Of a stretch of DNA of 64,000 bases, positions 1-64,000 are shown piece by piece (positions within the stretch are counted from its first letter, which is position 1; the number at the start of each line of letters is the position of its first letter). Both the position numbers and the translations under genes were made by a program. Origin of the DNA: Roseivirga ehrenbergii (GTDB taxonomy: Bacteria; Bacteroidota; Bacteroidia; Cytophagales; Cyclobacteriaceae); the NCBI RefSeq assembly GCF_001593005.1, contig NZ_LQZQ01000001.1, positions 372,001-436,000 on the forward strand. Reading direction: 5' to 3'. Under the pieces are notes generated by a model, which was not told the DNA's origin, did not search any database, and was given only the letters and a program-made list of their open reading frames with translations.

Positions 1-797
1 GTTCTGGAAGCATTTCAGCCGAGCAATATATAAATGGTTTGGGCGGAAGTGTAGGTTATGTGGTTAATGCTCCGGGTAGAAATTTCCATAACCCCATTGA
101 AATGAGTTACCAAGCGCCATTTGTTGATGCGGCCACTTCGATTGACCCCACCAACCTGAGCAACATTTTTATTTCTTACTATACCTATGGTTCAGTATTG
201 GGCTTGGCACTTGATATGTCCTTACGCACCATGGACAATGGTAAAAACTTAGACGATTACATGAAGTACGTTTGGGAGAAGCAGGGTAAAACGGAAATCC
301 CTTACACCGTTCGTGACCTACAAGCGCGAATGGCTGAATATGCTGGTGAAAGCTTTGCCAATGAGTTTTTCGGAAAATACATTTTGGACAGTCAAATGCC
401 AGATTACGCCAGTTTGTTCAAGAAAATGGGCGTGACCTACACTAATCGAGCGGAAGGTCGGGCAAGCATAGGCGGCAACATTCGCAAGCAAAGAGACGGC
501 TGGCAATTGACAGGCAACGCCACAGTAGGTTCTCCAATCTATAAAGCTGGTGTAGAATCTGAAGATGTGATTTTGAGCCTAGCCGGAACCGTATTAACAG
601 ATGATTCTAACATCAACGAAATTATAGCTGCTCACAAACCGGGCGATACTATTGAGATTAAGTACCGCAAAATTTGGGGCGAAGAAAAAACTTCAAAACT
701 TATTTTAGAAGAAGCCCAAGCTTGGTCTACCGCAATGGACGCCAAGGCCGATGCCAAGGCAAAAGCCCGAAGAGAAGCTTGGCTCAGGAAAAGGTAA
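1..797 (+). CDS. M61 family (glycyl) aminopeptidase with PDZ domain, C-terminal part
   Basis: The frame is open to the left edge of the window, so this is the 3' part of a longer gene; the first visible TTG at 39 is internal. The segment YYTYGSVLGLALDMSLR is the helix typical of M61 aminopeptidases that follows the zinc site, and the HExxH zinc motif must lie upstream of the window. The last third (about residues 155-225 of the visible part) reads as a PDZ fold, with VGSPIYKAGVESEDVILSLAG as the carboxylate-loop and beta region. M61 enzymes remove N-terminal residues, often Gly or Ala, from peptides; the PDZ domain probably helps bind substrate. The tail is a charged Ala/Lys/Arg helix. Family assignment is firm, exact substrate unknown. 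Confidence 0.85.
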   Translation, partial: SGSISAEQYINGLGGSVGYVVNAPGRNFHNPIEMSYQAPFVDAATSIDPTNLSNIFISYYTYGSVLGLALDMSLRTMDNGKNLDDYMKYVWEKQGKTEIPYTVRDLQARMAEYAGESFANEFFGKYILDSQMPDYASLFKKMGVTYTNRAEGRASIGGNIRKQRDGWQLTGNATVGSPIYKAGVESEDVILSLAGTVLTDDSNINEIIAAHKPGDTIEIKYRKIWGEEKTSKLILEEAQAWSTAMDAKADAKAKARREAWLRKR

Positions 798-1310
798 ATA
801 GTTATTAGTTATGGGAAATTGGTTAGGAGGGATTAGTAAATCGGAATTTTCTATTTAGGATCGATTTCTAGTTCCTTCCCCGAATTCTCGGGATCAGGAA
901 AAGAAAGGAGGCTGTTGCGCTTCGGTTGTTTGTAAGTAGTTATTTATTGTTGGTCTTTCTTCTATAATTAAGCTCCTAATGAAAAAACTATCCTCGGTAT
1001 CAATTACATGCAGACTGCTTTTCATCCTGAGTGGAACCGCGTTCGCAGAAGCTTTAGCGGATGAGAAGCGAAGGAACTAGAAATTGTATTGCTAATCGAG
1101 AGGTTTAGATCCTTCGTGCCTCAGGAAAAGAAAAGAGGCAGTTTAGCTTTAATCAGTCATTGGAGTTGATTAAGCGCAAGCTTCATGTCCTGATTAATTT
1201 AAATTCGTGATTGTAAAAGCAAACTGCCTTGTAATTGTTTGCTCACAGCATTTCATCCTAACCCTGAAACTTCGGGGAAGGATCTAATACTCAACGATGA
1301 AAACATTCAA
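798..1310. repeat. Intergenic block with four degenerate palindromic repeat copies
   Basis: No credible gene lies here. The block holds four related copies of an element running roughly TTTC(A/T)CCTGA...GAAGGA(A/T)CT: 864-904 (minus), 1019-1085 (plus), 1108-1130 (minus) and 1250-1286 (plus), forming two inverted pairs. The second pair also shares an outer arm, AGGCAGTTTAGCTTT (1136-1150) against AAAGCAAACTGCCT (1216-1229). One copy contains a small hairpin CCCGA-ATTC-TCGGG (879-892). The core resembles the widespread intergenic family TCATCCTGAG..GAAGGATCT seen in many bacterial genomes (from memory, not searched). The rightmost copy lies inside the apparent N-terminal extension of the next gene and argues for that gene starting at 1311. 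Confidence 0.75.
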
Positions 1311-1877
1311 ATGAAAGAACACAGCGAAATCAAATTTAAGAATGAAGACTTTAAAGGCCATTTGTTTGATGGTGAATTTTATGATGAATGCCACTTTGTT
1401 AATTGTGATTTAACTGGTGCTGATTTTAGAAGTAGTTCTTTTGATGGCTGCACTTTTGAAAGTTGTAACCTCACTGCGGTGAAAGTGGTGAGTGCCAAAT
1501 GGGATGACATTAGCTTCAAGGGTTGTAAACTTAGCGGGATAGATTTCGAACCCATCAGTAAAATGCTGCTGTCCTTTTCCTTTGAGAATTGCCAAATCAG
1601 CTATTGCTATTTCAAAGGGTTGAAAATTCCTTCTACTCGTTTCTTAAATAGCGAAATCAAGGAATGCGACTTTATAGACACCGATTTATCTGCCGCAATT
1701 TTTAAAGGCTCAAACTTGGTGGGGAGCACTTTCGTGAACTGCAATTTATCCAAGGCCGATTTTCGAGAAGCCTATGGTTACCAGTTCAACCCAAATGATA
1801 ATCGCCTGAAAAAGGCAAAATTCTCTAATCCTGAGGTGCTCGCATTATTGAATGGCTTTGATATTGTGATAGAATGA
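1311..1877 (+). CDS. Pentapeptide-repeat protein
   Basis: The protein is built of A(D/N)LxX-type pentapeptides with repeating Phe/Leu centres (CHFVNCDLTGADF, CTFESCNLTAV, CDFIDTDLSAAIF, STFVNCNLSKADF), predicting a right-handed quadrilateral beta-helix. Length (188 aa) and the split into two helical stretches around residues 80-90 are like the Qnr/McbG-type DNA mimics, but no sequence evidence shows quinolone protection. I chose the ATG at 1311: an upstream TTG at 1239 is in frame, but the added 24 residues are a translation of an intergenic repeat. The stop overlaps the next start (ATGA). The last 107 bases are repeated, imperfectly, at 2428-2534. Cellular role unknown. Confidence 0.8.
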   Translation: MKEHSEIKFKNEDFKGHLFDGEFYDECHFVNCDLTGADFRSSSFDGCTFESCNLTAVKVVSAKWDDISFKGCKLSGIDFEPISKMLLSFSFENCQISYCYFKGLKIPSTRFLNSEIKECDFIDTDLSAAIFKGSNLVGSTFVNCNLSKADFREAYGYQFNPNDNRLKKAKFSNPEVLALLNGFDIVIE

Positions 1878-2155
1878 TGAAAGTAAAACAATATCTAACA
1901 CCCCTTATTATCATGGGTTGGATAGCAATAATAGGAGCGCTAATAAACCTGTTTATAAATTGGGCGGAACTATCATACGCGGAAGGGTGGGGAGTTGTTG
2001 GTATGATAGGGATTATTCTCTATGGATCAATCGCGCTGACCTTAGGGTTGCTGATTCGCTTAATTACAAAAAACTTAAAATTGAGAATTCTAATTGAGTT
2101 AATATTGATAGCTCTGGCAGCTTCTTATATTGTTTTTTACTCAGGTAGGTTTTAG
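1874..2155 (+). CDS. Small three-helix membrane protein
   Basis: 93 residues with three strongly hydrophobic segments at about 9-29, 38-60 and 70-89, so probably an inner-membrane protein. Its ATG overlaps the stop of the pentapeptide gene by four bases, suggesting translational coupling. An alternative start is the second Met codon at 1877. I do not recognise a family. It lies between the intact and the broken copy of the pentapeptide gene 3' end, so it may have arrived with the rearrangement. Confidence 0.6.
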   Translation: MMKVKQYLTPLIIMGWIAIIGALINLFINWAELSYAEGWGVVGMIGIILYGSIALTLGLLIRLITKNLKLRILIELILIALAASYIVFYSGRF

Positions 2156-2190
2156 TCACCCAAGTCAAAAAGCTTTTGTACTTTTAATTT

Positions 2191-2466
2191 ATGTCGAAGT
2201 TGCTGACTTACAACAGTTTTGAGGATAAGAAACCAACTCATAATCGAAAGCCGCTTTCAAAAGAAGAGGCGCTCATTCGTACACTGGATTTTTTAGACTT
2301 CCAAGCGGCTTTGTCTTCTCAGAATACTAATAAGGTCAATGACACCTCCACTATTGATTGGATCGAACTACAATGGTTAAAGATGATAAATAATGAAATC
2401 AATCCGATTGAATGGTTTAAGATGAGGCCTAAAGCTACCAGTTCAACCCAAATGATAATCGCTTAA
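2191..2466 (+). CDS. Small hypothetical protein with a chimeric C terminus
   Basis: 91 residues, charged and probably helical and soluble (KPLSKEEALIRTLDFLDFQAAL, then WIELQWLKM). The first part is loosely reminiscent of short proteins that accompany nucleotidyltransferase genes in other bacteria, but this is too weak to name. The last 12 or so codons (after MRP) are an out-of-frame reading of the duplicated pentapeptide 3' end that begins at about 2428, so the present C terminus is a product of the rearrangement. The gene may be truncated and not functional. Confidence 0.4.
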   Translation: MSKLLTYNSFEDKKPTHNRKPLSKEEALIRTLDFLDFQAALSSQNTNKVNDTSTIDWIELQWLKMINNEINPIEWFKMRPKATSSTQMIIA

Positions 2467-2534
2467 AAAAGGTAAGTTTCTCTAACCCTGAAGTGCTCGC
2501 ATTATTGAATGGTTTTGATATTATAGTTGAGTAG
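2428..2534 (+). pseudogene. Remnant of a pentapeptide-repeat gene 3' end
   Basis: This 107-bp stretch aligns without gaps to 1771-1877, the end of the intact pentapeptide gene, with 18 mismatches by my hand count. In the matching frame it would encode SYQFNPNDNRLKKVSFSNP and onward to GFDIIVE and a stop at 2532-2534, but an in-frame TAA sits at its second codon and nothing upstream continues it. It underlies the last codons of the small gene on its left and, antisense, the last codons of the Fic gene on its right. Best read as a duplication scar. Confidence 0.85.
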
Positions 2535-3623
2535 ATAGCTAGTACTTCTTCCTCCACCTTCAGTCTTGATCAATACCTCTTTCTTTAATAAATCATTAAT
2601 ATCTCTTCCGGCAGTATCTTGTGAACATTTGCACATTTTCGCCCATTTGGATGAAGTTAAATTTCCAACGAAGCCATCAAAGAGCTTATTGACCATTTTG
2701 GATTGGCGTTCGTTCAAAGGCGTACTGGCATGTACCTCCCAGAATTTCGCCTTCTGAACAATAGATTTCAATAAATGTTCGCTAGCCTGTATGGCTCCGC
2801 TTAGGCAGTCCATAAACCACATTAACCATTCCGTAATGTCTAAACCGCCCTTCTGAGTTTGCTCCAGTATTTGATAATATTGCTTGCGTTGGTTCTTTAT
2901 TTCTGTTGACATACTATAGAATCGCTGACTGCTGGCATCTGCTCTGGCCAGTAATAAATCACCTACTGCCCTGGCCATTCTGCCATTACCATCATCAAAT
3001 GGGTGAACAGTTACAAACCAAAGGTGCCCTATAGCAGCTTTTAATACAGGATCAAGATTACTCGATGCATTAAACCAGTCCAAGAAAGCACTCATTTCTA
3101 CCTCCAACCGATCAGAAGATGGGGCTTCGAAATGCACTTTTTCTTTACCCAAGGGGCCAGACACCACTTGCATAGGGTCCTCTGGAGAATTATCTCGCCA
3201 TTCGCCTACTACAATCGTAAACCCTCCCGACTGGTTTATAGGAAAAAGAAGCTTATGCCAATTAAAGAGCCTTTGCTTGGTTAGTTTTTTCTGATGGTTT
3301 TGAGTGGTATCCAACATCATTTCTACCACACCATCCACGTGCCGATCAGAAGGGACAAGCCCAGCCAAATCTAACCCAAGTTTTCTAGCTATAGACGAAC
3401 GAACCTGATCCGTATCTAGAAACTCCCCTTCTATTTCGCTCGATTTGGTTACATCAGATATAAGCGTGTTGAGATTAGCTTCTAGCTTTAAACTAAAACC
3501 TAGCCCCTCCATTTTACCCAAAAGATAGCCCTGCCTGTTTCTTACTTGAACAAGCTTTTCCAAAACCGTGGGTTTGTCCCAAGTGAAATCTGGCCAATCT
3601 TTAAGCTGATGTACATAACGCAT
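2502..3623 (-). CDS. Fic family protein (DUF4172-Fic-winged helix), probable AMPylator
   Basis: Fic proteins usually transfer AMP from ATP to a target hydroxyl. The core motif HPFDDGNGR is intact at residues 207-215, including the catalytic His and the anion-binding GNGR. Residues 61-66 (SSEIEG) fit the (S/T)xxxE(G/N) inhibitory helix of class II Fic proteins, so the enzyme is likely self-inhibited by Glu65. The N terminus (about 5-42) matches the DUF4172 domain, and the C terminus (about 300-365) looks like a winged helix, consistent with DNA binding and autoregulation. The last 10-11 codons are antisense to the pentapeptide remnant, so the natural C terminus may have been replaced. The promoter region carries repeated CTCCGCA boxes. 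Target unknown. Confidence 0.88.
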   Translation of the reverse strand: MRYVHQLKDWPDFTWDKPTVLEKLVQVRNRQGYLLGKMEGLGFSLKLEANLNTLISDVTKSSEIEGEFLDTDQVRSSIARKLGLDLAGLVPSDRHVDGVVEMMLDTTQNHQKKLTKQRLFNWHKLLFPINQSGGFTIVVGEWRDNSPEDPMQVVSGPLGKEKVHFEAPSSDRLEVEMSAFLDWFNASSNLDPVLKAAIGHLWFVTVHPFDDGNGRMARAVGDLLLARADASSQRFYSMSTEIKNQRKQYYQILEQTQKGGLDITEWLMWFMDCLSGAIQASEHLLKSIVQKAKFWEVHASTPLNERQSKMVNKLFDGFVGNLTSSKWAKMCKCSQDTAGRDINDLLKKEVLIKTEGGGRSTSYLLNYNIKTIQ

Positions 3624-3722
3624 ATTCTCCGCAAATTATGCGGTAAATATAAATACTATTCTCCGCATTAAAAAATTATTCTACTCATAAAATGCGGAGA
3701 ATAGCGAATATAATCTCCGCAT
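3624..3722 (-). promoter_or_regulatory. Fic promoter region with four CTCCGCA boxes
   Basis: Between the Fic start codon and the terminator of the next gene there are four copies of a TCTCCGCA box: 3626-3633 (followed by an inverted TGCGG), 3659-3668, the inverted copy 3691-3702, and 3713-3722. The middle pair forms a perfect 14-bp inverted repeat, CTATTCTCCGCATT (3656-3669) and its complement (3691-3704), separated by 21 bases. One box abuts the start codon. This is a plausible operator for a DNA-binding repressor, perhaps the Fic winged helix itself (inference). Confidence 0.6.
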
Positions 3723-3731
3723 AAAACGAAA

Positions 3732-3751
3732 AAAGGCTCCAAAGAGCCTTT
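3732..3751 (-). terminator. Rho-independent terminator of the MoxR/vWA operon
   Basis: An 8-bp stem AAAGGCTC/GAGCCTTT with a CAAA loop, flanked by an A-rich run on the plus strand, which gives a T-run for minus-strand transcription. It sits just past the stop at 3779. Confidence 0.75.
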
Positions 3752-3778
3752 ATAATTAGTTTGATTTTTCCTTAAAGC

Positions 3779-5308
3779 TTAACTCAGCTCATCTTCATCA
3801 AAGTCTTCCATATCATCAATGGAGAACATACTGCTGAGTAGATCTTTGAAGCGGGTGCCTGTATCTAAAGCAGACTTGCTCAGTTTACTGTATTCGGCCA
3901 AGCCGTGAAGCACGAACTCCATGAGAAACAGTTGCTCGTCTTTAGATTTTTTAGGATACTTATTCTTTACTAAGTCTGCCAAGCCAGGCACAGATAAAAG
4001 CGCTTTCTCATATGCTTCGTTAGAAAGATCGTTCAGTAAATCAATCGTATATCCTTCTCCAAACCAATTAATAATGGCTTTGTAAGGATTTTCCGTTTTC
4101 TCTCCTTTGTCCTTTTTCTTTTCGTCTGGGTTTGGAAAGTAATCCAAGAACTGTGTCCGAATGGCCTTGCCCACCAAGTTATGCGCTACTATACCAGGCC
4201 CTTCTTGTTCGCCCTCATACACCAACTCTACCTTACCGGTAATGGCAGGAATGACTCCTACAAAGTCGGAAACACGAACGTAAGTTTGGTTTTCTCCATT
4301 CATTAAAGCCCTTCTTTCCGCAGCGCTCAATAAATTTTCGTAAGCCGAAATCGTCAGTCGTGCCGAAACCCCACTTTTTTCATCTACATACTCGCTATTT
4401 CTGGCTTCAATCGCCACTTGCTCAATGAGATCTTGCGCAATTTCATTCAAGACAATTTTCTCTTTCTGCGCTTCTTTAATGTCTGCCTCTTGCACCGTAA
4501 TCTGCTTTCCTATTTCCAAAGTTTTTGGATAATGGGTGATAATCTGGCTATCGATACGGTCTTTCAACGGAGTTACAATACTGCCTCGGTTGGTATAATC
4601 TTCAGGGTTTGCGGTAAATACAAACTGAATATCTAAAGGAAGTCTCAATTTGAAACCTCTGATTTGAATATCGCCTTCTTGCAAAATATTGAAAAGTGCC
4701 ACCTGAATCCTGGCTTGTAAATCAGGCAATTCATTAATGACAAAAATGCCCCTATGCGACCTCGGCACCATGCCGTAATGGATCACACGCTCATCTGAAT
4801 AAGGCAATTTTAAAGAAGCAGCTTTGATCGGGTCAACATCGCCAATTAAATCCGCAATAGACACATCGGGCGTAGCCAGTTTTTCAGAATAACGATCGCT
4901 GCGATGGAGCCAAGCAACAGGGGTTTTATCTCCCATTTCCTTCACTTTCTCCAGCCCAAATTTAGTGATGGGGTTCAACGGATCATCATTCAATTCAGAA
5001 CCTTCAATCACCGGCACATACTCGTCCAAAAGCAAAGTCATTTGACGGGCAATTCTGGTTTTGGCTTGCCCCCTTAAACCCAACAAATTCATGTTGTGCT
5101 TGGAAAGAATGGCGCGTTCCACATCAGGAATTACGGTGTCTTCATAACCCCAAATACCTTCAAAAGTAGGCTCCTTGTTCACCAGTTTTTTGATCAGGTT
5201 ATCACGAAGTTCATCCTTTACAGATTTACTTTGATAGCCCGCCTTTTTCAAAGCGCCAAGGGTATTTATCTTCAATAATTGATCAGAGGTCAATTTGTAA
5301 TAGCTCAT
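3779..5308 (-). CDS. MoxR/magnesium-chelatase-I-like AAA+ ATPase
   Basis: A 509-residue AAA+ protein. Walker A is GLRGQAKT (about 77-84), the Walker B region reads GIFVINE (about 187-193, Asn in place of the usual Asp before Glu), and sensor 1 is FTANPED (about 231-237). It resembles the BchI/ChlI-like branch of MoxR ATPases, which act as chaperones or remodellers with a von Willebrand A partner; the vWA gene lies directly upstream with one base between stop and start. I chose the ATG at 5308; a longer frame to 5389 would overlap the partner by about 80 bases. The C terminus ends in an acidic tail (DDMEDFDEDELS). No pigment or Mg-chelatase genes are nearby, so a general remodelling role is more likely. 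Confidence 0.82.
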   Translation of the reverse strand: MSYYKLTSDQLLKINTLGALKKAGYQSKSVKDELRDNLIKKLVNKEPTFEGIWGYEDTVIPDVERAILSKHNMNLLGLRGQAKTRIARQMTLLLDEYVPVIEGSELNDDPLNPITKFGLEKVKEMGDKTPVAWLHRSDRYSEKLATPDVSIADLIGDVDPIKAASLKLPYSDERVIHYGMVPRSHRGIFVINELPDLQARIQVALFNILQEGDIQIRGFKLRLPLDIQFVFTANPEDYTNRGSIVTPLKDRIDSQIITHYPKTLEIGKQITVQEADIKEAQKEKIVLNEIAQDLIEQVAIEARNSEYVDEKSGVSARLTISAYENLLSAAERRALMNGENQTYVRVSDFVGVIPAITGKVELVYEGEQEGPGIVAHNLVGKAIRTQFLDYFPNPDEKKKDKGEKTENPYKAIINWFGEGYTIDLLNDLSNEAYEKALLSVPGLADLVKNKYPKKSKDEQLFLMEFVLHGLAEYSKLSKSALDTGTRFKDLLSSMFSIDDMEDFDEDELS

Positions 5309-5309
5309 A

Positions 5310-6407
5310 TTAAAATCGTTTTCTGCGATTGCGTTTAAAGTCTTCAAAAATAACGTGCCCCAAGCCCTTAAGGCTACTGTAATAGGCATTGCCGTTATTG
5401 GCTGCGGTAAATTCCTTCACAAACTCCTTCAGATATGGATCTGACGCAATCATAAAAGTGGTAATAGGAATTTGTAATCTTTTACACTGGCTCGCCAAGT
5501 TCAGTGTTTTATTAAAAATCTTTGGATCGAGCCCAAAGGCGTTTTTGTAGTATTTAATTCCAACTTTCATACAGGTGGGTTTTCCATCTGTAATCATGAA
5601 AATTTGCTTGTTGGCGTTTTTCCTTCTTCTTAGAATATCCATGGCCAGTTCTAGCCCAGCAATGGTGTTGGTATGGTAGGGCCCAACTTGGAGATAAGGC
5701 AAATCTTTGATTTCAATCTGCCAAGCATCGTTCCCAAATACAATCACATCAAGTGTGTCTTTAGGGTATTTGGTTTTGATAAGTTCGGCCAAGGCCATGG
5801 CCACTTTTTTAGCCGGAGTAATTCTATCTTCCCCATACAAAATCATGGAATGGGAAATATCAATCATCAGCACTGTTGAAGTCTGAGTTTTGTATTCTGT
5901 TTCAATGACCTCCAAGTCATTTTCGGTCAGCTTAAACTCTCCGAAACCGTTATTGATTTGCGCGTTGCGAATAGAATCCGTCATGGCGATTTGCTGAAGT
6001 GAATCGCCAAATTCGAAAGGGCGTCTGTCGGTGCCCGTCTCATCTCCTATCCCTGAAAAGGAAGTTTTGTGCTGTCCTTTTCCTGATTTTTTCAGCTTCC
6101 CAAAAATTTCTTCCAAAGAAGATTTTCTGATTTCCTGCCCCGTTTTATCGGTCACCTGAAACTTACCATCTCCGTTTTGTTCGGTCAGATAGCCTTTACC
6201 CTTCAGGTCTTCAATAAAATCACCAATGCCATAATTACCATTGGTGATGTTGTATTGCTTATCTAAATTCGTCAACCAACTAAGTGCCTCACCAGCATCA
6301 CCTCCTGTAATACTAATCAACTGTAAGAAGATATTCAGTAGATTGTCAAAGGCCGATTGTCCAGCCGTTTTTTGCGGAATGTATTTTGAAAATCGATATC
6401 CTTTCAT
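5310..6407 (-). CDS. von Willebrand factor A domain protein, partner of the MoxR ATPase
   Basis: 365 residues. The vWA domain occupies about 175-350 with a complete metal-ion-dependent adhesion site: DISHS (183-187), a Thr in HTNT (about 248) and the Asp of ITDG (274). The N-terminal 170 residues form a charged region without a known fold and contain no signal peptide, so the protein is cytoplasmic. Gene pairs of MoxR-like ATPase and MIDAS protein act together in assembling or inserting cofactors into protein complexes (known for RavA-ViaA and CbbQO-type pairs). It is the first gene of the two-gene operon. Substrate complex unknown. Confidence 0.82.
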   Translation of the reverse strand: MKGYRFSKYIPQKTAGQSAFDNLLNIFLQLISITGGDAGEALSWLTNLDKQYNITNGNYGIGDFIEDLKGKGYLTEQNGDGKFQVTDKTGQEIRKSSLEEIFGKLKKSGKGQHKTSFSGIGDETGTDRRPFEFGDSLQQIAMTDSIRNAQINNGFGEFKLTENDLEVIETEYKTQTSTVLMIDISHSMILYGEDRITPAKKVAMALAELIKTKYPKDTLDVIVFGNDAWQIEIKDLPYLQVGPYHTNTIAGLELAMDILRRRKNANKQIFMITDGKPTCMKVGIKYYKNAFGLDPKIFNKTLNLASQCKRLQIPITTFMIASDPYLKEFVKEFTAANNGNAYYSSLKGLGHVIFEDFKRNRRKRF

Positions 6408-6439
6408 GAATGCCTTGACAACGCGATTGATAATGAATT

Positions 6440-6454
6440 GGTTTAATTTAAACC
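6440..6454. promoter_or_regulatory. 15-nt palindrome between divergent operons
   Basis: GGTTTAATTTAAACC is perfectly palindromic around its central T and lies 33 bases upstream of the vWA start and about 114 upstream of the sigma factor start. It could be an operator for either divergent unit, but AT-rich palindromes of this length can arise by chance. Confidence 0.3.
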
Positions 6455-6567
6455 TTTCTTTTTAAGTGAAGCGGCTTAACCAAAATCTATTCAATTAAAA
6501 GTGTATCTTTTTTCAACCATGGCGTTATACTGTCAAAATTCTAAACCTATGCAAAGCTTCTGAGAGA

Positions 6568-7146
6568 ATGATAGCCACAGAAAACATCAATGCCGATGCG
6601 ATCTCAGAAAACGAGCTGATAGAGTGGTCCAAGAAGGATCATTGCTATTTTGAGCCCATTTACGAAAAATACTATGAGCCCATTTTCAGGCTGATTATGT
6701 GCAGGGTACAGGACGAACAGGTAACCAAAGACATCACTTCGAATGTGTTTTGTAAGGCCTTGGTGAATCTGGACAAGTACAAATTTCAGGGATTGAGTTT
6801 CTCGTCTTGGCTTTATCGTTTGGCGCTTAACAGCTGCTACGATTATTTCAGAACCCAGAATAAAAAGCGCACGGTGGTTTTAGAAGAGTTTATGACTCAG
6901 GAAATGGCCGAAGAGTTTGAGCCAGAGGCTTTGTATTTACAAAGAGGGCTCAAGCTACTGCCAGAAGTACTGGATAAGTTAAAGCCGAGGGACCTTGAGC
7001 TGATTGAACTCAGGTTTTTTGAGTCGAAGAGTTTTAAGGAGATCGGTGAGATTTTGGGGATAACTGAGAACAACGCCAAAACCCTATCGCACCGCATTTT
7101 AAAGAGAATTAGAAAAAAATTAGAGCCGAACAGATATGAAATATAG
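6568..7146 (+). CDS. ECF-type RNA polymerase sigma factor
   Basis: 192 residues with the two domains of an ECF sigma factor: region 2 (about 26-95, FEPIYEKYYEPIFRLI and FSSWLYRLALNSCYDYFR) binds the -10 element and core polymerase; region 4 (about 128-185, ELIELRFFESKSFKEIGEILG...NAKTLSHRILKRI) is the helix-turn-helix for the -35 element. It overlaps the next gene by 11 bases. No classical zinc anti-sigma follows; instead the next gene is a one-pass membrane protein with a TonB-like domain, which takes the position of an anti-sigma factor. It likely controls the secreted-protein unit downstream (inference from gene order). Confidence 0.88.
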   Translation: MIATENINADAISENELIEWSKKDHCYFEPIYEKYYEPIFRLIMCRVQDEQVTKDITSNVFCKALVNLDKYKFQGLSFSSWLYRLALNSCYDYFRTQNKKRTVVLEEFMTQEMAEEFEPEALYLQRGLKLLPEVLDKLKPRDLELIELRFFESKSFKEIGEILGITENNAKTLSHRILKRIRKKLEPNRYEI

Positions 7147-7900
7147 ATATTTGAAAAAAGGCAAAAAAGTAAGTTCAGAGCAAATAAAGGCTCAGATGGA
7201 CTTTAGTAGCGTACTGGAAAATTCAGCTACTATGCTGGAGGGCAACCTTCCCAAAGATGTTATCACCAAATCTGGAGTGAGCAGAATGTGGTTTCTACTA
7301 CTCTTATTGCCACTTGCTGCTGGAGTTTACTTTTATACGCTTCCGAGCGAACCCTTAGAAAATGCTTCACAGCCCCCTATTGAGCAACAGGTAGCAGAAG
7401 AAATGCCCGAACAAACTGTTCCTTTAGATACAATTGAGAGCAATACCACTGAAAAAAATGTAACGGAAAAGGATGCGGTTGTGATAGCCAAACCAGAGCC
7501 ACAGGTTTCTCCAGAGCCCAAACAAAAAGTAACCGAAACCAATGCGGTAAAAGAAAAAGAGGCTGCCTTTAGTAAAGAAGTTGAAAAAGAAGATGTCTTT
7601 ATAAAGGCCAGCCCAAAGATGGGTTTTGAGGCATTTTATGCTTTTTTGGATCAGGAAATCAAGTTCCCAGAAAATGCCAATTCAAATATTTTTGAAGGCT
7701 ATGTAAAAGTGCTTTTTGCCATTAATCCAGACGGCAGCATTTCTGATTTTGAAATCCAAGAAAGCTTGGGCGAGTCTTTCGATAAAGAAGCCCTACGGGT
7801 GCTCAAATTGGTGAATGAATGGAGTCCTGCTACTTTTAATAGTGAGGCCGTACGCAGCCAGCTTTCTATAAAACTAAAGTTTGACCGAGACAATAATTAA
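7136..7900 (+). CDS. One-pass membrane protein with TonB C-terminal-like domain
   Basis: 254 residues: a cytoplasmic N-terminal segment of about 50 residues, one membrane helix (about 51-69, MWFLLLLLPLAAGVYFYTL), a long Pro/Glu/Lys/Thr-rich periplasmic linker (70-155) and a TonB-C-like fold (about 165-250; YVKVLFAINPDGSISDFEI and LKLVNEWSPA). The architecture is that of a TonB-type protein, but the N-terminal 50 residues facing the cytoplasm and the 11-base overlap with the sigma gene make an anti-sigma or sigma-tethering role possible. There is no ExbB/ExbD next to it. Starts at ATG 7136 inside the sigma gene. Confidence 0.75.
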   Translation: MKYRYLKKGKKVSSEQIKAQMDFSSVLENSATMLEGNLPKDVITKSGVSRMWFLLLLLPLAAGVYFYTLPSEPLENASQPPIEQQVAEEMPEQTVPLDTIESNTTEKNVTEKDAVVIAKPEPQVSPEPKQKVTETNAVKEKEAAFSKEVEKEDVFIKASPKMGFEAFYAFLDQEIKFPENANSNIFEGYVKVLFAINPDGSISDFEIQESLGESFDKEALRVLKLVNEWSPATFNSEAVRSQLSIKLKFDRDNN

Positions 7901-7902
7901 TC

Positions 7903-10383
7903 ATGAGGAAGCTAAGACCAATTGCCTGCCTGTTTTTATTGTTTCTCGTCAAGCTTACAAGTGCTCAGACATTCCAGAAACAAGATTCATTAAAACTGCC
8001 CACTCTAACAAACCCTCAAATGGTTTGGGCAGATTTTAACTCTGACAAATATTATGATCTGCTCGTTTACGGAAAAGAGCCTAGCAGCGATTCCACTCAA
8101 TTTTTTCTTTTCAAAAACGAGGGTGACTTGTTCGTTGAATCTATTCGCCTGCCCTTTTTCGACCTTAAAATTCATGCCTTAGAGATAATTGACATCGATA
8201 AAGATGGTGAATTAGACATTGTGTTTTCTGGCGTAAAAGCAGGCACAGACACGCTGTTCTCATCACTCATCAATCAAGGAGGATTTGAATTTCAACTGCT
8301 CCCTACTCCAATGGCTTCTATTCTTACTGAAGAGTTTATGCTTCGAGACTTTAACAGAGACAATCTTTTGGAATTGGTTTACATAGACTCCGATGCAAAA
8401 GTTAAATACTTAACGGGCACAGCACTTGGCTGGGAAGAGCAACCAAATTTTTTCAACGATTCACCAGCAGATGCACTATTCGATTTGGACCTGAACAGTG
8501 ATGGCCTCCGGGACTTGCTGATTTCTTCTTCTAACCGACCAGACTCATTGACCCGATATCTCCAGAACCGGCTTTCGAAATGGGAGGATTTTCAAAAACC
8601 TTTTCCTTTTGATAACCTATCCATCAGTATTTTTACCCATGGGGCTTTTACTAAAAGTGGCTATCCAGATATGTTTCTTTCAGGAAACTTAATGGGAGGC
8701 AGCTCGTCCAACTTCTTGATAAAAAGCAAACAAGATACTTTTGACCTTACCGAAATTCTTCCTGACATAGAAGTTTTAGATGCTCTAATGGCAGATTTTG
8801 ATTCTGATGGAAAAACAGACTTATGGCTTAGCACCCGCAACGAAGACAACGAATTTGCTAGTTATTTTCTAAATGATTTAGCCGACCCGAAGGACACCGT
8901 AATCATGAATACAGAAAATGCCTCCGTAACTCGTTTTGCGGATTATACCAGAGATGGAAATCTAGACTTCGCTCAACTGCTTTCTTCTGGTGATTCTTTG
9001 GAAGTTTTCTTCTTCAAAAATGAACAAACCCTATTCAATGAAGGGCCTAGGAACCCACATTTAATCAATGCGGTTCAAACGGGAATAGGACAAGGGTTAA
9101 TTGTTTGGGGTACAGGTTATGATTCACTCACAGCAACTGAGCTTATATCATATGATGTAATCATAGCCAACTCAGATACCGTAGCCCTTAATGATGGCAC
9201 TCTTAATATTAATACGCCTAACCCACGGCTCCCAAATCACGGTAATCAGCTTTACGCCAAACAGTCCATTTTTAGCAATTTGGCACCCGGAAATTACTTT
9301 CACTATATAAATGCTGCTGATAATGCATTCAATTATCTAAGTAATGGAAACTGCAAACCTAACACTAACATTCTCAATCAATTTGCCATCTGCACAGCAG
9401 AAGATTTAGAAGCCTCAGTGATTGAAACATGTAAAGGAAGCACATTGGTATTGGGCACACCTACCATTTTAAGGAATTGGGTTTCGGAAAAACGTGGCCC
9501 TTTAGGTCAATCCTCCATATTACGGTACGAAGCGGATTTAGACGACACGATCTATGGATCTGTGGTGGAATTTAAAAATTGTAGCGATGGCCAGCTAACA
9601 TATATTATCCAGTCAAAGGATACCGAAATTCCAGAGCTCAATATGCCTAAATACAACCTTATTTGTCCAGGAGATACGGTGTCATTCTCAGCAGATGCAG
9701 CATGGAGCAACATTCAATGGACAGCGGCCCAATTAGGTAATCTGGGCGCTGGACATGCCATCAGCTTTGTGCCCACAGAATCTCAGCTCGTTTTTTTCTA
9801 TGGCGAAAACGAAGACGGCTGTTCTTTTAACTACACAACTTTTGTAGAAATAGAAGATTTTAAGCCCTCAGTCAAAGACTCCGTTTTAACCATTAATGTC
9901 GGTGAAAGTGTAGAATTAATGGCCAGCGGGGGTTCCTCCTATAAATGGCTACCTTCTGTAGGTCTTAGCAACCCTAACATTGCAAATCCGCAGGCAAGCC
10001 CACGATCAGACATTACCTATATGGTGACCATAACAAGCGAAAATGGATGTACAGAAACATTAGAAGTTCAGGTAAATGTTACCCAAACTGGAGGAGTCGC
10101 CAATCTTTTTACGCCAAATGGCGATGGTAGGAACGACAACATTGTGGTTTTTCTAAGTCAAGTTCCAAACGAATTTCAATTCAGTATATTCAACCGATCG
10201 GGTAATTTAGTCTACCAAACCAAAAATCCGCAAGAGGCCATGAATAGTGGGTGGGATGGTACCGTAAATGGATCAACCGTTTCGAGTGGTGTCTATTTCT
10301 GGAGCGTGAGTGGACAATTTGAAAATGGCCAACCCGTAAAACTCAATGGTACCACCAATGGTAAAATCAGTTTAGTGAGGTAA
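7903..10383 (+). CDS. Secreted FG-GAP/VCBS-like protein with type B (CHU_C) T9SS sorting domain
   Basis: 826 residues with a signal peptide (cleavage near TSAQ, residue 21). The N-terminal half has repeats around calcium-loop-like DxDxDG segments (DIDKDGELDIVFSG, DLNSDGLRDLLIS, DFDSDGKTDLWLS), typical of FG-GAP/VCBS beta-propellers. Around 600-730 there are Ig-like/PKD-like modules. The last 90 residues (LFTPNGDGRND, FQFSIFNRSGNLVYQ, GWDGTVNGSTVSSGVYFW) are the CHU_C type B sorting domain recognised by the type IX secretion system. It is therefore probably exported to or through the cell surface. The next gene, a PorP/SprF protein, starts within its stop (TAATG), the usual pairing for type B cargo such as SprB/SprF. 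Ligand unknown. Confidence 0.85.
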   Translation: MRKLRPIACLFLLFLVKLTSAQTFQKQDSLKLPTLTNPQMVWADFNSDKYYDLLVYGKEPSSDSTQFFLFKNEGDLFVESIRLPFFDLKIHALEIIDIDKDGELDIVFSGVKAGTDTLFSSLINQGGFEFQLLPTPMASILTEEFMLRDFNRDNLLELVYIDSDAKVKYLTGTALGWEEQPNFFNDSPADALFDLDLNSDGLRDLLISSSNRPDSLTRYLQNRLSKWEDFQKPFPFDNLSISIFTHGAFTKSGYPDMFLSGNLMGGSSSNFLIKSKQDTFDLTEILPDIEVLDALMADFDSDGKTDLWLSTRNEDNEFASYFLNDLADPKDTVIMNTENASVTRFADYTRDGNLDFAQLLSSGDSLEVFFFKNEQTLFNEGPRNPHLINAVQTGIGQGLIVWGTGYDSLTATELISYDVIIANSDTVALNDGTLNINTPNPRLPNHGNQLYAKQSIFSNLAPGNYFHYINAADNAFNYLSNGNCKPNTNILNQFAICTAEDLEASVIETCKGSTLVLGTPTILRNWVSEKRGPLGQSSILRYEADLDDTIYGSVVEFKNCSDGQLTYIIQSKDTEIPELNMPKYNLICPGDTVSFSADAAWSNIQWTAAQLGNLGAGHAISFVPTESQLVFFYGENEDGCSFNYTTFVEIEDFKPSVKDSVLTINVGESVELMASGGSSYKWLPSVGLSNPNIANPQASPRSDITYMVTITSENGCTETLEVQVNVTQTGGVANLFTPNGDGRNDNIVVFLSQVPNEFQFSIFNRSGNLVYQTKNPQEAMNSGWDGTVNGSTVSSGVYFWSVSGQFENGQPVKLNGTTNGKISLVR

Positions 10384-11864
10384 TGAGAATGAACCGAAGG
10401 TCACTAGTTATTCTTTCTCTTTTGAGTATTTTCATGATTGAAAGTGCCTACTCACAACAGTTTAATTTTTCGTTGCTTTCTTATGCAGAACAAAGGTTGA
10501 ACCCTGCTTATGCGGCTACCGATAACTATTGGGCCGCAGATGCCCTTCATAGAAGTCAGCAAACAGCACCCGACTTCAGCATTAACAGTACTTCATTTTC
10601 ATTCAAATATCCTCATTTGATGCCAAACCGCCAGAATGTGCAAGGCGGTTTTGGGTTGAATGTAATGAATGATCAATCTGGAAGTACAAATACTTTTGAG
10701 GTTCAAGAAGTAGGGCTTTCCTATGCACTTCAGTTTAAGTCCGATATTGGTGAAACACTTTCTTTTGGCGTTAGTGGCTTTCATCATAAGCAAGGGTTCA
10801 CTTTCTCCAATTTCCTGACCAATACCCAATACATTCCCGATAGAGGTTTTGATTCTTCCATCAACAATGGAGAAACTCTGCAAGAATTGAGTGACACCTA
10901 TTTCCGAATAAATACAGGAATGCTCTATCAGTATATGAACAAGAATGGCCAATTAATTTCACGTTTAGGCTTTTCTATTTTTGACGTAAACAGACCTGAA
11001 AGTTCATTCTTCAATACTGGGTCAAAAGTCCCTCCCACTTACATGGGCGAGTTATTCTTCTCCATTTACCAAACACCAAAATTGAATGTAACCCCTAATT
11101 TTCTCTGGGTTCATCACACCAAAAGAAACAGGCTAAATATTGGGCTAGCCAGTGAATATCAAGTAGCGAATGACACTAAAATTGGTTTGGGACTTAAGTA
11201 TCTGTTGGGAAGAGATTTAATAAGCTCCATCGAACTCCAAAAAGGAAACTTATCAATTGGAATGGACTATGACTTGTCTGTAAACGCAAAAAACTCAGCC
11301 AATACGGGCGCTTTCGAGTTTGGGTTAAGACTAAAAGGATTGGTGCGAGAGAGAGAGAAAAGAAAAAAACAGAGTCCCAAAAAAATTTCTCAACCACTTA
11401 GAGCAGCACCAGAGAAACGCTACAACCTGCAGCCAATTACGCTACCGAGTTACGTGCCAATGGCACAGCTACCAATTGGGCAAGTTGTAGCCAAAAACAC
11501 CAAGCCCACTAAAACAGGAACAGCCCAAGTAGAACAATCCTATTCGTTCAATTATTCACTCAATCAGTATGCCCTTAAGGAACGAATCAAAGAAGAATTA
11601 AGGCCTATCTTAAACAGCCTCATGGCTGATGAAATTAAATTCGTAACCATCGAAGGCCATACCGACAATACAGGTAGTGCTGAATTGAATAATAGACTAT
11701 CGCTATCGCGTGCCCAAACCATTGCCGACTATTTGATAGAAAATGGAGTTTCTGAAAAAAGGATTCAAGTGCGTGGTTACGGAGAAGAAATTCCTATCAG
11801 TAATAACAACACACCATTAGGCAGAGCGATGAATCGTAGGGTTGTTATTTCCATTTATCGCTAG
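10383..11864 (+). CDS. PorP/SprF family outer-membrane protein fused to OmpA-like domain
   Basis: 493 residues: signal peptide (about 1-24), a PorP/SprF barrel (about 25-315; QFNFSLLSYAEQRLNPAYA is the typical opening), a basic Lys/Pro-rich linker (about 318-380) and an OmpA C-terminal domain (about 385-493; IEGHTDNTGS, LSLSRAQTIADYL, RGYGEE, NRRVVI) that binds peptidoglycan. PorP/SprF proteins dock type B cargo at the surface after T9SS export. Most family members lack an OmpA domain, so here the anchor seems tied to the cell wall. The start codon overlaps the upstream stop; a second ATG six bases later (10389) is equally possible. Confidence 0.88.
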   Translation: MRMNRRSLVILSLLSIFMIESAYSQQFNFSLLSYAEQRLNPAYAATDNYWAADALHRSQQTAPDFSINSTSFSFKYPHLMPNRQNVQGGFGLNVMNDQSGSTNTFEVQEVGLSYALQFKSDIGETLSFGVSGFHHKQGFTFSNFLTNTQYIPDRGFDSSINNGETLQELSDTYFRINTGMLYQYMNKNGQLISRLGFSIFDVNRPESSFFNTGSKVPPTYMGELFFSIYQTPKLNVTPNFLWVHHTKRNRLNIGLASEYQVANDTKIGLGLKYLLGRDLISSIELQKGNLSIGMDYDLSVNAKNSANTGAFEFGLRLKGLVREREKRKKQSPKKISQPLRAAPEKRYNLQPITLPSYVPMAQLPIGQVVAKNTKPTKTGTAQVEQSYSFNYSLNQYALKERIKEELRPILNSLMADEIKFVTIEGHTDNTGSAELNNRLSLSRAQTIADYLIENGVSEKRIQVRGYGEEIPISNNNTPLGRAMNRRVVISIYR

Positions 11865-12016
11865 GTATTCCCACATCAGACCTGCACCAAAAACTTGTGA
11901 TTGACCACCTACATTATTAGGTAATTGCTTACATTTAGTAACCTGTTCAAATAAAAGATGCTTTAGCGAACGGCTATTTTTGCCTTCCTTTACCTAACTT
12001 TTATAAAACAAACTGA

Positions 12017-12469
12017 ATGAAACTCACTAAACTGCTCCTTTTTGGCTTTGCGCTTTTCGCAATTTCTTCTTGCTCTAATTCAAAAACCGATATTTCTGAA
12101 TTGATTTTAGGGGAATGGTACAACGAGTCTATGATCGTTACCATAGATCACGGTAAGCCTGAAGAATCAGCCTTCAAAGTCCCTATTGGTAGTTGGGAAG
12201 AAATTCTTGGAATAAAGCCCATATTGACCACCTACACAATTGACGGAAATTATTCTTCAATCTATACAGATTTATCTGGAGAAGTATCCATGGAAACTTT
12301 CGGTACATGGGAAGTAAAAGGCGACAGTATTTACCTTACGGAAAATGACATTACTACCGCATACAAATTCGTGTGGATGGATGGCAAGGCAGAGTTTACA
12401 GGTTTTTTGGACTGGGATGAAGATGGTTTACCCGATGATTTGTACTCGGGTATTCAAATCAAGAAATGA
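12017..12469 (+). CDS. Small lipoprotein, lipocalin-like
   Basis: 150 residues. The N terminus is a lipoprotein signal peptide with lipobox AISSC (Cys about residue 20). The body opens with LILGEWYNESM and has an even series of short beta strands (TYTIDGNYSSIY, TFGTWEVKGDSIYLTE), like lipocalin-like DUFs common in Bacteroidota; near the C terminus there is a DWDEDGLPDD acidic stretch that could bind calcium. Ligand unknown. It lies 150 bases past the SprF/OmpA gene; the spacer shows no clear hairpin. Confidence 0.7.
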   Translation: MKLTKLLLFGFALFAISSCSNSKTDISELILGEWYNESMIVTIDHGKPEESAFKVPIGSWEEILGIKPILTTYTIDGNYSSIYTDLSGEVSMETFGTWEVKGDSIYLTENDITTAYKFVWMDGKAEFTGFLDWDEDGLPDDLYSGIQIKK

Positions 12470-12492
12470 TTTTTTAACCAAACATATAAACT

Positions 12493-12909
12493 ATGGACAT
12501 TTCAAACATCAATTGGTTGGCGGTTGTCGTATCGACAGTGGCCTATTTTGCACTGGGCGCTATATGGTATGGCCCTCTTTTCGGTAAAGCTTGGCAGCGG
12601 GGTGTTGGTCTCTCTGATGAAGAACTCAAGAAGGCAAATATGGGCAAACTATTCGGTAGCGCTCTGATTCTTTCATTTGTGGTAAGTTTTGGAATGGCCA
12701 TGTTCTTTTATGGTTTTGGAGAAAACCCAGATATGGATGCCACAATGGGTGGAATGATGGGCTTAATGACAGGCCTTTTCTTTATAATTCCTTCTACCGC
12801 GCTTAATTATAATTTCGCTAGAAAGGGAGTTGGACTGATCATGATTGACTCACTTTACCACACCATCGCATTCACCATTATAGGTGTTATTTTGGGTGTT
12901 TGGAAATAG
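12493..12909 (+). CDS. DUF1761 family membrane protein
   Basis: 138 residues with four membrane segments (about 8-28, 52-73, 84-105, 115-136). The opening INWLAVVVSTVAYFALGAIWYGPLFGKAW is the characteristic start of DUF1761 proteins; their function is unknown. It begins 23 bases after the lipoprotein stop and may be cotranscribed. A structured hairpin follows. Confidence 0.85.
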   Translation: MDISNINWLAVVVSTVAYFALGAIWYGPLFGKAWQRGVGLSDEELKKANMGKLFGSALILSFVVSFGMAMFFYGFGENPDMDATMGGMMGLMTGLFFIIPSTALNYNFARKGVGLIMIDSLYHTIAFTIIGVILGVWK

Positions 12910-12949
12910 CCAACATACGTTAAAAACCATATTCTCAATAACAAATTTC

Positions 12950-12996
12950 AAAGCCCATGCGTTTAGCTTGTCATCACCTAAACATACATGGGCTTT
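12950..12996 (+). terminator. Long hairpin, probable terminator
   Basis: A 10-bp stem AAAGCCCATG (12950-12959)/CATGGGCTTT (12987-12996) encloses a second stem GTTTAG (12961-12966)/CTAAAC (12978-12983). It follows the DUF1761 gene by about 40 bases and ends in TTTTAA. The T-run is short, so it could also be a processing structure. Confidence 0.55.
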
Positions 12997-13097
12997 TAAC
13001 CGTCTAGGGTGTAATTAAAAAATTTATGGTGCCCGATGGTCATCGCGGGAACTAACTGAGCAATTTTTTTATTTAGGAATGGTCAAATAACTCAGAA

Positions 13098-13265
13098 ATG
13101 AAAAACCAAAAACAGCAGTCGCTACCTGTTACCTACAAACAAGGCTGGCAAATAGCCCAAGCCGAAGATGAAATGTTCACCCAAATCAATAACCGACTGA
13201 AGGCCATTAAGGCCATCAATAAACTGAAACGCGGTGAGCTTTTTTTAGAGGTAATTGAGAGCTGA
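13098..13265 (+). CDS. Small hypothetical ORF (55 aa)
   Basis: An ATG-started frame of 55 codons lies in the 368-bp gap between two convergent genes. The product is basic and predicted helical (QGWQIAQAEDEMF, NRLKAIKAINKLKRGELFL), with no membrane segment or signal peptide. It stops 12 bases before the convergent epimerase gene stop. I do not recognise it; its regular helix pattern suggests a real small protein rather than chance, but it could be noise. Confidence 0.4.
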   Translation: MKNQKQQSLPVTYKQGWQIAQAEDEMFTQINNRLKAIKAINKLKRGELFLEVIES

Positions 13266-13277
13266 AATAGCCCCTCT

Positions 13278-14078
13278 TTAAAAATCCAGAGGACTCGGTT
13301 TTAAGAAGCTATACCCTAGGTCAGTAAGCTTTTTTCCCGACACTTTTTTAGAATCAATAAGTTCAGGCGCCTCCCAAATAGGTTGGTCGAAGTTATACTT
13401 ATGCGCCATGGCTTCGTGTACTTCTTTGCGTGTTGGGTGTTCGGGGCAAACTAAATTGAATGTGTCCTCTTCTGGCAAATCACCCTTTATTAATTGCTGA
13501 ATAATATTGATGACATCATCGCGGTGAATGTAATTCACTGGAGTAGAAGCTCCTGAAGTGGTCTTGCCTGCAAACCACTTCCCGGGAATTCTGTCCCCGC
13601 CCATTAAGCCTCCACAACGGAGTACCGTAAGCTTTGCTTCCACTTGGCGAATTTCTCTTTCACCCAATATCACCGCTTTTGTCGATCCATTTTCTAAGTC
13701 GAAATTGGTAGTTTCGGTTACCCAATCGCCTGTATTCGGATAGTAAGAAGTAGAACTCACAAAAATCACTTTGGGCACTTTGTGCTGATCAACCAAATAT
13801 TTTAAATACTTGATTTGTTCGCCATAAAATTCAGGCGTATTTCTTTTCCTCCCAGGAGGAATATTGATCACCAATACATCGGTTTGAAAAAGAGTATTGA
13901 AGTTTTCGCCTGTTGGCATTGGTTCCATTTTGAGTAAAAACGGACTAATTCCTGCGCTAGAAAGTAAATCGAATTTCTCTTTTGAAGTTGTGCTACCCAG
14001 TACAGAAAAACCTTCTTGACATAATTTTTCCCCTAAAGCTAAGCCCAACCAACCACAACCAACGATACTTACCTTCAT
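13278..14078 (-). CDS. NAD(P)-binding epimerase-like protein (YeeZ-type extended SDR)
   Basis: 266 residues with an N-terminal Rossmann fold opened by VGCGWLGLALGEKL (the GxGxxG loop) and an SDR-like SSTSYYP segment (about residues 107-113) with the Tyr of the usual YxxxK region less clear. FVSSTSYY and the later YIHRDDVINII are typical of extended or atypical SDRs such as YeeZ. The substrate is unknown. It follows bshA on the same strand by 11 bases, so it is probably in that operon and could act in sugar-nucleotide or thiol metabolism, but that is only proximity. Confidence 0.7.
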   Translation of the reverse strand: MKVSIVGCGWLGLALGEKLCQEGFSVLGSTTSKEKFDLLSSAGISPFLLKMEPMPTGENFNTLFQTDVLVINIPPGRKRNTPEFYGEQIKYLKYLVDQHKVPKVIFVSSTSYYPNTGDWVTETTNFDLENGSTKAVILGEREIRQVEAKLTVLRCGGLMGGDRIPGKWFAGKTTSGASTPVNYIHRDDVINIIQQLIKGDLPEEDTFNLVCPEHPTRKEVHEAMAHKYNFDQPIWEAPELIDSKKVSGKKLTDLGYSFLKPSPLDF

Positions 14079-14089
14079 CCAAAACTTGA

Positions 14090-15232
14090 TTATATCGTGG
14101 CTTGAGCTTTCATTTCAGCAACTACCTTTTCGTAATACGCTTCGTATTGAGGAAGAATATTTGTGATGTCGAAATCTTTGGCTCTTTTTAGTGCATTGGT
14201 TTTGAAGGTTGGCAAATTCTCATCTTTCAGAATATGTAGAGCATTTTTCGTCATGTCCTCCACATCTCCAATTGGCGATACAAAACCAGTTATACCATGC
14301 AAGTTCAATTCAGGAATACCACCAGCATTTGAGGTTACCAATGGTACTTCACAGGCCATAGCTTCTAGAGCAGATAAACCAAAACTTTCTTTTTCAGAAG
14401 GCATTAAGAATAAATCGGCAACAGAAAGCACTTCTTGTACGGCCTCTAACTTTCCTAAAAACCGAACTTCGTCATAAATACCCAGCTCACGGCAAAGTGT
14501 TTCTATATGGCCTCTTTCTGGGCCATCGCCCACTAAAAGTAAACGAGCTGGTATTTGTTCTTGAATTTTATGGAACACTTTCACTACATCGTCAATACGC
14601 TTTACTTTTCTGAAGTTTGAAGTGTGAACGATGAGCTTTTCCCCATTCGGGCAAATGGCGGTTTTAAAGTGTTCTTTGCGTTGTTTCTTAAATTTTTCTA
14701 GATCGATAAAATTGGGGATCACCTCAATTTCACGTCTGATGTTGAAATGCTTGTAGGTATCTTTCTTTAAATCTTCTGAAACCGAAGTAACGCCATCCGA
14801 CTGGTTGATGCTATAGGTTACCACAGGTTCATACGATGGATCTTTTCCCACCAAAGTAATATCTGTACCGTGCAAAGTGGTAATAACTGGGATTTCAATG
14901 CCTTGATCTTTTAAAATTTGCTTGGCCAACACCGCAGCCGAAGCATGTGGAATTGCATAATGCACATGCAGCAAATCAAGCTTTTCGTATTTCACCACAT
15001 CCACCATTTTACTTGCCAACGCGAGTTCGTAAGGAGGGAATTTAAAAAGCGGATAGGAACGAATATTTACCTCGTGATAAAAAAGATTCTCGTTAAAGAA
15101 GTCCAATCTAGTGGGTTGAGAATAGGTAATAAAATGAATTTTATATCCTTTTTTAGCCAGTCCTATTCCTAGTTCTGTAGCTACAACTCCCGAACCACCA
15201 AAGGTTGGGTAACACACAATTCCAATATTCAT
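14090..15232 (-). CDS. bshA: N-acetyl-alpha-D-glucosaminyl L-malate synthase
   Basis: A 380-residue GT-B glycosyltransferase of family GT4 that joins GlcNAc from UDP-GlcNAc to L-malate, the first step of bacillithiol synthesis. The start IGIVCYPTFGGSGVVATELG and the segments LLHVHYAIPHA, SNFRKVKRIDDVV and SEKESFGLSALEAMACEVPLV (the acidic E-x7-E donor site) match BshA closely. Bacillithiol is the main low-molecular-weight thiol of many Bacteroidota. The gene lies between a GH3 gene and an epimerase-like gene; bshB and bshC are not in the window. Confidence 0.92.
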   Translation of the reverse strand: MNIGIVCYPTFGGSGVVATELGIGLAKKGYKIHFITYSQPTRLDFFNENLFYHEVNIRSYPLFKFPPYELALASKMVDVVKYEKLDLLHVHYAIPHASAAVLAKQILKDQGIEIPVITTLHGTDITLVGKDPSYEPVVTYSINQSDGVTSVSEDLKKDTYKHFNIRREIEVIPNFIDLEKFKKQRKEHFKTAICPNGEKLIVHTSNFRKVKRIDDVVKVFHKIQEQIPARLLLVGDGPERGHIETLCRELGIYDEVRFLGKLEAVQEVLSVADLFLMPSEKESFGLSALEAMACEVPLVTSNAGGIPELNLHGITGFVSPIGDVEDMTKNALHILKDENLPTFKTNALKRAKDFDITNILPQYEAYYEKVVAEMKAQATI

Positions 15233-15270
15233 TAATTCTAGCGCTTTAAAGCCAACTTTCTTTCAACTGG

Positions 15271-18198
15271 TTAGTCATTATTAAAGTTCCAGATCGACTC
15301 GTAGATTAAATCTTGAATTTTGGTACGAATGTTCCACTGAATCAGTTTTGTATTATCCGCATTAGGATAAACGCGGTTTGCAAGAAATACATAAATCAAC
15401 TCCTGCTCTGGATCGGCCCAAACCGCAGTACCAGTAAATCCTGAGTGTCCAAAAGTAGACGCTGAGGCATAGCGAGAAGTTGGCCCTTCATCTTTACCTA
15501 CAATCGGTTTGTCCCAGCCCATTCCTCTTCGATTGTCTTCCGTTTGCTGTGAAGTGAAAGCAGGAATGGTATTCAGTTCATAATATTTTTGATTGCCATA
15601 CTGACCCAGCTGTAAGTGCATTTGCATAAGAACGGCTAAATCGAGCGCATTGGAAAACAAACCCGCATGCCCTGCTACTCCACCAAACATGGCCGCGCCT
15701 TGGTCGTGCACGGTTCCTCTCAATAAAGTTTTTCTGAAAAGGTTATCGTCTTCGGTTGGAGCAATTTCTGCCAAAAACCCTTTTTCCGTAGGTAAGTATC
15801 CCATGGTTTGTAAACCCAGCGGAGCATACAGCTTATCATTTAAAAAAGCATCAAACGGTTTGTCTAGAATATTTTCAGCCAACTTGTAGAAAAAATAATA
15901 ACCCATATCCGAATAGAGGTAATCGTGTTTTTTCTCACCCTTAGGCATTTTTCTCAAGTCCGCATCAATTACCCATTTCCAAACTGAATCTGCTAAAGCT
16001 GGGCTTCCATATACATGATCGGCAATGGTAGAATTGTAACTCGGACCTGGGGTTTCACTATAATAAGCCTCATTCAAAACCCCATTCTCTACCGTTCTTT
16101 TCCAAAATGGGATGAATGGTTGAAGGCCAGCTTGATGCAAAAGCACATCTCGAATGACTAAATCTTCTTTATTCGTTCCTTTCACTTCGGGCAAATAATC
16201 ACCCAAGGTTTTATTCATGTCGATGAGGCCGTTTTCGTTCAAGTACATCAGCACCTGCACACTGGCCATCACTTTGGTTATTGAAGCCAAATCGTACATG
16301 GTTTCATCATTTACAGCGATGAGGCTGTCATAAGTTTGATAACCATAATTCTTACTGAAGATCACTTTGCCTTTTCTGGCTACCATCACTTGACCACCAG
16401 GAGTTGCTTTACCGTCAATCGCTTTTTTCATCAAGGCATCTATGCCTTTCAATGTTTTAGAATCCATTCCTACTTCCTCTGGCAATCCAAAACCTAAACG
16501 AGAGGCGGTCATTGTCTTAATTCCTGTTCCACTTTTAAAATTACCTGTAGTTACTGGTAATTTACCTTCGGCACGAAGGGCACCAAAAATGATTTGTGGA
16601 GCAATATTTCTTGTAATTTCATTATCTTCATAAGTGCAAATAATATTCTTCACCCCATCAAAAAACTGAAGCCCATAGGCATTACCAAATGCTACAACAA
16701 TGACATTGGTTTTGGCCTGTAAGTCGCGAATAAACTGCACCTCTTCCGACTTTACTCCGTGCTGATCTTTTGTAGAATTGGTAATGCCACCATAACCAAC
16801 GACTACGGTATTATAAGAAGCCAGTGAATCTAACAAAGACTGATAAGTAGTTCCTGCTCTGAAATGATCGAACTTGGCGTACTTGCTTAAGGTATTCTCG
16901 AATTCTATATTATCCGCAGTTCCGAAGTTTAGAGAAGCAAACTTGGTGCTGTCCAGTCTAATGATCGGCAAAAGCTGATCGGTATTATCCACCACCGTCA
17001 TTGCTTTCTGGTAGAGGATACGATTCAACATTTCTGCATAACTGGTGTTAATGCGCTCGGTAAGGTTATCTGTTGAAATTGGTTTATACTTAGAAAGCCC
17101 TAACCAATATTTCGCTTCCAAAATTCTTCTTACTCGGTAATCAAGTGAGGCTTGCGTTAAATCGCCTTTTTTGATAGCCTTCTTTACTTGATCAATGCCT
17201 TTTGCTACATCTACAGGATAAAGAATAATGTCATTCCCTGCCATCAAAGCACGCACATCGGCTTCTCCCGGTTCATGATATTTTGCCACGCCTTGCATAT
17301 TCATGGCATCGGTAAAAGCCAAACCATCAAAACCAAGTTCACTTTTCAGAAGATCGGTTACTACTTTTTGAGAAAGCGTAGTTGGGGTTTTTTCGCGACT
17401 ATCATAAACAGGAATTTGCAAATGCGCCACCATTACGCTCATCAGACTGTCTTTCATCAAGGCCTTAAAAGGATAAAGCTCAATGTCATTCATCCGCTCT
17501 TTGCTGTGATTAATCACTGGTAAATCTGAGTGAGAATCTACATCGGTATCGCCATGACCAGGAAAATGTTTGGCGTTGGCCATTATACCAAAATCTTGCA
17601 TGCCCTTCATATAAGCCACACCTTTTTCAGCCACATTAAATTTATTTTCGCCAAAAGACCGATAGCCAATCACAGGGTTTTTAGGGTTTACGTTTACATC
17701 GACAACTGGCGCAAAATTGATGTGCATGTTTAATTGCTTGAACTGATTGGCCACTTCCTTGCCCATTTCATAAATCAGTCGGTTATCTTGTATGGCGCCT
17801 AAAGTCATTTGTTTTGGGAAGTCCATTATGCTGTCTAATCGCATACCTATTCCCCATTCTGCATCCATAGCAATGGCCAATGGCACTTTAGCTTTTGCCT
17901 GATAGCGATTGGTAAGATGGGCTTGTCTGCCTGCGCCTCCTTGAAAGAAGATTAAACCGCCAATATTATACTTAGAAATGAGGGAGTCAATCTCTGCATA
18001 GTGCGCTTCATTTCTGTTTGAATAAGCCGCCACCATAAAAAGTTGGCCCAGCCTTTCCTCAGGAGTCATACTGTTGAAAACACTATCGACCCATATTTTT
18101 TGGCTTGCTCTGTCTATTTTCGAATAGATTTTTTGAGCGCTAGCTACGATAGTGAAACAAGTTAGTAGAAGAAAGGTGTAAGTAACTTTTTTAAGCAT
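15271..18198 (-). CDS. GH3 beta-N-acetylglucosaminidase fused to serine beta-lactamase-like domain
   Basis: 975 residues with a signal peptide (cleavage near SAQK, residue 21). The GH3 domain (about 35-370) has KHFPGHGDT (210-218), the NagZ-type catalytic dyad in DSH (221-223) and the nucleophile Asp297 in FTDAMN. A middle alpha/beta domain (about 400-560) follows. The C-terminal part (about 575-960) is a class C beta-lactamase/esterase fold with SxxK at 639-642 (SITK), YSD at 762-764 in place of the usual YxN, and HSG at 918-920. Such fusions are common in Bacteroidota and probably trim peptidoglycan fragments in the periplasm; the hydrolase domain may be a peptidase or esterase. Upstream of bshA on the same strand by 38 bases. 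Confidence 0.88.
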   Translation of the reverse strand: MLKKVTYTFLLLTCFTIVASAQKIYSKIDRASQKIWVDSVFNSMTPEERLGQLFMVAAYSNRNEAHYAEIDSLISKYNIGGLIFFQGGAGRQAHLTNRYQAKAKVPLAIAMDAEWGIGMRLDSIMDFPKQMTLGAIQDNRLIYEMGKEVANQFKQLNMHINFAPVVDVNVNPKNPVIGYRSFGENKFNVAEKGVAYMKGMQDFGIMANAKHFPGHGDTDVDSHSDLPVINHSKERMNDIELYPFKALMKDSLMSVMVAHLQIPVYDSREKTPTTLSQKVVTDLLKSELGFDGLAFTDAMNMQGVAKYHEPGEADVRALMAGNDIILYPVDVAKGIDQVKKAIKKGDLTQASLDYRVRRILEAKYWLGLSKYKPISTDNLTERINTSYAEMLNRILYQKAMTVVDNTDQLLPIIRLDSTKFASLNFGTADNIEFENTLSKYAKFDHFRAGTTYQSLLDSLASYNTVVVGYGGITNSTKDQHGVKSEEVQFIRDLQAKTNVIVVAFGNAYGLQFFDGVKNIICTYEDNEITRNIAPQIIFGALRAEGKLPVTTGNFKSGTGIKTMTASRLGFGLPEEVGMDSKTLKGIDALMKKAIDGKATPGGQVMVARKGKVIFSKNYGYQTYDSLIAVNDETMYDLASITKVMASVQVLMYLNENGLIDMNKTLGDYLPEVKGTNKEDLVIRDVLLHQAGLQPFIPFWKRTVENGVLNEAYYSETPGPSYNSTIADHVYGSPALADSVWKWVIDADLRKMPKGEKKHDYLYSDMGYYFFYKLAENILDKPFDAFLNDKLYAPLGLQTMGYLPTEKGFLAEIAPTEDDNLFRKTLLRGTVHDQGAAMFGGVAGHAGLFSNALDLAVLMQMHLQLGQYGNQKYYELNTIPAFTSQQTEDNRRGMGWDKPIVGKDEGPTSRYASASTFGHSGFTGTAVWADPEQELIYVFLANRVYPNADNTKLIQWNIRTKIQDLIYESIWNFNND

Positions 18199-18307
18199 TA
18201 TGCCGTAATTTTTAGTTATAGCAAATAAACTATAAATTTGCTCATGGCGTAGTTTATAGCGAAATTCTTTGCGATATAAAGAACGTCAAATTATAAGAAA
18301 CTATATT

Positions 18308-18661
18308 ATGAAGCTACCAAGTCTTGTAAAGAAACCCAATTATCAGCGATACGACATCAAGCCTCGGTACTACGATCCTGTAAAAGAAGACATCGAAAAC
18401 CGTACCAGTAGAATTAAAGCTGAATTGGGTTTGAGTGACGATGCAAACCTTGACGCGGGTTATCGTTCGCAAATTGAAGGCTCTTTCAGAAAAAACATGA
18501 AGCACGCCAAAAATGGAGTGGATCAAACGATTATGATCCGTTTAATCATTTTCGTGATTTTGGTGCTGTTTGTAGGTGGTTTCGTTTACATCGGAAAGGA
18601 TATTTTCTACCTTGCCCTTCTTTATGTTCCTTATTTAATTTGGAAGAAAATGCGAAAGTAA
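18308..18661 (+). CDS. Conserved hypothetical membrane protein upstream of mutL
   Basis: 117 residues from the ATG at 18308; a longer frame from 18269 adds 13 basic residues with no support. The N-terminal 70 residues are charged and soluble (KKPNYQRYDIKPRYYDP); two membrane segments follow (about 77-94 and 96-110) and the C terminus is a short basic tail (WKKMRK). Not a family I can name. It sits 15 bases before mutL and is probably cotranscribed with it. Confidence 0.7.
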   Translation: MKLPSLVKKPNYQRYDIKPRYYDPVKEDIENRTSRIKAELGLSDDANLDAGYRSQIEGSFRKNMKHAKNGVDQTIMIRLIIFVILVLFVGGFVYIGKDIFYLALLYVPYLIWKKMRK

Positions 18662-18676
18662 TTTCTTCAATCTTGC

Positions 18677-20539
18677 ATGCCCGATTTAATACGATTACTT
18701 CCTGATAACATCGCCAATCAGATTGCTGCTGGCGAGGTGGTGCAGCGTCCTGCTTCGGTAGTGAAAGAGCTATTGGAAAACGCCATTGATGCGGGAGCCA
18801 CAAGTATTAAACTTATTATAAAAGAGGCGGGCAAAGCACTTATTCAAGTAATTGATAATGGAACAGGAATGTCTGAAACAGACGTTCGCATGTGTTTTGA
18901 ACGACACGCTACTTCAAAAATTCGTTCTACAGAAGATCTTTTCACCATAAAAACTATGGGCTTTCGCGGTGAAGCAATGGCCTCAATTGCTGCGGTAAGC
19001 CAAGTGGAAGCCAAAACTAGAAAAGAAAGTGAAGAGCTTGGGGTGCTGCTCCAGATTGAGGCTTCCGAAGTAAAAAAACAAGAGCCCACTTCTACCCCAG
19101 TTGGCACTTCGTTTTGTGTAAAAAATCTATTCTACAACGTTCCCGCAAGGCGGAATTTCTTGAAATCAAATTCAGTAGAAATGCGTCATATTGTGGACGA
19201 ATTTCAGCGCGTAGCCTTGGCCAACCCTGAAGTAGAAATGGCCATGTATCACAACGATTTGGAAATGTACCACCTTACTTCTGGTAAGTTGAGCAATAGA
19301 ATCGTGGGTATTTTTGGCAAGAAATACCAAGCGCAAATGGCTTCTTGTTTAGAAGAAACCGACATGCTGAAAGTTTACGGTTATGTAGGAAAACCAGAGT
19401 TTGCTAAGAAAACCCGTGGCGAGCAGTTCTTTTTTGTGAACAACCGTTTTATCAAAAGTAATTACCTAAACCATGCCGTAACCACGGCTTTTACAGGACT
19501 TATTCCTGATGGAAACTTCCCTTTCTACACCCTCTTTTTAGAGCTTGATCCAAAGCACATCGATATTAATGTTCATCCAACCAAAACCGAAATAAAGTTT
19601 GATGATGAACGCACGGTTTATGCCATAGTAAAAGCTGCCGTAAGACAAGCCTTAGGAACGCACAATATTACTCCAGCCCTAGACTTTGGTGCCGATGTCA
19701 ACTTTGCTTCTTTCCGGCCACAGCCGCAAGGCACAAGCACTGGAACCAGCTCAAGTCAATCAGATAGAAATTATGGGCAGTTCAGAGACTTGGACAAAAA
19801 ACGCGAATCTACTTCGCATTGGGAAAAATTGTATGACGGCCTACAGAAGGACATAGAAAAGGAAGAAAGACAAAACGCTCAGCTGGACATTCACCCTGAA
19901 GCCCAAAGCACTGTAACCATGGGCAGCGCAGCCAACACGGCTGAGGCTTATAAGCCTAATCGTGAAGCGGTTTTACTCTCGGCAAAGTATTTTCAGATTC
20001 ATAAAAAGTATATTGCAACTCATGTAAAATCTGGTTTGCTTTTAGTGGCACAACAAGAGGCACATGAACGTATTTTGTATGAACGCTTTTTTCAGATGAT
20101 CCAGAACCGATCAGGAGCCTCTCAGCAGTCGTTGTTTCCGCAAAGTTTAGAACTCAACCCTGCCGACTTTGCCCTCGTTATGGGTATGAAAGATGAAATC
20201 AGTGCCATTGGTTTTGAGTTTTCAGAATTTGGAAAAAATACGGTGGTGATTAATGGAGTACCAGCAGATTTAAAAGCGGCAAACGAAAAACAATTGTTTG
20301 AGGGCTTTGTTGAACAGTTCAAGCAAAATCAATCGGAGCTTTCTATTAGTGCCGATGAAAACATTGCTAGATCAATCGCGAAACGTTCTTCTCTAAAGGT
20401 GGGGACAACTTTGTCACCCGAAGAAATGGCTTCATTGATCGACCAACTTTTTGCATGCAAGAACCCGAATTATTCACCCAATGGAAGAAAAACATCTTTC
20501 TTAATGGAATTGGAAAAAATAGACCAGTTTTTTAACTAA
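18677..20539 (+). CDS. mutL: DNA mismatch repair protein MutL
   Basis: 620 residues. The N-terminal GHKL ATPase is intact: ELLENAIDAGA (motif I), DNGTGM (motif II) and GFRGEAMASI (motif III), followed by the transducer domain (HIDINVHPTKTEIKF). Residues about 345-420 are a low-complexity linker. In the C-terminal dimerisation domain the endonuclease motif DQHAxxE reads QQEAHERILYE, and the CPHGRP metal site reads SPNGRK, so the nicking activity found in most non-methyl-directed MutL proteins looks lost. MutL links MutS to strand incision. First of a run with two rhomboid genes (5- and 6-base gaps). Confidence 0.93.
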   Translation: MPDLIRLLPDNIANQIAAGEVVQRPASVVKELLENAIDAGATSIKLIIKEAGKALIQVIDNGTGMSETDVRMCFERHATSKIRSTEDLFTIKTMGFRGEAMASIAAVSQVEAKTRKESEELGVLLQIEASEVKKQEPTSTPVGTSFCVKNLFYNVPARRNFLKSNSVEMRHIVDEFQRVALANPEVEMAMYHNDLEMYHLTSGKLSNRIVGIFGKKYQAQMASCLEETDMLKVYGYVGKPEFAKKTRGEQFFFVNNRFIKSNYLNHAVTTAFTGLIPDGNFPFYTLFLELDPKHIDINVHPTKTEIKFDDERTVYAIVKAAVRQALGTHNITPALDFGADVNFASFRPQPQGTSTGTSSSQSDRNYGQFRDLDKKRESTSHWEKLYDGLQKDIEKEERQNAQLDIHPEAQSTVTMGSAANTAEAYKPNREAVLLSAKYFQIHKKYIATHVKSGLLLVAQQEAHERILYERFFQMIQNRSGASQQSLFPQSLELNPADFALVMGMKDEISAIGFEFSEFGKNTVVINGVPADLKAANEKQLFEGFVEQFKQNQSELSISADENIARSIAKRSSLKVGTTLSPEEMASLIDQLFACKNPNYSPNGRKTSFLMELEKIDQFFN

Positions 20540-20544
20540 CACCT

Positions 20545-21342
20545 ATGTTTGGACGACTTACTCCCCTTGTAAAAAACCTCCTATATATCAATATCGGAAT
20601 TTGGTTGGTTCAGTTTTTACTTAAAATGGATTTGGGTAGCCGCTTTGGCCTGTATTTCATTGCCTCTGATAACTTCAATCCGGTGCAGTTTATTACTTAC
20701 ATGTTTCTACATGACATGTCGAGCCCAATGCATATTTTCGGAAACATGTTTGCCCTCTTTATTTTTGGGCCGTTGCTTGAACAGTTTTTAGGACCTAAGA
20801 AGTTCATCATCCTTTATATGGTTACGGGTGTGGGTGCTGGACTTTTTTATACAGGAGCAAATTACTTGGAGGTGAGTGCTATTAGAAATGACGTTGAGAG
20901 CTATTTAGACAATCCTAATTCTGAAGATTTTAATCGCCTGATTGCAAAGCACAATATTTACAAAGCAGAATATATTTACTCTTTTATTGATGAGTATTCA
21001 AGAAACGAAGACAGCCCTCAGTTAAGACAAGAATCTATTCAATATGCACGTGGACTATACGCTTTCTTTGGCGATTACCCAATGGTGGGAGCTTCGGGAG
21101 CAATTTTTGGAATTTTAGCGGCATTTGCCCTTTTATTCCCCAATACCGAACTTTTCTTACTCTTTCTACCTTTCCCAATCAAGGCAAAATATTTAGTTAC
21201 GGTGTACATTCTTTATGAGCTGTTCGCTGAATTTCAAAGAGCGCAAGGAGATAATGTGGCACATTTGGCGCATATCGGGGGTGCAATCATTGCCTTTTTC
21301 TTGGTTACTTATTGGAAGAAAAGCAGAAAGGAATTTTACTAA
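20545..21342 (+). CDS. Rhomboid family intramembrane serine protease
   Basis: 265 residues with six membrane segments. The catalytic Ser lies in GASGAIFGI and the catalytic His in AHIGGAIIAF; HIFGNMFALFIFG is the rhomboid HxxxN helix. Between the third helix and the catalytic Ser helix there is an extra soluble stretch of about 60 residues (roughly 112-175, rich in Asn/Asp/Glu), longer than in simple rhomboids. These proteases cleave single-pass membrane proteins inside the bilayer. It is adjacent to a second, divergent rhomboid. Confidence 0.9.
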   Translation: MFGRLTPLVKNLLYINIGIWLVQFLLKMDLGSRFGLYFIASDNFNPVQFITYMFLHDMSSPMHIFGNMFALFIFGPLLEQFLGPKKFIILYMVTGVGAGLFYTGANYLEVSAIRNDVESYLDNPNSEDFNRLIAKHNIYKAEYIYSFIDEYSRNEDSPQLRQESIQYARGLYAFFGDYPMVGASGAIFGILAAFALLFPNTELFLLFLPFPIKAKYLVTVYILYELFAEFQRAQGDNVAHLAHIGGAIIAFFLVTYWKKSRKEFY

Positions 21343-21348
21343 AAACAC

Positions 21349-22263
21349 ATGAATAGTATTCTAGACGATTTTAAACTCGCGTTTAAAACGGGAAATATCT
21401 TAAACCAGTTGATTGTCATCAATGTGGTGGTTTTTGTAGTGCTTGGAGTAACTGGTGTTTTCTTTACAGTTGCTGGTTATGGAAGTCTTTTTCAAAGCAT
21501 TAGTCAGTACTTGATGCTTCCAGCCAACCCAAGTCAATTGATCTATCAGCCTTGGACCTTGATCACTTATTTCTTTTACCATGAAGGTGTCTTCCATATT
21601 CTATTCAATATGCTGTTCCTGTATTGGTTTGGAAGAATTATAGCCGAATATATAGGTCAGAATAAAGTTTTAGGATTATATGTTTGGGGTGGAATTTTTG
21701 GTGGAATTCTTTACCTCCTAGTTTATAACCTACTCCCTTATTATGCGCCAGCTATTAACGGAACGTACCTCTTAGGAGCTTCTGGTGGTGTAATTGCGAT
21801 TGTTGTTGGGGCGGCTACTTTTATGCCCAACTTTACAATTCCCCTAATTTTTCTTGGGCCAGTAAGGTTAAAATATATTGCCGCATTTTATGTAATCACC
21901 TCACTACTTCAATCTACAGGCTCCAATGCTGGAGGTGAAATAGCGCATTTAGGAGGTGCATTGGCTGGGTTCATATTTATTACCCAACTCAAAAGCGGTA
22001 ATGACTGGAGCAGGATTATTGTTCAGTTCACAATTTGGGTGAAAAGCCTTTTTAAGCCTCAGCCAAAAATTAAGGTAAGCTACAGAAGCGCAAAATCGAG
22101 TAGCAGTGCTAAATCAACTAGTAGTACTAGAACTTCGGAAAAGAAAAAGCCTGAAACCTCACAAAGTGAGATTGACGCTATTCTGGATAAAATTTCTGAA
22201 AGAGGCTACGATGCCCTAACCAAAGAAGAAAAGCAGAAGCTGTTTAACGCTAGTAAGGATTAG
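21349..22263 (+). CDS. Rhomboid family protease with C-terminal cytoplasmic tail domain
   Basis: 304 residues. The rhomboid core (about 15-220) has HILFNMLFLYWFG, the catalytic Ser in LLGASGGVIAI and the catalytic His in AHLGGALAGF. A Ser/Lys-rich linker (about 240-270) leads to a short helical C-terminal domain (EIDAILDKISERGYDALTKEEKQKLF) that is widespread on Bacteroidota rhomboids. It follows the first rhomboid by six bases; its stop overlaps that of the convergent MG2 gene by four bases. Substrates unknown. Confidence 0.9.
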   Translation: MNSILDDFKLAFKTGNILNQLIVINVVVFVVLGVTGVFFTVAGYGSLFQSISQYLMLPANPSQLIYQPWTLITYFFYHEGVFHILFNMLFLYWFGRIIAEYIGQNKVLGLYVWGGIFGGILYLLVYNLLPYYAPAINGTYLLGASGGVIAIVVGAATFMPNFTIPLIFLGPVRLKYIAAFYVITSLLQSTGSNAGGEIAHLGGALAGFIFITQLKSGNDWSRIIVQFTIWVKSLFKPQPKIKVSYRSAKSSSSAKSTSSTRTSEKKKPETSQSEIDAILDKISERGYDALTKEEKQKLFNASKD

Positions 22264-24674
22264 TTCTTTCCTCCAATAGTATAACTTTTGTTGATGAAGA
22301 ATGGAATACCAGAATTGGTTAATCCTTGCACATCAAACATAATCTGCTTTGCATCATCTGAATTATAAAATTCGATAATAGCTTCTCCATTTTCGTCTAG
22401 CTCAATCATGGTTTGCCAGTGTAATACAGCACGTTTATCGGGCTTGGCATCTTCTGGCTTTTGAACGTCATACTTAGGTGCATAAAATTCTCTTGGTTGG
22501 TCGTAGGTGTTTGGAAAGTCCAAAACTATATTGTTACTTTTCAACAGGCTCTCAGGGCTTGGCGGTAGTCCATCTTTGCGTCTAGTGTAAAAAGCTAACA
22601 CTGTTCCAACAAGCATATTTTCAATGACCACCGCTCGTGAAATTGTTTCAGGAGGTAGAGACGAGATGAATGCTATATCAGTAGGGTAGCCATCTAACAG
22701 AGTTGGAGCAGGAGTTTTAGACCCTCCTATATATATTCTATCTCCGCTTGCTCTCAATTCTACTCTTACCCTACGAAACCCCTGTAAAAAAGCGTATAAA
22801 ATATTTGAATTGCCATCAGGCTTCCATTTAGTGAAATCAAATGCCGAGGTGCCCCGACCATAATCCGTAGTTTCCAATCTTATTCGATCGAGTATTTCAG
22901 CCTTCTTTTTATCCCCCTCCACAACGAAAGTCCCTAGATCCGTATACATCGAGTCTGGATTGAAAGCTCTTTCAATTTGATCGCGCACCTTTTTTTGCTC
23001 CAGAAATTTATCCTTTTCTCTCACTTCTTCAACACCAAAAAATGTCTTGAACTCGGCTTTGGGTCCTTCCTTTTTTGGGAATGAGTCGATTTCGAAGCGA
23101 ACATTATCTTTTCCTTTTTCAGTTTTGCCTTTGAGTAAAATATTATCTGAATTATTGATCATTAGGTTCTCAAAAACAAAACGCCCTTGGTCATCAGTAC
23201 TTGATTCCAAAATCAGTGCAGGAAATGAATTACCACTCATTAGTGTGACTTTGCCATCGGCCTCTTCTTTTTTTCCAAACTTTTCATAAAGCGTTCCGGT
23301 CAAGTTAAATCCTTGCTCTACTGGAAATTTTAGATCATAATCATCATTGGACAAAATTTTCTGCCAAGAAAACCTACTCCAGCCGTGGGTCATCATTACC
23401 AAGTCCAAATGTTTTTTTGCTTCTGGATTCTCAGTATTAAAGTAGTACATAGGGTTATCAATATAGCCTTTCAAGTCTGAGTTGAGCAATAACTCTGAAT
23501 AGATCGTTTGCTCCGGACTGCCGTCAATTACTTTATCCATGTCCAAAACACTCATCGACATCACCCCACTGAAAGGATCTCCGTTCGTATCAGTTAGCTT
23601 AATAATGGTGGTAAGCTTCTCTCTTGCCTTATAGCTATTCTTGTCCAAGGCCAAGCTTGCCTCTATCGGACGTTCAATAAATACCAAACGCTCCAGCAGA
23701 GGCCTGTCATTCTCGTCAAAAAGGGTGACATGCGAAATTCCAGCTGGCATTTCTTCTGTGGAAATCACGCCTAAAGCCTCACCCTTTGAAAGGTCTACTT
23801 CTATAGTGTGTGATACCAAACCACGGGTATGTATAAGTGCTTTAAATCTAATTTTTGAGGAATTGCTTATGTTGGCTCTAAAGATTAACCTCAACTGGCT
23901 TGGCCGCTGGATCACTTGAATACCATAGCCTTCATTCTCTAATTTGGGAAGGCTATAGGTTTCATTTCTTCCCGCTATCTTAACGCTATAGAATTCTCCC
24001 TTCTGAGGAAGCATGGTAAACAGCCCCATACCGTCATGCTCGGTACTAAAGCTAGTAATCTTTGCGCCTGTACTGTTATATACTTCGCCCTCCACAGCGA
24101 TGCCTTTGCCCGAGCCATTAATCGCCTTGAAACCTACTTTGGTAGGAATACCGCTTACTAGGTTTCCTCCCTCGGGGAAGAACTGAATGTCAATTTTATT
24201 ATTGGTAATTAAAACTGTACTATCTTTTTCCTCACTAGCCACAACTACAATAGGTTTTTCAAAAAAGAAGCTTTGATCAAAATTTCGCATCCAATTGGTA
24301 TAGGCGCGTAACACATAATTACCATCGGTTAATTTTTGAGGAATATCGATAGTACCTTCACCAAAACCACTTTTAGAAAAAATCAGTTTCTTCTCTACAA
24401 GACTATCAGTCTCAGAATAGAGTTCAACATAAACATTAGCGCTAAAAGGAGATGGCTCATGGAGAGAGCCTGCAACCAAATAAGACTGGAACCAGATGGA
24501 TTCACCAGGTGCATAATACTTTCTATCAGTGTGCAGGTAGACTTTCTCGTGAGGATATTCTTGTCTGAAAGTCTCTAGCTTTTCCTGAATAAACTTAATT
24601 TTTGTTTTCTCTTGTCCATAGACTGAACTACAACCGAAATATATAGCTGCAATAAAAATTATCCTTTTTACCAT
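22260..24674 (-). CDS. MG2/carboxypeptidase-like surface protein with eroded TonB-plug domain (paralogue 1)
   Basis: 804 residues with a signal peptide (to about 20). Residues 35-130 are an alpha-2-macroglobulin MG2-like beta domain (EKVYLHTDRKYYAPGESIWFQSY); further MG- and CNA-B-like domains follow (TLYEKFGKKEEADGKVTLMSG...). The region equivalent to the TonB plug (about 605-705) is degenerate: it keeps LLDGYPTD but lacks the G(D/E)AG-xGGV segment present in the tandem neighbour, and the position after ENML carries GTVLAFYTRR. The C-terminal 65 residues are almost identical to the neighbour at the DNA level. Such plug-bearing MG2 proteins without a barrel are common in Bacteroidota and of unknown function. 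Confidence 0.75.
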   Translation of the reverse strand: MVKRIIFIAAIYFGCSSVYGQEKTKIKFIQEKLETFRQEYPHEKVYLHTDRKYYAPGESIWFQSYLVAGSLHEPSPFSANVYVELYSETDSLVEKKLIFSKSGFGEGTIDIPQKLTDGNYVLRAYTNWMRNFDQSFFFEKPIVVVASEEKDSTVLITNNKIDIQFFPEGGNLVSGIPTKVGFKAINGSGKGIAVEGEVYNSTGAKITSFSTEHDGMGLFTMLPQKGEFYSVKIAGRNETYSLPKLENEGYGIQVIQRPSQLRLIFRANISNSSKIRFKALIHTRGLVSHTIEVDLSKGEALGVISTEEMPAGISHVTLFDENDRPLLERLVFIERPIEASLALDKNSYKAREKLTTIIKLTDTNGDPFSGVMSMSVLDMDKVIDGSPEQTIYSELLLNSDLKGYIDNPMYYFNTENPEAKKHLDLVMMTHGWSRFSWQKILSNDDYDLKFPVEQGFNLTGTLYEKFGKKEEADGKVTLMSGNSFPALILESSTDDQGRFVFENLMINNSDNILLKGKTEKGKDNVRFEIDSFPKKEGPKAEFKTFFGVEEVREKDKFLEQKKVRDQIERAFNPDSMYTDLGTFVVEGDKKKAEILDRIRLETTDYGRGTSAFDFTKWKPDGNSNILYAFLQGFRRVRVELRASGDRIYIGGSKTPAPTLLDGYPTDIAFISSLPPETISRAVVIENMLVGTVLAFYTRRKDGLPPSPESLLKSNNIVLDFPNTYDQPREFYAPKYDVQKPEDAKPDKRAVLHWQTMIELDENGEAIIEFYNSDDAKQIMFDVQGLTNSGIPFFINKSYTIGGKN

Positions 24675-24776
24675 AAAAAATGCAATAAGTAAGTTTTTTG
24701 CTGAGCAAATACTGATCCAAAAAGGGATTAGGTTTAATGACCATAACCTAACCTCTTCTACAGTTATGGTTTCTCA

Positions 24777-27218
24777 TTACTTACCTATGGTGTAAATTTT
24801 GTTAACGAAAAACGGAATACCAGAATTGGTTAATCCTTGCACATCAAACATAATCTGCTTTGCATCATCTGAATTATAAAATTCGATAGTGGCTTCTCCA
24901 TTTTCGTCTAGCTCAATCATGGTTTGCCAGTGTAATACAGCACGCTTATCGGGCTTGGCATCTTCTGGCTTTTGAACGTCATACTTAGGCACGTAGAATT
25001 CTCTAGGTTGGTCGTAGGTATAAGGCAACTCTACAGTTACAGTGCTACTGTTTTTTAGTTCTTCTGGGCTTAGCGATATACCATCGGCAGACTTTGTATA
25101 GAAAGCCATCACACCACCTTTTCCTGCATCTCCAAAAATTGCGGTAGCTGCCAGTCCTTTAAATAGAACTACTCTCGAAAAATTCACAGGAGATAAACCC
25201 GAAATTAAAGCTGCGTCCGTAGGAACATCGTCTAATAAAAAAAGCGCTGGGTAAGTAAAGCCTCCCGCACGGATCACCACGGCAGGTTCTCCCGTTGGCC
25301 CCATTCGTACCGTAACCCCTGGAAACTTGCCAACCAAAGCAGAAAAAATATTGGTATAGGCGCCCGTAGCAGACCATTCTGTAAAGTCAAAAGCCGCAGT
25401 TCCTCTGCCATAAGCCGTTTTTTCTTTCAGCTGTTTGTCTTCTCGCTCAACTTGTAATTTGTCGCCTTCTACCATTACCGTTCCTAAATCGGTAAATAAA
25501 GAGTCTGGATTGAAAGCCCTTTCAATCATATCTCGCTCTTTTTTGAACTGCAAGAAGTCTTCCTTCTCAAATTTCTCTTCTTCACTCAAAATTGACTTAA
25601 ACTCAGGTAACGGAGGATTCACGCTTTCCTTCAAAGTATCAACCTCAAAGCGGACGTTGTCTTTACCTTTAGAACTTTTTCCTTTCAGCAAAAGATTGTC
25701 CGTTTTGTAAACCATTAAGTTTTGAAAAGAAAAACGCCCATTTTTATCGGTTTCGGCTTCTAAAATAAGTGGAGGAAAAGAACGATTATTTACGAGGGTC
25801 ACCTTACCAGACGATTCTATTTTATTACTTGATTCTTTGTAGAGCGTACCTTCCAAAGAAACCCCCAACTCTACTGGAAAATCAAAGTCTGGATAATTAT
25901 CACTCATTAAGTCATCCCATACAAACCGACTCCACCCATGAGTCATCATTACCAAATCAAGGTGTTTTTTGGCTTCGGCATTTTCTGCATTGAAGTAGTA
26001 CATCGGATTGTCAACGTAGCCTTTCAGGTCGGAAGTCAATAATAATTCAGAATAGACGGTCTGTTCTGGACTGCCGTCAATTACTTTATCCATGTCCAGT
26101 ACACTCATCGACATCATCCCTGTGAAAGGATCTCCGTTCAAGTCGGTCAGTTTTATTTTGGTGGTTAGCTTCTCCCTTGGTTTGTAACTACTCTTATCTA
26201 AAGACAAGCTTGTTTCGATCGGACGATCAATAAAGACCAAGCGCTCAAGCAAAGGCCTATCATTCTCATTAAAAAGGGTAATATGGGAAATGCCCGCTGG
26301 TATTTCATCTGTGGAAATCACCCCTAAAGCCTCACCTTTTGAAAGGTCCACTTCGATGGTGTGTGACACCAAACCACGCGTATGTATTAGTGCTTTAAAT
26401 CTACCTTTTGACGGATTGCTTACGTTAGCTCTAAAAATTAGTCTCAACTGGTTTGGGCGAAGTATAGCTTCCATTCCATATCCTTCTTTTTTTAATTCAG
26501 GAAGACTATACACCTCGTCCTTTCCTGTTAATCTAACACTATAGGACTCGCCAGCCAACGGAAGCAGCGTAAACAAGCCCATTCCATCGTGCTGGGTACT
26601 AAAGCTGGTTACTTTCACTCCTCCACTATTATATACTTCTCCTTCAACATAAGCACCTTTACCTGATCTATTGATGGCTTTGAAGCCCACTTTTGTAGGA
26701 ATTCCACTTACTAAATGTCCTCCTTCAGGGAAAAATTGAAGATCAATTTCGCTACCAACAGCCGAAGCACCCTTCTCTAACTCGCTACCTGTGACTACTA
26801 CTATGGGTTTTTCAAAAAAGAAGCCTTGATCAAAATTGCGCATCCAGTTGGTGTAAGCGCGTAGTATATAGTTACCTTCTGCCAATTGCTGAGGAATATC
26901 AATTACCCCTTGACCGAATCCACCTTCAGAAAAAATTAGTTTTTCGGCCACCAAGCTGTCAGCCTTAGAATAGAGCTCAACATAAACATTAGCGCTAAAC
27001 GGAGAAGGTTCATGAAGGTAACCAGCCGTTACATACGACTGAAACCATATGGGTTCGCCCGGTGCATAATACTTTCTGTCGGTGTGGATGTAAACTTTTT
27101 CCTGAGGGTACTCCTTATTATAGAAGTTGAGTTTCTCTTGTATTGTAGTGTTTTTCTGACCGTAGACGGCATTAAATACCAAGGCAAGCAACAATACTAG
27201 AACTATTTTTTTGGTCAT
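24777..27218 (-). CDS. MG2/carboxypeptidase-like protein with TonB-plug domain (paralogue 2)
   Basis: 813 residues, signal peptide to about 20, MG2-like domain at about 35-130 (EKVYIHTDRKYYAPGEPIWFQSY), then several beta-sandwich modules, then a plug-like domain (about 610-720) with LFLLDDVPTD and AIFGDAGKGGVMAFYTK, the segment shared with SusC/RagA plugs. No beta-barrel follows, so the protein cannot be a transporter by itself; a C-terminal beta domain (DKRAVLHWQTMIELDENGEA) closes it. It lies 102 bases upstream of paralogue 1 on the same strand and is the more complete copy. Possibly an outer-membrane-associated partner of a TonB system; function unknown. Confidence 0.78.
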   Translation of the reverse strand: MTKKIVLVLLLALVFNAVYGQKNTTIQEKLNFYNKEYPQEKVYIHTDRKYYAPGEPIWFQSYVTAGYLHEPSPFSANVYVELYSKADSLVAEKLIFSEGGFGQGVIDIPQQLAEGNYILRAYTNWMRNFDQGFFFEKPIVVVTGSELEKGASAVGSEIDLQFFPEGGHLVSGIPTKVGFKAINRSGKGAYVEGEVYNSGGVKVTSFSTQHDGMGLFTLLPLAGESYSVRLTGKDEVYSLPELKKEGYGMEAILRPNQLRLIFRANVSNPSKGRFKALIHTRGLVSHTIEVDLSKGEALGVISTDEIPAGISHITLFNENDRPLLERLVFIDRPIETSLSLDKSSYKPREKLTTKIKLTDLNGDPFTGMMSMSVLDMDKVIDGSPEQTVYSELLLTSDLKGYVDNPMYYFNAENAEAKKHLDLVMMTHGWSRFVWDDLMSDNYPDFDFPVELGVSLEGTLYKESSNKIESSGKVTLVNNRSFPPLILEAETDKNGRFSFQNLMVYKTDNLLLKGKSSKGKDNVRFEVDTLKESVNPPLPEFKSILSEEEKFEKEDFLQFKKERDMIERAFNPDSLFTDLGTVMVEGDKLQVEREDKQLKEKTAYGRGTAAFDFTEWSATGAYTNIFSALVGKFPGVTVRMGPTGEPAVVIRAGGFTYPALFLLDDVPTDAALISGLSPVNFSRVVLFKGLAATAIFGDAGKGGVMAFYTKSADGISLSPEELKNSSTVTVELPYTYDQPREFYVPKYDVQKPEDAKPDKRAVLHWQTMIELDENGEATIEFYNSDDAKQIMFDVQGLTNSGIPFFVNKIYTIGK

Positions 27219-27282
27219 GAAATCAGCGTAAATACATGGGAATTAACAAGATAATTTATAGACGGCTTGAAAACCAAAAGGT

Positions 27283-28323
27283 TTATAACTTATTGGCCAA
27301 TTGACCACATGCCGCATCTATATCTTTCCCTCGGCTTCTGCGCACATTTACAATAATGCCCTTGTCGCCTAAAATCCTTTCATACATATCGATTTTTTCG
27401 GGGTCGGCCTGCTGAAACATGCCATCGTCAATTGGGTTGTATTCAATCAAATTAACTTTTGAAGCAACACGACCACAGTATTTGGCTAAAGCATGCGCGT
27501 GTCTTTCATCATCGTTAATGCCCTTCCAAACCACATATTCAAAAGTGATTTTCCGATTCGTTTTCTGATACCAATAGTTTAACGATTCAGCTAACTCGTT
27601 CAAATCACTTTTTTCGTTGATTGGCATCACCTTCGAGCGCGTTTCGTCAATAGCAGAATGCAGTGAAACAGCCAAATTGAACTTCATATCCTCATCGGCC
27701 ATGCGCATAATCATTTTGGGAATTCCCACGGTAGAAAGCGTTATTCTTTTTGGCGACATTCCTAAACCTTCTGGCGAAGTGATTTTCCGAATGGACTCCA
27801 TTACGTTTTGATAATTGAGCAACGGTTCGCCCATTCCCATATACACAATATTGGTCAGCGAGCGACCAAAGTAAAGTTTTCCTTCTTCTTTAATGGCCAC
27901 TACCTGATCGTAGATTTCATCAGGATTTAGATTACGCATACGCTTAAGGCGGGCTGTGGCGCAAAAATGACAATCTAAACTACAACCCACTTGTGATGAA
28001 ATACAGGCAGTAATACGAGTGTCAGTAGGGATCAATACCGATTCCACCGTCATACCATCATGCAGGCGTACAGCATTTTTTATAGTGCCGTCCGAACTGC
28101 GCTGCATCTCATCCACCTTAATATGGTTGATGCTGAACTTTTCTTTAAGAAGTTCGCGGGTAGAAAGCGAAATATTGGTCATTTGGTCAAAATCCTTTGC
28201 CGATTTTTTCCAAAGCCATTCATACACCTGTTTTGCTCTAAAAGCCTTGTCTCCAATGCTCACAAAAAACTCCTGAATTTCTTCGAGCGAGAGTTGTCTA
28301 ATGTCGCGTTTTGCCTCAACCAT
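27283..28323 (-). CDS. rlmN: 23S rRNA (adenine2503-C2)-methyltransferase, radical SAM
   Basis: 346 residues. The radical SAM cluster CxxxCxxC is at 114-121 (CSLDCHFC), and the methyl-carrying C-terminal Cys339 (DAACGQL) is present; GMGEPLLNYQNV is the SAM-binding GGEP-like motif. RlmN methylates A2503 of 23S rRNA and A37 of some tRNAs. Length matches the family. Confidence 0.95.
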   Translation of the reverse strand: MVEAKRDIRQLSLEEIQEFFVSIGDKAFRAKQVYEWLWKKSAKDFDQMTNISLSTRELLKEKFSINHIKVDEMQRSSDGTIKNAVRLHDGMTVESVLIPTDTRITACISSQVGCSLDCHFCATARLKRMRNLNPDEIYDQVVAIKEEGKLYFGRSLTNIVYMGMGEPLLNYQNVMESIRKITSPEGLGMSPKRITLSTVGIPKMIMRMADEDMKFNLAVSLHSAIDETRSKVMPINEKSDLNELAESLNYWYQKTNRKITFEYVVWKGINDDERHAHALAKYCGRVASKVNLIEYNPIDDGMFQQADPEKIDMYERILGDKGIIVNVRRSRGKDIDAACGQLANKL

Positions 28324-28340
28324 TTTGCAAAGGTAACGAT

Positions 28341-28763
28341 CTAAGCTTGAATCTTTGAAAGGAATGGTGAAGGGATATTCACCACTTTATTTTCTTTGTA
28401 ATCGAACATGGCAATTCCTGTTTTGGCTCGAGCAATTTCCTTGGTGCCACAGCTCAGTCGATACACCAATTCAAAGCTTTTCCTGCTAATCTCAGCGACC
28501 GCTATTTCAACTTTAATATTATCCCCATGAAAGGCTTCTCCCTTGTAGGCAATGGCTACATCTGCCTGAATGGTGCCGCAGCCATCAATCGAAAGTTCGT
28601 CTTTATAACCAAGCGAATTAAAGAAACGGTAACGTGACTCATGTATCATACTCAGCACACTATCGTTACCCAAATGCCCTCCATAATTAATATCTGAAAT
28701 CCGAACTTTGATTTCAGTTTCGTACATAAAAACATCAGGTAACTCTATCTTCACTCTTGGCAT
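28341..28763 (-). CDS. Acyl-CoA thioesterase (4HBT hotdog fold)
   Basis: 140 residues from the ATG at 28763; the frame extends 25 residues further upstream but that part shows no family similarity. RISDINYGGHLGND carries the catalytic Asp and the HxGN pattern of 4-hydroxybenzoyl-CoA-type thioesterases, and the remaining strands fit a single hotdog domain. It ends 17 bases before the rlmN start, so both may share a transcript. Substrate unknown. Confidence 0.8.
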   Translation of the reverse strand: MPRVKIELPDVFMYETEIKVRISDINYGGHLGNDSVLSMIHESRYRFFNSLGYKDELSIDGCGTIQADVAIAYKGEAFHGDNIKVEIAVAEISRKSFELVYRLSCGTKEIARAKTGIAMFDYKENKVVNIPSPFLSKIQA

Positions 28764-28927
28764 ATTTCTAAAGGAATTTTGTGTAAATCTAAGACATAAT
28801 GTCCGAATAAAAGCAGTAAAGCCATATTTTTCGGCCAAATTTTCCGAACATCAACAATGGTTTATAGTTTGTAATGGTAGTGATGTCAGCCCTAAAAACT
28901 GACTGTATTGAAAGGAAAACAACAATC

Positions 28928-31549
28928 ATGGATTTTAAAAAATATACCATCAAATCGCAGGAGGCCATTCAAAAGGCGGCCGAGCTTGCCGCTGGAAATC
29001 AGCAACAAGCCATTGAGCCAGGGCACCTTTTAAAGGCGATCCTTTTATCAGATGAGAATGTGCTTTCTTTCCTGATAAAAAAACTTAGTGTTAACAAGGT
29101 ACAGTTTGAAACAAAACTGGAAGATATAGTAAACGGATACCCAAAAGTAAGCGGCAGCAGTTCGCAACCTTACTTATCCAACGATGCCCATTCGGCCCTT
29201 ACAAAGGCATTGGAATTCTTAAAGGATTTCAAAGATGAATATGTCGCCATTGAGCATATCGTTCTTGGCCTTTTAGCAGGAAAAGACAAAGTAGCTTCTT
29301 TGATGAAGGAAGTTGGCTTTGGAAAGAAAGAGCTCATTGCCGCTATTAAAGAATTACGTGGTGGAAACAGTGTAACCGATGCCAACGCGGAGTCCAAGTA
29401 TCAGTCGTTGAGCAAGTATTCAAAAAATTTGAATGAGCTCGCTAGCCAAGGTAAAATTGACCCCGTAATTGGACGCGATGAAGAAATTAGAAGGGTGCTT
29501 CAAATTCTTTCAAGAAGAACAAAGAACAACCCTATTCTTTTGGGTGAACCAGGTGTAGGTAAAACGGCCATTGTAGAAGGTATGGCACAACGAATCATCG
29601 ATGGTGATGTACCTGAAAACCTAAAATCGAAAACCATTATATCATTGGATATGGGGCTTTTGGTGGCAGGTGCCAAATACAAAGGCGAATTTGAAGAGCG
29701 CTTGAAAGCGGTAATTAAAGAGGTGCAAGACGCTGCCGGAGAAATCATTCTCTTCATTGATGAGATTCATACCTTAATTGGAGCAGGTGGCGGAGGCGAG
29801 GGCGCAATGGATGCGGCCAACCTTCTAAAACCTGCCTTAGCGCGTGGGGAATTACATGCCATTGGAGCTACCACACTTAAGGAATACCAGAAGTATATCG
29901 AAAAAGATAAGGCTTTGGAAAGAAGGTTCCAGGCTGTTGTAGTCGATGAGCCCGATCGTGATGATGCCATTTCAATTCTGAGAGGAATTAAGGAGAAGTA
30001 TGAGGTTCACCACGGAGTGAGGATTAAAGATGATGCGGTAATTGCTGCAGTCGAGCTTTCGAGCCGATATATTTCCGATCGTTTCTTGCCGGATAAGGCG
30101 ATTGACTTAATGGATGAAGCGGCCGCCAAAATGCGTATTGAAATGGACTCTCTTCCTCAGGAGCTGGATGAGATGAACCGTAAGATAATGCAATTAGAAA
30201 TTGAGCGAGAAGCCATCCGTAGGGAAAAGAATAAAGACAAGGAATCGGTACTTTCGAAAGAGATTGCCGAGATTTCCGAGAAGCGCGATGGGCTTAAAGC
30301 GAAGTGGGAAAACGAGAAATCGGTGATCACCAGTATTCGCGAAGCCAAAGAAAACATTGACCGCTATAAATCTGAAGCTGAAAAAGCTGAAAGAGAAGGC
30401 GATTTCGGTAAAGTAGCGGAAATACGTTACGGTAAAATCGTAGAAGCGGAAAGAAAACTGGAAGAGCAAAAAGCATTAATGCGAGAGATGCAAGGAGAAA
30501 AAACCTTGCTGAAGGAAGAAGTGGACGCGGAAGACATTGCGGAAGTAGTAGCAAAATGGACTGGAATTCCCCTCTCTAAAATGCTTCAATCCGACCGTGA
30601 AAAACTTCTTCACCTAGAGGAAGAATTGGGCAAACGCGTAGCGGGACAAAAAGAAGCAATTACAGCTTTATCGGATGCGGTTCGAAGAAGCAGAGCAGGC
30701 TTGCAAGACCCGAAACGTCCGATTGGTTCTTTCATTTTCTTAGGAACGACTGGGGTAGGAAAAACCGAATTGGCAAAAGCCTTGGCAGAATACCTCTTCA
30801 ATGACGAAAACAACATGGTGCGTATCGATATGTCAGAATATCAAGAACGTCATGCAGTGAGTAGATTAATTGGAGCACCTCCGGGCTATGTAGGTTACGA
30901 TGAAGGTGGCCAATTGACAGAAGCGGTGCGTAGAAAACCTTATTCAGTGATTTTATTGGATGAGATTGAAAAGGCACACCCAGACGCTTTCAACATTCTT
31001 TTGCAGGTTTTAGATGATGGTCGTTTAACAGATAATAAAGGTCGTGTGGCCAACTTTAAGAACACGATCATCATTATGACTACGAACATTGGCTCGACCA
31101 TAATTCAAGACAACTTCGCAACGATTAACGAAGAAAACGTGTTGGATGTGATTGATGAAACGAAAATGGAGGTGATGGATCAGCTGAAGAAATCAGTGAG
31201 GCCAGAGTTCTTAAACAGGATTGACGAAACGATCATGTTTATGCCACTCAATCGCGATAACATCAGGCAAATTGTTAGAATTCAGTTTGGCTTAATTCAG
31301 AACCAATTGAGTGAAAACGGAATTGAGATTGAGGCGACTGATGAAGTGCTTGATTACCTTGGAGAGTTAGGCTGGGATCCGCAGTACGGTGCCCGTCCGC
31401 TTAAAAGAGTGATTCAGCGCAAAGTGTTGAACGAACTTTCTAAGCAGATTTTATCTGGTAGAGTGGATAAAGATTCCGTTGTAAGTATTGAGCTTACTCC
31501 AGACAAGGAAATCGAATTTGTGAATATTGAAAAAGTAGAAGAGTTGTAG
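28928..31549 (+). CDS. clpB: ATP-dependent protein disaggregase ClpB
   Basis: 873 residues from ATG 28928 (an in-frame extension to 28874 is not supported). The Clp N domain (about 1-145) precedes two AAA+ rings: NBD1 with Walker A GEPGVGKT (about 207-214) and Walker [10 protein letters not shown], and NBD2 with GTTGVGKT and [11 protein letters not shown]. The coiled-coil middle domain (about 410-530, Glu/Lys-rich) distinguishes ClpB from ClpA/C. With DnaK it dissolves aggregates after heat stress. I saw no CIRCE element upstream. A terminator follows. Confidence 0.96.
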
Positions 31550-31581
31550 ATTTTCAAACCTACAGCGACATAAAAATTGAG

Positions 31582-31613
31582 AGAAGACGTCCTATTCAGG
31601 CGTCTTCTTTTTA
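31582..31613 (+). terminator. Rho-independent terminator after clpB
   Basis: An 8-bp stem AGAAGACG (31582-31589)/CGTCTTCT (31601-31608) with an 11-base loop, followed by TTTTA. Confidence 0.75.
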
Positions 31614-31623
31614 CTTTAGGGGC

Positions 31624-32526
31624 ATGTTGATCCCTCCATTATTAAGTCAAGGCGATATTATTGCCATCGTAGCTCCTGCCAAGAAAATTCAGTCTGATTT
31701 GACTTTTGCAATGAACACCTTAACCGAATGGGGCTTAACACCCGTTTTGGGTGAGCACGTATTAGCGACAGACCATTATTTTGCAGGAACAGACAGCCAA
31801 AGACTTCAGGATCTACAGGAAGCATTAGACAATCCCGAAATCAAAGCCATTCTCATTGCCCGTGGCGGCTATGGCACCACAAGAATTTTGGAGCAAATCA
31901 ATTGGACCAAGTTCCTCGAAAGCCCAAAATGGATTTCCGGTTTTAGCGACATTACATCACTCATTACCGAACTCAACAATCGTTCAGTGGCCTGCATTCA
32001 TGGCCCAATGGCGGTTACACTCGATTGGGATGAATTGACTACAGAAAGCTTAAAATCTATGCTTTTTGAAGGAAAGGTAAATTACAACATCCCTCCTCAC
32101 CCCTTAAACCAACTCGGTCAAGCCAATGCCGAACTTATTGGGGGAAATTTATCCATCGTTTGCAATTCTATAGGCACTTCTTCAGAAATCCAGACCAAAG
32201 GCAAAACCCTCTTTTTGGAAGAAGTAGGGGAATATATTTATCATTTAGACCGAATGCTGGTACAGTTAAAAAGAGCTAGAAAGCTTGATGATTTGGCAGG
32301 CGTAATCATTGGAGATTTTTCTTCAATGAAAGACCACAAGGATAGTTTTGGCGCAGAAGCCTTGGAGGTTGTTGTTCGCAACTTGGCTGGCTTGAATATT
32401 CCAATCACTTATGGTTTTCCGCTTGGGCATGAAAAAAGAAACTTGCCTGTTTATTGTGGAGTTCCTGCAGCTTTCGATGTTAGTGAGACAGGCGTGAGCC
32501 TAAACTTCGATATGACAAATTTGTAG
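31624..32526 (+). CDS. LD-carboxypeptidase (peptidase S66 family)
   Basis: 300 residues. The S66 fold is marked by VAPAKK near the N terminus, ARGGYGTTRIL (79-89), the nucleophile elbow GFSD (Ser108), a Glu at about 200 (LFLEEVGE) and His269 (GFPLGH), giving the full Ser-Glu-His triad. These cytoplasmic enzymes release the terminal D-Ala from tetrapeptides during cell-wall recycling. It begins 74 bases after clpB beyond a terminator, so it probably has its own promoter. A 33-base palindrome follows. Confidence 0.88.
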   Translation: MLIPPLLSQGDIIAIVAPAKKIQSDLTFAMNTLTEWGLTPVLGEHVLATDHYFAGTDSQRLQDLQEALDNPEIKAILIARGGYGTTRILEQINWTKFLESPKWISGFSDITSLITELNNRSVACIHGPMAVTLDWDELTTESLKSMLFEGKVNYNIPPHPLNQLGQANAELIGGNLSIVCNSIGTSSEIQTKGKTLFLEEVGEYIYHLDRMLVQLKRARKLDDLAGVIIGDFSSMKDHKDSFGAEALEVVVRNLAGLNIPITYGFPLGHEKRNLPVYCGVPAAFDVSETGVSLNFDMTNL

Positions 32527-32541
32527 GCTTTTAGTAGAATT

Positions 32542-32574
32542 AACTTTCCAAAAGTTTGAAACTTTTGGAAAGTT
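32542..32574. repeat. 33-base palindromic intergenic element
   Basis: A perfect inverted repeat of 16-base arms (AACTTTCCAAAAGTTT, 32542-32557, and its complement, 32559-32574) around one central base. It lies between two convergent genes and would form a long hairpin in either transcript. It could serve as a bidirectional terminator although it lacks a strong T-run. Similar CTTTCC/GGAAAG palindromes are common between Bacteroidota genes (from memory). Confidence 0.7.
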
Positions 32575-32589
32575 GGAGGTTTGCCACTA

Positions 32590-33774
32590 CTAAATATTCG
32601 GTATAAAAATTCCCGCCAGTAGCCCAGCCAAAATGATAAATGGGGGTGGTATTTTGGTGTAAGTGAGCATTAAGAAAGTACCGATAATCACACTTACATT
32701 CAGTACATTGTTTTCGATAGGCTGAAAAAGAACGAAAGCGGCAGCTGCCACCATGCCCGCACTGGCCGCGTTAATTCCTTCCAATGAAGCCCTCACAACA
32801 CGATAGCGTTTTAGGTCATCCCAAAAGCGAATAACAAAGAAAATCAAGAAAGTACCGGGCAGAAAAATACCGCATGCTGCTACAAAACCACCCAAGATTT
32901 GTGCACCCAAGCCCATCTCACGAACAGACAAAGCACCCACAAATGAGCTTACTGAAAACACTGGACCAGGAACAGCTTGTACCATCGCAAAACCAGAAAG
33001 GAACTCTTCCGAGGTAAGGAACCCCTTAAACTCTACAAACTCTGTGTGTAAGAAGGGAATCAACACTTGTCCTCCACCAAAAATCAAACTTCCGTTTCGA
33101 TAAAAATTCTCAAAAAGCAATACAAACCTATCTTGCGTAACAGCACCTAATCCAGCAGCCGTTAAAAGCACCAGGCCCCAAAGGGTGAAGTTTCCCCATT
33201 TGATTTTTATCTTTTGCTTCTCTTCGGGAATCTGTTTTTTGTATTTGAATGCTGTAAGTGTACCAGCAAAAATCAGCACCAGAGGCAAGGCAATCGGTTT
33301 AGAAATAAAGTAGGTAACAATGGCCGAAAGCGCCATCAATCCACCCGCAGTTCTGGTAGTAACTACTTTTGATGCAATGATATAGGCGCCATAGCTTACA
33401 AAACCCACAGCCATAGGCTGAATAAATCGGGTAAATTCTAAGCTGAGATTTTTGGTTTGGTAAGAGTCTACCAAAATAGCCGCAGTTGTCATTACCGCTA
33501 CCGCGGGTAACATCCAAACCAACAGAGTAAGGTAGGCTAGATTTGCTCCACCAATTCTAAAACCAATGGCAGTTATGGTTTGGGTAGACGTTGGACCAGG
33601 TAAAATCTGGCAAAGCGCATTCAATTCTATTAACTCTTCCTCGGTAAGGTAGCCTCTTTTCTTCACCATGATTTTAATGAGCATGGCAAAATGAGCTTGG
33701 GCACCACCAAAGGCACTTACCGCCATGAGTAAAACATCACGTAGAAAAATGTAGTATCGAATACGCTTAATCAA
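32590..33774 (-). CDS. chrA: Chromate transporter ChrA-family protein
   Basis: 394 residues in two homologous halves, the CHR-domain duplication. Each half has FGG (AVSAFGGAQAHF; RNGSLIFGGGQVLIP) and a PGP motif (QILPGPTSTQ; VQAVPGPVFS). About ten to twelve membrane segments. ChrA family members export chromate in proton-driven antiport, but many chromosomal homologues have unproven substrates. It starts 13 bases after the oxygenase stop on the same strand. Confidence 0.88.
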   Translation of the reverse strand: MIKRIRYYIFLRDVLLMAVSAFGGAQAHFAMLIKIMVKKRGYLTEEELIELNALCQILPGPTSTQTITAIGFRIGGANLAYLTLLVWMLPAVAVMTTAAILVDSYQTKNLSLEFTRFIQPMAVGFVSYGAYIIASKVVTTRTAGGLMALSAIVTYFISKPIALPLVLIFAGTLTAFKYKKQIPEEKQKIKIKWGNFTLWGLVLLTAAGLGAVTQDRFVLLFENFYRNGSLIFGGGQVLIPFLHTEFVEFKGFLTSEEFLSGFAMVQAVPGPVFSVSSFVGALSVREMGLGAQILGGFVAACGIFLPGTFLIFFVIRFWDDLKRYRVVRASLEGINAASAGMVAAAAFVLFQPIENNVLNVSVIIGTFLMLTYTKIPPPFIILAGLLAGIFIPNI

Positions 33775-33787
33775 AGCTGGATGTGCT

Positions 33788-34762
33788 TTACTTCTTTTTC
33801 AAGCCTAACTCAATAAGCCTTTCGTTCAGAAACTCGCCAGCCGTAATGTCGTCATACAACTTTGGATGATCCGCATCAATACAGCTTTCTAGGCAAGTCA
33901 AATCCATGTCGGAACGCGGATGCATAAAGAAAGGAATTGAAAAACGTGAATTCTTCATTAGCTCTCTTGGCGGATTTACCACCCTATGGATTGTTGATTT
34001 CAGCTTATTGTTGGTATGACGAGAAAGCATATCACCCACATTTACCACTAATTGCTCTGGCAAGGCAGTGATCGGAATCCATTTGCCGTCATTTCTCAAC
34101 ACTTGAAGACCATCGGCACTGGCTCCCATTAGAAGCGTAATCAGGTTAATGTCGCCATGCTCAGCCGCACGAACCGCATCATCAGGCACTTCATCTGGGT
34201 TTTCTATTGGGAAGTAATGAATAGGACGCAAAATGCTATTTCCATTCTTTACTTTATCATCAAAATAATGCTCAGGCAAACCTAAATAAAGCGCAATGGC
34301 TTGTAACATTTTTATACCTGCCGCCTCAATGGTCTTATATACTTCTAGCGCAATCTCCTCCATTTCTGGAAGTTCTTCTGGCCAAATATTATCTGGGTAT
34401 TCATTTTTTATCGGATCGCCATCGGTTACTTCTTGGCCAACATGGTAAAACTCTTTCAAATCACCAGTTTTACGACCTTTGGCGTGTTCTTTACCCTTGC
34501 CTATATAGCCACGCTGCCCTGCCAATTCTGGTACTTCGTATTTTTGCTTAATGTTGTCGGGCAACATAAAGAACTTCTGAATAATGGCGTAAAGCTTTTG
34601 CGTTTGGGCATCGGAAAGTCCGTGATTTTTGATGGCAACAAACCCAATATTATTATAAGCTTGGCCTAGTGCATCTACAAATGCTTGTTTTTTGGCTGGG
34701 TCACCCGAAGTGAAATCGGCTAAATCTAGTGAGGGAACCTCATCGTATAATTTTTCGCTCAT
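33788..34762 (-). CDS. Isopenicillin-N-synthase-like 2OG-Fe(II) oxygenase
   Basis: 324 residues. The N-terminal DIOX_N domain (about 8-130, GFVAIKNHGLSD) precedes the catalytic jelly roll with the iron ligands HGD (about 207-209) and His in STIHRVVNP (about 262), and the RFS pair (about 275) that binds the 2-oxoglutarate carboxylate. This is the isopenicillin-N-synthase-like group with plant-type oxygenases; most bacterial members are uncharacterised. It precedes chrA on the same strand. Substrate unknown. Confidence 0.87.
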   Translation of the reverse strand: MSEKLYDEVPSLDLADFTSGDPAKKQAFVDALGQAYNNIGFVAIKNHGLSDAQTQKLYAIIQKFFMLPDNIKQKYEVPELAGQRGYIGKGKEHAKGRKTGDLKEFYHVGQEVTDGDPIKNEYPDNIWPEELPEMEEIALEVYKTIEAAGIKMLQAIALYLGLPEHYFDDKVKNGNSILRPIHYFPIENPDEVPDDAVRAAEHGDINLITLLMGASADGLQVLRNDGKWIPITALPEQLVVNVGDMLSRHTNNKLKSTIHRVVNPPRELMKNSRFSIPFFMHPRSDMDLTCLESCIDADHPKLYDDITAGEFLNERLIELGLKKK

Positions 34763-34815
34763 GGCTCAAATGGTTAAAAACAGTCTAATTTATTAAATAT
34801 TCGTTATAGAGTTCA

Positions 34816-35505
34816 CTAACTCAACACCTCTTTCAGTACTTCTAACGATTTTATTTCATTTAATCCTGAAACGTGAATCTGATAAAACTTAATAATATGC
34901 GAGAGCACATCACGTCTGAGCTGGCTACTCAATGTTATTTCGTCTCCCAAAGGCTTGTTCATTAAATCAGAAATAATTGCTCTTTCGGCTTCTAAAGTTG
35001 AAAAGTGAACACCATGCTCACCGAGCTCTTCAATAAACCCTTCGGCCGATTGAGGTTCGAAACCCAAGTAACCGCTGCATTTCATTAAAAATTGTAAATG
35101 AAAGTTGCTTATGTTCGTTTCCAAATGATCGAAAATAACCATGGCCTGATGTACAAAATCATAAAGGCCTTCGTTTTCCGATTCTTCTCGCAATGTTTTG
35201 CTGAGCATTTCGGTTAGAAAAATCCCTATTCCGGTTTTTACCGGATTAAATGGAATAGAGCTATAACCATAAGAAAATCTGGCTTCCGAAATCCGCTGTA
35301 AGTCTTTTCCATTTTTATGGTACACCACCAAATCAAGTAAACCTAACGGCTGATAAAGAGCCATTTTGCCTTTTGATTTTACGCTTCGCACACTATTTAC
35401 AATATAACTTTGCATGCCAAAGGCTTCAGTAAACACCCGTACTATGATGGAGGTTTCTCTATATTTTATATAGCTCAAAACTATGCCTCTGGTACGATGT
35501 AGCAT
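34816..35505 (-). CDS. recO: DNA repair protein RecO
   Basis: 229 residues. The N-terminal OB fold (LHRTRGIVLSYIKYRETSIIVRVFTE) and the helical C-terminal domain match RecO, which loads RecA onto SSB-coated DNA with RecR. The zinc-finger cysteines of some RecO proteins are absent. The ATG overlaps the stop of porZ by one base (TAATG), so translation is probably coupled. Confidence 0.88.
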   Translation of the reverse strand: MLHRTRGIVLSYIKYRETSIIVRVFTEAFGMQSYIVNSVRSVKSKGKMALYQPLGLLDLVVYHKNGKDLQRISEARFSYGYSSIPFNPVKTGIGIFLTEMLSKTLREESENEGLYDFVHQAMVIFDHLETNISNFHLQFLMKCSGYLGFEPQSAEGFIEELGEHGVHFSTLEAERAIISDLMNKPLGDEITLSSQLRRDVLSHIIKFYQIHVSGLNEIKSLEVLKEVLS

Positions 35506-37751
35506 TAGATAACCACTATTTTACCAACAAAGGTTTCTGTACCATCGGCATTCGAGCTAAACACCAAATACACACCGGTTTTCACTTTTGCACCGTTGTT
35601 ATCGCGGCCGTTCCAAATGGCTGTGCTGCCATTGGCTTTGGTTTCTTTTATCAGCTTACCCGAAATGTCAGTAAACTTTACCGAAGCATTATTCGCCAAG
35701 CCGTTGATTACAATTTGCCCATCGAAATTTGGTGGTACTGGATTAGGATAAATCTTTACATTTTGGTGCTCGAAAGTACCGAGGGTGGCATCGCTTTTAA
35801 AAGACACCAAGCCTTTGTCTGTCCCCACAAACACTTCCCCCGAAGTTTCTTCCACAAATATTGAAGTGATGGCATTGGAAATAAGTGGGCTATTTTGAGT
35901 GGTAAACCTTTGCACTAATTCCTCACCCGTTTCGCTAAACAGCCAAAGCCCGTTATTCTTCGTTCCGAACCATTTGCGATTGGCTGGGTCGATTGCCACA
36001 GCAGTTATATTTTCATCGCGAAGCAAAAGGCGATTTTCATAAATAGGAATACTGGCCGTTAACGCTTGGCCTTGAAGAATGGCATTTAGGTTAGGGAAGA
36101 AAGCGATCCCCTGGTCAGTTCCCACCCATAAAAATTGGTTTTCATCCAATACCAAAGCCGTGATTTTACTTCCTGGCAAACCGCCCTGCCCACCATTGGT
36201 GTTCAAATATCGTTCAGTGTTATTAGTTTCATTGAACACCAAAATTCCGCCTCCACGGCTATCCTCAATCGGCATCCATTTATCACCATTGGGCGCAATG
36301 AATAGTGAAATAGCATACCTTGCTCGGGGGTTGGTCAGAGAATAAGAGCGCCAAGTATCTTCTTCAAAATTCCATTCGTGAAGAACGTTCAATGTTCCAT
36401 AATCCGTCACCCAAAGCGAGTTATCGCTTTTAGCCATGCCTGTGAGTTTGCCACTTCCATTCAAAGTGATATTGGAAGAAATTTCATTTATTGAGCGGAC
36501 GCTTCCCTCTGAATATAAATAAAGCCCTTCGGTGAAAGCCGCCAATATCATGGAAGGTTGGCCTGCAAGATTAATCAACTCAAAATCTACCAGATCCTTA
36601 ATACTATCACCAGAACGAGTAACAACCGCAGCATTCTTCCATCCTTCTTCAAATGAAAAAGAAGAGAAAAATGAGGCTCTATTTAAAGCCGAAAGATTAT
36701 CGTCAAATCCACCAGAAAGCTTTATTGTTTGTGCTTCACTCTTTCCTACCAACCAAGTATTGTCGTTGGCTGGGCCAGAAGGTTTGAAGGATTGTTGACC
36801 ATTCGACTCTACCTTGAGCAAGCCATCAAAGCCATCTCCAACCCACCAATAATTCTGATAGAGCAATAATTCATTTCGGGAAATTCCTTGTTTTGGAAAG
36901 CTATATTGAAGGTTAAACTGATTATTGTCGAAAGAAAAAATACCGGAATTGGTTAAAATCAAGGGTAAATCTGAATCGGAAATGATTGCCGTAATTGATG
37001 TATTAGCTGAAGCTTGATACGACCAACTGCTTCCATCGAAGGCAAACAAATCTGTAGTTGAACTAGCATAAAGCTTCGACTCTACTTCATGAATGTTCGA
37101 AAAAGGAATCCCAACAAAATCTCTTTTCCAATTATTGTAATCTTGGCGATTAACTCCGCTCTCTAAGCTGACTGAAAGAATCCCGCTTTCGCTAGCGGCA
37201 TAAATGCGGTCATTAAAAAAAACAATTTCTGAAACACTTACACTTTCGCCATTCACACCTATATTCTGGTACGATTCGATAATTTCTTCAGAGGAAAGGT
37301 CTAAAACGATAATACCTAAATCGCCAGACAAGTAGGCTCTTCCGCCATTGAAGGCGATATCCTTAAATGATTTATTGGTAGTTGTTGGTGCTTCGAGTAC
37401 TGTTCTAATGTTGTGAATACCATTAGCTGAAAGCAAATCTATATTTCCATTGGAATAACCAATCACCAGTGTTTTGGAGTCAGAATCGTAGCCAAGAGCG
37501 CCAATACTCACATCGGAAAGTCCGTTGCTTTTTGTAAGTCTGTTGACAGAGTTTTCGGATAAATCGACAAAGAAAAGCCCATTGGGAGAAGCTGCGTAAA
37601 TTAGCTCCCCTGCCGCTGCAATGTCAATCACATTATTATAACTGATGTGCGACCGCCAATTAAAAACCGGAATCTGACCTTGTGCAAAGCTGGTTTGCAC
37701 TGCAAGGAGCATGACGGCTCTTAAAGTCAGACTAAGCAGGCGTTTGATCAC
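35505..37751 (-). CDS. porZ: T9SS protein PorZ, two-propeller protein with C-terminal sorting-like domain
   Basis: 748 residues, signal peptide to about 23 (SFAQG). Two beta-propellers built of two-component-regulator-type repeats (ANGDKWM, NQFLWVGTDQGIAFF, NRKWFGTKNNGLWLF) follow the characteristic opening WRSHISYNNVIDIAAAG. The last 80 residues (NVKIYPNPV, DNNGAKVKTGVYLV, KIVVI) are a type A C-terminal domain. PorZ is part of the T9SS attachment complex, where it delivers anionic lipopolysaccharide to the sortase PorU (known from Porphyromonas). The start is a GTG at 37749-37751 that overlaps the tdk stop (GTGA). Confidence 0.88.
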   Translation of the reverse strand: MIKRLLSLTLRAVMLLAVQTSFAQGQIPVFNWRSHISYNNVIDIAAAGELIYAASPNGLFFVDLSENSVNRLTKSNGLSDVSIGALGYDSDSKTLVIGYSNGNIDLLSANGIHNIRTVLEAPTTTNKSFKDIAFNGGRAYLSGDLGIIVLDLSSEEIIESYQNIGVNGESVSVSEIVFFNDRIYAASESGILSVSLESGVNRQDYNNWKRDFVGIPFSNIHEVESKLYASSTTDLFAFDGSSWSYQASANTSITAIISDSDLPLILTNSGIFSFDNNQFNLQYSFPKQGISRNELLLYQNYWWVGDGFDGLLKVESNGQQSFKPSGPANDNTWLVGKSEAQTIKLSGGFDDNLSALNRASFFSSFSFEEGWKNAAVVTRSGDSIKDLVDFELINLAGQPSMILAAFTEGLYLYSEGSVRSINEISSNITLNGSGKLTGMAKSDNSLWVTDYGTLNVLHEWNFEEDTWRSYSLTNPRARYAISLFIAPNGDKWMPIEDSRGGGILVFNETNNTERYLNTNGGQGGLPGSKITALVLDENQFLWVGTDQGIAFFPNLNAILQGQALTASIPIYENRLLLRDENITAVAIDPANRKWFGTKNNGLWLFSETGEELVQRFTTQNSPLISNAITSIFVEETSGEVFVGTDKGLVSFKSDATLGTFEHQNVKIYPNPVPPNFDGQIVINGLANNASVKFTDISGKLIKETKANGSTAIWNGRDNNGAKVKTGVYLVFSSNADGTETFVGKIVVI

Positions 37752-38353
37752 TTTTTCTTATTTCTCTTTTTTTCTTCGAGCCCTTTGTAAAAATATTTGC
37801 GGTTTCGAGCTTCGTAAATATCCTTTTCACCCAATTCCACTGTCTTTTCAGAGTCAGAAAGTTTGTATGAGAACGAAGCTAGGCTACCGCTTACTGTACA
37901 AATAGCATGTAATTTGGTTACAAATTCTGCAATTGCAAGTAATTGAGGCATGGGGCCGAAAGGATTCCCTTGGGCGTCCATATCTAAACCAGCAACAATT
38001 ACCCTCTTCCCGTTATTGGCCATGGTTCGGCACACATCTATGATTTGATCATCGAAGAATTGTGCTTCATCAATTCCCACCACATCGCTTTCGCCACATA
38101 AAAGCAAAATATCGGATGCGAACTGCACTGGAGTTGATCTAATTACGGTATTGTTGTGTGAAACTACATTCTCCACATCATAACGCGTATCGATAGCCGG
38201 TTTAAAGATTTCCACATTCTGTTTGGCAATAGTAGCCCTTCGGAGGCGCCTAATTAGCTCCTCCGTTTTTCCAGAAAACATACAGCCACAAACCACCTCA
38301 ATGGATCCTGATGCGTGCTCTCCTGCTATTTTACCTTGTGGTTCGATAAACAT
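37748..38353 (-). CDS. tdk: Thymidine kinase (type II)
   Basis: 201 residues. P-loop GCMFSGKT (23-30), the Walker-B-like GIDEAQFF (93-100, catalytic Glu) and the lasso region are typical of TK1-type kinases, which phosphorylate thymidine for salvage. The zinc site is unusual: the first CxxC reads CTVS (152-155) and the second (normally CxxC/H after YEAR) reads NRKY (184-187), so only one of four ligands remains. The C terminus is a Lys-rich tail. One base separates it from the upstream ferredoxin. Confidence 0.9.
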   Translation of the reverse strand: MFIEPQGKIAGEHASGSIEVVCGCMFSGKTEELIRRLRRATIAKQNVEIFKPAIDTRYDVENVVSHNNTVIRSTPVQFASDILLLCGESDVVGIDEAQFFDDQIIDVCRTMANNGKRVIVAGLDMDAQGNPFGPMPQLLAIAEFVTKLHAICTVSGSLASFSYKLSDSEKTVELGEKDIYEARNRKYFYKGLEEKKRNKKK

Positions 38354-38354
38354 A

Positions 38355-38678
38355 TTATGCGGTATAGGTCATATGAGGAAATTTATTTTTGTCAGCTACG
38401 CGAACTTTCACATCACCCAGTAACTTTGCCTGGCAAGCCACGCGTTCTCCGGGTTGAAGTTTACCAGCATCGAAAAGCAGTTGTTCTGTTTTTTCAATCG
38501 GGCTCAGTTGGTCTGCTCCTTCTACTACTATAATTTTACATGTGGTACAACGGCCTTTTTTCCCGCAAGCGTGCATCCAGTCGATTCCGCTTTCGTGAAT
38601 AATATCCAGTACCGATTTAGAGTTATCTGTGTTAGAAATCTCTTTATTGTTCAGGTTTTCAATAGTGATCTGTCCCAT
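38355..38678 (-). CDS. 2Fe-2S ferredoxin
   Basis: 107 residues from the ATG at 38678. The plant-type 2Fe-2S pattern CGKKGRCTTC plus a distal Cys (RVACQAKL) supplies the four ligands. Electron partner unknown. It is the first gene of a tight minus-strand run (ferredoxin, tdk, porZ, recO) with one-base or overlapping joints, though the functions are unrelated. Confidence 0.88.
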   Translation of the reverse strand: MGQITIENLNNKEISNTDNSKSVLDIIHESGIDWMHACGKKGRCTTCKIIVVEGADQLSPIEKTEQLLFDAGKLQPGERVACQAKLLGDVKVRVADKNKFPHMTYTA

Positions 38679-38711
38679 AATTTTTAATTTACAAAACAAA
38701 AGAAATAAGCC

Positions 38712-39707
38712 ATGAGCTACAAGCTAAAGCAAGAATCAATCTCGAGTTTTTCTACTGCCACTGCTGCAACTATATGTACTGAGTTTTTTGCTGGAAAAAA
38801 TAAGATCAGCGGAGAGTCGATTATGAGTCTCACCGATGTCAGACAAGTGAATTCATTTATTATTGAAGCCCTATTTACTCAATGGCAAGCCGAAATGGCC
38901 CGCCTGAGAAGTCCTTATTTTAATTACGAAGCAGAAGAGGTTCAAATAGCGCTTAAAGAGTTTATGAATACCCTTTCAAATCACATTAGTATTGGCCGAG
39001 GGCATTTAGAGCCACTTTTGAGTAAGGCTATTGAAGCCACAATACTATTAACTTTCGCTCCAAAGAAATTCCTCTTAAGCCATTGGTTAGATGTGAACAA
39101 AGAAAATCTTCCAAAAGGCAAGCTAAGGTACATCAAAACCTACACCGAAGGATTTAAATTAATTTTTGAAACTGCAAAAACGCCAATCAATCCTGCATAT
39201 TTGGGTAATTTATTCGATTCAATGAGTTCTCATTTTGAGATTCCCGAACCCATTGAGTTCCTACAAAAGTTAAAAGCTGAAGACAAACTTGATCTCCTTT
39301 TTGAGAAAGAAGTTGTAAATAAACCAGCCCCCGCGCCTACTCACACACCAGAAATAGAAGAAACACCAGAGGTAATCAACACTGTTGCTTCCAAGCATGA
39401 GAATGGTAAAGAAACCATTAATGATCGGTTTAACGGAAGTACAACTGCGCCAACACTAGCAGAAAAGCTGCAGAAAAGTAATAGACAGCCGCTTGAGAAA
39501 ACACTTACCTTGAATGAGCGGATTATGTTTACCAAAACACTTTTTGAGGGCAATCAAGAGTTAATGACGAAGGTGCTTGAAGAGCTTGATACAGCGAACA
39601 GTATGGATGAAGCTTTGGCAAAAACTCAGCCCTACAATAAAAAATGGGATATTGAAGGCGATGAAATGGACGCCTTTATTCAGGTATTAAAGAGAAGGTT
39701 TAATTGA
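38712..39707 (+). CDS. Conserved hypothetical helical protein
   Basis: 331 residues, no signal peptide or membrane segment. The N-terminal 190 residues are predicted all-helical, a Pro/Glu/Thr-rich linker (about 205-265) follows and a second helical domain ends the protein (LNERIMFTKTLFEGNQELM ... AFIQVLKRRFN). The end segment is typical of unnamed Cytophagales proteins. It is divergent from the ferredoxin gene. Function unknown. Confidence 0.7.
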   Translation: MSYKLKQESISSFSTATAATICTEFFAGKNKISGESIMSLTDVRQVNSFIIEALFTQWQAEMARLRSPYFNYEAEEVQIALKEFMNTLSNHISIGRGHLEPLLSKAIEATILLTFAPKKFLLSHWLDVNKENLPKGKLRYIKTYTEGFKLIFETAKTPINPAYLGNLFDSMSSHFEIPEPIEFLQKLKAEDKLDLLFEKEVVNKPAPAPTHTPEIEETPEVINTVASKHENGKETINDRFNGSTTAPTLAEKLQKSNRQPLEKTLTLNERIMFTKTLFEGNQELMTKVLEELDTANSMDEALAKTQPYNKKWDIEGDEMDAFIQVLKRRFN

Positions 39708-39721
39708 TTTTAAAAATTTGA

Positions 39722-39745
39722 GAAGAGGAATTTTCATTCCTCTTC
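39722..39745. terminator. Hairpin at convergent gene ends
   Basis: GAAGAGGAAT (39722-39731) and its complement (39736-39745) form a 10-bp stem with a 4-base loop. It overlaps the last codons (SDEEE) of the convergent small gene and probably terminates the plus-strand transcript. Confidence 0.5.
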
Positions 39746-39955
39746 ATCACTTTCTCTATTCTTAATTTCATCCAGATCATCTCGATCGCGGAGTTTCTTA
39801 TCATCTACGTTCTTATTCAGAAACTCATTGATTTTATCAATCGACAAAGAATTACGAATTTCTCCAAAAGAGTCGATCTTGATTTCCATTCCTTCAAGCT
39901 CTTTATTCACCTTCGGCTTCTGATCCTTTTGTTTACTCTCCTTTTTCCTTGCCAT
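39734..39955 (-). CDS. Small, highly charged hypothetical protein
   Basis: 73 residues, Lys-rich at the N terminus (MARKKESKQKDQK) and Asp/Glu-rich at the C terminus (NRESDEEE), with a central SFGEIRNSLSIDKINEFLN helix. No membrane segment. The even charge separation and good coding length support a real gene; family not recognised. It starts 42 bases after the gltX stop on the same strand. Confidence 0.6.
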   Translation of the reverse strand: MARKKESKQKDQKPKVNKELEGMEIKIDSFGEIRNSLSIDKINEFLNKNVDDKKLRDRDDLDEIKNRESDEEE

Positions 39956-39997
39956 GTTATTATTATTTATATCAGTCCTCGTCAGTAACGGAATGAA

Positions 39998-41512
39998 CTA
40001 GTTTGATGTTTTTAAGGATTCAATAGCTGTATTAATTCGGCTAACTGTTTCTGCTGTTCCCAAAATAGAGATTATCTCCATTAAGTCTGGGCCACCTCCT
40101 GCTCCCGTTAAAGCCAAACGTAAAGCGGGCATTACCTTTCCAAGCGGAGTATCGTCTGTTGCTAGTACGGCTACAAATTTCTCTTTTGCTTCTTCTGGAC
40201 TAACCTTTTCAAGCTTAGCTATTTCGTTTGCAAACTCAGCCAATTTCTTAACCGCTTCTGCCGTCCATTTTTTATTTACCGTTTTCTCATCGTAAGTACC
40301 TGGTGCAGAAAAGAAGAACTCTCCATTTTCCAAAATATCGGAAACGAAAGTAATACGTTCCTTCATTGAGCCCGCAATGGCGCTTAACAGCTTCAAATCT
40401 GCATCTATATTGCTTTCTGCTTTCAGCATTTGAGCCAATTCATCGTTCGACTTGTTCTTCAAATATTGCTGATTGAACCATTTCGCTTTTTCAATGTCGA
40501 ATTTGGCCCCCGATTTATTGATCCGCTCCAACGAAAATTCAGAGATTAACTGATCCATAGTGAACATTTCTTGCTCCGTACCTGGATTCCATCCCAACAA
40601 AGCCAAGAAATTCATGCAGGCTTCTGGCAAGTAACCAGATTCCTTAAAGCCTTTTGACAACTCTCCTGTAACTGGGTCAGACCAATTCATTGGAAATACA
40701 GGAAAGCCTAATTGGTCTGCAGCTCGTTTACTTAACTTACCGTTACCATCGGGCTTGAGCAACAGTGGCAAGTGGGCAAATTGTGGCGCTTCCCAACCAA
40801 AAGCTGCATACAATAAAACGTGTAAAGGAGCCGAAGGCAACCATTCTTCACCACGAATTACATGCGTGATTTCCATCAAGTGGTCATCCACAATATTCGC
40901 TAAATGATAGGTAGGCATTCCATCAGACTTCATCAGTACTTTATCATCGAGCGTGGTAGTATTTACTACAACCCAATCCCTAACTACATCCTTAAACCGG
41001 ACATCATCATTCTTAGGCATTTTAAAGCGAATCACATAAGGTTCATCAGACGCCAACCTCTTCTCAACCTCCTCGGCAGGCATTGTCAACGAGTTTTTCA
41101 TCTGATTTCTGCTGATGGCATTGTATTGCGGGTTTGCCATGCGTGCTTCTTTAAGTCGTTCACGCATTTCATCAAGTTCCTCTGGAGTGTCAAAAGCATA
41201 GTATGCTTTTCCTTCAGCAATCAGTCTGTCAGCATATTCTTTGTATAAAGATTTGCGATCAGACTGGCGATAAGGGCCAAAGTCACCTCCAGTTTGCGGG
41301 CCTTCATCTGGTGTAATACCACACCATTCCAATGATTTGAGAATATAGTCTTCAGCCCCCTCTACATAGCGGTTTTGATCTGTGTCCTCAATTCTAATAA
41401 TGAACTTACCTTCGTTTTTCTGGGCAAATAAATAATTGTAAAGGGCAGTTCTTACTCCTCCTATGTGCAAAGCTCCCGTTGGGCTGGGGGCAAATCTTAC
41501 TCTAACACTCAT
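39998..41512 (-). CDS. gltX: Glutamyl-tRNA synthetase
   Basis: 504 residues from the ATG at 41512 (upstream extension to 41542 unsupported). The class I signatures are HIGG (in SPTGALHIGGVRTAL) and KLSKR (in GNGKLSKRAADQLG). The rest matches bacterial GluRS, including the C-terminal anticodon-binding helical cage. It charges tRNA-Glu. Confidence 0.95.
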   Translation of the reverse strand: MSVRVRFAPSPTGALHIGGVRTALYNYLFAQKNEGKFIIRIEDTDQNRYVEGAEDYILKSLEWCGITPDEGPQTGGDFGPYRQSDRKSLYKEYADRLIAEGKAYYAFDTPEELDEMRERLKEARMANPQYNAISRNQMKNSLTMPAEEVEKRLASDEPYVIRFKMPKNDDVRFKDVVRDWVVVNTTTLDDKVLMKSDGMPTYHLANIVDDHLMEITHVIRGEEWLPSAPLHVLLYAAFGWEAPQFAHLPLLLKPDGNGKLSKRAADQLGFPVFPMNWSDPVTGELSKGFKESGYLPEACMNFLALLGWNPGTEQEMFTMDQLISEFSLERINKSGAKFDIEKAKWFNQQYLKNKSNDELAQMLKAESNIDADLKLLSAIAGSMKERITFVSDILENGEFFFSAPGTYDEKTVNKKWTAEAVKKLAEFANEIAKLEKVSPEEAKEKFVAVLATDDTPLGKVMPALRLALTGAGGGPDLMEIISILGTAETVSRINTAIESLKTSN

Positions 41513-41602
41513 GAAATTTAATTTGGGCACAAAAATACGCAAAAGTCAAGTCCATCGCTAAGAATGACTTGGTGATTTACAATGAATTAAAATTTAATTG
41601 GA

Positions 41603-41986
41603 TTAAAGATCTACTGCAACGCACGAAATTTCAACGTTCACATCTTTAGGTAGTCTGGCCACCTCAACGCATTCTCTTGCTGGAGGGTTCTCTTTGAAAT
41701 AAACAGCATAAGCTTCATTGATAGTAGCAAACTGGTTCATGTCTTTAATGAAAATTGAACATTTCACAATGTTATTGAATGTCATTCCTGCTGCTGACAG
41801 AATTGCCTCTAAGTTCTTCATTACCTGGTGCGTTTCTTCAGTAATATTCTCATTGATCATTTCGCCTGTAGCCTGATCGAAAGGAATCTGACCTGAAACA
41901 TATAATGTATTACCTGCTTTAACGGCCTGGCTATAAGGCCCTATTGGCGCTGGAGCATCTGGACTGTTGACGATTATTTTCGACAT
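41603..41986 (-). CDS. ridA: RidA family 2-iminobutanoate/2-iminopropanoate deaminase
   Basis: 127 residues. The RidA signature runs through APIGPYSQAVKAGNTLYVSGQIP and ends with ARECVEVARLPKDVNVEI, containing the active-site Arg (about 105) and Glu. It hydrolyses reactive enamines/imines from PLP enzymes. Divergent from the next gene. Confidence 0.92.
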   Translation of the reverse strand: MSKIIVNSPDAPAPIGPYSQAVKAGNTLYVSGQIPFDQATGEMINENITEETHQVMKNLEAILSAAGMTFNNIVKCSIFIKDMNQFATINEAYAVYFKENPPARECVEVARLPKDVNVEISCVAVDL

Positions 41987-42035
41987 GTTCGGATTGTTTG
42001 ATTTAATGAATAATTTTGGGGCAAATTACACATTT

Positions 42036-42704
42036 ATGAAAATTCTAGTCATCGGTTCCGAACAGAATATCGAAGAGTTTAAATTAAAATTTAATACGGG
42101 GCATGAGTGCCGCTTCGAAACGGACTATGATTTCGAGGAAGACCTCTCCACATTTGATTGTGTTTTTGACTTTTTTATTGGTGATAGCCCAGAGCAATTC
42201 GAGATATTTAGTGCTTATAAAGGGCTAAATCTATTTGTGAATGCTCCGAAAATATCACTCGCAGAACTGGCCTACTACCAAGAAGAGGTCGAGTGTAACC
42301 TTTATGGCTTCAACGGCCTACCTACTTTCCTAAATCGAGATATTCTTGAAGTGTCAGCCTTGAATAATAAGGCCCAGTCGGGTTTAGCGGCTCTATGCAA
42401 AAACCTAAATACTGACTTTGAGATGGTTGAAGATCGTGTTGGGATGGTAACTCCTAGAATCATCTTCATGATTATTAATGAGGCTTTTTATACGCTTCAG
42501 GAAGGCACAGCCTCAAAAGAGGCTATAGATACAGGTATGAAGTTAGGTACAAATTACCCTTTTGGGCCTTTCGAATGGTGTGGCAAAATTGGTATTAACA
42601 ATGTTTATGAGGTGCTGGAAGCCATGTATGAGGACACTAAAGAAGAGCGATATAAGATATGCCCATTGCTCAAAAAAGAATATTTAAGTCGCATTACGCA
42701 TTAA
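42036..42704 (+). CDS. 3-hydroxyacyl-CoA dehydrogenase C-terminal-domain protein with reduced Rossmann domain
   Basis: 222 residues from ATG 42036. Residues 130-222 are a 3HCDH C-terminal helical domain (VEDRVGMVTPRIIFMIINEAF, MKLGTNYPFGPFEWCGKIG), as in FadB. The N-terminal 120 residues correspond to a shrunken Rossmann fold: it starts with MKILVIGSEQNIEEF but lacks a GxGxxG loop, so NAD binding and catalysis are doubtful. Perhaps a structural or regulatory relative of HCDH. It is followed by a terminator. Confidence 0.78.
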   Translation: MKILVIGSEQNIEEFKLKFNTGHECRFETDYDFEEDLSTFDCVFDFFIGDSPEQFEIFSAYKGLNLFVNAPKISLAELAYYQEEVECNLYGFNGLPTFLNRDILEVSALNNKAQSGLAALCKNLNTDFEMVEDRVGMVTPRIIFMIINEAFYTLQEGTASKEAIDTGMKLGTNYPFGPFEWCGKIGINNVYEVLEAMYEDTKEERYKICPLLKKEYLSRITH

Positions 42705-42705
42705 A

Positions 42706-42730
42706 AAAGGGAGTTCAATGAGCTCCCTTT
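42706..42730. terminator. Bidirectional terminator
   Basis: Stem AAAGGGAG (42706-42713)/CTCCCTTT (42723-42730) with a 9-base loop. It stands between convergent genes (3HCDH-like and glmS) and has A and T runs at its ends. Confidence 0.75.
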
Positions 42731-42755
42731 CTATTCAATTATATTTTCTGATCTT

Positions 42756-44591
42756 TTATTCAACAGTAACCGATTTGGCCAAGTTTCTAGGCTGATCTAC
42801 ATTACAGCCTCTCATTACCGCAATATGGTACGAAAGCAATTGTAATGGAATTACCGCAATAAGTGGCATTAATGCATCACTAATATGTGGTACCTCAATC
42901 ACATAGTCAGCCATTTTAGGGATTTCAGTATCGCCTTCAGAAACAACTGCGATAACTTTACCTTTTCTCGCCTTTACTTCTTGAACGTTAGAAACAATTT
43001 TTTCATAACTACTATCCTTGGTAGCAATTACAACCACAGGCATTTCTTCATCTATCAAAGCAATAGGACCGTGTTTCATTTCAGCCGCAGGATAACCTTC
43101 TGCATGGATATACGAAATCTCTTTAAGTTTCAAAGCGCCTTCCAATGCCACAGGGAAATTGAATCCTCTTCCTAGGTACAAGAAGTTTCTAGCATCTTTA
43201 AATACTTTAGCAATTTCTTCAAGTTGATCATTTAGCAATAAAGCCTTAGAAACTTTATCTGGCACAGATTCTAGCTCAAATAATAACGACCTGTATTTGC
43301 TTTCAGAAAGAGAGCCTTTCTTCTCGGCAATCATTAAGGCCATCATTGTAAGCACTGAAATTTGAGCAGTGAATGCCTTGGTACTTGCCACACCAATTTC
43401 TGGACCAGCATGCGTATATGAGCCAGCATGTGTAGCCCTTGCAATAGAAGAACCCACAACGTTACAAACCCCTATAATTGTAGCTCCTTTCGACTTGGCC
43501 AACTCAATGGCAGCCAATGTATCAGCCGTTTCGCCTGATTGAGAAATAGCAATTACTACATCCTTTTCATTTACGATCGGGTTTCTATATCTAAACTCAG
43601 AGGCATATTCCACCTCTACAGGAATTCGACAAAATTCTTCAAATATGTATTCAGCCACTAAGCCAGCATGCCAAGAGGTTCCGCAAGCAATAATCAGGAT
43701 TCTATCGGCATTAACCATTTTGGTCACGTAGTCAAAAATACCACCTAGCACCAATTTGCCCTCTTTTGCTTGAAGTCGGCCTCTAAGACAGTCACCTATT
43801 GATTTTGGTTGCTCAAAAATCTCCTTCAACATAAAATGGTCGTAACCACCTTTTTCGATCGCCTCAAGCTGAATGTCAATAGTTTGAACATAAGGAGTCA
43901 TTTCCACATCAGACACATTTTTAATCGTAAGTTGCCCATCCTTAATAATGGCAATTTCACGATCCTCTAGGTATACCACTTCATTTGTATACTCAATGAT
44001 AGGAGTAGCATCTGAAGCAAGGAAGAATTCATCTTTACCCAAGCCAACCACCAAAGGGCTACCCTTACGAGCAGCAATCATTAAGTTCGGTTCTTCTAAA
44101 GAAATTATAGCAATAGCGTAAGCACCGACTACTTTATTTAATGCTAAACGAACAGCCTCTGCAAGACTAACTCCAGAGTTTAAGTATATATCCTCTATAA
44201 AGTTTATAAATACCTCTGAATCCGTATCACTTTTAAATTCAAATCCCTTTTTAATCAGGTCTGTTTTAAGTGAGGAATAGTTTTCAATAATTCCATTATG
44301 GATCATTGCCAGTTTACCTGAGTTCGATAAGTGTGGGTGAGCATTTACATCGTTAGGTTCTCCGTGGGTTGCCCAACGAGTATGCCCTATACCAATATTG
44401 CTTTTTAAATTTTCACCCTTAGCATACTCATGAAGATCCGCTACTTTACCTTTTTTCTTGTAAACACTAAGGTCACCATTCAGTAAAGCCACCCCTGCGC
44501 TATCGTAGCCTCTATACTCTAGGCGTTGTAAACCCTTGATTATTACTGAATAAGCTTCTCTATGGCCTAGATAGCCAACTATTCCGCACAT
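42756..44591 (-). CDS. glmS: Glutamine-fructose-6-phosphate aminotransferase (isomerizing)
   Basis: 611 residues. N-terminal class II glutamine amidotransferase with Cys2 nucleophile (MCGIVGYLG), RYRGYDSAGVA-like motif and the two SIS sugar-isomerase domains (SQSGETADTLAA; LGRGFNFPVALEGALKLKE). C-terminal LAKSVTVE is conserved. It makes glucosamine-6-phosphate, the first step toward UDP-GlcNAc, which BshA also uses. Confidence 0.96.
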   Translation of the reverse strand: MCGIVGYLGHREAYSVIIKGLQRLEYRGYDSAGVALLNGDLSVYKKKGKVADLHEYAKGENLKSNIGIGHTRWATHGEPNDVNAHPHLSNSGKLAMIHNGIIENYSSLKTDLIKKGFEFKSDTDSEVFINFIEDIYLNSGVSLAEAVRLALNKVVGAYAIAIISLEEPNLMIAARKGSPLVVGLGKDEFFLASDATPIIEYTNEVVYLEDREIAIIKDGQLTIKNVSDVEMTPYVQTIDIQLEAIEKGGYDHFMLKEIFEQPKSIGDCLRGRLQAKEGKLVLGGIFDYVTKMVNADRILIIACGTSWHAGLVAEYIFEEFCRIPVEVEYASEFRYRNPIVNEKDVVIAISQSGETADTLAAIELAKSKGATIIGVCNVVGSSIARATHAGSYTHAGPEIGVASTKAFTAQISVLTMMALMIAEKKGSLSESKYRSLLFELESVPDKVSKALLLNDQLEEIAKVFKDARNFLYLGRGFNFPVALEGALKLKEISYIHAEGYPAAEMKHGPIALIDEEMPVVVIATKDSSYEKIVSNVQEVKARKGKVIAVVSEGDTEIPKMADYVIEVPHISDALMPLIAVIPLQLLSYHIAVMRGCNVDQPRNLAKSVTVE

Positions 44592-44634
44592 ACGATTTCT
44601 GTTTTATTGGATAAATATAAGAAGATGGGTTACT

Positions 44635-45936
44635 CTATTTAAGTTCGGAGTAGAAAACTTTTAGTTTAAAGTCTTCAGGTCGAAACACTACGTTCCCTAA
44701 CTCTCCATTAACAGATGGAGGAGCTATGAAAAATTGATTTCTTCTAAAAACATCTGAAAAGTAATACCCTACAAACGAAGTGATTGATGCTGTATAGGTT
44801 TTTGAATCCTCATCGTACAAGAGTGTCAATGGAGTACCACTGCCAATCGGGTTTGAACCATCTTGTTGTATGGCCCTGAAGTTATCACCATCTCTAATCA
44901 CTCTGTTTCCAGAATCTGTAAGTAATAGTAAAAGTCTTGTAGGAGGTGTGACTCCATCAACAGGTTCTTCAATAGGCCCAATTGATACTTGGGCTGTATT
45001 CACAATTGCTTCGGGTTTTAAATTGGCGAATGTTTCCAATTCAGAAAGGTTGATTTTAGTCACAATTCCCGCACCCGCTTGAATATACCGTAAACCAGAA
45101 CTTGGTGAAAACTCCTCATTCGTGTTAGTCAATCCCTCTAACGCTGTACCCGAACGATCAAATTCGAGTCCATAATAATGTGTTAGGTCTCCTAGCGTTA
45201 TCTTGTGTGTAGAGGGCACGTTAACCGCTCCTGTGCTCGACACCTCACTGTAGTAAAAATCAATCATCGAAGATTCTGGATCTAAAACTATCCCATAAGC
45301 ATTTGAAGAATTATCCTCTGTTTGAAAAGCTAAACCAGGAAAAGCTGCTTCAAAGGCTTCTTGAGTTGCCACCTCAGGCCCTTCATCTCTCATGATTTCA
45401 AATAACCTATTGGCAAAAGCCATATCTAAATCTATGGTATAAATAGAATCAACTTCATCTATTAAAATGTTGCCCGAAACAACTAGTTCATTTGAAATGG
45501 CAGTACTATTAGTTGTGATATGCAGTGTATCTTCTATCTGCTCAGATAGTAAGCTTACCTTAAGGCGCACTGTTTTCGCAAAATCCTTATATAAGTAACC
45601 AAACTTAATACTCAGTTTAACACTATCAAGAATAGCCTCTTCAGATATACTGTTTAAATCGTCTACATTCAACTCCATTTTGGCGTATGTAGTAGCTTTA
45701 ACTTTCCCTACATCAGGGTCATCAATATTGCCAATGAACCCTACCCCCAAGTTTGTAGATGCTATAGAGTCTAACAAAACGACTGAAGAGCTAGTACCCA
45801 CCGTTTCTACAGAGAACTCAACAGGTGAAACATCGTCTGACCCAAACCCAAAATCTCCGTTCTTCTCACAAGAAAACAAAAGAGTGAGGCCTAACATTAA
45901 GGCCCCAATACTTTTAATCTTACCCAACAAGTTCAT
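44635..45936 (-). CDS. DUF4270 family lipoprotein
   Basis: 433 residues. Signal peptide with lipobox LLFSC (Cys23). The body is all-beta and matches DUF4270, a Bacteroidota surface lipoprotein family of unknown function (KMELNVDDLNSISEEAILDSVKLSI, ..SFVGYYFSDV). Its first codons overlap the end of the upstream glycogen-synthase-like gene by 17 bases. Confidence 0.87.
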   Translation of the reverse strand: MNLLGKIKSIGALMLGLTLLFSCEKNGDFGFGSDDVSPVEFSVETVGTSSSVVLLDSIASTNLGVGFIGNIDDPDVGKVKATTYAKMELNVDDLNSISEEAILDSVKLSIKFGYLYKDFAKTVRLKVSLLSEQIEDTLHITTNSTAISNELVVSGNILIDEVDSIYTIDLDMAFANRLFEIMRDEGPEVATQEAFEAAFPGLAFQTEDNSSNAYGIVLDPESSMIDFYYSEVSSTGAVNVPSTHKITLGDLTHYYGLEFDRSGTALEGLTNTNEEFSPSSGLRYIQAGAGIVTKINLSELETFANLKPEAIVNTAQVSIGPIEEPVDGVTPPTRLLLLLTDSGNRVIRDGDNFRAIQQDGSNPIGSGTPLTLLYDEDSKTYTASITSFVGYYFSDVFRRNQFFIAPPSVNGELGNVVFRPEDFKLKVFYSELK

Positions 45937-46732
45937 TATATAAGTTATAATAAGAGTCTAAGAAATTATCATCTTTCTCTATTGTATCTACTTTTTTAAG
46001 TTTTTCGATTTCAGTCACTAAATCATTTAAACCTTCATGACCTTCCTCTTCGGCTCTAATAACAGCATCGGCATATTCAGCACCTGTTTTAATAAAACCA
46101 GCAAAATCAGCTGTTTTTAAGTTTTCAAGCATACTGTCATCAATATCCATCATCTTCACCTTATCTAGTAAATCTGCATCAAACTGATGTGAGAATGCAT
46201 TGTTATAGATTGTAAAGATTGATTTAGTATTCTGAAATATCGGGTCGTTTTTATAGGTAGTCTTCAAATACAACGGAATCAAACTCGTCATCCAATCATT
46301 GCAATGAACAATATCTGGAGCCCAACCTAACTTCTTCACTGTTTCAAGAACGCCTTTACAGAAGAATATTGCTCTTTCATCATTATCTGCATAGAAATTA
46401 TTCTCCTTGTCAACGAATACCGACTTTCTATGAAAATAGTCTTCATTGTCAATAAAGTAGACTTGTAGTTTAGCATTTGGGATAGACGCCACCTTAATTA
46501 CTAAAGGCTTTTCTTCGTCACCCACAGAAATGTTGATACCTGAAAGTCTGACCACTTCGTGTAGCCTGTTTTTTCTTTCGTTAATAAGTCCGAAACGAGG
46601 AACTAAAATCCTAATCTCCATACCTCTCTCCTGCATAGCTTGTGGAAGTTTTCTCACAAAATCGGCAACAGCGGAAGTTTCTAGGAACGGATTGATCTCA
46701 CTCGCAACGTAAAGAATTCGAAATTTTGACAT
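45920..46732 (-). CDS. Truncated glycogen/starch-synthase-like protein (N-terminal GT5 domain only)
   Basis: 270 residues, half the length of a glycogen synthase. It aligns with the N-terminal Rossmann domain (FRILYVASEINPF, NDWMTSLIPLYLKTTYK, TIYNNAFSHQFDADLL). The ADP-glucose-binding KxGGLADV motif reads ETSAVADFV, and the whole C-terminal nucleotide domain is missing, followed instead by a charged coiled tail. Catalytic activity is thus unlikely; a role in binding or regulation is possible. It lies divergent from panC and overlaps a DUF4270 gene. Confidence 0.8.
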   Translation of the reverse strand: MSKFRILYVASEINPFLETSAVADFVRKLPQAMQERGMEIRILVPRFGLINERKNRLHEVVRLSGINISVGDEEKPLVIKVASIPNAKLQVYFIDNEDYFHRKSVFVDKENNFYADNDERAIFFCKGVLETVKKLGWAPDIVHCNDWMTSLIPLYLKTTYKNDPIFQNTKSIFTIYNNAFSHQFDADLLDKVKMMDIDDSMLENLKTADFAGFIKTGAEYADAVIRAEEEGHEGLNDLVTEIEKLKKVDTIEKDDNFLDSYYNLYNELVG

Positions 46733-46863
46733 AATTATTGGAAATTTAATGACACCTTCATTTAGAAAATGAGCACAAAATTACTCCATTTTCCCGAAAA
46801 AACCTTGATTTATCTAAAAAAGCGTTGTTAATAAGCGTTAATTAGATTATCCTTCGCGATCAA

Positions 46864-47712
46864 ATGAACACCTTCAAAAAAATAGAGGAACTCCGTGCTG
46901 AGCTACTCAAATATCGCCTTGAAAACAAAAAAATTGGACTCGTTCCAACTATGGGCGCATTACATCACGGTCATATTTCACTAGTGGAACAGGCCAAAGA
47001 GAAATCGGATGTGGTAGCGGTTTCAATTTTTGTTAACCCCACACAATTCAACAACCCTGAAGACTTAGAAAAGTACCCTAGAAATATTGAACGCGATTTA
47101 GACTTACTGAAAAAAGCAGGCTGCGATATAGTTTTCACACCTGAAGTAACAGAAATGTACGCTGGAAGCCATGATTTAAAAATTAGCTTTGGGGTACTAG
47201 AAAACTCATTAGAAGGAAAATTTAGACCTGGGCATTTTAGTGGTGTTGGTCAAATTGTTTCTAAGCTTTTCAATATTTTTCAACCTGACAGCGCTTTCTT
47301 TGGCCAAAAAGACCTGCAGCAGTTTTTCATAATTAAAAAGCTAATAGATCAGCTTTGTTTTCCAATTGAACTGCACATGATTCCGACCAAAAGAGAAGAC
47401 AACGGCTTGGCAATGTCTTCTCGAAATGAACGACTTACTCAAGAAGAAAAATTAGAAGCGGGGCTGATTTACCAAACACTTAAACAATCTGCTGAGGCTA
47501 TCTTAGAAGGAACATCAATTCATCACGTAATTGAACAAGCCAACGAACTATTCGAGAAAAACGAGCGTTTGACACTTGAATATTTCGAAGTAGTTGAAAC
47601 TGAGAATTTCACGGGAATTTCTACAGTTTCGGACCCAAAGACCACAGCGCTTTGTATAGCCGCTGAAATTGGAAAAGTAAGGTTAATAGACAACTTACTT
47701 TTAAATTATTAG
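46864..47712 (+). CDS. panC: Pantothenate synthetase
   Basis: 282 residues. The nucleotidyl-transferase HIGH motif is HHGH (MGALHHGHISL) and the KMSKS-like loop is AMSSRNERL. It joins pantoate and beta-alanine with ATP, the last step of vitamin B5 synthesis. Followed by panD, which supplies beta-alanine, 25 bases downstream. Confidence 0.96.
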   Translation: MNTFKKIEELRAELLKYRLENKKIGLVPTMGALHHGHISLVEQAKEKSDVVAVSIFVNPTQFNNPEDLEKYPRNIERDLDLLKKAGCDIVFTPEVTEMYAGSHDLKISFGVLENSLEGKFRPGHFSGVGQIVSKLFNIFQPDSAFFGQKDLQQFFIIKKLIDQLCFPIELHMIPTKREDNGLAMSSRNERLTQEEKLEAGLIYQTLKQSAEAILEGTSIHHVIEQANELFEKNERLTLEYFEVVETENFTGISTVSDPKTTALCIAAEIGKVRLIDNLLLNY

Positions 47713-47737
47713 CTTTGCGGTCGCATTTTAAGAAGGT

Positions 47738-48085
47738 ATGCAAATAGAAGTTTTTAAATCAAAAATTCACAGGGCCAAAGTAACACAAGCAGAACTGCAT
47801 TATGTAGGCAGTATCACGCTGGATGAAAGCTTAATGGAGGCTTCTGGAATCATTGAAAATGAAAAAGTCCAAATCGTAAACGTAAACAACGGTGAACGGT
47901 TTGAGACATATGTTATTAAAGGAGAAAAAGACAGTGGCACAGTTTGCTTAAATGGTCCGGCAGCACGAAGAGTACAAGTGGGTGATATCATCATTATAGT
48001 TTCATACGGCATAATGGATTATGAAGAAGCCAAAACCTTCAAGCCTAAAATTGTTTTTCCTGATAAGAACAACAAGCTAGCATAA
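47738..48085 (+). CDS. panD: Aspartate 1-decarboxylase proenzyme
   Basis: 115 residues. The self-cleavage site Gly24-Ser25 lies in YVGSITLDE, producing the pyruvoyl cofactor on Ser25; the body matches the double-psi barrel ([32 protein letters not shown]). It makes beta-alanine from aspartate for PanC. Confidence 0.95.
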
Positions 48086-48092
48086 CGCTATT

Positions 48093-49103
48093 TTGAAAGT
48101 CAGCTCTAAAGATATCCTCAAACTTATTCTGTCCCTTGGGATTACAGGGTACATCTTATATAACAGCACAAAAACCACCGACTGGAATCAAATCTGGGAA
48201 GCCCTGAAAAGTTTTAAATATGAATGGATTTTAGTTAGTGTTTTACTATCCCTTTTTAGTCATGGCTTAAGGGCATACAGGTGGGCTATGCTACTAGGTA
48301 CCCAAGGCCCTCGCCCGAGTACATGGACGGCATTTTTGGCCGTAATGGCATGCTATTTAGGAAATATGGCCATTCCCAGACTAGGCGAAGTTGCCCGCTG
48401 TACCATTATGAAAGAGGAGAAAGATATTCCAGTAACATTCTCACTAGGCACCGTAATTACAGATCGACTTTTGGATTTATTTATGCTTATGCTGCTGGCT
48501 ATGTTTTTACTCGCAATGCAGTTTGATTTGCTTAAATCATATTTCAGCCAATTTATAGATGATAAGCTACCTTTTTTAATCACAATATGGCCGTTTTTAG
48601 CACTAGCCGGAGTATTAGGTTTATTAGCCATTTTATTCTTCGTGAGAAAATCTAAAGAAGAGCGTAATCCAAAATCAATTTACTACAAAATAAATCAAAA
48701 AGGCAACGAACTCATTTCTGGAATCAAAGCCATCAAAAAAGTAGAAAACCCACTTGGTTTTTGGGTATCTACCTTAGGAATTTGGGTATTGTATTTTGCT
48801 ATGCTCTATATTATTTCCTTTGGTTACGCCCCTACTGCCGAACTGTCATTAATAGCAGGCGTTGCAGTGCTAGTAATGGGAAGTCTTGGCATGGCCGCAC
48901 CGGTAAACAACGGAATTGGGGCCTATCAAGCTTTAGTGGCAAGCATTTTAGTCGTTTATGGCATAACTTATAACGATGGTTATGTTTTTGCAGTGGTATC
49001 ACACGGATCACAAGTAGTTTCAGTTATATTATTTGGATTTTTGAGTCTTCTGATTCTTAACTTTAGAAAAAAGAAAAAGCGAATTGACACCAACGAAAAA
49101 TAA
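48093..49103 (+). CDS. Flippase-like membrane protein (UPF0104/YbhN, LPG synthase TM region family)
   Basis: 336 residues with about eight membrane helices. [18 protein letters not shown] and [15 protein letters not shown] are conserved features of the UPF0104 family related to the membrane part of lysylphosphatidylglycerol synthases. The start is a TTG seven bases after the panD stop; no in-frame ATG is available without losing the first helix. Lipid transport or transfer is the likely area, but the substrate is unknown. Its end overlaps the next gene by about 20 bases. Confidence 0.8.
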
Positions 49104-49560
49104 AATTTATAGTCCAAAGGCCTTAAAAGCGCTCATGCTGAAGTGGAAAAGCCAAGGTGAAAAAGTGGTTTTTACCAACGGCTGTTTCGACATTCTTCAC
49201 TTAGGCCATATCGACTATTTGGAAAAGGCAAAAACTTTAGGCTCCAAACTAGTAGTCGGGCTCAATGATAATCCTTCTGTAAAAAGACTTAAAGGGGAAG
49301 AAAGACCAATAAACAATGAAAATGCAAGGGCTAGAATGCTTGCGGCATTGGCTTTTGTTGATGGTGTGACACTATTTTCGGAAGACACACCAAAGGAATT
49401 GATTACCTATTTGCTTCCAGATATTTTAGTGAAAGGAAGCGACTACGATTTAAGCAACATTGTTGGGGCAGATATCGTATTGGCGAACGGTGGAGAAGTA
49501 AAAACCATTGATTTAGTGGACGGATACTCCACAACAAATTTGATTCAAAAACTTAAATAA
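49084..49560 (+). CDS. RfaE2/HldE-like ADP-heptose nucleotidyltransferase
   Basis: 158 residues of the cytidylyltransferase-like fold: [19 protein letters not shown] carries the HxGH nucleotide motif and the end ([12 protein letters not shown]) carries the STxxI motif. It matches the C-terminal half of HldE (D-beta-D-heptose-1-phosphate adenylyltransferase) used for LPS heptose. The kinase half is not in the window. The start is a TTG at 49084 within the previous gene, needed to include the conserved region before VVFTNGCFD. Confidence 0.87.
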
Positions 49561-49566
49561 TAAATT

Positions 49567-50265
49567 ATGGACTTCGGATTTTTAGTACTTATAATCGGGA
49601 TCATGCTAGTGAGCTGGGTGGTTCAGAATAATTTGAAAAGAAAATTCAAAAAATACTCAAAAGTAGGCTTGAATATTGGCTTAACGGGTCGAGAAATTGC
49701 CGAGTTAATGCTACGAGACAACCACATTCACGATGTAAGAGTAGTTTCAGTACAAGGCAGGTTAACTGACCATTATAATCCGGCAGACAAAACTGTAAAT
49801 CTTAGCCCGGAAATATACGAGGGTCGCTCAGTAATGGCTGCCGCAGTTGCCGCCCACGAATGTGGCCACGCTGTACAGCACGCTACGGCTTATGGCCCTT
49901 TAGAAATGAGATCTGCCTTGGTGCCAATTCAAAATGCGAGTGGCAGAATTATCAATACCATTTTTATGGTCATGCTTTTCGGGTCATTTTTGATGACTGG
50001 CTTAGATTTATTCACAGTAGGCTTACCAATAGTAATTGGCTGTTACTTTATATTCACCCTGTTTGCTTTCATTACCCTACCAGTAGAATATGATGCTACA
50101 AAAAGAGCTTTAGCTTGGATTGATGAACGCAACATTGTTACCTCGGGTGAACACGGCATGGCCGAAGACGCATTAAACGCAGCAGCAAGAACATATTTAG
50201 TTGCCGCATTAGGTTCATTAGCCATGTTGCTATATTACGTGCTAATGTTCATGAATCGAGACTAA
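49567..50265 (+). CDS. Zinc metallopeptidase, YugP family
   Basis: 232 residues, membrane segments at about 3-16, 130-175 and 205-228. HECGH (in VAAHECGHAVQHA) is the zinc site of the family; LSPEIYEGRSVMAAAVAAHE is its typical lead. It is a membrane-bound protease of unknown substrate. Seven bases after the nucleotidyltransferase gene, so cotranscription is likely. Confidence 0.9.
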   Translation: MDFGFLVLIIGIMLVSWVVQNNLKRKFKKYSKVGLNIGLTGREIAELMLRDNHIHDVRVVSVQGRLTDHYNPADKTVNLSPEIYEGRSVMAAAVAAHECGHAVQHATAYGPLEMRSALVPIQNASGRIINTIFMVMLFGSFLMTGLDLFTVGLPIVIGCYFIFTLFAFITLPVEYDATKRALAWIDERNIVTSGEHGMAEDALNAAARTYLVAALGSLAMLLYYVLMFMNRD

Positions 50266-50319
50266 ACATTAAGCTGAATTTATTACATTTGCTAACAAAC
50301 GTTAGGTAAATATTAAAGC

Positions 50320-51459
50320 ATGAATTTTCAATTAACCGAAGAACAACTAGCGGTTCAACAAGCCGCTAGAGAATTTGCACAAACAGAACTTCTTCCAGGA
50401 GTCATTGAAAGAGACGAAACCCAAACTTTCCCATTAGAGCAGGTAAAAAAAATGGGAGAACTCGGCTTCTTAGGAATGATGGTAGACCCCAAGTATAACG
50501 GAGGTGGTATGGACACCATTTCTTATGTGCTCGCCATGGAAGAGATCTCTAAAATTGACGCATCAGCTTCTGTTTGTATGTCGGTTAACAACAGCCTTGT
50601 GTGCTGGGGAATTGAAAAATACGGAACTGAAGAACAGAAAGAAAAATACCTTAAGCCTTTAGCTACTGGAGAAAAGATAGGTGCTTTTTGTCTTTCTGAG
50701 CCAGAAGCTGGTTCTGATGCAACTTCGCAAAGAACAACCGCAGAAGACAAAGGTGACTACTACCTTTTAAATGGAACCAAAAACTGGATCACAAACGGAA
50801 ACACCGCCTCAATTTATTTGGTAATTGCCCAAACCGACCGTGAAAAAGGTCACAAAGGCATTAATTGCCTTATTGTTGAAAAAGGAATGGATGGTTTTGT
50901 TGTTGGGAAAAAGGAAAACAAACTTGGAATTAGAGGTTCAGACACTCATTCTTTAATGTTTACCGATGTTAAAGTTCCAAAAGAAAACCGCATAGGAGAA
51001 GATGGCTTTGGCTTCAAATTCGCCATGTCAACATTAAATGGTGGTAGAATCGGAATCGCATCTCAGGCGTTGGGAATCGCTTCAGGAGCTTACGAATTGG
51101 CTTTGGCTTATTCAAAAGAAAGAAAAGCATTTGGCAAACCAATCAGTCAACACCAAGCCATTCAGTTTAAACTAGCCGATATGGCCACTGAAATTGACGC
51201 GGCAAGATTGTTATGCCTTAAAGCTGCCTACTTAAAAGACCAGAAGAAGGATTTCGGAAAAGCAGGTGCAATGGCCAAACTATTTGCCTCTAAAGTAGCA
51301 ATGGACACCACTGTTGAGGCAGTACAAATTCATGGCGGCTATGGATATGTTAAAGAATATCATGTAGAAAGATTGATGAGGGATGCAAAAATCACTCAGA
51401 TATATGAGGGCACATCAGAGATACAGAAGATAGTAATCTCTAGAGAGCTACTCAAATAG
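50320..51459 (+). CDS. Acyl-CoA dehydrogenase
   Basis: 379 residues. FAD-binding ACAD signature (CLSEPEAGSDATSQRTTA), the catalytic Glu region near IYEGTSEIQ, and RQFG-like ERKAFGKPISQHQ are present. Length and sequence match short-chain acyl-CoA dehydrogenases of beta-oxidation or branched-chain breakdown. A strong terminator follows. Confidence 0.92.
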   Translation: MNFQLTEEQLAVQQAAREFAQTELLPGVIERDETQTFPLEQVKKMGELGFLGMMVDPKYNGGGMDTISYVLAMEEISKIDASASVCMSVNNSLVCWGIEKYGTEEQKEKYLKPLATGEKIGAFCLSEPEAGSDATSQRTTAEDKGDYYLLNGTKNWITNGNTASIYLVIAQTDREKGHKGINCLIVEKGMDGFVVGKKENKLGIRGSDTHSLMFTDVKVPKENRIGEDGFGFKFAMSTLNGGRIGIASQALGIASGAYELALAYSKERKAFGKPISQHQAIQFKLADMATEIDAARLLCLKAAYLKDQKKDFGKAGAMAKLFASKVAMDTTVEAVQIHGGYGYVKEYHVERLMRDAKITQIYEGTSEIQKIVISRELLK

Positions 51460-51475
51460 TTAGAATTATCCTATT

Positions 51476-51521
51476 AAAATGACCATTGGAATAATAAATA
51501 TTGCCAATGGTCATTTTTTTT
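51476..51521 (+). terminator. Rho-independent terminator after the acyl-CoA dehydrogenase
   Basis: A 14-bp perfect stem, AAAATGACCATTGG (51476-51489) and its complement (51504-51517), then a run of T. Confidence 0.9.
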
Positions 51522-51550
51522 TGATTCTCGTTAATTCTGTTTTACTTTTA
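51521..51550 (+). promoter_or_regulatory. Possible Bacteroidota-type promoter for the AraC gene
   Basis: TTG (51521-51523), 19 bases, then TACTTTTA (51543-51550), one base off the TAnnTTTG -7 consensus of Bacteroidota. It lies 40 bases before the AraC start. Confidence 0.4.
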
Positions 51551-51589
51551 CAGTGTGTAAGTGTATAAATAATTTTAACAAGAATGTAA

Positions 51590-52513
51590 ATGGAAGACTA
51601 CAACAAAATCATTGAGTCGCTAGGAGTACGCTATATTAAGAGCCGAAACATGAAAATAGCGAAGCCTGTTACTATCGAAAATCACTACGATGTAGAAAAC
51701 ACGATTTTCATAGTAAATAATGGGGATATATTTTTTGGCCCCGACCAAGAAAAAGTTTCTGAAGGAGATATGCTTTTCATTCCTGGTGGAAAGTCGACAG
51801 CAATTTCATATAGCTCTTTAACCGCGCCAGTTGTTTCTAGCGAAGACTTTATTGCTAATAAAAAGAAGTACCTTCAAAACGCTACTGATTCTGATATCAA
51901 CGATTATGATGTTGATGGATTCAGTCAAGTAATGTTCGAAGCTAAAGTTTTTGACTCTGTAAACTTCTTTGCTTCATTAAACATCACCCCTTTTGCCATT
52001 CGTGGTAACGATACGATTGCACAATTAATTCGTGTGATTATTGAAGAGACAAACTCTACCAAGCCTGGTAAAAACAGAATTATTAAAGTAAACACAGAAT
52101 ACCTTTGTGTAGAAATCATAAGATACATTCTTGACAAACGTCTTTTTGTTGAGCAATTGGTAACTAACAGTACTTACTTTAAGGATCCAAGACTCATTGA
52201 TATTTTTGCTTACATCAAAAACAACCTTGGTGGCGATCTTTCAAACAAAGTATTGGCAGGTGTTGCTGGCGTTTCTGAAGACTACGTTGGTCAGTATTTC
52301 AAAATGCTTACTGGAATCAACCCTCAGGATTACATTGAATACCAAAGAATGGAAGCTGCGGTTGATTTACTTCGTACTACTAAAAAGAGCATTCGTGATA
52401 TCGGACGCGAAGTGGGTTATAAAGATACTGCCTACTTCTGCCGTAGATTTAAAATGATGTTCGGTATTCCTGCAGGAAAAATGAGAAGAAGAGAAAGTTT
52501 AATTAACGTTTAA
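51590..52513 (+). CDS. AraC family transcriptional regulator
   Basis: 307 residues. The N-terminal 100 residues form a cupin-like sensor domain (GDIFFGPDQEKVSEGDMLFIPGG). The C-terminal pair of helix-turn-helix motifs (about 205-300: LSNKVLAGVAGVSEDYVGQYFKMLTGINP; IRDIGREVGYKDTAYFCRRFKMMFGIPAG) is a typical AraC/XylS DNA-binding region. Ligand and targets unknown. Its stop lies inside the end of the convergent GGGP-synthase gene, overlapping by 15 bases. Confidence 0.9.
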   Translation: MEDYNKIIESLGVRYIKSRNMKIAKPVTIENHYDVENTIFIVNNGDIFFGPDQEKVSEGDMLFIPGGKSTAISYSSLTAPVVSSEDFIANKKKYLQNATDSDINDYDVDGFSQVMFEAKVFDSVNFFASLNITPFAIRGNDTIAQLIRVIIEETNSTKPGKNRIIKVNTEYLCVEIIRYILDKRLFVEQLVTNSTYFKDPRLIDIFAYIKNNLGGDLSNKVLAGVAGVSEDYVGQYFKMLTGINPQDYIEYQRMEAAVDLLRTTKKSIRDIGREVGYKDTAYFCRRFKMMFGIPAGKMRRRESLINV

Positions 52514-53254
52514 TTCTTGATTAAAACATTGGACTACATCAGAAACCTCAGCTAAAATGCTGAGGTTTTTTTGTGCTGCATTACCTATAACAATAATGTC
52601 AGCCCCTGCTTCTAGGGCTTCCTTTGCCTTTCTAGTGGTATTTATTCCTCCACCTACAATTAAAGTTGAATCAATATTTCTTTTTACGGCTTTAATCATT
52701 TTTGAAGGTACCGGCTCAATTGCTCCACTGCCCGCATCCATATAAATACACTGCAAACCAAGCATTTCACCTGCCATTGCTGTGCTCACCGCCAAACTTG
52801 GTTTATCGTTTGGAATGGGTTGGGTATTGCTCATATAAGAAACACTAGTGGGCTTTCCAGAGTGAATAAGCATATAACCCGTAGGTATAACCTCTAGCTT
52901 ACTCCTTTTAATAACTGGTGCAGCTACCACGTGTTGACCAATAAGTAACTCTGGGTTTCTTCCAGATATTAAAGATAGAAAAAGTATGGCGTCTGCGTCT
53001 GAATGAATATGGATCGCATTGCCAGGAAATAATACACAAGGAATATTACTTTGGGATTTAACAGTCTCAATTATGGTTGACAGATTGTTAGTGGTGATCA
53101 AACTACCCCCTACAAAAAAATAATCGACCCTGTTTTCAATGGCCGCGTTTATAACAGCGTTTAACCCACTTTTATTTATGTCGTCAGGATCTATAAGCAA
53201 GGCAAGGGATTTTTTACCTTCTCGTACTCTTTGTTTGAATAAATTAAGAACCAC
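52499..53254 (-). CDS. Geranylgeranylglyceryl/heptaprenylglyceryl phosphate synthase family (PcrB-like)
   Basis: 251 residues, a TIM barrel with LALLIDPDD (about 18-26), VGGSLITTNN, IHSDADAILFLSLISGRNP, IPTGYMLIHSGKPTS and GGGINTTRKAKEALEAGADIIVIGNA, the last being the phosphate site. The family joins a prenyl diphosphate to sn-glycerol-1-phosphate (archaeal ether lipids; heptaprenylglyceryl phosphate in some bacteria). Bacteroidota versions exist; their lipid product is less studied. It overlaps the upstream holin-like gene by 11 bases. Confidence 0.9.
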   Translation of the reverse strand: MVLNLFKQRVREGKKSLALLIDPDDINKSGLNAVINAAIENRVDYFFVGGSLITTNNLSTIIETVKSQSNIPCVLFPGNAIHIHSDADAILFLSLISGRNPELLIGQHVVAAPVIKRSKLEVIPTGYMLIHSGKPTSVSYMSNTQPIPNDKPSLAVSTAMAGEMLGLQCIYMDAGSGAIEPVPSKMIKAVKRNIDSTLIVGGGINTTRKAKEALEAGADIIVIGNAAQKNLSILAEVSDVVQCFNQELNVN

Positions 53255-53651
53255 TATTTTCTTCTTTTTCTCCGAGTTCGTTTAGAAAACTTCCAAGTTT
53301 TTTTGCGGCCAAGCCCAACACAAAAACTATAGCTTGGTGCTTTAAAGCACTTACCACAGCCGATTCTTCTTTAGGCTCGTGGTGGACTATTTTTTTTAAT
53401 TTTACCTTCTTACTTACTGAAGGTTCTGGTATAATTTCAATGACTTGACCTTCCTCCGTTTCCTCATCCTCTTCTGAAGCACTAGAGGTGATTAACTTAG
53501 TCAATCCATAGGCCAAAACTAATGCACCTCCAATCCACAGAGCCTTCTTTCCTGTGTCTTGAAAATTATTTTTTATCAAATCAAACTGATCTTCTAATAA
53601 CTCTTTATAGCTAGCATTAGACTGCTCTAGCTCCTGTTTTCTAGATTTCAT
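53244..53651 (-). CDS. Hypothetical membrane protein, partner of holin-like gene
   Basis: 135 residues: a charged coiled N terminus (about 1-35), a membrane segment (about 37-55, KALWIGGALVLAYGLTKLI), an acidic stretch (EEDEETEEGQ), a basic stretch and a second hydrophobic segment (about 105-122). Typical companion of the Phage_holin_3_6 genes in Bacteroidota. Overlaps the GGGP-synthase start by 11 bases. Confidence 0.65.
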   Translation of the reverse strand: MKSRKQELEQSNASYKELLEDQFDLIKNNFQDTGKKALWIGGALVLAYGLTKLITSSASEEDEETEEGQVIEIIPEPSVSKKVKLKKIVHHEPKEESAVVSALKHQAIVFVLGLAAKKLGSFLNELGEKEENSGS

Positions 53652-53657
53652 AAGCCA

Positions 53658-54002
53658 TCATTCTTCACTTACTCCTTCAATTTCGTTATTCTGTCTTTTA
53701 ATAATAATATCGACAATAGCCCTTCTTTTAACATAGAGGCCAGTGGTAAATAAGCCATAAATGCTCCCCATAATAACAAAGCCCCATATTTTACTCTCCA
53801 GTAAATCATTCAAAAGAAAGGCTAAGCCCAAAGTAAAAAACAATAAGACCATTACAGCCCCCAAAGCCAGCAACATCACCACCAGTGTTTTAGCGATAAG
53901 CACACCAACCTCTTCTTTCGCTTCGAGCTTCCAAAGTTCAACTTTGGTTTCAATAAAGCCAGTAAGGGCCTCAATTAATTTATGAAAATCGAATAGTTTC
54001 AA
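53658..54002 (-). CDS. Phage_holin_3_6-like membrane protein (putative actinobacterial holin-X)
   Basis: 114 residues with two membrane helices (about 37-60 and 67-88) after an amphipathic N-terminal helix (EALTGFIETKVELWKLEAKEEV). This pattern matches the holin-X/Phage_holin_3_6 family, which despite its name is mostly a chromosomal envelope protein of unknown role. First gene of a three-gene minus-strand cluster with the GGGP-synthase. Confidence 0.75.
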   Translation of the reverse strand: MKLFDFHKLIEALTGFIETKVELWKLEAKEEVGVLIAKTLVVMLLALGAVMVLLFFTLGLAFLLNDLLESKIWGFVIMGSIYGLFTTGLYVKRRAIVDIIIKRQNNEIEGVSEE

Positions 54003-54197
54003 ACTCCAAGATTTAAGTTTTCAATTTAAGAAGAAGAAAGGAACTATCAGGCAATTTGGCTTAAAATAGCTCCGACAAGGCTTCTTATAAACAATCCTTT
54101 TTCAGGCAACTTTGTTTGAACAATAAACCATTATCGTCTTATTAATAGTACGCGTTTAATAATTCAGAGATTGACAATCGATTACATTGCCCCTACC

Positions 54198-55424
54198 TTA
54201 AAAGGAAATTTCAAATTGAAATCTAAATGACACCAAGTTATCTCCTAACGGTTTATCAATATAAGATAAGTCACTTTGTAGCTTTAAACTATGTCCAACA
54301 ATATACCTAGAATACCCAAGGGTATACTGCGTTTCTTCTTTCAAGTTTGAATACACCAAGTCATCGGGATTTACATGCGTATAGCGAACAGCCCATTCCG
54401 ACTTATCAATTAAATAACCTGCTTGAAGATTAATAGCATTTCCTGTAGTGTACTTTAATGTAGAGGAATCGTCCAATACCACAATCACTTGCTCAGATGA
54501 TCGTTTATTGGCGTATTCTCCCATAAATGAAAACCCATTATATTTAAAGTGAGCATCCATAAAGAAAGTAGACAAATCTGTTGAAAATTGATTCCCGTCC
54601 GAATCCTGAACAAAGGACCCAAGTTGCCCTCTCTGTTTTGCTGCACCATCGTTGTAATCAAAAGCTGCAGCAATAGATAATTTGGGGGTAGATTCACGTT
54701 TCAAGTCAGAACCGAAATAGTCTCCTTTGCCTGTAAACTCACCAAAAGGCAGATATTCTAACCTGTAGGTGTAATCGTACCCACCAATATTATCAGTGGT
54801 AAGATTGCGCCCTTCACCTATTGATATCGCCAAAATATTTTTGATCACAGCCCTTTTACCAAGGTTTGCTGAATGATGTAACTGAATACCAGCATCCCTG
54901 TCAATGTTAAACCTAGCATTTAAAAGACTCCGATCTACAAACTGCATTTTTTGTGATGAAATCACACGTTCTCTATTTCCAGGCAACTTCGTTTGGCCTG
55001 CCCAAATACTCCAATTTTTGCTGAACTGCCATTTGAGTACTGCATCATATATAAACCGAGATGTATTACTGTGTTCATCTACATCACCTCCACTAATATC
55101 TCTACTAGAAAGGCCTAATTCAACTTTATAAGTAAGGCTAGGATGATATGCAAATCCATCAAATTTCATCCTTGCCCTTCTAATTAAAAATTGGTCATCC
55201 CATTTTTCTGAAAATACGTTGAGAGATCCTTGATAGAGGGTTTGAAATCTCAACCCAAACTTCATTGAAAACGATGAGTCTAAAGCGACAACCTCAAGCC
55301 CCTTACCAAAACTTGTATTGCTCTTATCTTGCGCATTTAAAGGTAAACCCATGGCGCAAAATAGTACAGCCATGAGAATAATTCTGCATATTGCACTCGT
55401 TCTGGAATCATCAAATTTCAGCAT
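54198..55424 (-). CDS. Phosphate-selective porin OprO/OprP family protein
   Basis: 408 residues, signal peptide to about 30 (PLNAQ). The beta-barrel strands alternate well and the segment FLIRRARMKFDGFAYHPSLTYKVEL is diagnostic for the OprP/OprO family. It probably lets phosphate or other anions through the outer membrane. Lies downstream of a Na/Pi cotransporter on the same strand, with a 24-bp palindrome between them. Closing residue Phe fits a barrel. Confidence 0.85.
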   Translation of the reverse strand: MLKFDDSRTSAICRIILMAVLFCAMGLPLNAQDKSNTSFGKGLEVVALDSSFSMKFGLRFQTLYQGSLNVFSEKWDDQFLIRRARMKFDGFAYHPSLTYKVELGLSSRDISGGDVDEHSNTSRFIYDAVLKWQFSKNWSIWAGQTKLPGNRERVISSQKMQFVDRSLLNARFNIDRDAGIQLHHSANLGKRAVIKNILAISIGEGRNLTTDNIGGYDYTYRLEYLPFGEFTGKGDYFGSDLKRESTPKLSIAAAFDYNDGAAKQRGQLGSFVQDSDGNQFSTDLSTFFMDAHFKYNGFSFMGEYANKRSSEQVIVVLDDSSTLKYTTGNAINLQAGYLIDKSEWAVRYTHVNPDDLVYSNLKEETQYTLGYSRYIVGHSLKLQSDLSYIDKPLGDNLVSFRFQFEISF

Positions 55425-55454
55425 TAATCTATTTTTTAATTATAAATATCAATA

Positions 55455-55478
55455 AAATGTAAAGCATGCTTTACATTT
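55455..55478. promoter_or_regulatory. Perfect 24-bp palindrome upstream of the porin gene
   Basis: The 24 bases, each half AAATGTAAAGCA, are exactly self-complementary. It sits 31 bases upstream of the porin start and 19 bases before the stop of the cotransporter gene. The TGTAAAG-CATG-CTTTACA core looks like an operator for a dimeric regulator; a hairpin terminator is an alternative, though no T-run follows. Confidence 0.6.
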
Positions 55479-55496
55479 AGATTCAAATTTTTTTGT

Positions 55497-56660
55497 TTAA
55501 AAGCGCTGGCTTACAGTGGTTTCATGTTTCTTATTAACTGGCCTATCTACGTTTCTGTTCAATGAAATTAGCAAGAAGGGTAATAAGAAAAACATGATAA
55601 TAATATAAGCCAAACCTATCACTCTATACTTGGCAACGGCATAGCTAAATTCTTTGACAAAATGAACCAACAGCTTTCTGAGTATGGGTAATGACATAAA
55701 AATCACTACTCCAGTTAAATTAAATAGTAAATGGGCTATTGCGATTGTGGCAGCAGCCTCAGATCTAAAGCCAGCCGCTATAAGCGCTGTTAAGGTAGTC
55801 CCCACATTGGCTCCTATAATAAAAGTAAAGGCATTTCTTAATTTAATTTTATCTGCTGCGGCCAATGGTACTATAATAGAAGTAGTAACAGAACTGGACT
55901 GAACTGCCGCGGTAAGTAAAACACCCCAACTAAAGGACTTTAAAGGTTTATCAAAAACAAAAGACTGTAACCTATTTTTCGACTCTCCAATAATAGTTTT
56001 TTTAATGATCCAGCTGAGAAGCTTAATAGAGGCAAAAAGGAAGGCAAATGAGATGACTAAAATGAGAACACTATTATTTACCCAAAGTACAAACTGATTT
56101 GTTAACCCACTTCCTAAAACATTATCAGTATGTGGTAGGGCCTCTGAAATACCGCTACCATATAACAACTCACTAAAATAAAAAGACACGCCTGAAAGAA
56201 ATCCGTAGTAGTGCTCTAGCGGAAATAAAATCAACACTAAAATGATATTATAAAAATCGTGGATAGTACCTACCGCTACAGCTCTTCTAAATGCTCTTTT
56301 ATTGGAAATAAAGCCCAAAGCAACGATTGTACTAGTAAGTGTAGTACCCACATTTGCCCCCATTATAATGGGTACGGCTTCTTCGAGTGAAAGAGTACCC
56401 GAAGCTACAAGTGCTACAACCATAGTACTGGTAGTAGAACTACTTTGAATAATAGCCGTAACCAATAACCCTAAAAACAACCCCACAAAAGGATTCAGTG
56501 CATTTGAGAGTAAGTTCTCATTTATAAAGTTGAGAGAGCCCGAAAGAGCGGTAATCACTAGATCAATAGACACGAGAAAAAATAGAACGGCCAATATAAT
56601 AAGGGTCACCTTCGCAACTATGCTAGAGAATATGCTCTCTTCAAAGGTAACTTCTTTCAT
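55497..56660 (-). CDS. Na/Pi cotransporter family protein (NptA-like), first of two
   Basis: 387 residues from ATG 56660 (a start at 56705 is possible). Two inverted QSSS repeats: QSSSTTSTMVV with GANVGTTLTST, and QSSSVTTSIIV with GANVGTTLTAL, the paired sodium and phosphate binding repeats of type II Na/Pi symporters. Eight or more helices. It lacks the PhoU-like C-terminal domain. Neighbour to the OprP-like porin and divergent from a second symporter. Confidence 0.88.
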   Translation of the reverse strand: MKEVTFEESIFSSIVAKVTLIILAVLFFLVSIDLVITALSGSLNFINENLLSNALNPFVGLFLGLLVTAIIQSSSTTSTMVVALVASGTLSLEEAVPIIMGANVGTTLTSTIVALGFISNKRAFRRAVAVGTIHDFYNIILVLILFPLEHYYGFLSGVSFYFSELLYGSGISEALPHTDNVLGSGLTNQFVLWVNNSVLILVISFAFLFASIKLLSWIIKKTIIGESKNRLQSFVFDKPLKSFSWGVLLTAAVQSSSVTTSIIVPLAAADKIKLRNAFTFIIGANVGTTLTALIAAGFRSEAAATIAIAHLLFNLTGVVIFMSLPILRKLLVHFVKEFSYAVAKYRVIGLAYIIIMFFLLPFLLISLNRNVDRPVNKKHETTVSQRF

Positions 56661-56882
56661 ATTGTTTAAAATTCCCGTTTCTTTAACGTCCTTAGAAAGT
56701 CGCAAAGGTAATTATTAATTGACTCAATGACTTTTAGGTAACATGAACCTATTGTTAAGTATGCTTGACAGGATTACGCAGCTTGGTAATGATTATTTAA
56801 CATTAGCCTTATAAAAAGTATTTCTACTTTTACGGCTGAAAAACGAATTTTCATAATATCGTCATCACAGTAAAATAACACA

Positions 56883-58571
56883 ATGGATTACGGCATCTGG
56901 AATGTAATAGAACTTTTAGGCGCGCTTGGCTTCTTCATTTACGGTATGAAAGTCATGAGCGAAGGCATTCAAAAAGCTGCAGGAGATAACCTCAGAAGCA
57001 TTTTAGGCACCATGACTTCCAATCGCTATACGGGAGTTCTTACTGGCTTTTTAATCACTGCTATTGTGCAGTCATCATCTGCCACCACAGTGATGACGGT
57101 AAGCTTTGTTAATGCGGGTTTAATTTCATTGGTGGAATCAGCCGGTGTAATGATGGGAGCAAACATTGGAACCACCATTACAGGTTGGCTAGTTTCTTTG
57201 ATTGGCTTTAAAATGAAAATTTCGGCTTATGCGCTGCCTCTAATTGCAGTCGCAATGCCTTTAATGTTCTCTAAAAAGCCAAACCTTAAAAACTGGTCAG
57301 AGTTTATGATCGGATTTGCACTTCTTTTCTTGGGCTTAGAAGCCCTAAAAGAGGCCGTTCCAGAAATACAAAAAAGCCCAGAACTACTCTCCTTCCTTAC
57401 TCAATTTAATGACCCTGGTATTTTAACAAGGTTAATGTTTGTTGGTGTGGGAACTATACTTACAATTGTTGTTCAGTCTTCCAGTGCCGCTATGGCGGTT
57501 ACTATTGTGCTTTGTGCACAAGGCCTACCCATTGAAATTGGAACAGCAATGATTTTGGGAGAAAACATTGGAACAACAATTACTGCAGAATTAGCCGCTT
57601 TAGTTGGAAACGTTCACGCAAAAAGGTCGGCTAAAATTCACTCTCTCTTCAATATAATTGGAGTAACATGGATGGTGATTATGCTACCGTATGTGCTAGA
57701 TCTTCTACATTATATTTGGCCTGCACCAGAAACTGGTGATCCAAACAAATTCACCTTGGCATTATTCCACACTACATTCAACTTTATGAATGTAATGCTC
57801 TTGATTTGGTTTGTTCCTTCAATTGTGAAGCTAGCTACAAGATTGGTGAAATCTAAAGGAGATGAAGACGAAGAGTTCTCTCTTACAAATATTAATTATG
57901 ACGCTCCTTTAACTGCAGAGGTATCTATATTAAGTGCGCAAAAGGAGAGCATTAAGTTTGCTGAAATTACTAAGCTCATGTTTACTAACCTCAAAGAACT
58001 TCTAAATGAGCAAAAACAGGATACAAGAGATAAATTAAAAGCCAAAATATCTAAACTAGAAGTCCGTACAGATGAAATTGAAGAAAGAATTGCTGACTAT
58101 CTAGTAAGGGTTTCTGAGCAACAATTGAGCATTGAATCTTCAGTTAAAGTGAGGTCTATACTAAGCATTGCTCATGACCTAGAAAGAATTGCCGATATTA
58201 TTCTTAGGATGTCGAAGGATATTGAGCGTGGAAATAAACAAAAGTCCATTTTCTCAGAAAAACAAAACAAAAACATTAAGGAGATATTTGGATTGGTTGA
58301 TCTTTCTATTGAACAAATGATTACCAACTTAAATGGCGTTTATGGTAAAGTAGATATTTCTGGAGCTATTGAAACAGAAATGGCCATTAATGCACTTAAA
58401 ACGAAAATGAGAAAGCAGCATTTAAAGAGCACTGAGAAAAAAGAATATGATGTTCAAAGTGGAATCATCTATAGAGATTTATTCTTTGCTGCAGAAAAGA
58501 TTGGAGATCACGTTATCAATGTAAGCGAGGCTGTTCGCGGAGACTTTGGTAAGGATGATGAAGACATGTAA
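56883..58571 (+). CDS. Na/Pi cotransporter family protein with PhoU-like domain
   Basis: 562 residues: membrane domain (about 1-320) with QSSSATTVMTV, GANIGTTITGW, QSSSAAMAVTI and GENIGTTITAE, then a helical PhoU-like C-terminal domain (about 350-550, ERIADIILRMSKDIERGN, FAAEKIGDHVINVSEAV). The PhoU domain usually limits uptake by phosphate signalling. With the divergent symporter and porin it forms a phosphate-uptake locus. A terminator follows. Confidence 0.9.
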   Translation: MDYGIWNVIELLGALGFFIYGMKVMSEGIQKAAGDNLRSILGTMTSNRYTGVLTGFLITAIVQSSSATTVMTVSFVNAGLISLVESAGVMMGANIGTTITGWLVSLIGFKMKISAYALPLIAVAMPLMFSKKPNLKNWSEFMIGFALLFLGLEALKEAVPEIQKSPELLSFLTQFNDPGILTRLMFVGVGTILTIVVQSSSAAMAVTIVLCAQGLPIEIGTAMILGENIGTTITAELAALVGNVHAKRSAKIHSLFNIIGVTWMVIMLPYVLDLLHYIWPAPETGDPNKFTLALFHTTFNFMNVMLLIWFVPSIVKLATRLVKSKGDEDEEFSLTNINYDAPLTAEVSILSAQKESIKFAEITKLMFTNLKELLNEQKQDTRDKLKAKISKLEVRTDEIEERIADYLVRVSEQQLSIESSVKVRSILSIAHDLERIADIILRMSKDIERGNKQKSIFSEKQNKNIKEIFGLVDLSIEQMITNLNGVYGKVDISGAIETEMAINALKTKMRKQHLKSTEKKEYDVQSGIIYRDLFFAAEKIGDHVINVSEAVRGDFGKDDEDM

Positions 58572-58597
58572 ATATTAAAAGCTCATCAAAATGAAAG

Positions 58598-58623
58598 AGG
58601 CATCATCAGTGATGCCTTTTTTT
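58598..58623 (+). terminator. Rho-independent terminator after the Na/Pi symporter
   Basis: Stem AGGCATCA/TGATGCCT with loop TCAG (58598-58617), then six or more T. Confidence 0.9.
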
Positions 58624-58801
58624 ATGCCTATTAATGATAGGACAAAAAGAAAGGGTACTGCCGTACGCAATACCCTAAGAGACTCAACTAAAATCAGACT
58701 ACTATATGAAGTGTTAATCCCAACTAGTAATTCAAAATTGAGTTTTTTGGCTTCCAGTATCAATACCCAGTTTAGGGTATTTTTACTTTTTTCAATTAAA
58801 A
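58624..58801. other. Intergenic stretch with two hairpins
   Basis: No coding gene here. AGGGTA (58652-58657) pairs with TACCCT (58671-58676); AATACCC (58762-58768) pairs with GGGTATT (58775-58781), followed by TTTACTTTT. The two hairpins share the GGGTA/TACCC theme. They may be remnants of terminators or a small structured RNA; nothing else supports a specific RNA. Confidence 0.35.
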
Positions 58802-58826
58802 ATGGAGAGACCATTGGCCTCTCCAT
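58802..58826 (-). terminator. Terminator for the adhesin/lipoprotein pair
   Basis: ATGGAGAG (58802-58809)/CTCTCCAT (58819-58826) with a 9-base loop, followed on the minus strand by a T-run (AAAAA on the plus strand just left). Serves the minus-strand gene ending at 58842. Confidence 0.75.
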
Positions 58827-58841
58827 CATAATAATAGAAGT

Positions 58842-59303
58842 TTATTTAGTTACCTTAATTACATAATTTCCGCTTACACCAGCTACGGAATTACTTGCGG
58901 TTTTTGTAAAAGAGAATTCAAAATTTGTTGTGGTAAGCGATGTAATTGTAACAAGCTTCCCTCGTCCTGTACGGATTTGATTGATTCCTTCTCCAACCCA
59001 CTCCCATGTTCCAGTTGCCGGAAAAAGATCGCCAGCATTAGTAGTTGTGAATGCGCCATTTGTAAAGGAAAGTGTAAACCCCACATAATTAGCGGCTACA
59101 TCGCCTCCATCCAGTTCAATTTTACCATTATTGGTAATTCCCCAATCCCCCTTAAGCTTGTCAAAGGCTAACTCTTGTTCGGAAGGACCTGGGTTATCAT
59201 CACCACCACCGCCTCCCCCACAGGAGGCGGTAATTAGTAGAATTACAATAGCTAACAATAGTAATTCAAAGTGTCTCGATATTTTATTTTTGAAAGTATA
59301 CAT
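58842..59303 (-). CDS. Small lipoprotein with Gly-rich linker
   Basis: 153 residues. Lipobox ITASC (Cys about 28), then a GGGGGGDDNPGP linker and a beta-rich domain (GDWGITNNGKIELDGG, FPATGTWEWVGEGINQIRTG) similar to lipocalin-like Bacteroidota domains. Starts two bases after the stop of the large adhesin gene, so it is very likely cotranscribed and perhaps acts with it at the surface. Family not named. Confidence 0.7.
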   Translation of the reverse strand: MYTFKNKISRHFELLLLAIVILLITASCGGGGGGDDNPGPSEQELAFDKLKGDWGITNNGKIELDGGDVAANYVGFTLSFTNGAFTTTNAGDLFPATGTWEWVGEGINQIRTGRGKLVTITSLTTTNFEFSFTKTASNSVAGVSGNYVIKVTK

Positions 59304-59305
59304 GA

Positions 59306-62300
59306 CTATTTAATTATCATTAGCTTTTTAATTACTGAACCTTTTTCTGAAGATATTCTCACCAAATAGGTGCCTGCCGGATACTGACTCACAGTCACTT
59401 GAATCTTGCGTTCCTTCACTTTACTCAGTGACCAAACCGTATTTCCGTTTATGTCTACAATGGCAACATCTGGAGCTACTACAGGGGCAAGGCTTAAGTC
59501 AATTGTAACAATATCTCTAGAAGGATTCGGATAGAGTTGAACTTCATCCTGATCTATTAAATCATCATCAATATCTGTTACTATTGCTCCTTCACCTAAA
59601 ACATTCAAACTTTCAGTTCCAGCATTAGAGCTTATAGAGATTTGACCATTATAGGTTTTACCTTCCGTAGGACTGAATATAACCTTCACTTCTTCAGAAG
59701 CTCCTGCTGAAAGACTAACGGTACTCTTATCTACACTAAAGCCTTCTGGCACTTGAATACTAGTAACCTCCAAACCGTCTCCATCTCCATTATTGGTAAT
59801 GGTGAAAGTCAACTCACTACTCATACCAATATCCGTTTGGTTAAAGCTTAGATCGCCTTCTACTTTCAAATTAGGTTCTGCCACATTCGAAATTTCAATG
59901 GTGAAACTATTTTCAATACTCAACCCACCTCCATCAGTGGTTGACACCCGCACGGTATACGCACCCTTGGCTTCTCTATCGAAAGTCTGAGCCGTTACCA
60001 ATTGATTTCCATTAATAATAAAGGCACTGTTATCACCATCTCCTTCACCACTCACAAAGGCATAGGTATGGCTATCAGCCGCATCTTGATCGGTAGTACT
60101 TAAATTCCCAACCAAAGTTCCTGCATCTTCATTTTCCAAAACAGACAGGTTACTCAAAGCCACAGCACTTGGGGCTTCATTCACATCTTGAACACTCACT
60201 GTGAAATTTTGGGTAAAATTCAATCCATCAGCATCTGTTGTTTTAATACGTACCGAATAAGCCGTTTTTGTCTCATAATTAAAGGCCGACTTATTAACCA
60301 AATTGCCTCCAGAAATTTCGAACAAAGCATTATCTGTATCTCCGGCACCAGCCACGAATGAATAGGTGTGACTATCACCGTTATCTGGATCGGTTGTGGT
60401 TAATGCGCCAATCACTGTTCCAGAAGCTTTGTTTTCCTCGATGCTGTTAGCACTTAAAACTATTGCTTCTGGACTTTCATTTATATTTGTTACCGTAACC
60501 ACAAAGGCCTTCTCAATGCTGGCTCCGCTTCCATCGGTAGATTTCAACCTGATTTTTAATGATGATTTACTTTCAAAGTCGATAGCAGAAGCTGTTTGCA
60601 AATTATTGTTGTTTATGCTGAATACACCGTTATCGTCTGAGCCTTCTCCAGAAACCAAAGTGTAAGTATGCGTATCACCAGCATCCACATCGGCTGTTGA
60701 AAGCGCACTTAAAACAACGCCTAAGCTTGCGTTCTCTGCAATAGTTAAAGTAGGTATAGTGATGTCCGTTGGTGCATCATTTACATTGATGACTTTCAAC
60801 TGGAATGTAGCATTAACACTTATATTCGAACCATCGGTGGCCGTTACAGTAACGGTAACATCTCCAACATTATCGTTACTTGGGGTTCCCGTAAAGCGTT
60901 TTGTAGCCGCATCGAAGCTTAACCAACTATTTCCGCTAAAAGTAGCTGAATAAGTAAGGTTATCTCCATCCACATCGAGGAAAGAAGCTTCATTCAACGC
61001 TACACTCAGCAACACATCTTCGGTAGCATTAATGGCTGGCAACGCAGTAACCAATGTTGGAGCATCGTTTACATTAATAGTATTCAAACTATAGGATTGA
61101 CGCACCTTCCCGCCACTTCCGTCATCCGCTGTTACAAAGAAGGTTGCTGTCCCTACATTCTCATTAGTAGGTGTTCCTACCAGTTGGTTTCCGCTAAAGG
61201 TTAACCATTTAGGTTTGTTTTCAAAAGTGAATGTAAGCTTATCGTTGTCTACATCGTTGAATAGCGCTGATAGGTCTATCGTATAGGCTACATCTTCGGT
61301 TGCATCAGCCACCGTTGTTGAAACTACGGTTGGGATGTCGTTGACAGATTGAACCGTTACATCAAAAGTGCGGCTTGCACTTAAATTTCCATCAGACGCG
61401 TTTAACGTGATGGCTGCAACTCCATTTTTATTGACTTCTGGATTTAAAGAAACCAACACTCCTGTTTCGCTCGGGGTTAGCGTAATTGCTCCATCTTTAA
61501 TCAAACTCTGGTTAGAAGATGAAGCCGTAAAGGTCATTTCGCTTAAGCTGTTATCTATATCTTCATATGATACAAACAGTCCGTTCAATGCAAAATCCTC
61601 TTGAACCGTCTGATTTGAAACAGTTCCTAAAGTTGGAGCATCGTTTACTGGGTTGACGGTGATGTCAAAAGATACGAATCCAGACTTTGCCTCAGTCTTA
61701 CCAACCAAAAACACTTTTTCTGTTCCTGAATAGTTCTGAGGCGAAGTAAGAACTAGGGATTTACCGTCTGCTGAAATACTGGCACCAATGGATGAATTAC
61801 CTGTAACTTCATAGGTGAAAACTGCATTCGCATCATTCACATCAGTAAACACATTACTAATATCAAAACTCAATTGACCGAAGTCTTCATTTTCATTTCG
61901 GTTAGAAATAGGATTCGCCACTTGAATATCGGCTGCCAGTTCTTCTAATACGAAAGACACACTTTGGCTTACACTCGCAGTGCCATCACTTGCCGTAATT
62001 GTAACCGACTCATTTCCGGCAGCCACATTTTTAGGACTTATGCTCAACACACCATTAGCTTCGGATAATGTAAATAATGAGCTATTGCTCAAGCTGTATG
62101 TAAGATTAGCATCCGTAGTCTCAACATCTTGAAAAAAGCGCCCTAGCTCTAAGGTATAAGTAGGGAAACTTTTCAGTATCTTCTGAGTAGGAATAACCTG
62201 TTCAACAATTGGCACATCGTTTACTGGGTTAATCACTAAGTTAAAGGTTTTAGGCTGAGAAATAGATTGGTCTGTGCCTAGTCGATCATCGGCCTTTACA

Positions 62301-64000
62301 CTAAAACTCACCGTACCATTATAATTAGGTTTAGGTGTCACCTTCATTGTATTCCCCGAGAACGAAATATCAACCACACCTAATTTGTCAGGTGTTACAG
62401 TATAGTTGAAAACGGAAATCTTAGAATCTACATCTGTGGTTGAAATGTTAATTGTTCCCGAGTTGTCTTCATCAATAGTAACATCATTAATATCTGCAAT
62501 GATAGGAGCGTCATTCACTGGTAGAACATTTACAGTAAAGCTTTTTACAACAGAATATGCCTCGGTTGTACCCGTCTCGGACACTTGAACAGAAATATTC
62601 GCATTGCCATTGAAGTTTGCTGCTGGGGTTATAGTTAACTGGTTTCCATTAACTGTAGTGCCCACCTTAGTGTTATCCGATGATTTGGCCGTTACGGTCA
62701 ATTCACTATCAACATCTGTATAAGCCAAGGTAAGTGTAAGACTTCCATCCTCATTCAATTGTTGGTTTGGAATATCACTCATCGTTGGCGGATCGTTGAC
62801 ATCCACTACCTGCACCACAGCATATGATTTCGAAGTGAAATCTCTTCCCGTATTATTCACCGCGAACTGTAAAGAATCTAAGTAGCCCCTTTCTCCTTTA
62901 GGCTTATACTTTACTGACCATTGAACCAAATTAGCCGTGTTTTTTACCTTTACAGGACTTTCATTGCTCCCTATTTTAGGAAGTGTTGGAATTTCAATTG
63001 AAGCTTGCGTTAGGTCAAAAGCACCTAACTCTACAGCATACAAATTCAATTCAACCGTTTGGTTCTCAGGAGTCGATTTTCTAGTAGCAAAAGTAAAAAA
63101 CTGTCCATCAGCAGAGGTTTGTGTATCTACGCCAGTGGCTGCAGTTGTCGAAGAAATATCAAACAAACCCGATGTGTTTTCCGAATTTGCTATGGCTCCA
63201 CTCGAACTACCATCGGCCGAATTGCTAAGAACAAAGGCCTCGTCATCCTCATAGCCATTGTTAACACTCACTTCAGCCGTAATAAATACTTGTGATGCTG
63301 AAAAGAGATATGGGAATTGCGCTTTGGCTGCATTTACATTTACCGTTAGCTTGTTTCCTGATGCTGTTAGGTCTGCTAATTTGTACGTTTGATCAACCAA
63401 AGTTACCAGCGTAACAGCTCCTGGTTGCGACAAATCGATATAGCTAATCTTTACATCGTAACTTGAATTGAATCGATCATCCTCAAAACTAAGCCCTAGT
63501 GTTTTGCTATCGGCTGAAGCCGTAATTACCTGAAAGTCTGTAATTGCATGAGGTTTATCTTCAACGTTAAATGTAAAAGGGAAAGTGGCAACCTCTGAAG
63601 AAAGCTCACCTTCAACTTCATTCACTTTAAACCTTATGGTATCCTTATAACCTGACCCAGCGGCCAAACTTGATGAAGGCGAGAATTGAAACTCATAATC
63701 AGAGCCTTCAACAGCTGTCAAATCCCCCAACATTGGATTACCCGTTATTTCAAAAGTAATTTCGTCATCATCAGGATCGAATCCGTTCAGTTCAATACTG
63801 CTACCCAAATTGTAAAACACCTCTGAACTGGGTACAATCGCAATTGGCGCGTTGTTTTCTTCAAGATTAAATAACGGTATAACGAAGCCAAAAGAACCCT
63901 TGAGCTCTGTTTGTCCATCGGTAACTGTTAACACACTAGAAGAACCATATTGACCCACCGAAGTATAACCGGTGTATATTCCTCCTGAAATCCATTCTCC
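59306..64000 (-). CDS. Large cadherin-repeat surface adhesin with type A T9SS sorting domain, partial
   Basis: At least 1,560 residues, N terminus beyond the right edge (the frame is open to base 64000; the first internal start in view is a GTG at 63958). It consists of many Ig-like/cadherin-like modules joined by VNDAPT or NVNEAPS spacers. Three adjacent copies share (D/N)DxHTY(A/S/T)(F/L)VxGxGxxDN, typical cadherin repeats with calcium-loop Asp residues. Near the end lies an ASH/choice-of-anchor-D module (about 130 residues before the sorting domain; SSELTFTITNNGDGDGLEV). The last 75 residues (VQLYPNPSRDIVTIDLS, AGTYLVRISS, KKLMIIK) are a type A T9SS sorting domain. Probably cell-surface anchored, for adhesion or gliding. 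Followed two bases later by a small lipoprotein. Confidence 0.85.
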   Translation of the reverse strand, partial: GEWISGGIYTGYTSVGQYGSSSVLTVTDGQTELKGSFGFVIPLFNLEENNAPIAIVPSSEVFYNLGSSIELNGFDPDDDEITFEITGNPMLGDLTAVEGSDYEFQFSPSSSLAAGSGYKDTIRFKVNEVEGELSSEVATFPFTFNVEDKPHAITDFQVITASADSKTLGLSFEDDRFNSSYDVKISYIDLSQPGAVTLVTLVDQTYKLADLTASGNKLTVNVNAAKAQFPYLFSASQVFITAEVSVNNGYEDDEAFVLSNSADGSSSGAIANSENTSGLFDISSTTAATGVDTQTSADGQFFTFATRKSTPENQTVELNLYAVELGAFDLTQASIEIPTLPKIGSNESPVKVKNTANLVQWSVKYKPKGERGYLDSLQFAVNNTGRDFTSKSYAVVQVVDVNDPPTMSDIPNQQLNEDGSLTLTLAYTDVDSELTVTAKSSDNTKVGTTVNGNQLTITPAANFNGNANISVQVSETGTTEAYSVVKSFTVNVLPVNDAPIIADINDVTIDEDNSGTINISTTDVDSKISVFNYTVTPDKLGVVDISFSGNTMKVTPKPNYNGTVSFSVKADDRLGTDQSISQPKTFNLVINPVNDVPIVEQVIPTQKILKSFPTYTLELGRFFQDVETTDANLTYSLSNSSLFTLSEANGVLSISPKNVAAGNESVTITASDGTASVSQSVSFVLEELAADIQVANPISNRNENEDFGQLSFDISNVFTDVNDANAVFTYEVTGNSSIGASISADGKSLVLTSPQNYSGTEKVFLVGKTEAKSGFVSFDITVNPVNDAPTLGTVSNQTVQEDFALNGLFVSYEDIDNSLSEMTFTASSSNQSLIKDGAITLTPSETGVLVSLNPEVNKNGVAAITLNASDGNLSASRTFDVTVQSVNDIPTVVSTTVADATEDVAYTIDLSALFNDVDNDKLTFTFENKPKWLTFSGNQLVGTPTNENVGTATFFVTADDGSGGKVRQSYSLNTINVNDAPTLVTALPAINATEDVLLSVALNEASFLDVDGDNLTYSATFSGNSWLSFDAATKRFTGTPSNDNVGDVTVTVTATDGSNISVNATFQLKVINVNDAPTDITIPTLTIAENASLGVVLSALSTADVDAGDTHTYTLVSGEGSDDNGVFSINNNNLQTASAIDFESKSSLKIRLKSTDGSGASIEKAFVVTVTNINESPEAIVLSANSIEENKASGTVIGALTTTDPDNGDSHTYSFVAGAGDTDNALFEISGGNLVNKSAFNYETKTAYSVRIKTTDADGLNFTQNFTVSVQDVNEAPSAVALSNLSVLENEDAGTLVGNLSTTDQDAADSHTYAFVSGEGDGDNSAFIINGNQLVTAQTFDREAKGAYTVRVSTTDGGGLSIENSFTIEISNVAEPNLKVEGDLSFNQTDIGMSSELTFTITNNGDGDGLEVTSIQVPEGFSVDKSTVSLSAGASEEVKVIFSPTEGKTYNGQISISSNAGTESLNVLGEGAIVTDIDDDLIDQDEVQLYPNPSRDIVTIDLSLAPVVAPDVAIVDINGNTVWSLSKVKERKIQVTVSQYPAGTYLVRISSEKGSVIKKLMIIK

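Follow-up and report, generated by a model that had tools for sequence, protein, structure and literature searches.

A four-gene unit found in some Bacteroidota seems to switch on one exported surface protein together with its outer-membrane anchor. In the DNA analysed here, a stretch of 64,000 nucleotides from Roseivirga ehrenbergii (the window), the unit encodes an ECF sigma factor, a TonB-like membrane protein, a cargo of the type IX secretion system (T9SS) and an SprF/OmpA barrel protein. We lean towards interpreting it as an autoregulated surface-signalling and export operon, in which a sigma/anti-sigma pair is joined to the cargo and to SprF/OmpA, a reading that we hold with modest confidence. 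The features of the locus are as follows.

6502..6527, + strand: promoter-like element TGTATC-N15-CGTTA, which the sigma factor of the unit may recognise (conserved in complete units)
6568..7146, + strand: ECF sigma factor gene, 192 aa (Pfam Sigma70_r2/r4; TIGR02937 above cut-off)
7136..7900, + strand: gene of a sigma regulator, 254 aa, with one membrane pass and a TonB_C domain (Pfam, AlphaFold model, fold match)
7136..7255, + strand: N-terminal cytosolic sigma-partner motif, residues 1–40, F23 invariant (alignment, HMM)
7274..7336, + strand: transmembrane helix, residues 47–67 (predicted; hydrophobic by eye)
7601..7885, + strand: periplasmic TonB_C domain, residues 156–250 (Pfam, AlphaFold model, fold match)
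7903..10383, + strand: T9SS type B cargo gene, 826 aa (FG-GAP_3, CHU_C/TIGR04131, structure model)
10096..10380, + strand: type B C-terminal sorting domain, residues 732–826 (TIGR04131, CHU_C)
10383..11864, + strand: PorP/SprF barrel and OmpA fusion gene, 493 aa (TIGR03519, PF11751, PF00691)
11562..11837, + strand: OmpA-like domain behind the barrel, residues 394–485 (PF00691, 73.7 bits, cut-off 27.2)

An ORF check and domain searches confirmed the four open reading frames between 6568 and 11864, with the coordinates and junctions that the first-pass annotation had given: the sigma and TonB-like frames overlap by 11 bases, 2 bases separate the TonB-like gene from the cargo gene, and cargo and SprF/OmpA meet at TAATG with a 1-base overlap. 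When looked for in other Bacteroidota, the complete order was found to be kept far beyond close relatives, at 26 loci of Cytophagales from at least 14 genera and 5 families; four loci at contig ends (L053, L091, L109, L245) were left out of this number, and L105 (on the contig of L039) and L126 (on that of L054) were each counted once with their partner. Marivirga atlantica is one of the carriers of the full unit (L163). The order is not chance, since it is complete in 25 further loci and 21 of the 33 listed sigma/TonB-like junctions are 4-base overlaps. At L096, the sigma ORF is 202 aa long and lies in an overlapping frame. Scanning for sigma-70 promoters yielded fewer sites than shuffled sequence (7 versus 12.2), and for terminators about as many (7 versus 5.3).

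The sigma factor of the window has regions 2 and 4 only (Pfam Sigma70_r2 and r4); it scored above the cut-off of TIGR02937 and above that of none of the other 24 NCBIfam families listed (of 84). Against TIGR02985 ('Sig70_bacteroi1'), which we take to be the model covering FecI-like sigma factors of Bacteroidota, it reached 76.2 bits, under the cut-off of 126.4. Upstream of the sigma gene, TGTATC-N14-16-CRTT is present in 20 of the 26 complete units (shuffle mean 0.08–0.2) and the loosest form of the element in all 26 (shuffle mean 2.7); the strict form was detected at 50 of 80 loci selected by their sigma factor (shuffle mean 0.7). The form seen in the window, TGTATCTTTTN11CGTT, occurs once in its own genome, at the operon only. 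Because this candidate promoter is conserved on the operon itself and its exact form is found once in the genome, control of unrelated genes only, which the first-pass annotation had named as speaking against its proposal, is unlikely. A relaxed pattern gave 16 matches genome-wide against 15 for a reversed control, which is chance level, so that weak additional sites may exist, and defining a wider regulon by the motif was rejected on these counts. Similarly, across 18 same-genus genomes, promoter matches outside the sigma sites were about as numerous as those of the reversed pattern. In the window's own genome, a second TGTATCTTTT site lies at C3:140253 with the spacer N10-CATT, and is also present in the congener G005, where no unit was found.

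The TonB-like protein carries an invariant [DN]F motif within its first ~35 residues, with F23 conserved in 33 of 33 aligned partner sequences (alignment A5) and the phenylalanine of the motif in all 87 HMM training sequences. A first motif HMM, trained on 23 TonB-like proteins from the window and 20 loci, matched 52 of the 1208 ORFs in the 80 loci picked by sigma alone, four of which share contigs with the training set; 51 of these matches were the gene immediately after sigma, and the remaining one was the gene after that. An extended HMM, which was partly trained on loci that it scored, matched at 104 of 110 sigma loci, including the window's own and same-genus loci, versus 0 of 1085 background ORFs. 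The cytosolic part of the TonB-like protein, first proposed to take the place of an anti-sigma factor, is thus a sigma-linked module that stands directly downstream of this sigma subgroup class-wide, with a periplasmic part that varies or is absent; among the 104 partners, 24 complete ones measure less than 100 aa and hold little beyond the motif and a membrane helix. Assignment of the motif to a known family was rejected, as there was neither a consistent Pfam match (no family with more than a single match among the 26 motif members, best E 0.01) nor a match to a solved anti-sigma factor, CnrY included, when profile A6 was compared with PDB sequences at E up to 5.

Strong circumstantial evidence of this kind suggests that the ECF sigma factor would drive its own operon from TGTATC-N15-CRTT, and that the cytosolic N terminus of its TonB-like partner, with two short predicted helices around [DN]F, would bind the sigma factor, most likely holding it inactive. 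In the AlphaFold model these helices (residues 14–20 and 23–34, low confidence, pLDDT about 57–76) precede the membrane helix at 47–67. The 'anti' role of the partner is not certain, since an N terminus of the FecR type can act as an activator of sigma, too, as described in the excerpted text of PMC9249621.

From the known functions of their families, the remaining two genes may supply the output, with the T9SS carrying the cargo over the outer membrane to the SprF-type barrel encoded downstream, and the fused OmpA domain tying that barrel to peptidoglycan. The genome contains the translocon protein SprA (TIGR04189, 2451.9 bits), and the cargo carries FG-GAP_3 and a type B sorting domain (CHU_C/TIGR04131, 46.4 bits, cut-off 35), its layout being an N-terminal signal sequence (by eye), an FG-GAP propeller, an Ig-like region (Ig_7 below its cut-off) and the C-terminal sorting domain. 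Its structure model (mean pLDDT 85) ranked fragments of an Aureispira GhpA protein highest and also matched CRTAC1 and a KICSTOR subunit, which we take to be propeller proteins; together with the FG-GAP repeats, this makes the beta-propeller-like character first ascribed to the cargo plausible. The barrel was recognised by PorP_SprF (PF11751/TIGR03519, 122.8 bits versus a cut-off of 90.55). In its OmpA domain, D428 and R443, presumably the diaminopimelate-binding Asp and Arg at their 15-residue spacing by analogy with Acinetobacter OmpA, are invariant in 19 of 19 proteins. The fusion was rejected as a novelty in itself, because SprF/OmpA fusions occur beside type B cargo without a sigma gene, in other gene orders at L240–L244 and L246 and elsewhere in the order seen here.

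What would connect this output to the sigma factor is the periplasmic part of the regulator, whose sole Pfam domain is TonB_C (PF03544, residues 174–249, 54.1 bits). Its long, Pro/Glu-rich linker, which by its length could span the periplasm, may bring TonB_C up to the outer membrane's inner face, and from there the domain could sense whether SprF/OmpA is empty, loaded or externally bound, and the sigma factor would be released or sequestered in response.

Alternatively, the sigma factor and its partner could be an autonomous envelope-sensing pair for which cargo and SprF/OmpA are output only, without feedback from cargo export, TonB_C sensing instead a TonB-dependent receptor, peptidoglycan or another outer-membrane protein; we regard this as a real, if distinctly lesser, possibility. 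It is favoured by the pair standing without adjoining cargo and SprF in 8 of 18 sampled congeners, with no cargo anywhere in the pair-only genomes G002, G013 and G016 at E 1e-35, as well as at L057, L099 and L100; in G007 and G009 the pair stands alone and a second, diverged four-gene copy is present. One pair that lacks a neighbouring cargo is that of Roseivirga spongicola (L104). In five of the 18 congeners (G003, G005, G006, G008, the last a genome 84% complete, and G014), the best TonB-like match was weak (E 1.9e-11 to 1.5e-14) and, among the matches listed, which do not include G003, confined to the C-terminal domain. Modules with other periplasmic domains or none also mostly lack cargo or SprF nearby, and related cargo-SprF/OmpA pairs exist without sigma. 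Against the output-only reading, among the sigma-selected loci with room, cargo and SprF accompany 7 of 10 TonB_C partners and none of the 57 others, a pattern that agrees with a functional tie but may stem from shared ancestry. One non-TonB_C partner in the 80 sigma-selected loci, at L165, does have a type B CTD ORF in its neighbourhood.

The other half is separable as well. A propeller cargo followed by SprF/OmpA occurs in the same order without sigma at L247, L282, L283, L285, L287 and L288, two of which (L283 and L287) are second copies in genomes, G327 and G041, that also have the unit, so neither half needs the other. In the 12 genomes with the best-scoring cargo (366 bits and more), the cargo belongs to the unit in 11, and in G260 the locus is cut at a contig start. 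Lower-scoring relatives of 824–1932 aa precede SprF/OmpA without sigma in G318, G122, G253 and G229 and in the second copies of G327 and G041; G188 has no SprF after the cargo, and G210 has SprF before it. The sigma-linked module and the conserved promoter support a dedicated system, but the self-containment proposed by the first-pass annotation is qualified, as the two halves are separable and each is found alone. The sigma/regulator module may have joined a cargo-SprF/OmpA module that also exists by itself.

A dedicated energy-transducing role of the TonB-like protein for the SprF/OmpA barrel, with the sigma factor adjacent merely for operon convenience, appears very improbable. A fold search did return TonB C-terminal domains, the best PDB match being TonB complexed with an outer-membrane transporter, and the linker is probably long enough for the task. 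However, three TonB_C proteins encoded in tandem in this genome, which are taken as its TonBs, have by eye a different N terminus and membrane helix, and on this ground an ordinary energy transducer was rejected. Moreover, the N-terminal motif tracks the sigma subgroup even where TonB_C is absent, a scan of eight proteins from the unit and its surroundings found no ExbB or ExbD, and PorP/SprF is not known to be a TonB-dependent receptor. That the four genes are functionally unlinked neighbours through synteny alone is hardly credible: the unit is uncommon and patchy (at least 12 of the 291 genomes of the order sample), but the four genes stay together over 14 genera, with mostly overlapping or touching frames and a common promoter element.

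No description of the sigma and TonB-like arrangement, called undescribed in the first-pass annotation, was found in open-licence papers, and the membrane-bound partner family is widespread and apparently undescribed. A published survey places a class I anti-sigma factor beside just 6% of ECF sigma factors in Bacteroidetes, compared to 32% over all phyla, and mentions further classes of anti-sigma factor among the possible explanations (excerpt of PMC7406223). Such a class could be represented by the [DN]F motif, a concrete candidate whose predicted promoter makes the regulon testable. More tentatively, Bacteroidota could possess, class-wide, minimal membrane-tethered sigma regulators (~35 cytosolic residues with [DN]F, one helix, and periplasmic sensors that are interchangeable or missing) governing one ECF subgroup at TGTAWC-N15-CRTT; in Cytophagales, TonB_C might wire this module to PorP/SprF loading, so that a surface T9SS cargo would report its own export and anchoring. 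If true, cell-surface signalling would here rest on type IX secretion in place of TonB-dependent uptake.

The autoregulated operon that we favour resembles FecI-FecR-FecA in pairing an ECF sigma factor with a regulator that crosses the membrane once, its N terminus cytosolic and its C terminus periplasmic, and in having an outer-membrane barrel, as outlined in the available part of PMC9249621. It differs in that its sigma factor falls below the TIGR02985 cut-off and is encoded at the head of the operon that it appears to drive, that no FecR domain was detected in the regulator by Pfam scan, and that the outer-membrane partner is not a TonB-dependent receptor with a signalling domain, its place being taken by PorP/SprF plus OmpA with a secreted cargo. 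Class II anti-sigma factors of the CnrY type bind sigma through a cytosolic segment of fewer than about 50 residues that forms two helices and wraps sigma2 and sigma4. The short cytosolic segment here, with its two helices predicted at low confidence, may be reminiscent of such factors, as far as these are covered in the excerpts of PMC7406223 and PMC4598750; unlike CnrY, the partner lacks a sequence match to solved anti-sigma factors and bears a periplasmic TonB_C on the same chain.

With the Cytophagales version, T9SS export would have a transcriptional readout of its own, for which we found one precedent, acting via a two-component system in Porphyromonas gingivalis. In this nearest parallel, PorA-PorXY-SigP, a surface T9SS CTD protein influences an ECF sigma factor in a proposed feedback model, acting through a histidine kinase and response regulator on T9SS component genes, and PorA homologues are placed only in Porphyromonas (excerpt of PMC7712824); the unit, by contrast, contains no genes of the histidine kinase or response regulator kind. 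Its second half is like SprB-SprF and other Flavobacterium pairs, where a type B cargo gene is followed by an SprF-like shuttle gene (excerpt of PMC12618676). The SprF tail of the gliding machinery has twin cysteines, one of them bound to GldK (excerpt of PMC12635249). In the unit, an OmpA domain follows the barrel and may stand where the twin-cysteine tail would link to the moving GldK track; the cysteine pair behind the barrel is missing in all 22 unit SprF/OmpA proteins, three of which have one single cysteine past residue 300, and the window protein has no cysteine. In F. psychrophilum, two promoters are predicted for the sprB-sprF operon, including a sigma-54 promoter, according to the excerpt of PMC9723704.

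Database searches and a pattern match gave the following features.

Features of the four-gene unit in the window (genes assigned with Pfam and NCBIfam; candidate promoter element by pattern match)
6502–6527: TGTATC-N15-CRTT element
6568–7146, + strand: ECF-type sigma factor
7136–7900, + strand: TonB-like protein with a C-terminal TonB_C domain
7903–10383, + strand: cargo, an FG-GAP protein with a type B T9SS sorting domain
10383–11864, + strand: PorP/SprF protein with a C-terminal OmpA domain (SprF/OmpA)

The ORF coordinates bear out the touching and overlapping frames described in the first-pass annotation, with an 11-base overlap, then a 2-base gap, then a TAATG junction. The T9SS translocon protein SprA is encoded in the same genome (2451.9 bits). 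Divergent Mg-chelatase-like and VWA-domain genes lie 5′ of the unit (window 3779–6407), and several congeners carry ORFs there that resemble them in length and orientation. In relatives, a 297-residue ORF lies 3′ of either the unit or the pair, meaning the sigma and TonB-like genes without cargo and SprF beside them (L043:13629–14522, also loci L038, L044, L046, L049, L050 and L051); a scan of the L043 copy alone identified it as a MerR regulator that has a B12-binding domain. This ORF is missing from the corresponding place in the window.

The four-gene order, for which the first-pass annotation had suggested a search elsewhere, recurs at 26 loci including the window; by the numbering of the genome collection, the complete units that have genome numbers represent 14 genera and 5 families. 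Cytophagales includes both Roseivirga and Marivirga. A query with the TonB-like protein against the window's own genome and 98 relatives (99 in all) gave full-length matches in 12 of 18 congeners, and also outside the genus. In G012, a thirteenth congener, that search matched the C-terminal part alone, but the N terminus aligned in a later alignment. Among 20 neighbourhoods from this sample, the order was complete in 10, with one locus cut at a contig end, and the pair stood alone at 11 places, two of which (in G007 and G009) lie beside a second, diverged four-gene copy. An order-level search of 291 genomes, with 16 more neighbourhoods, added 10 complete units (the L096 sigma gene included), and 80 loci selected by sigma match alone added five. 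Because only neighbourhoods of top-scoring matches were inspected, these counts are lower bounds, corresponding to at least 15/99 genomes in the relatives sample and at least 12/291 in the order sample.

The regulatory and export halves of the unit each also occur alone. Eight of 18 congeners have the pair with no cargo-half gene adjoining, the promoter being retained in each, and in three of these (G002, G013 and G016) a genome-wide search at E 1e-35 gave no match to the cargo. Conservation of the unit cargo extends along its length in alignments, and among the best 12 genomes of an order-wide cargo search, 11 have it inside the unit and the twelfth is truncated by a contig start. Lower-scoring cargo relatives of 824–1932 aa, followed by SprF/OmpA, are present in G318, G122, G253 and G229 and as second copies in G327 and G041, with no sigma gene found in the fetched stretch around any of them. 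Elsewhere in the class, in other taxonomic orders, SprF/OmpA likewise adjoins type B cargo (L240–L244, L246). The unit is therefore a meeting of two halves. Sigma-less loci with propeller-type cargo and SprF/OmpA include L247, L282, L283, L285, L287 and L288; L247 and L287 also have very long ORFs 5′ and a 577–596-residue ORF 3′, as if these genes were part of other surface operons.

Alignment of the TonB-like proteins showed conservation of the first 35 residues, with one phenylalanine invariant in 33/33; behind them come a membrane helix, a linker rich in Pro and Glu, and TonB_C. AlphaFold models two short helices (14–20 and 23–34), a helix at 47–67, an unstructured stretch and a confident TonB_C domain, for which TonB C-terminal domains are matches in the PDB. 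In the sigma-selected loci, including records labelled Saprospiraceae, Flavobacteriales and Crocinitomicaceae, the same N terminus lies directly 3′ of sigma and leads into a part of ~570 residues, other sequences or nothing. Among the 1208 ORFs of these 80 loci, a first motif HMM, trained on the first neighbourhoods only, had 52 matches, 51 of them directly 3′ of sigma and one a gene further on. An extended HMM, partly trained on the same loci, matched in 104/110 sigma loci versus 0/1085 background ORFs; it missed six: L106 and L142, where sigma is close to a contig end; L127 and L139, whose partners the first HMM detected; and L159 and L180, where no partner motif was detected. An N terminus that tracks sigma while the far side of the membrane varies is what would be expected of a sigma-binding segment, and the case for partner–sigma binding is strong but circumstantial. 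The module may be inhibitory, like CnrY, or also activating, as FecR can be. Any given Pfam family matched at most one of 26 module members (best E 0.01), and no anti-sigma factor was matched among solved structures. Twenty-four of the 104 partners are complete and below 100 residues, plus one more that is cut. Partners of 52–98 residues (L122, L150, L155, L165, L169 and others) comprise roughly the motif, the membrane helix and little else, and others of ~540–600 residues share the N terminus (L107, L110–L115, L128, L130, L134, L153 and others); five scanned long partners (537–579 residues) gave no Pfam family above cut-off.

TGTATC-N15-CRTT or near variants were found 5′ of sigma genes. TGTATC-N14-16-CRTT occurs in 20 of the 26 complete units, compared with 0.08 on average in shuffles and none on the opposite strand. 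Looser matching gives 22 (shuffles 1.76, opposite strand 1), and the loosest pattern is present in all 26 (2.7 and 3). The strict form is present in 20/34 regions of units and pairs (shuffle mean 0.07, opposite strand 0) and in 50/80 sigma-selected loci (0.7 and 1). Across the window's own genome, a relaxed pattern gave 16 matches versus 15 with a reversed control; the form TGTATCTTTTN11CGTT occurs at the operon site alone, and one other site carries TGTATCTTTT with N10-CATT. Within the window, with up to three mismatches allowed, the operon site is the sole match, itself with none, compared to 3.3 in shuffles. Judged by its pattern, the strong site is private to the operon, and the case for sigma autoregulating its own operon is likewise strong but circumstantial. 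Second, diverged four-gene copies beside the pair in two large genomes of the same genus (L038:11229–16567, L042:4287–9613) have TGTAACGTCT..CGTT where the first has TGTATCTTTT..CGTT, as if insulated from it by the differing promoter form.

Excerpts on F. johnsoniae describe an SprF-like shuttle as required by type B cargo, the shuttle of SprB and Fjoh_3952 being the SprF-like protein encoded just downstream (PMC12618676), and a twin-cysteine SprF tail that connects, through GldK, to the moving track (PMC12635249). Unlike this gliding SprF, unit SprF has OmpA behind the barrel in place of twin cysteines, and all 22 unit SprF proteins examined lack a cysteine pair there. The OmpA residues D428 and R443 are invariant, and their spacing fits that of the peptidoglycan-binding residues of Acinetobacter OmpA. 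Given these residues in place of a cysteine pair, the cargo is expected to be held still on the wall rather than carried along a track. Its model comprises a propeller, then Ig-like domains, folds that often serve binding; the top structure matches are GhpA fragments of Aureispira, followed among others by Ig chains, CRTAC1, integrin and a KICSTOR subunit. Export and anchoring of the cargo are predicted from known family functions.

The general kind of system is already known: Fec likewise ties an ECF sigma and a one-pass regulator to an outer-membrane barrel, and in PorA-PorXY-SigP, according to excerpts, a T9SS cargo acts on an ECF sigma factor, with a feedback model proposed (PMC7712824). 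The gene combination, private promoter and N-terminal regulator family did not turn up in searches of open-licence papers and, within that scope, appear to be new.

The TonB_C domain of the partner may read SprF/OmpA. Among sigma-selected loci extending at least 3.5 kb downstream, TonB_C partners occur with cargo and SprF in 7/10 and other partners in 0/57, which favours this reading; the finding that each half also occurs alone weakens it. Other regulators in this genome likewise end in TonB_C: a BlaR1-type M56 protein adjoining a penicillinase repressor gene, and, on contig C49 (L003:1468–3253), a 429-residue carboxypeptidase-regulatory-like and TonB_C protein whose gene overlaps another sigma gene. 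The latter is a second sigma/TonB_C pairing in the genome, with a different N terminus.
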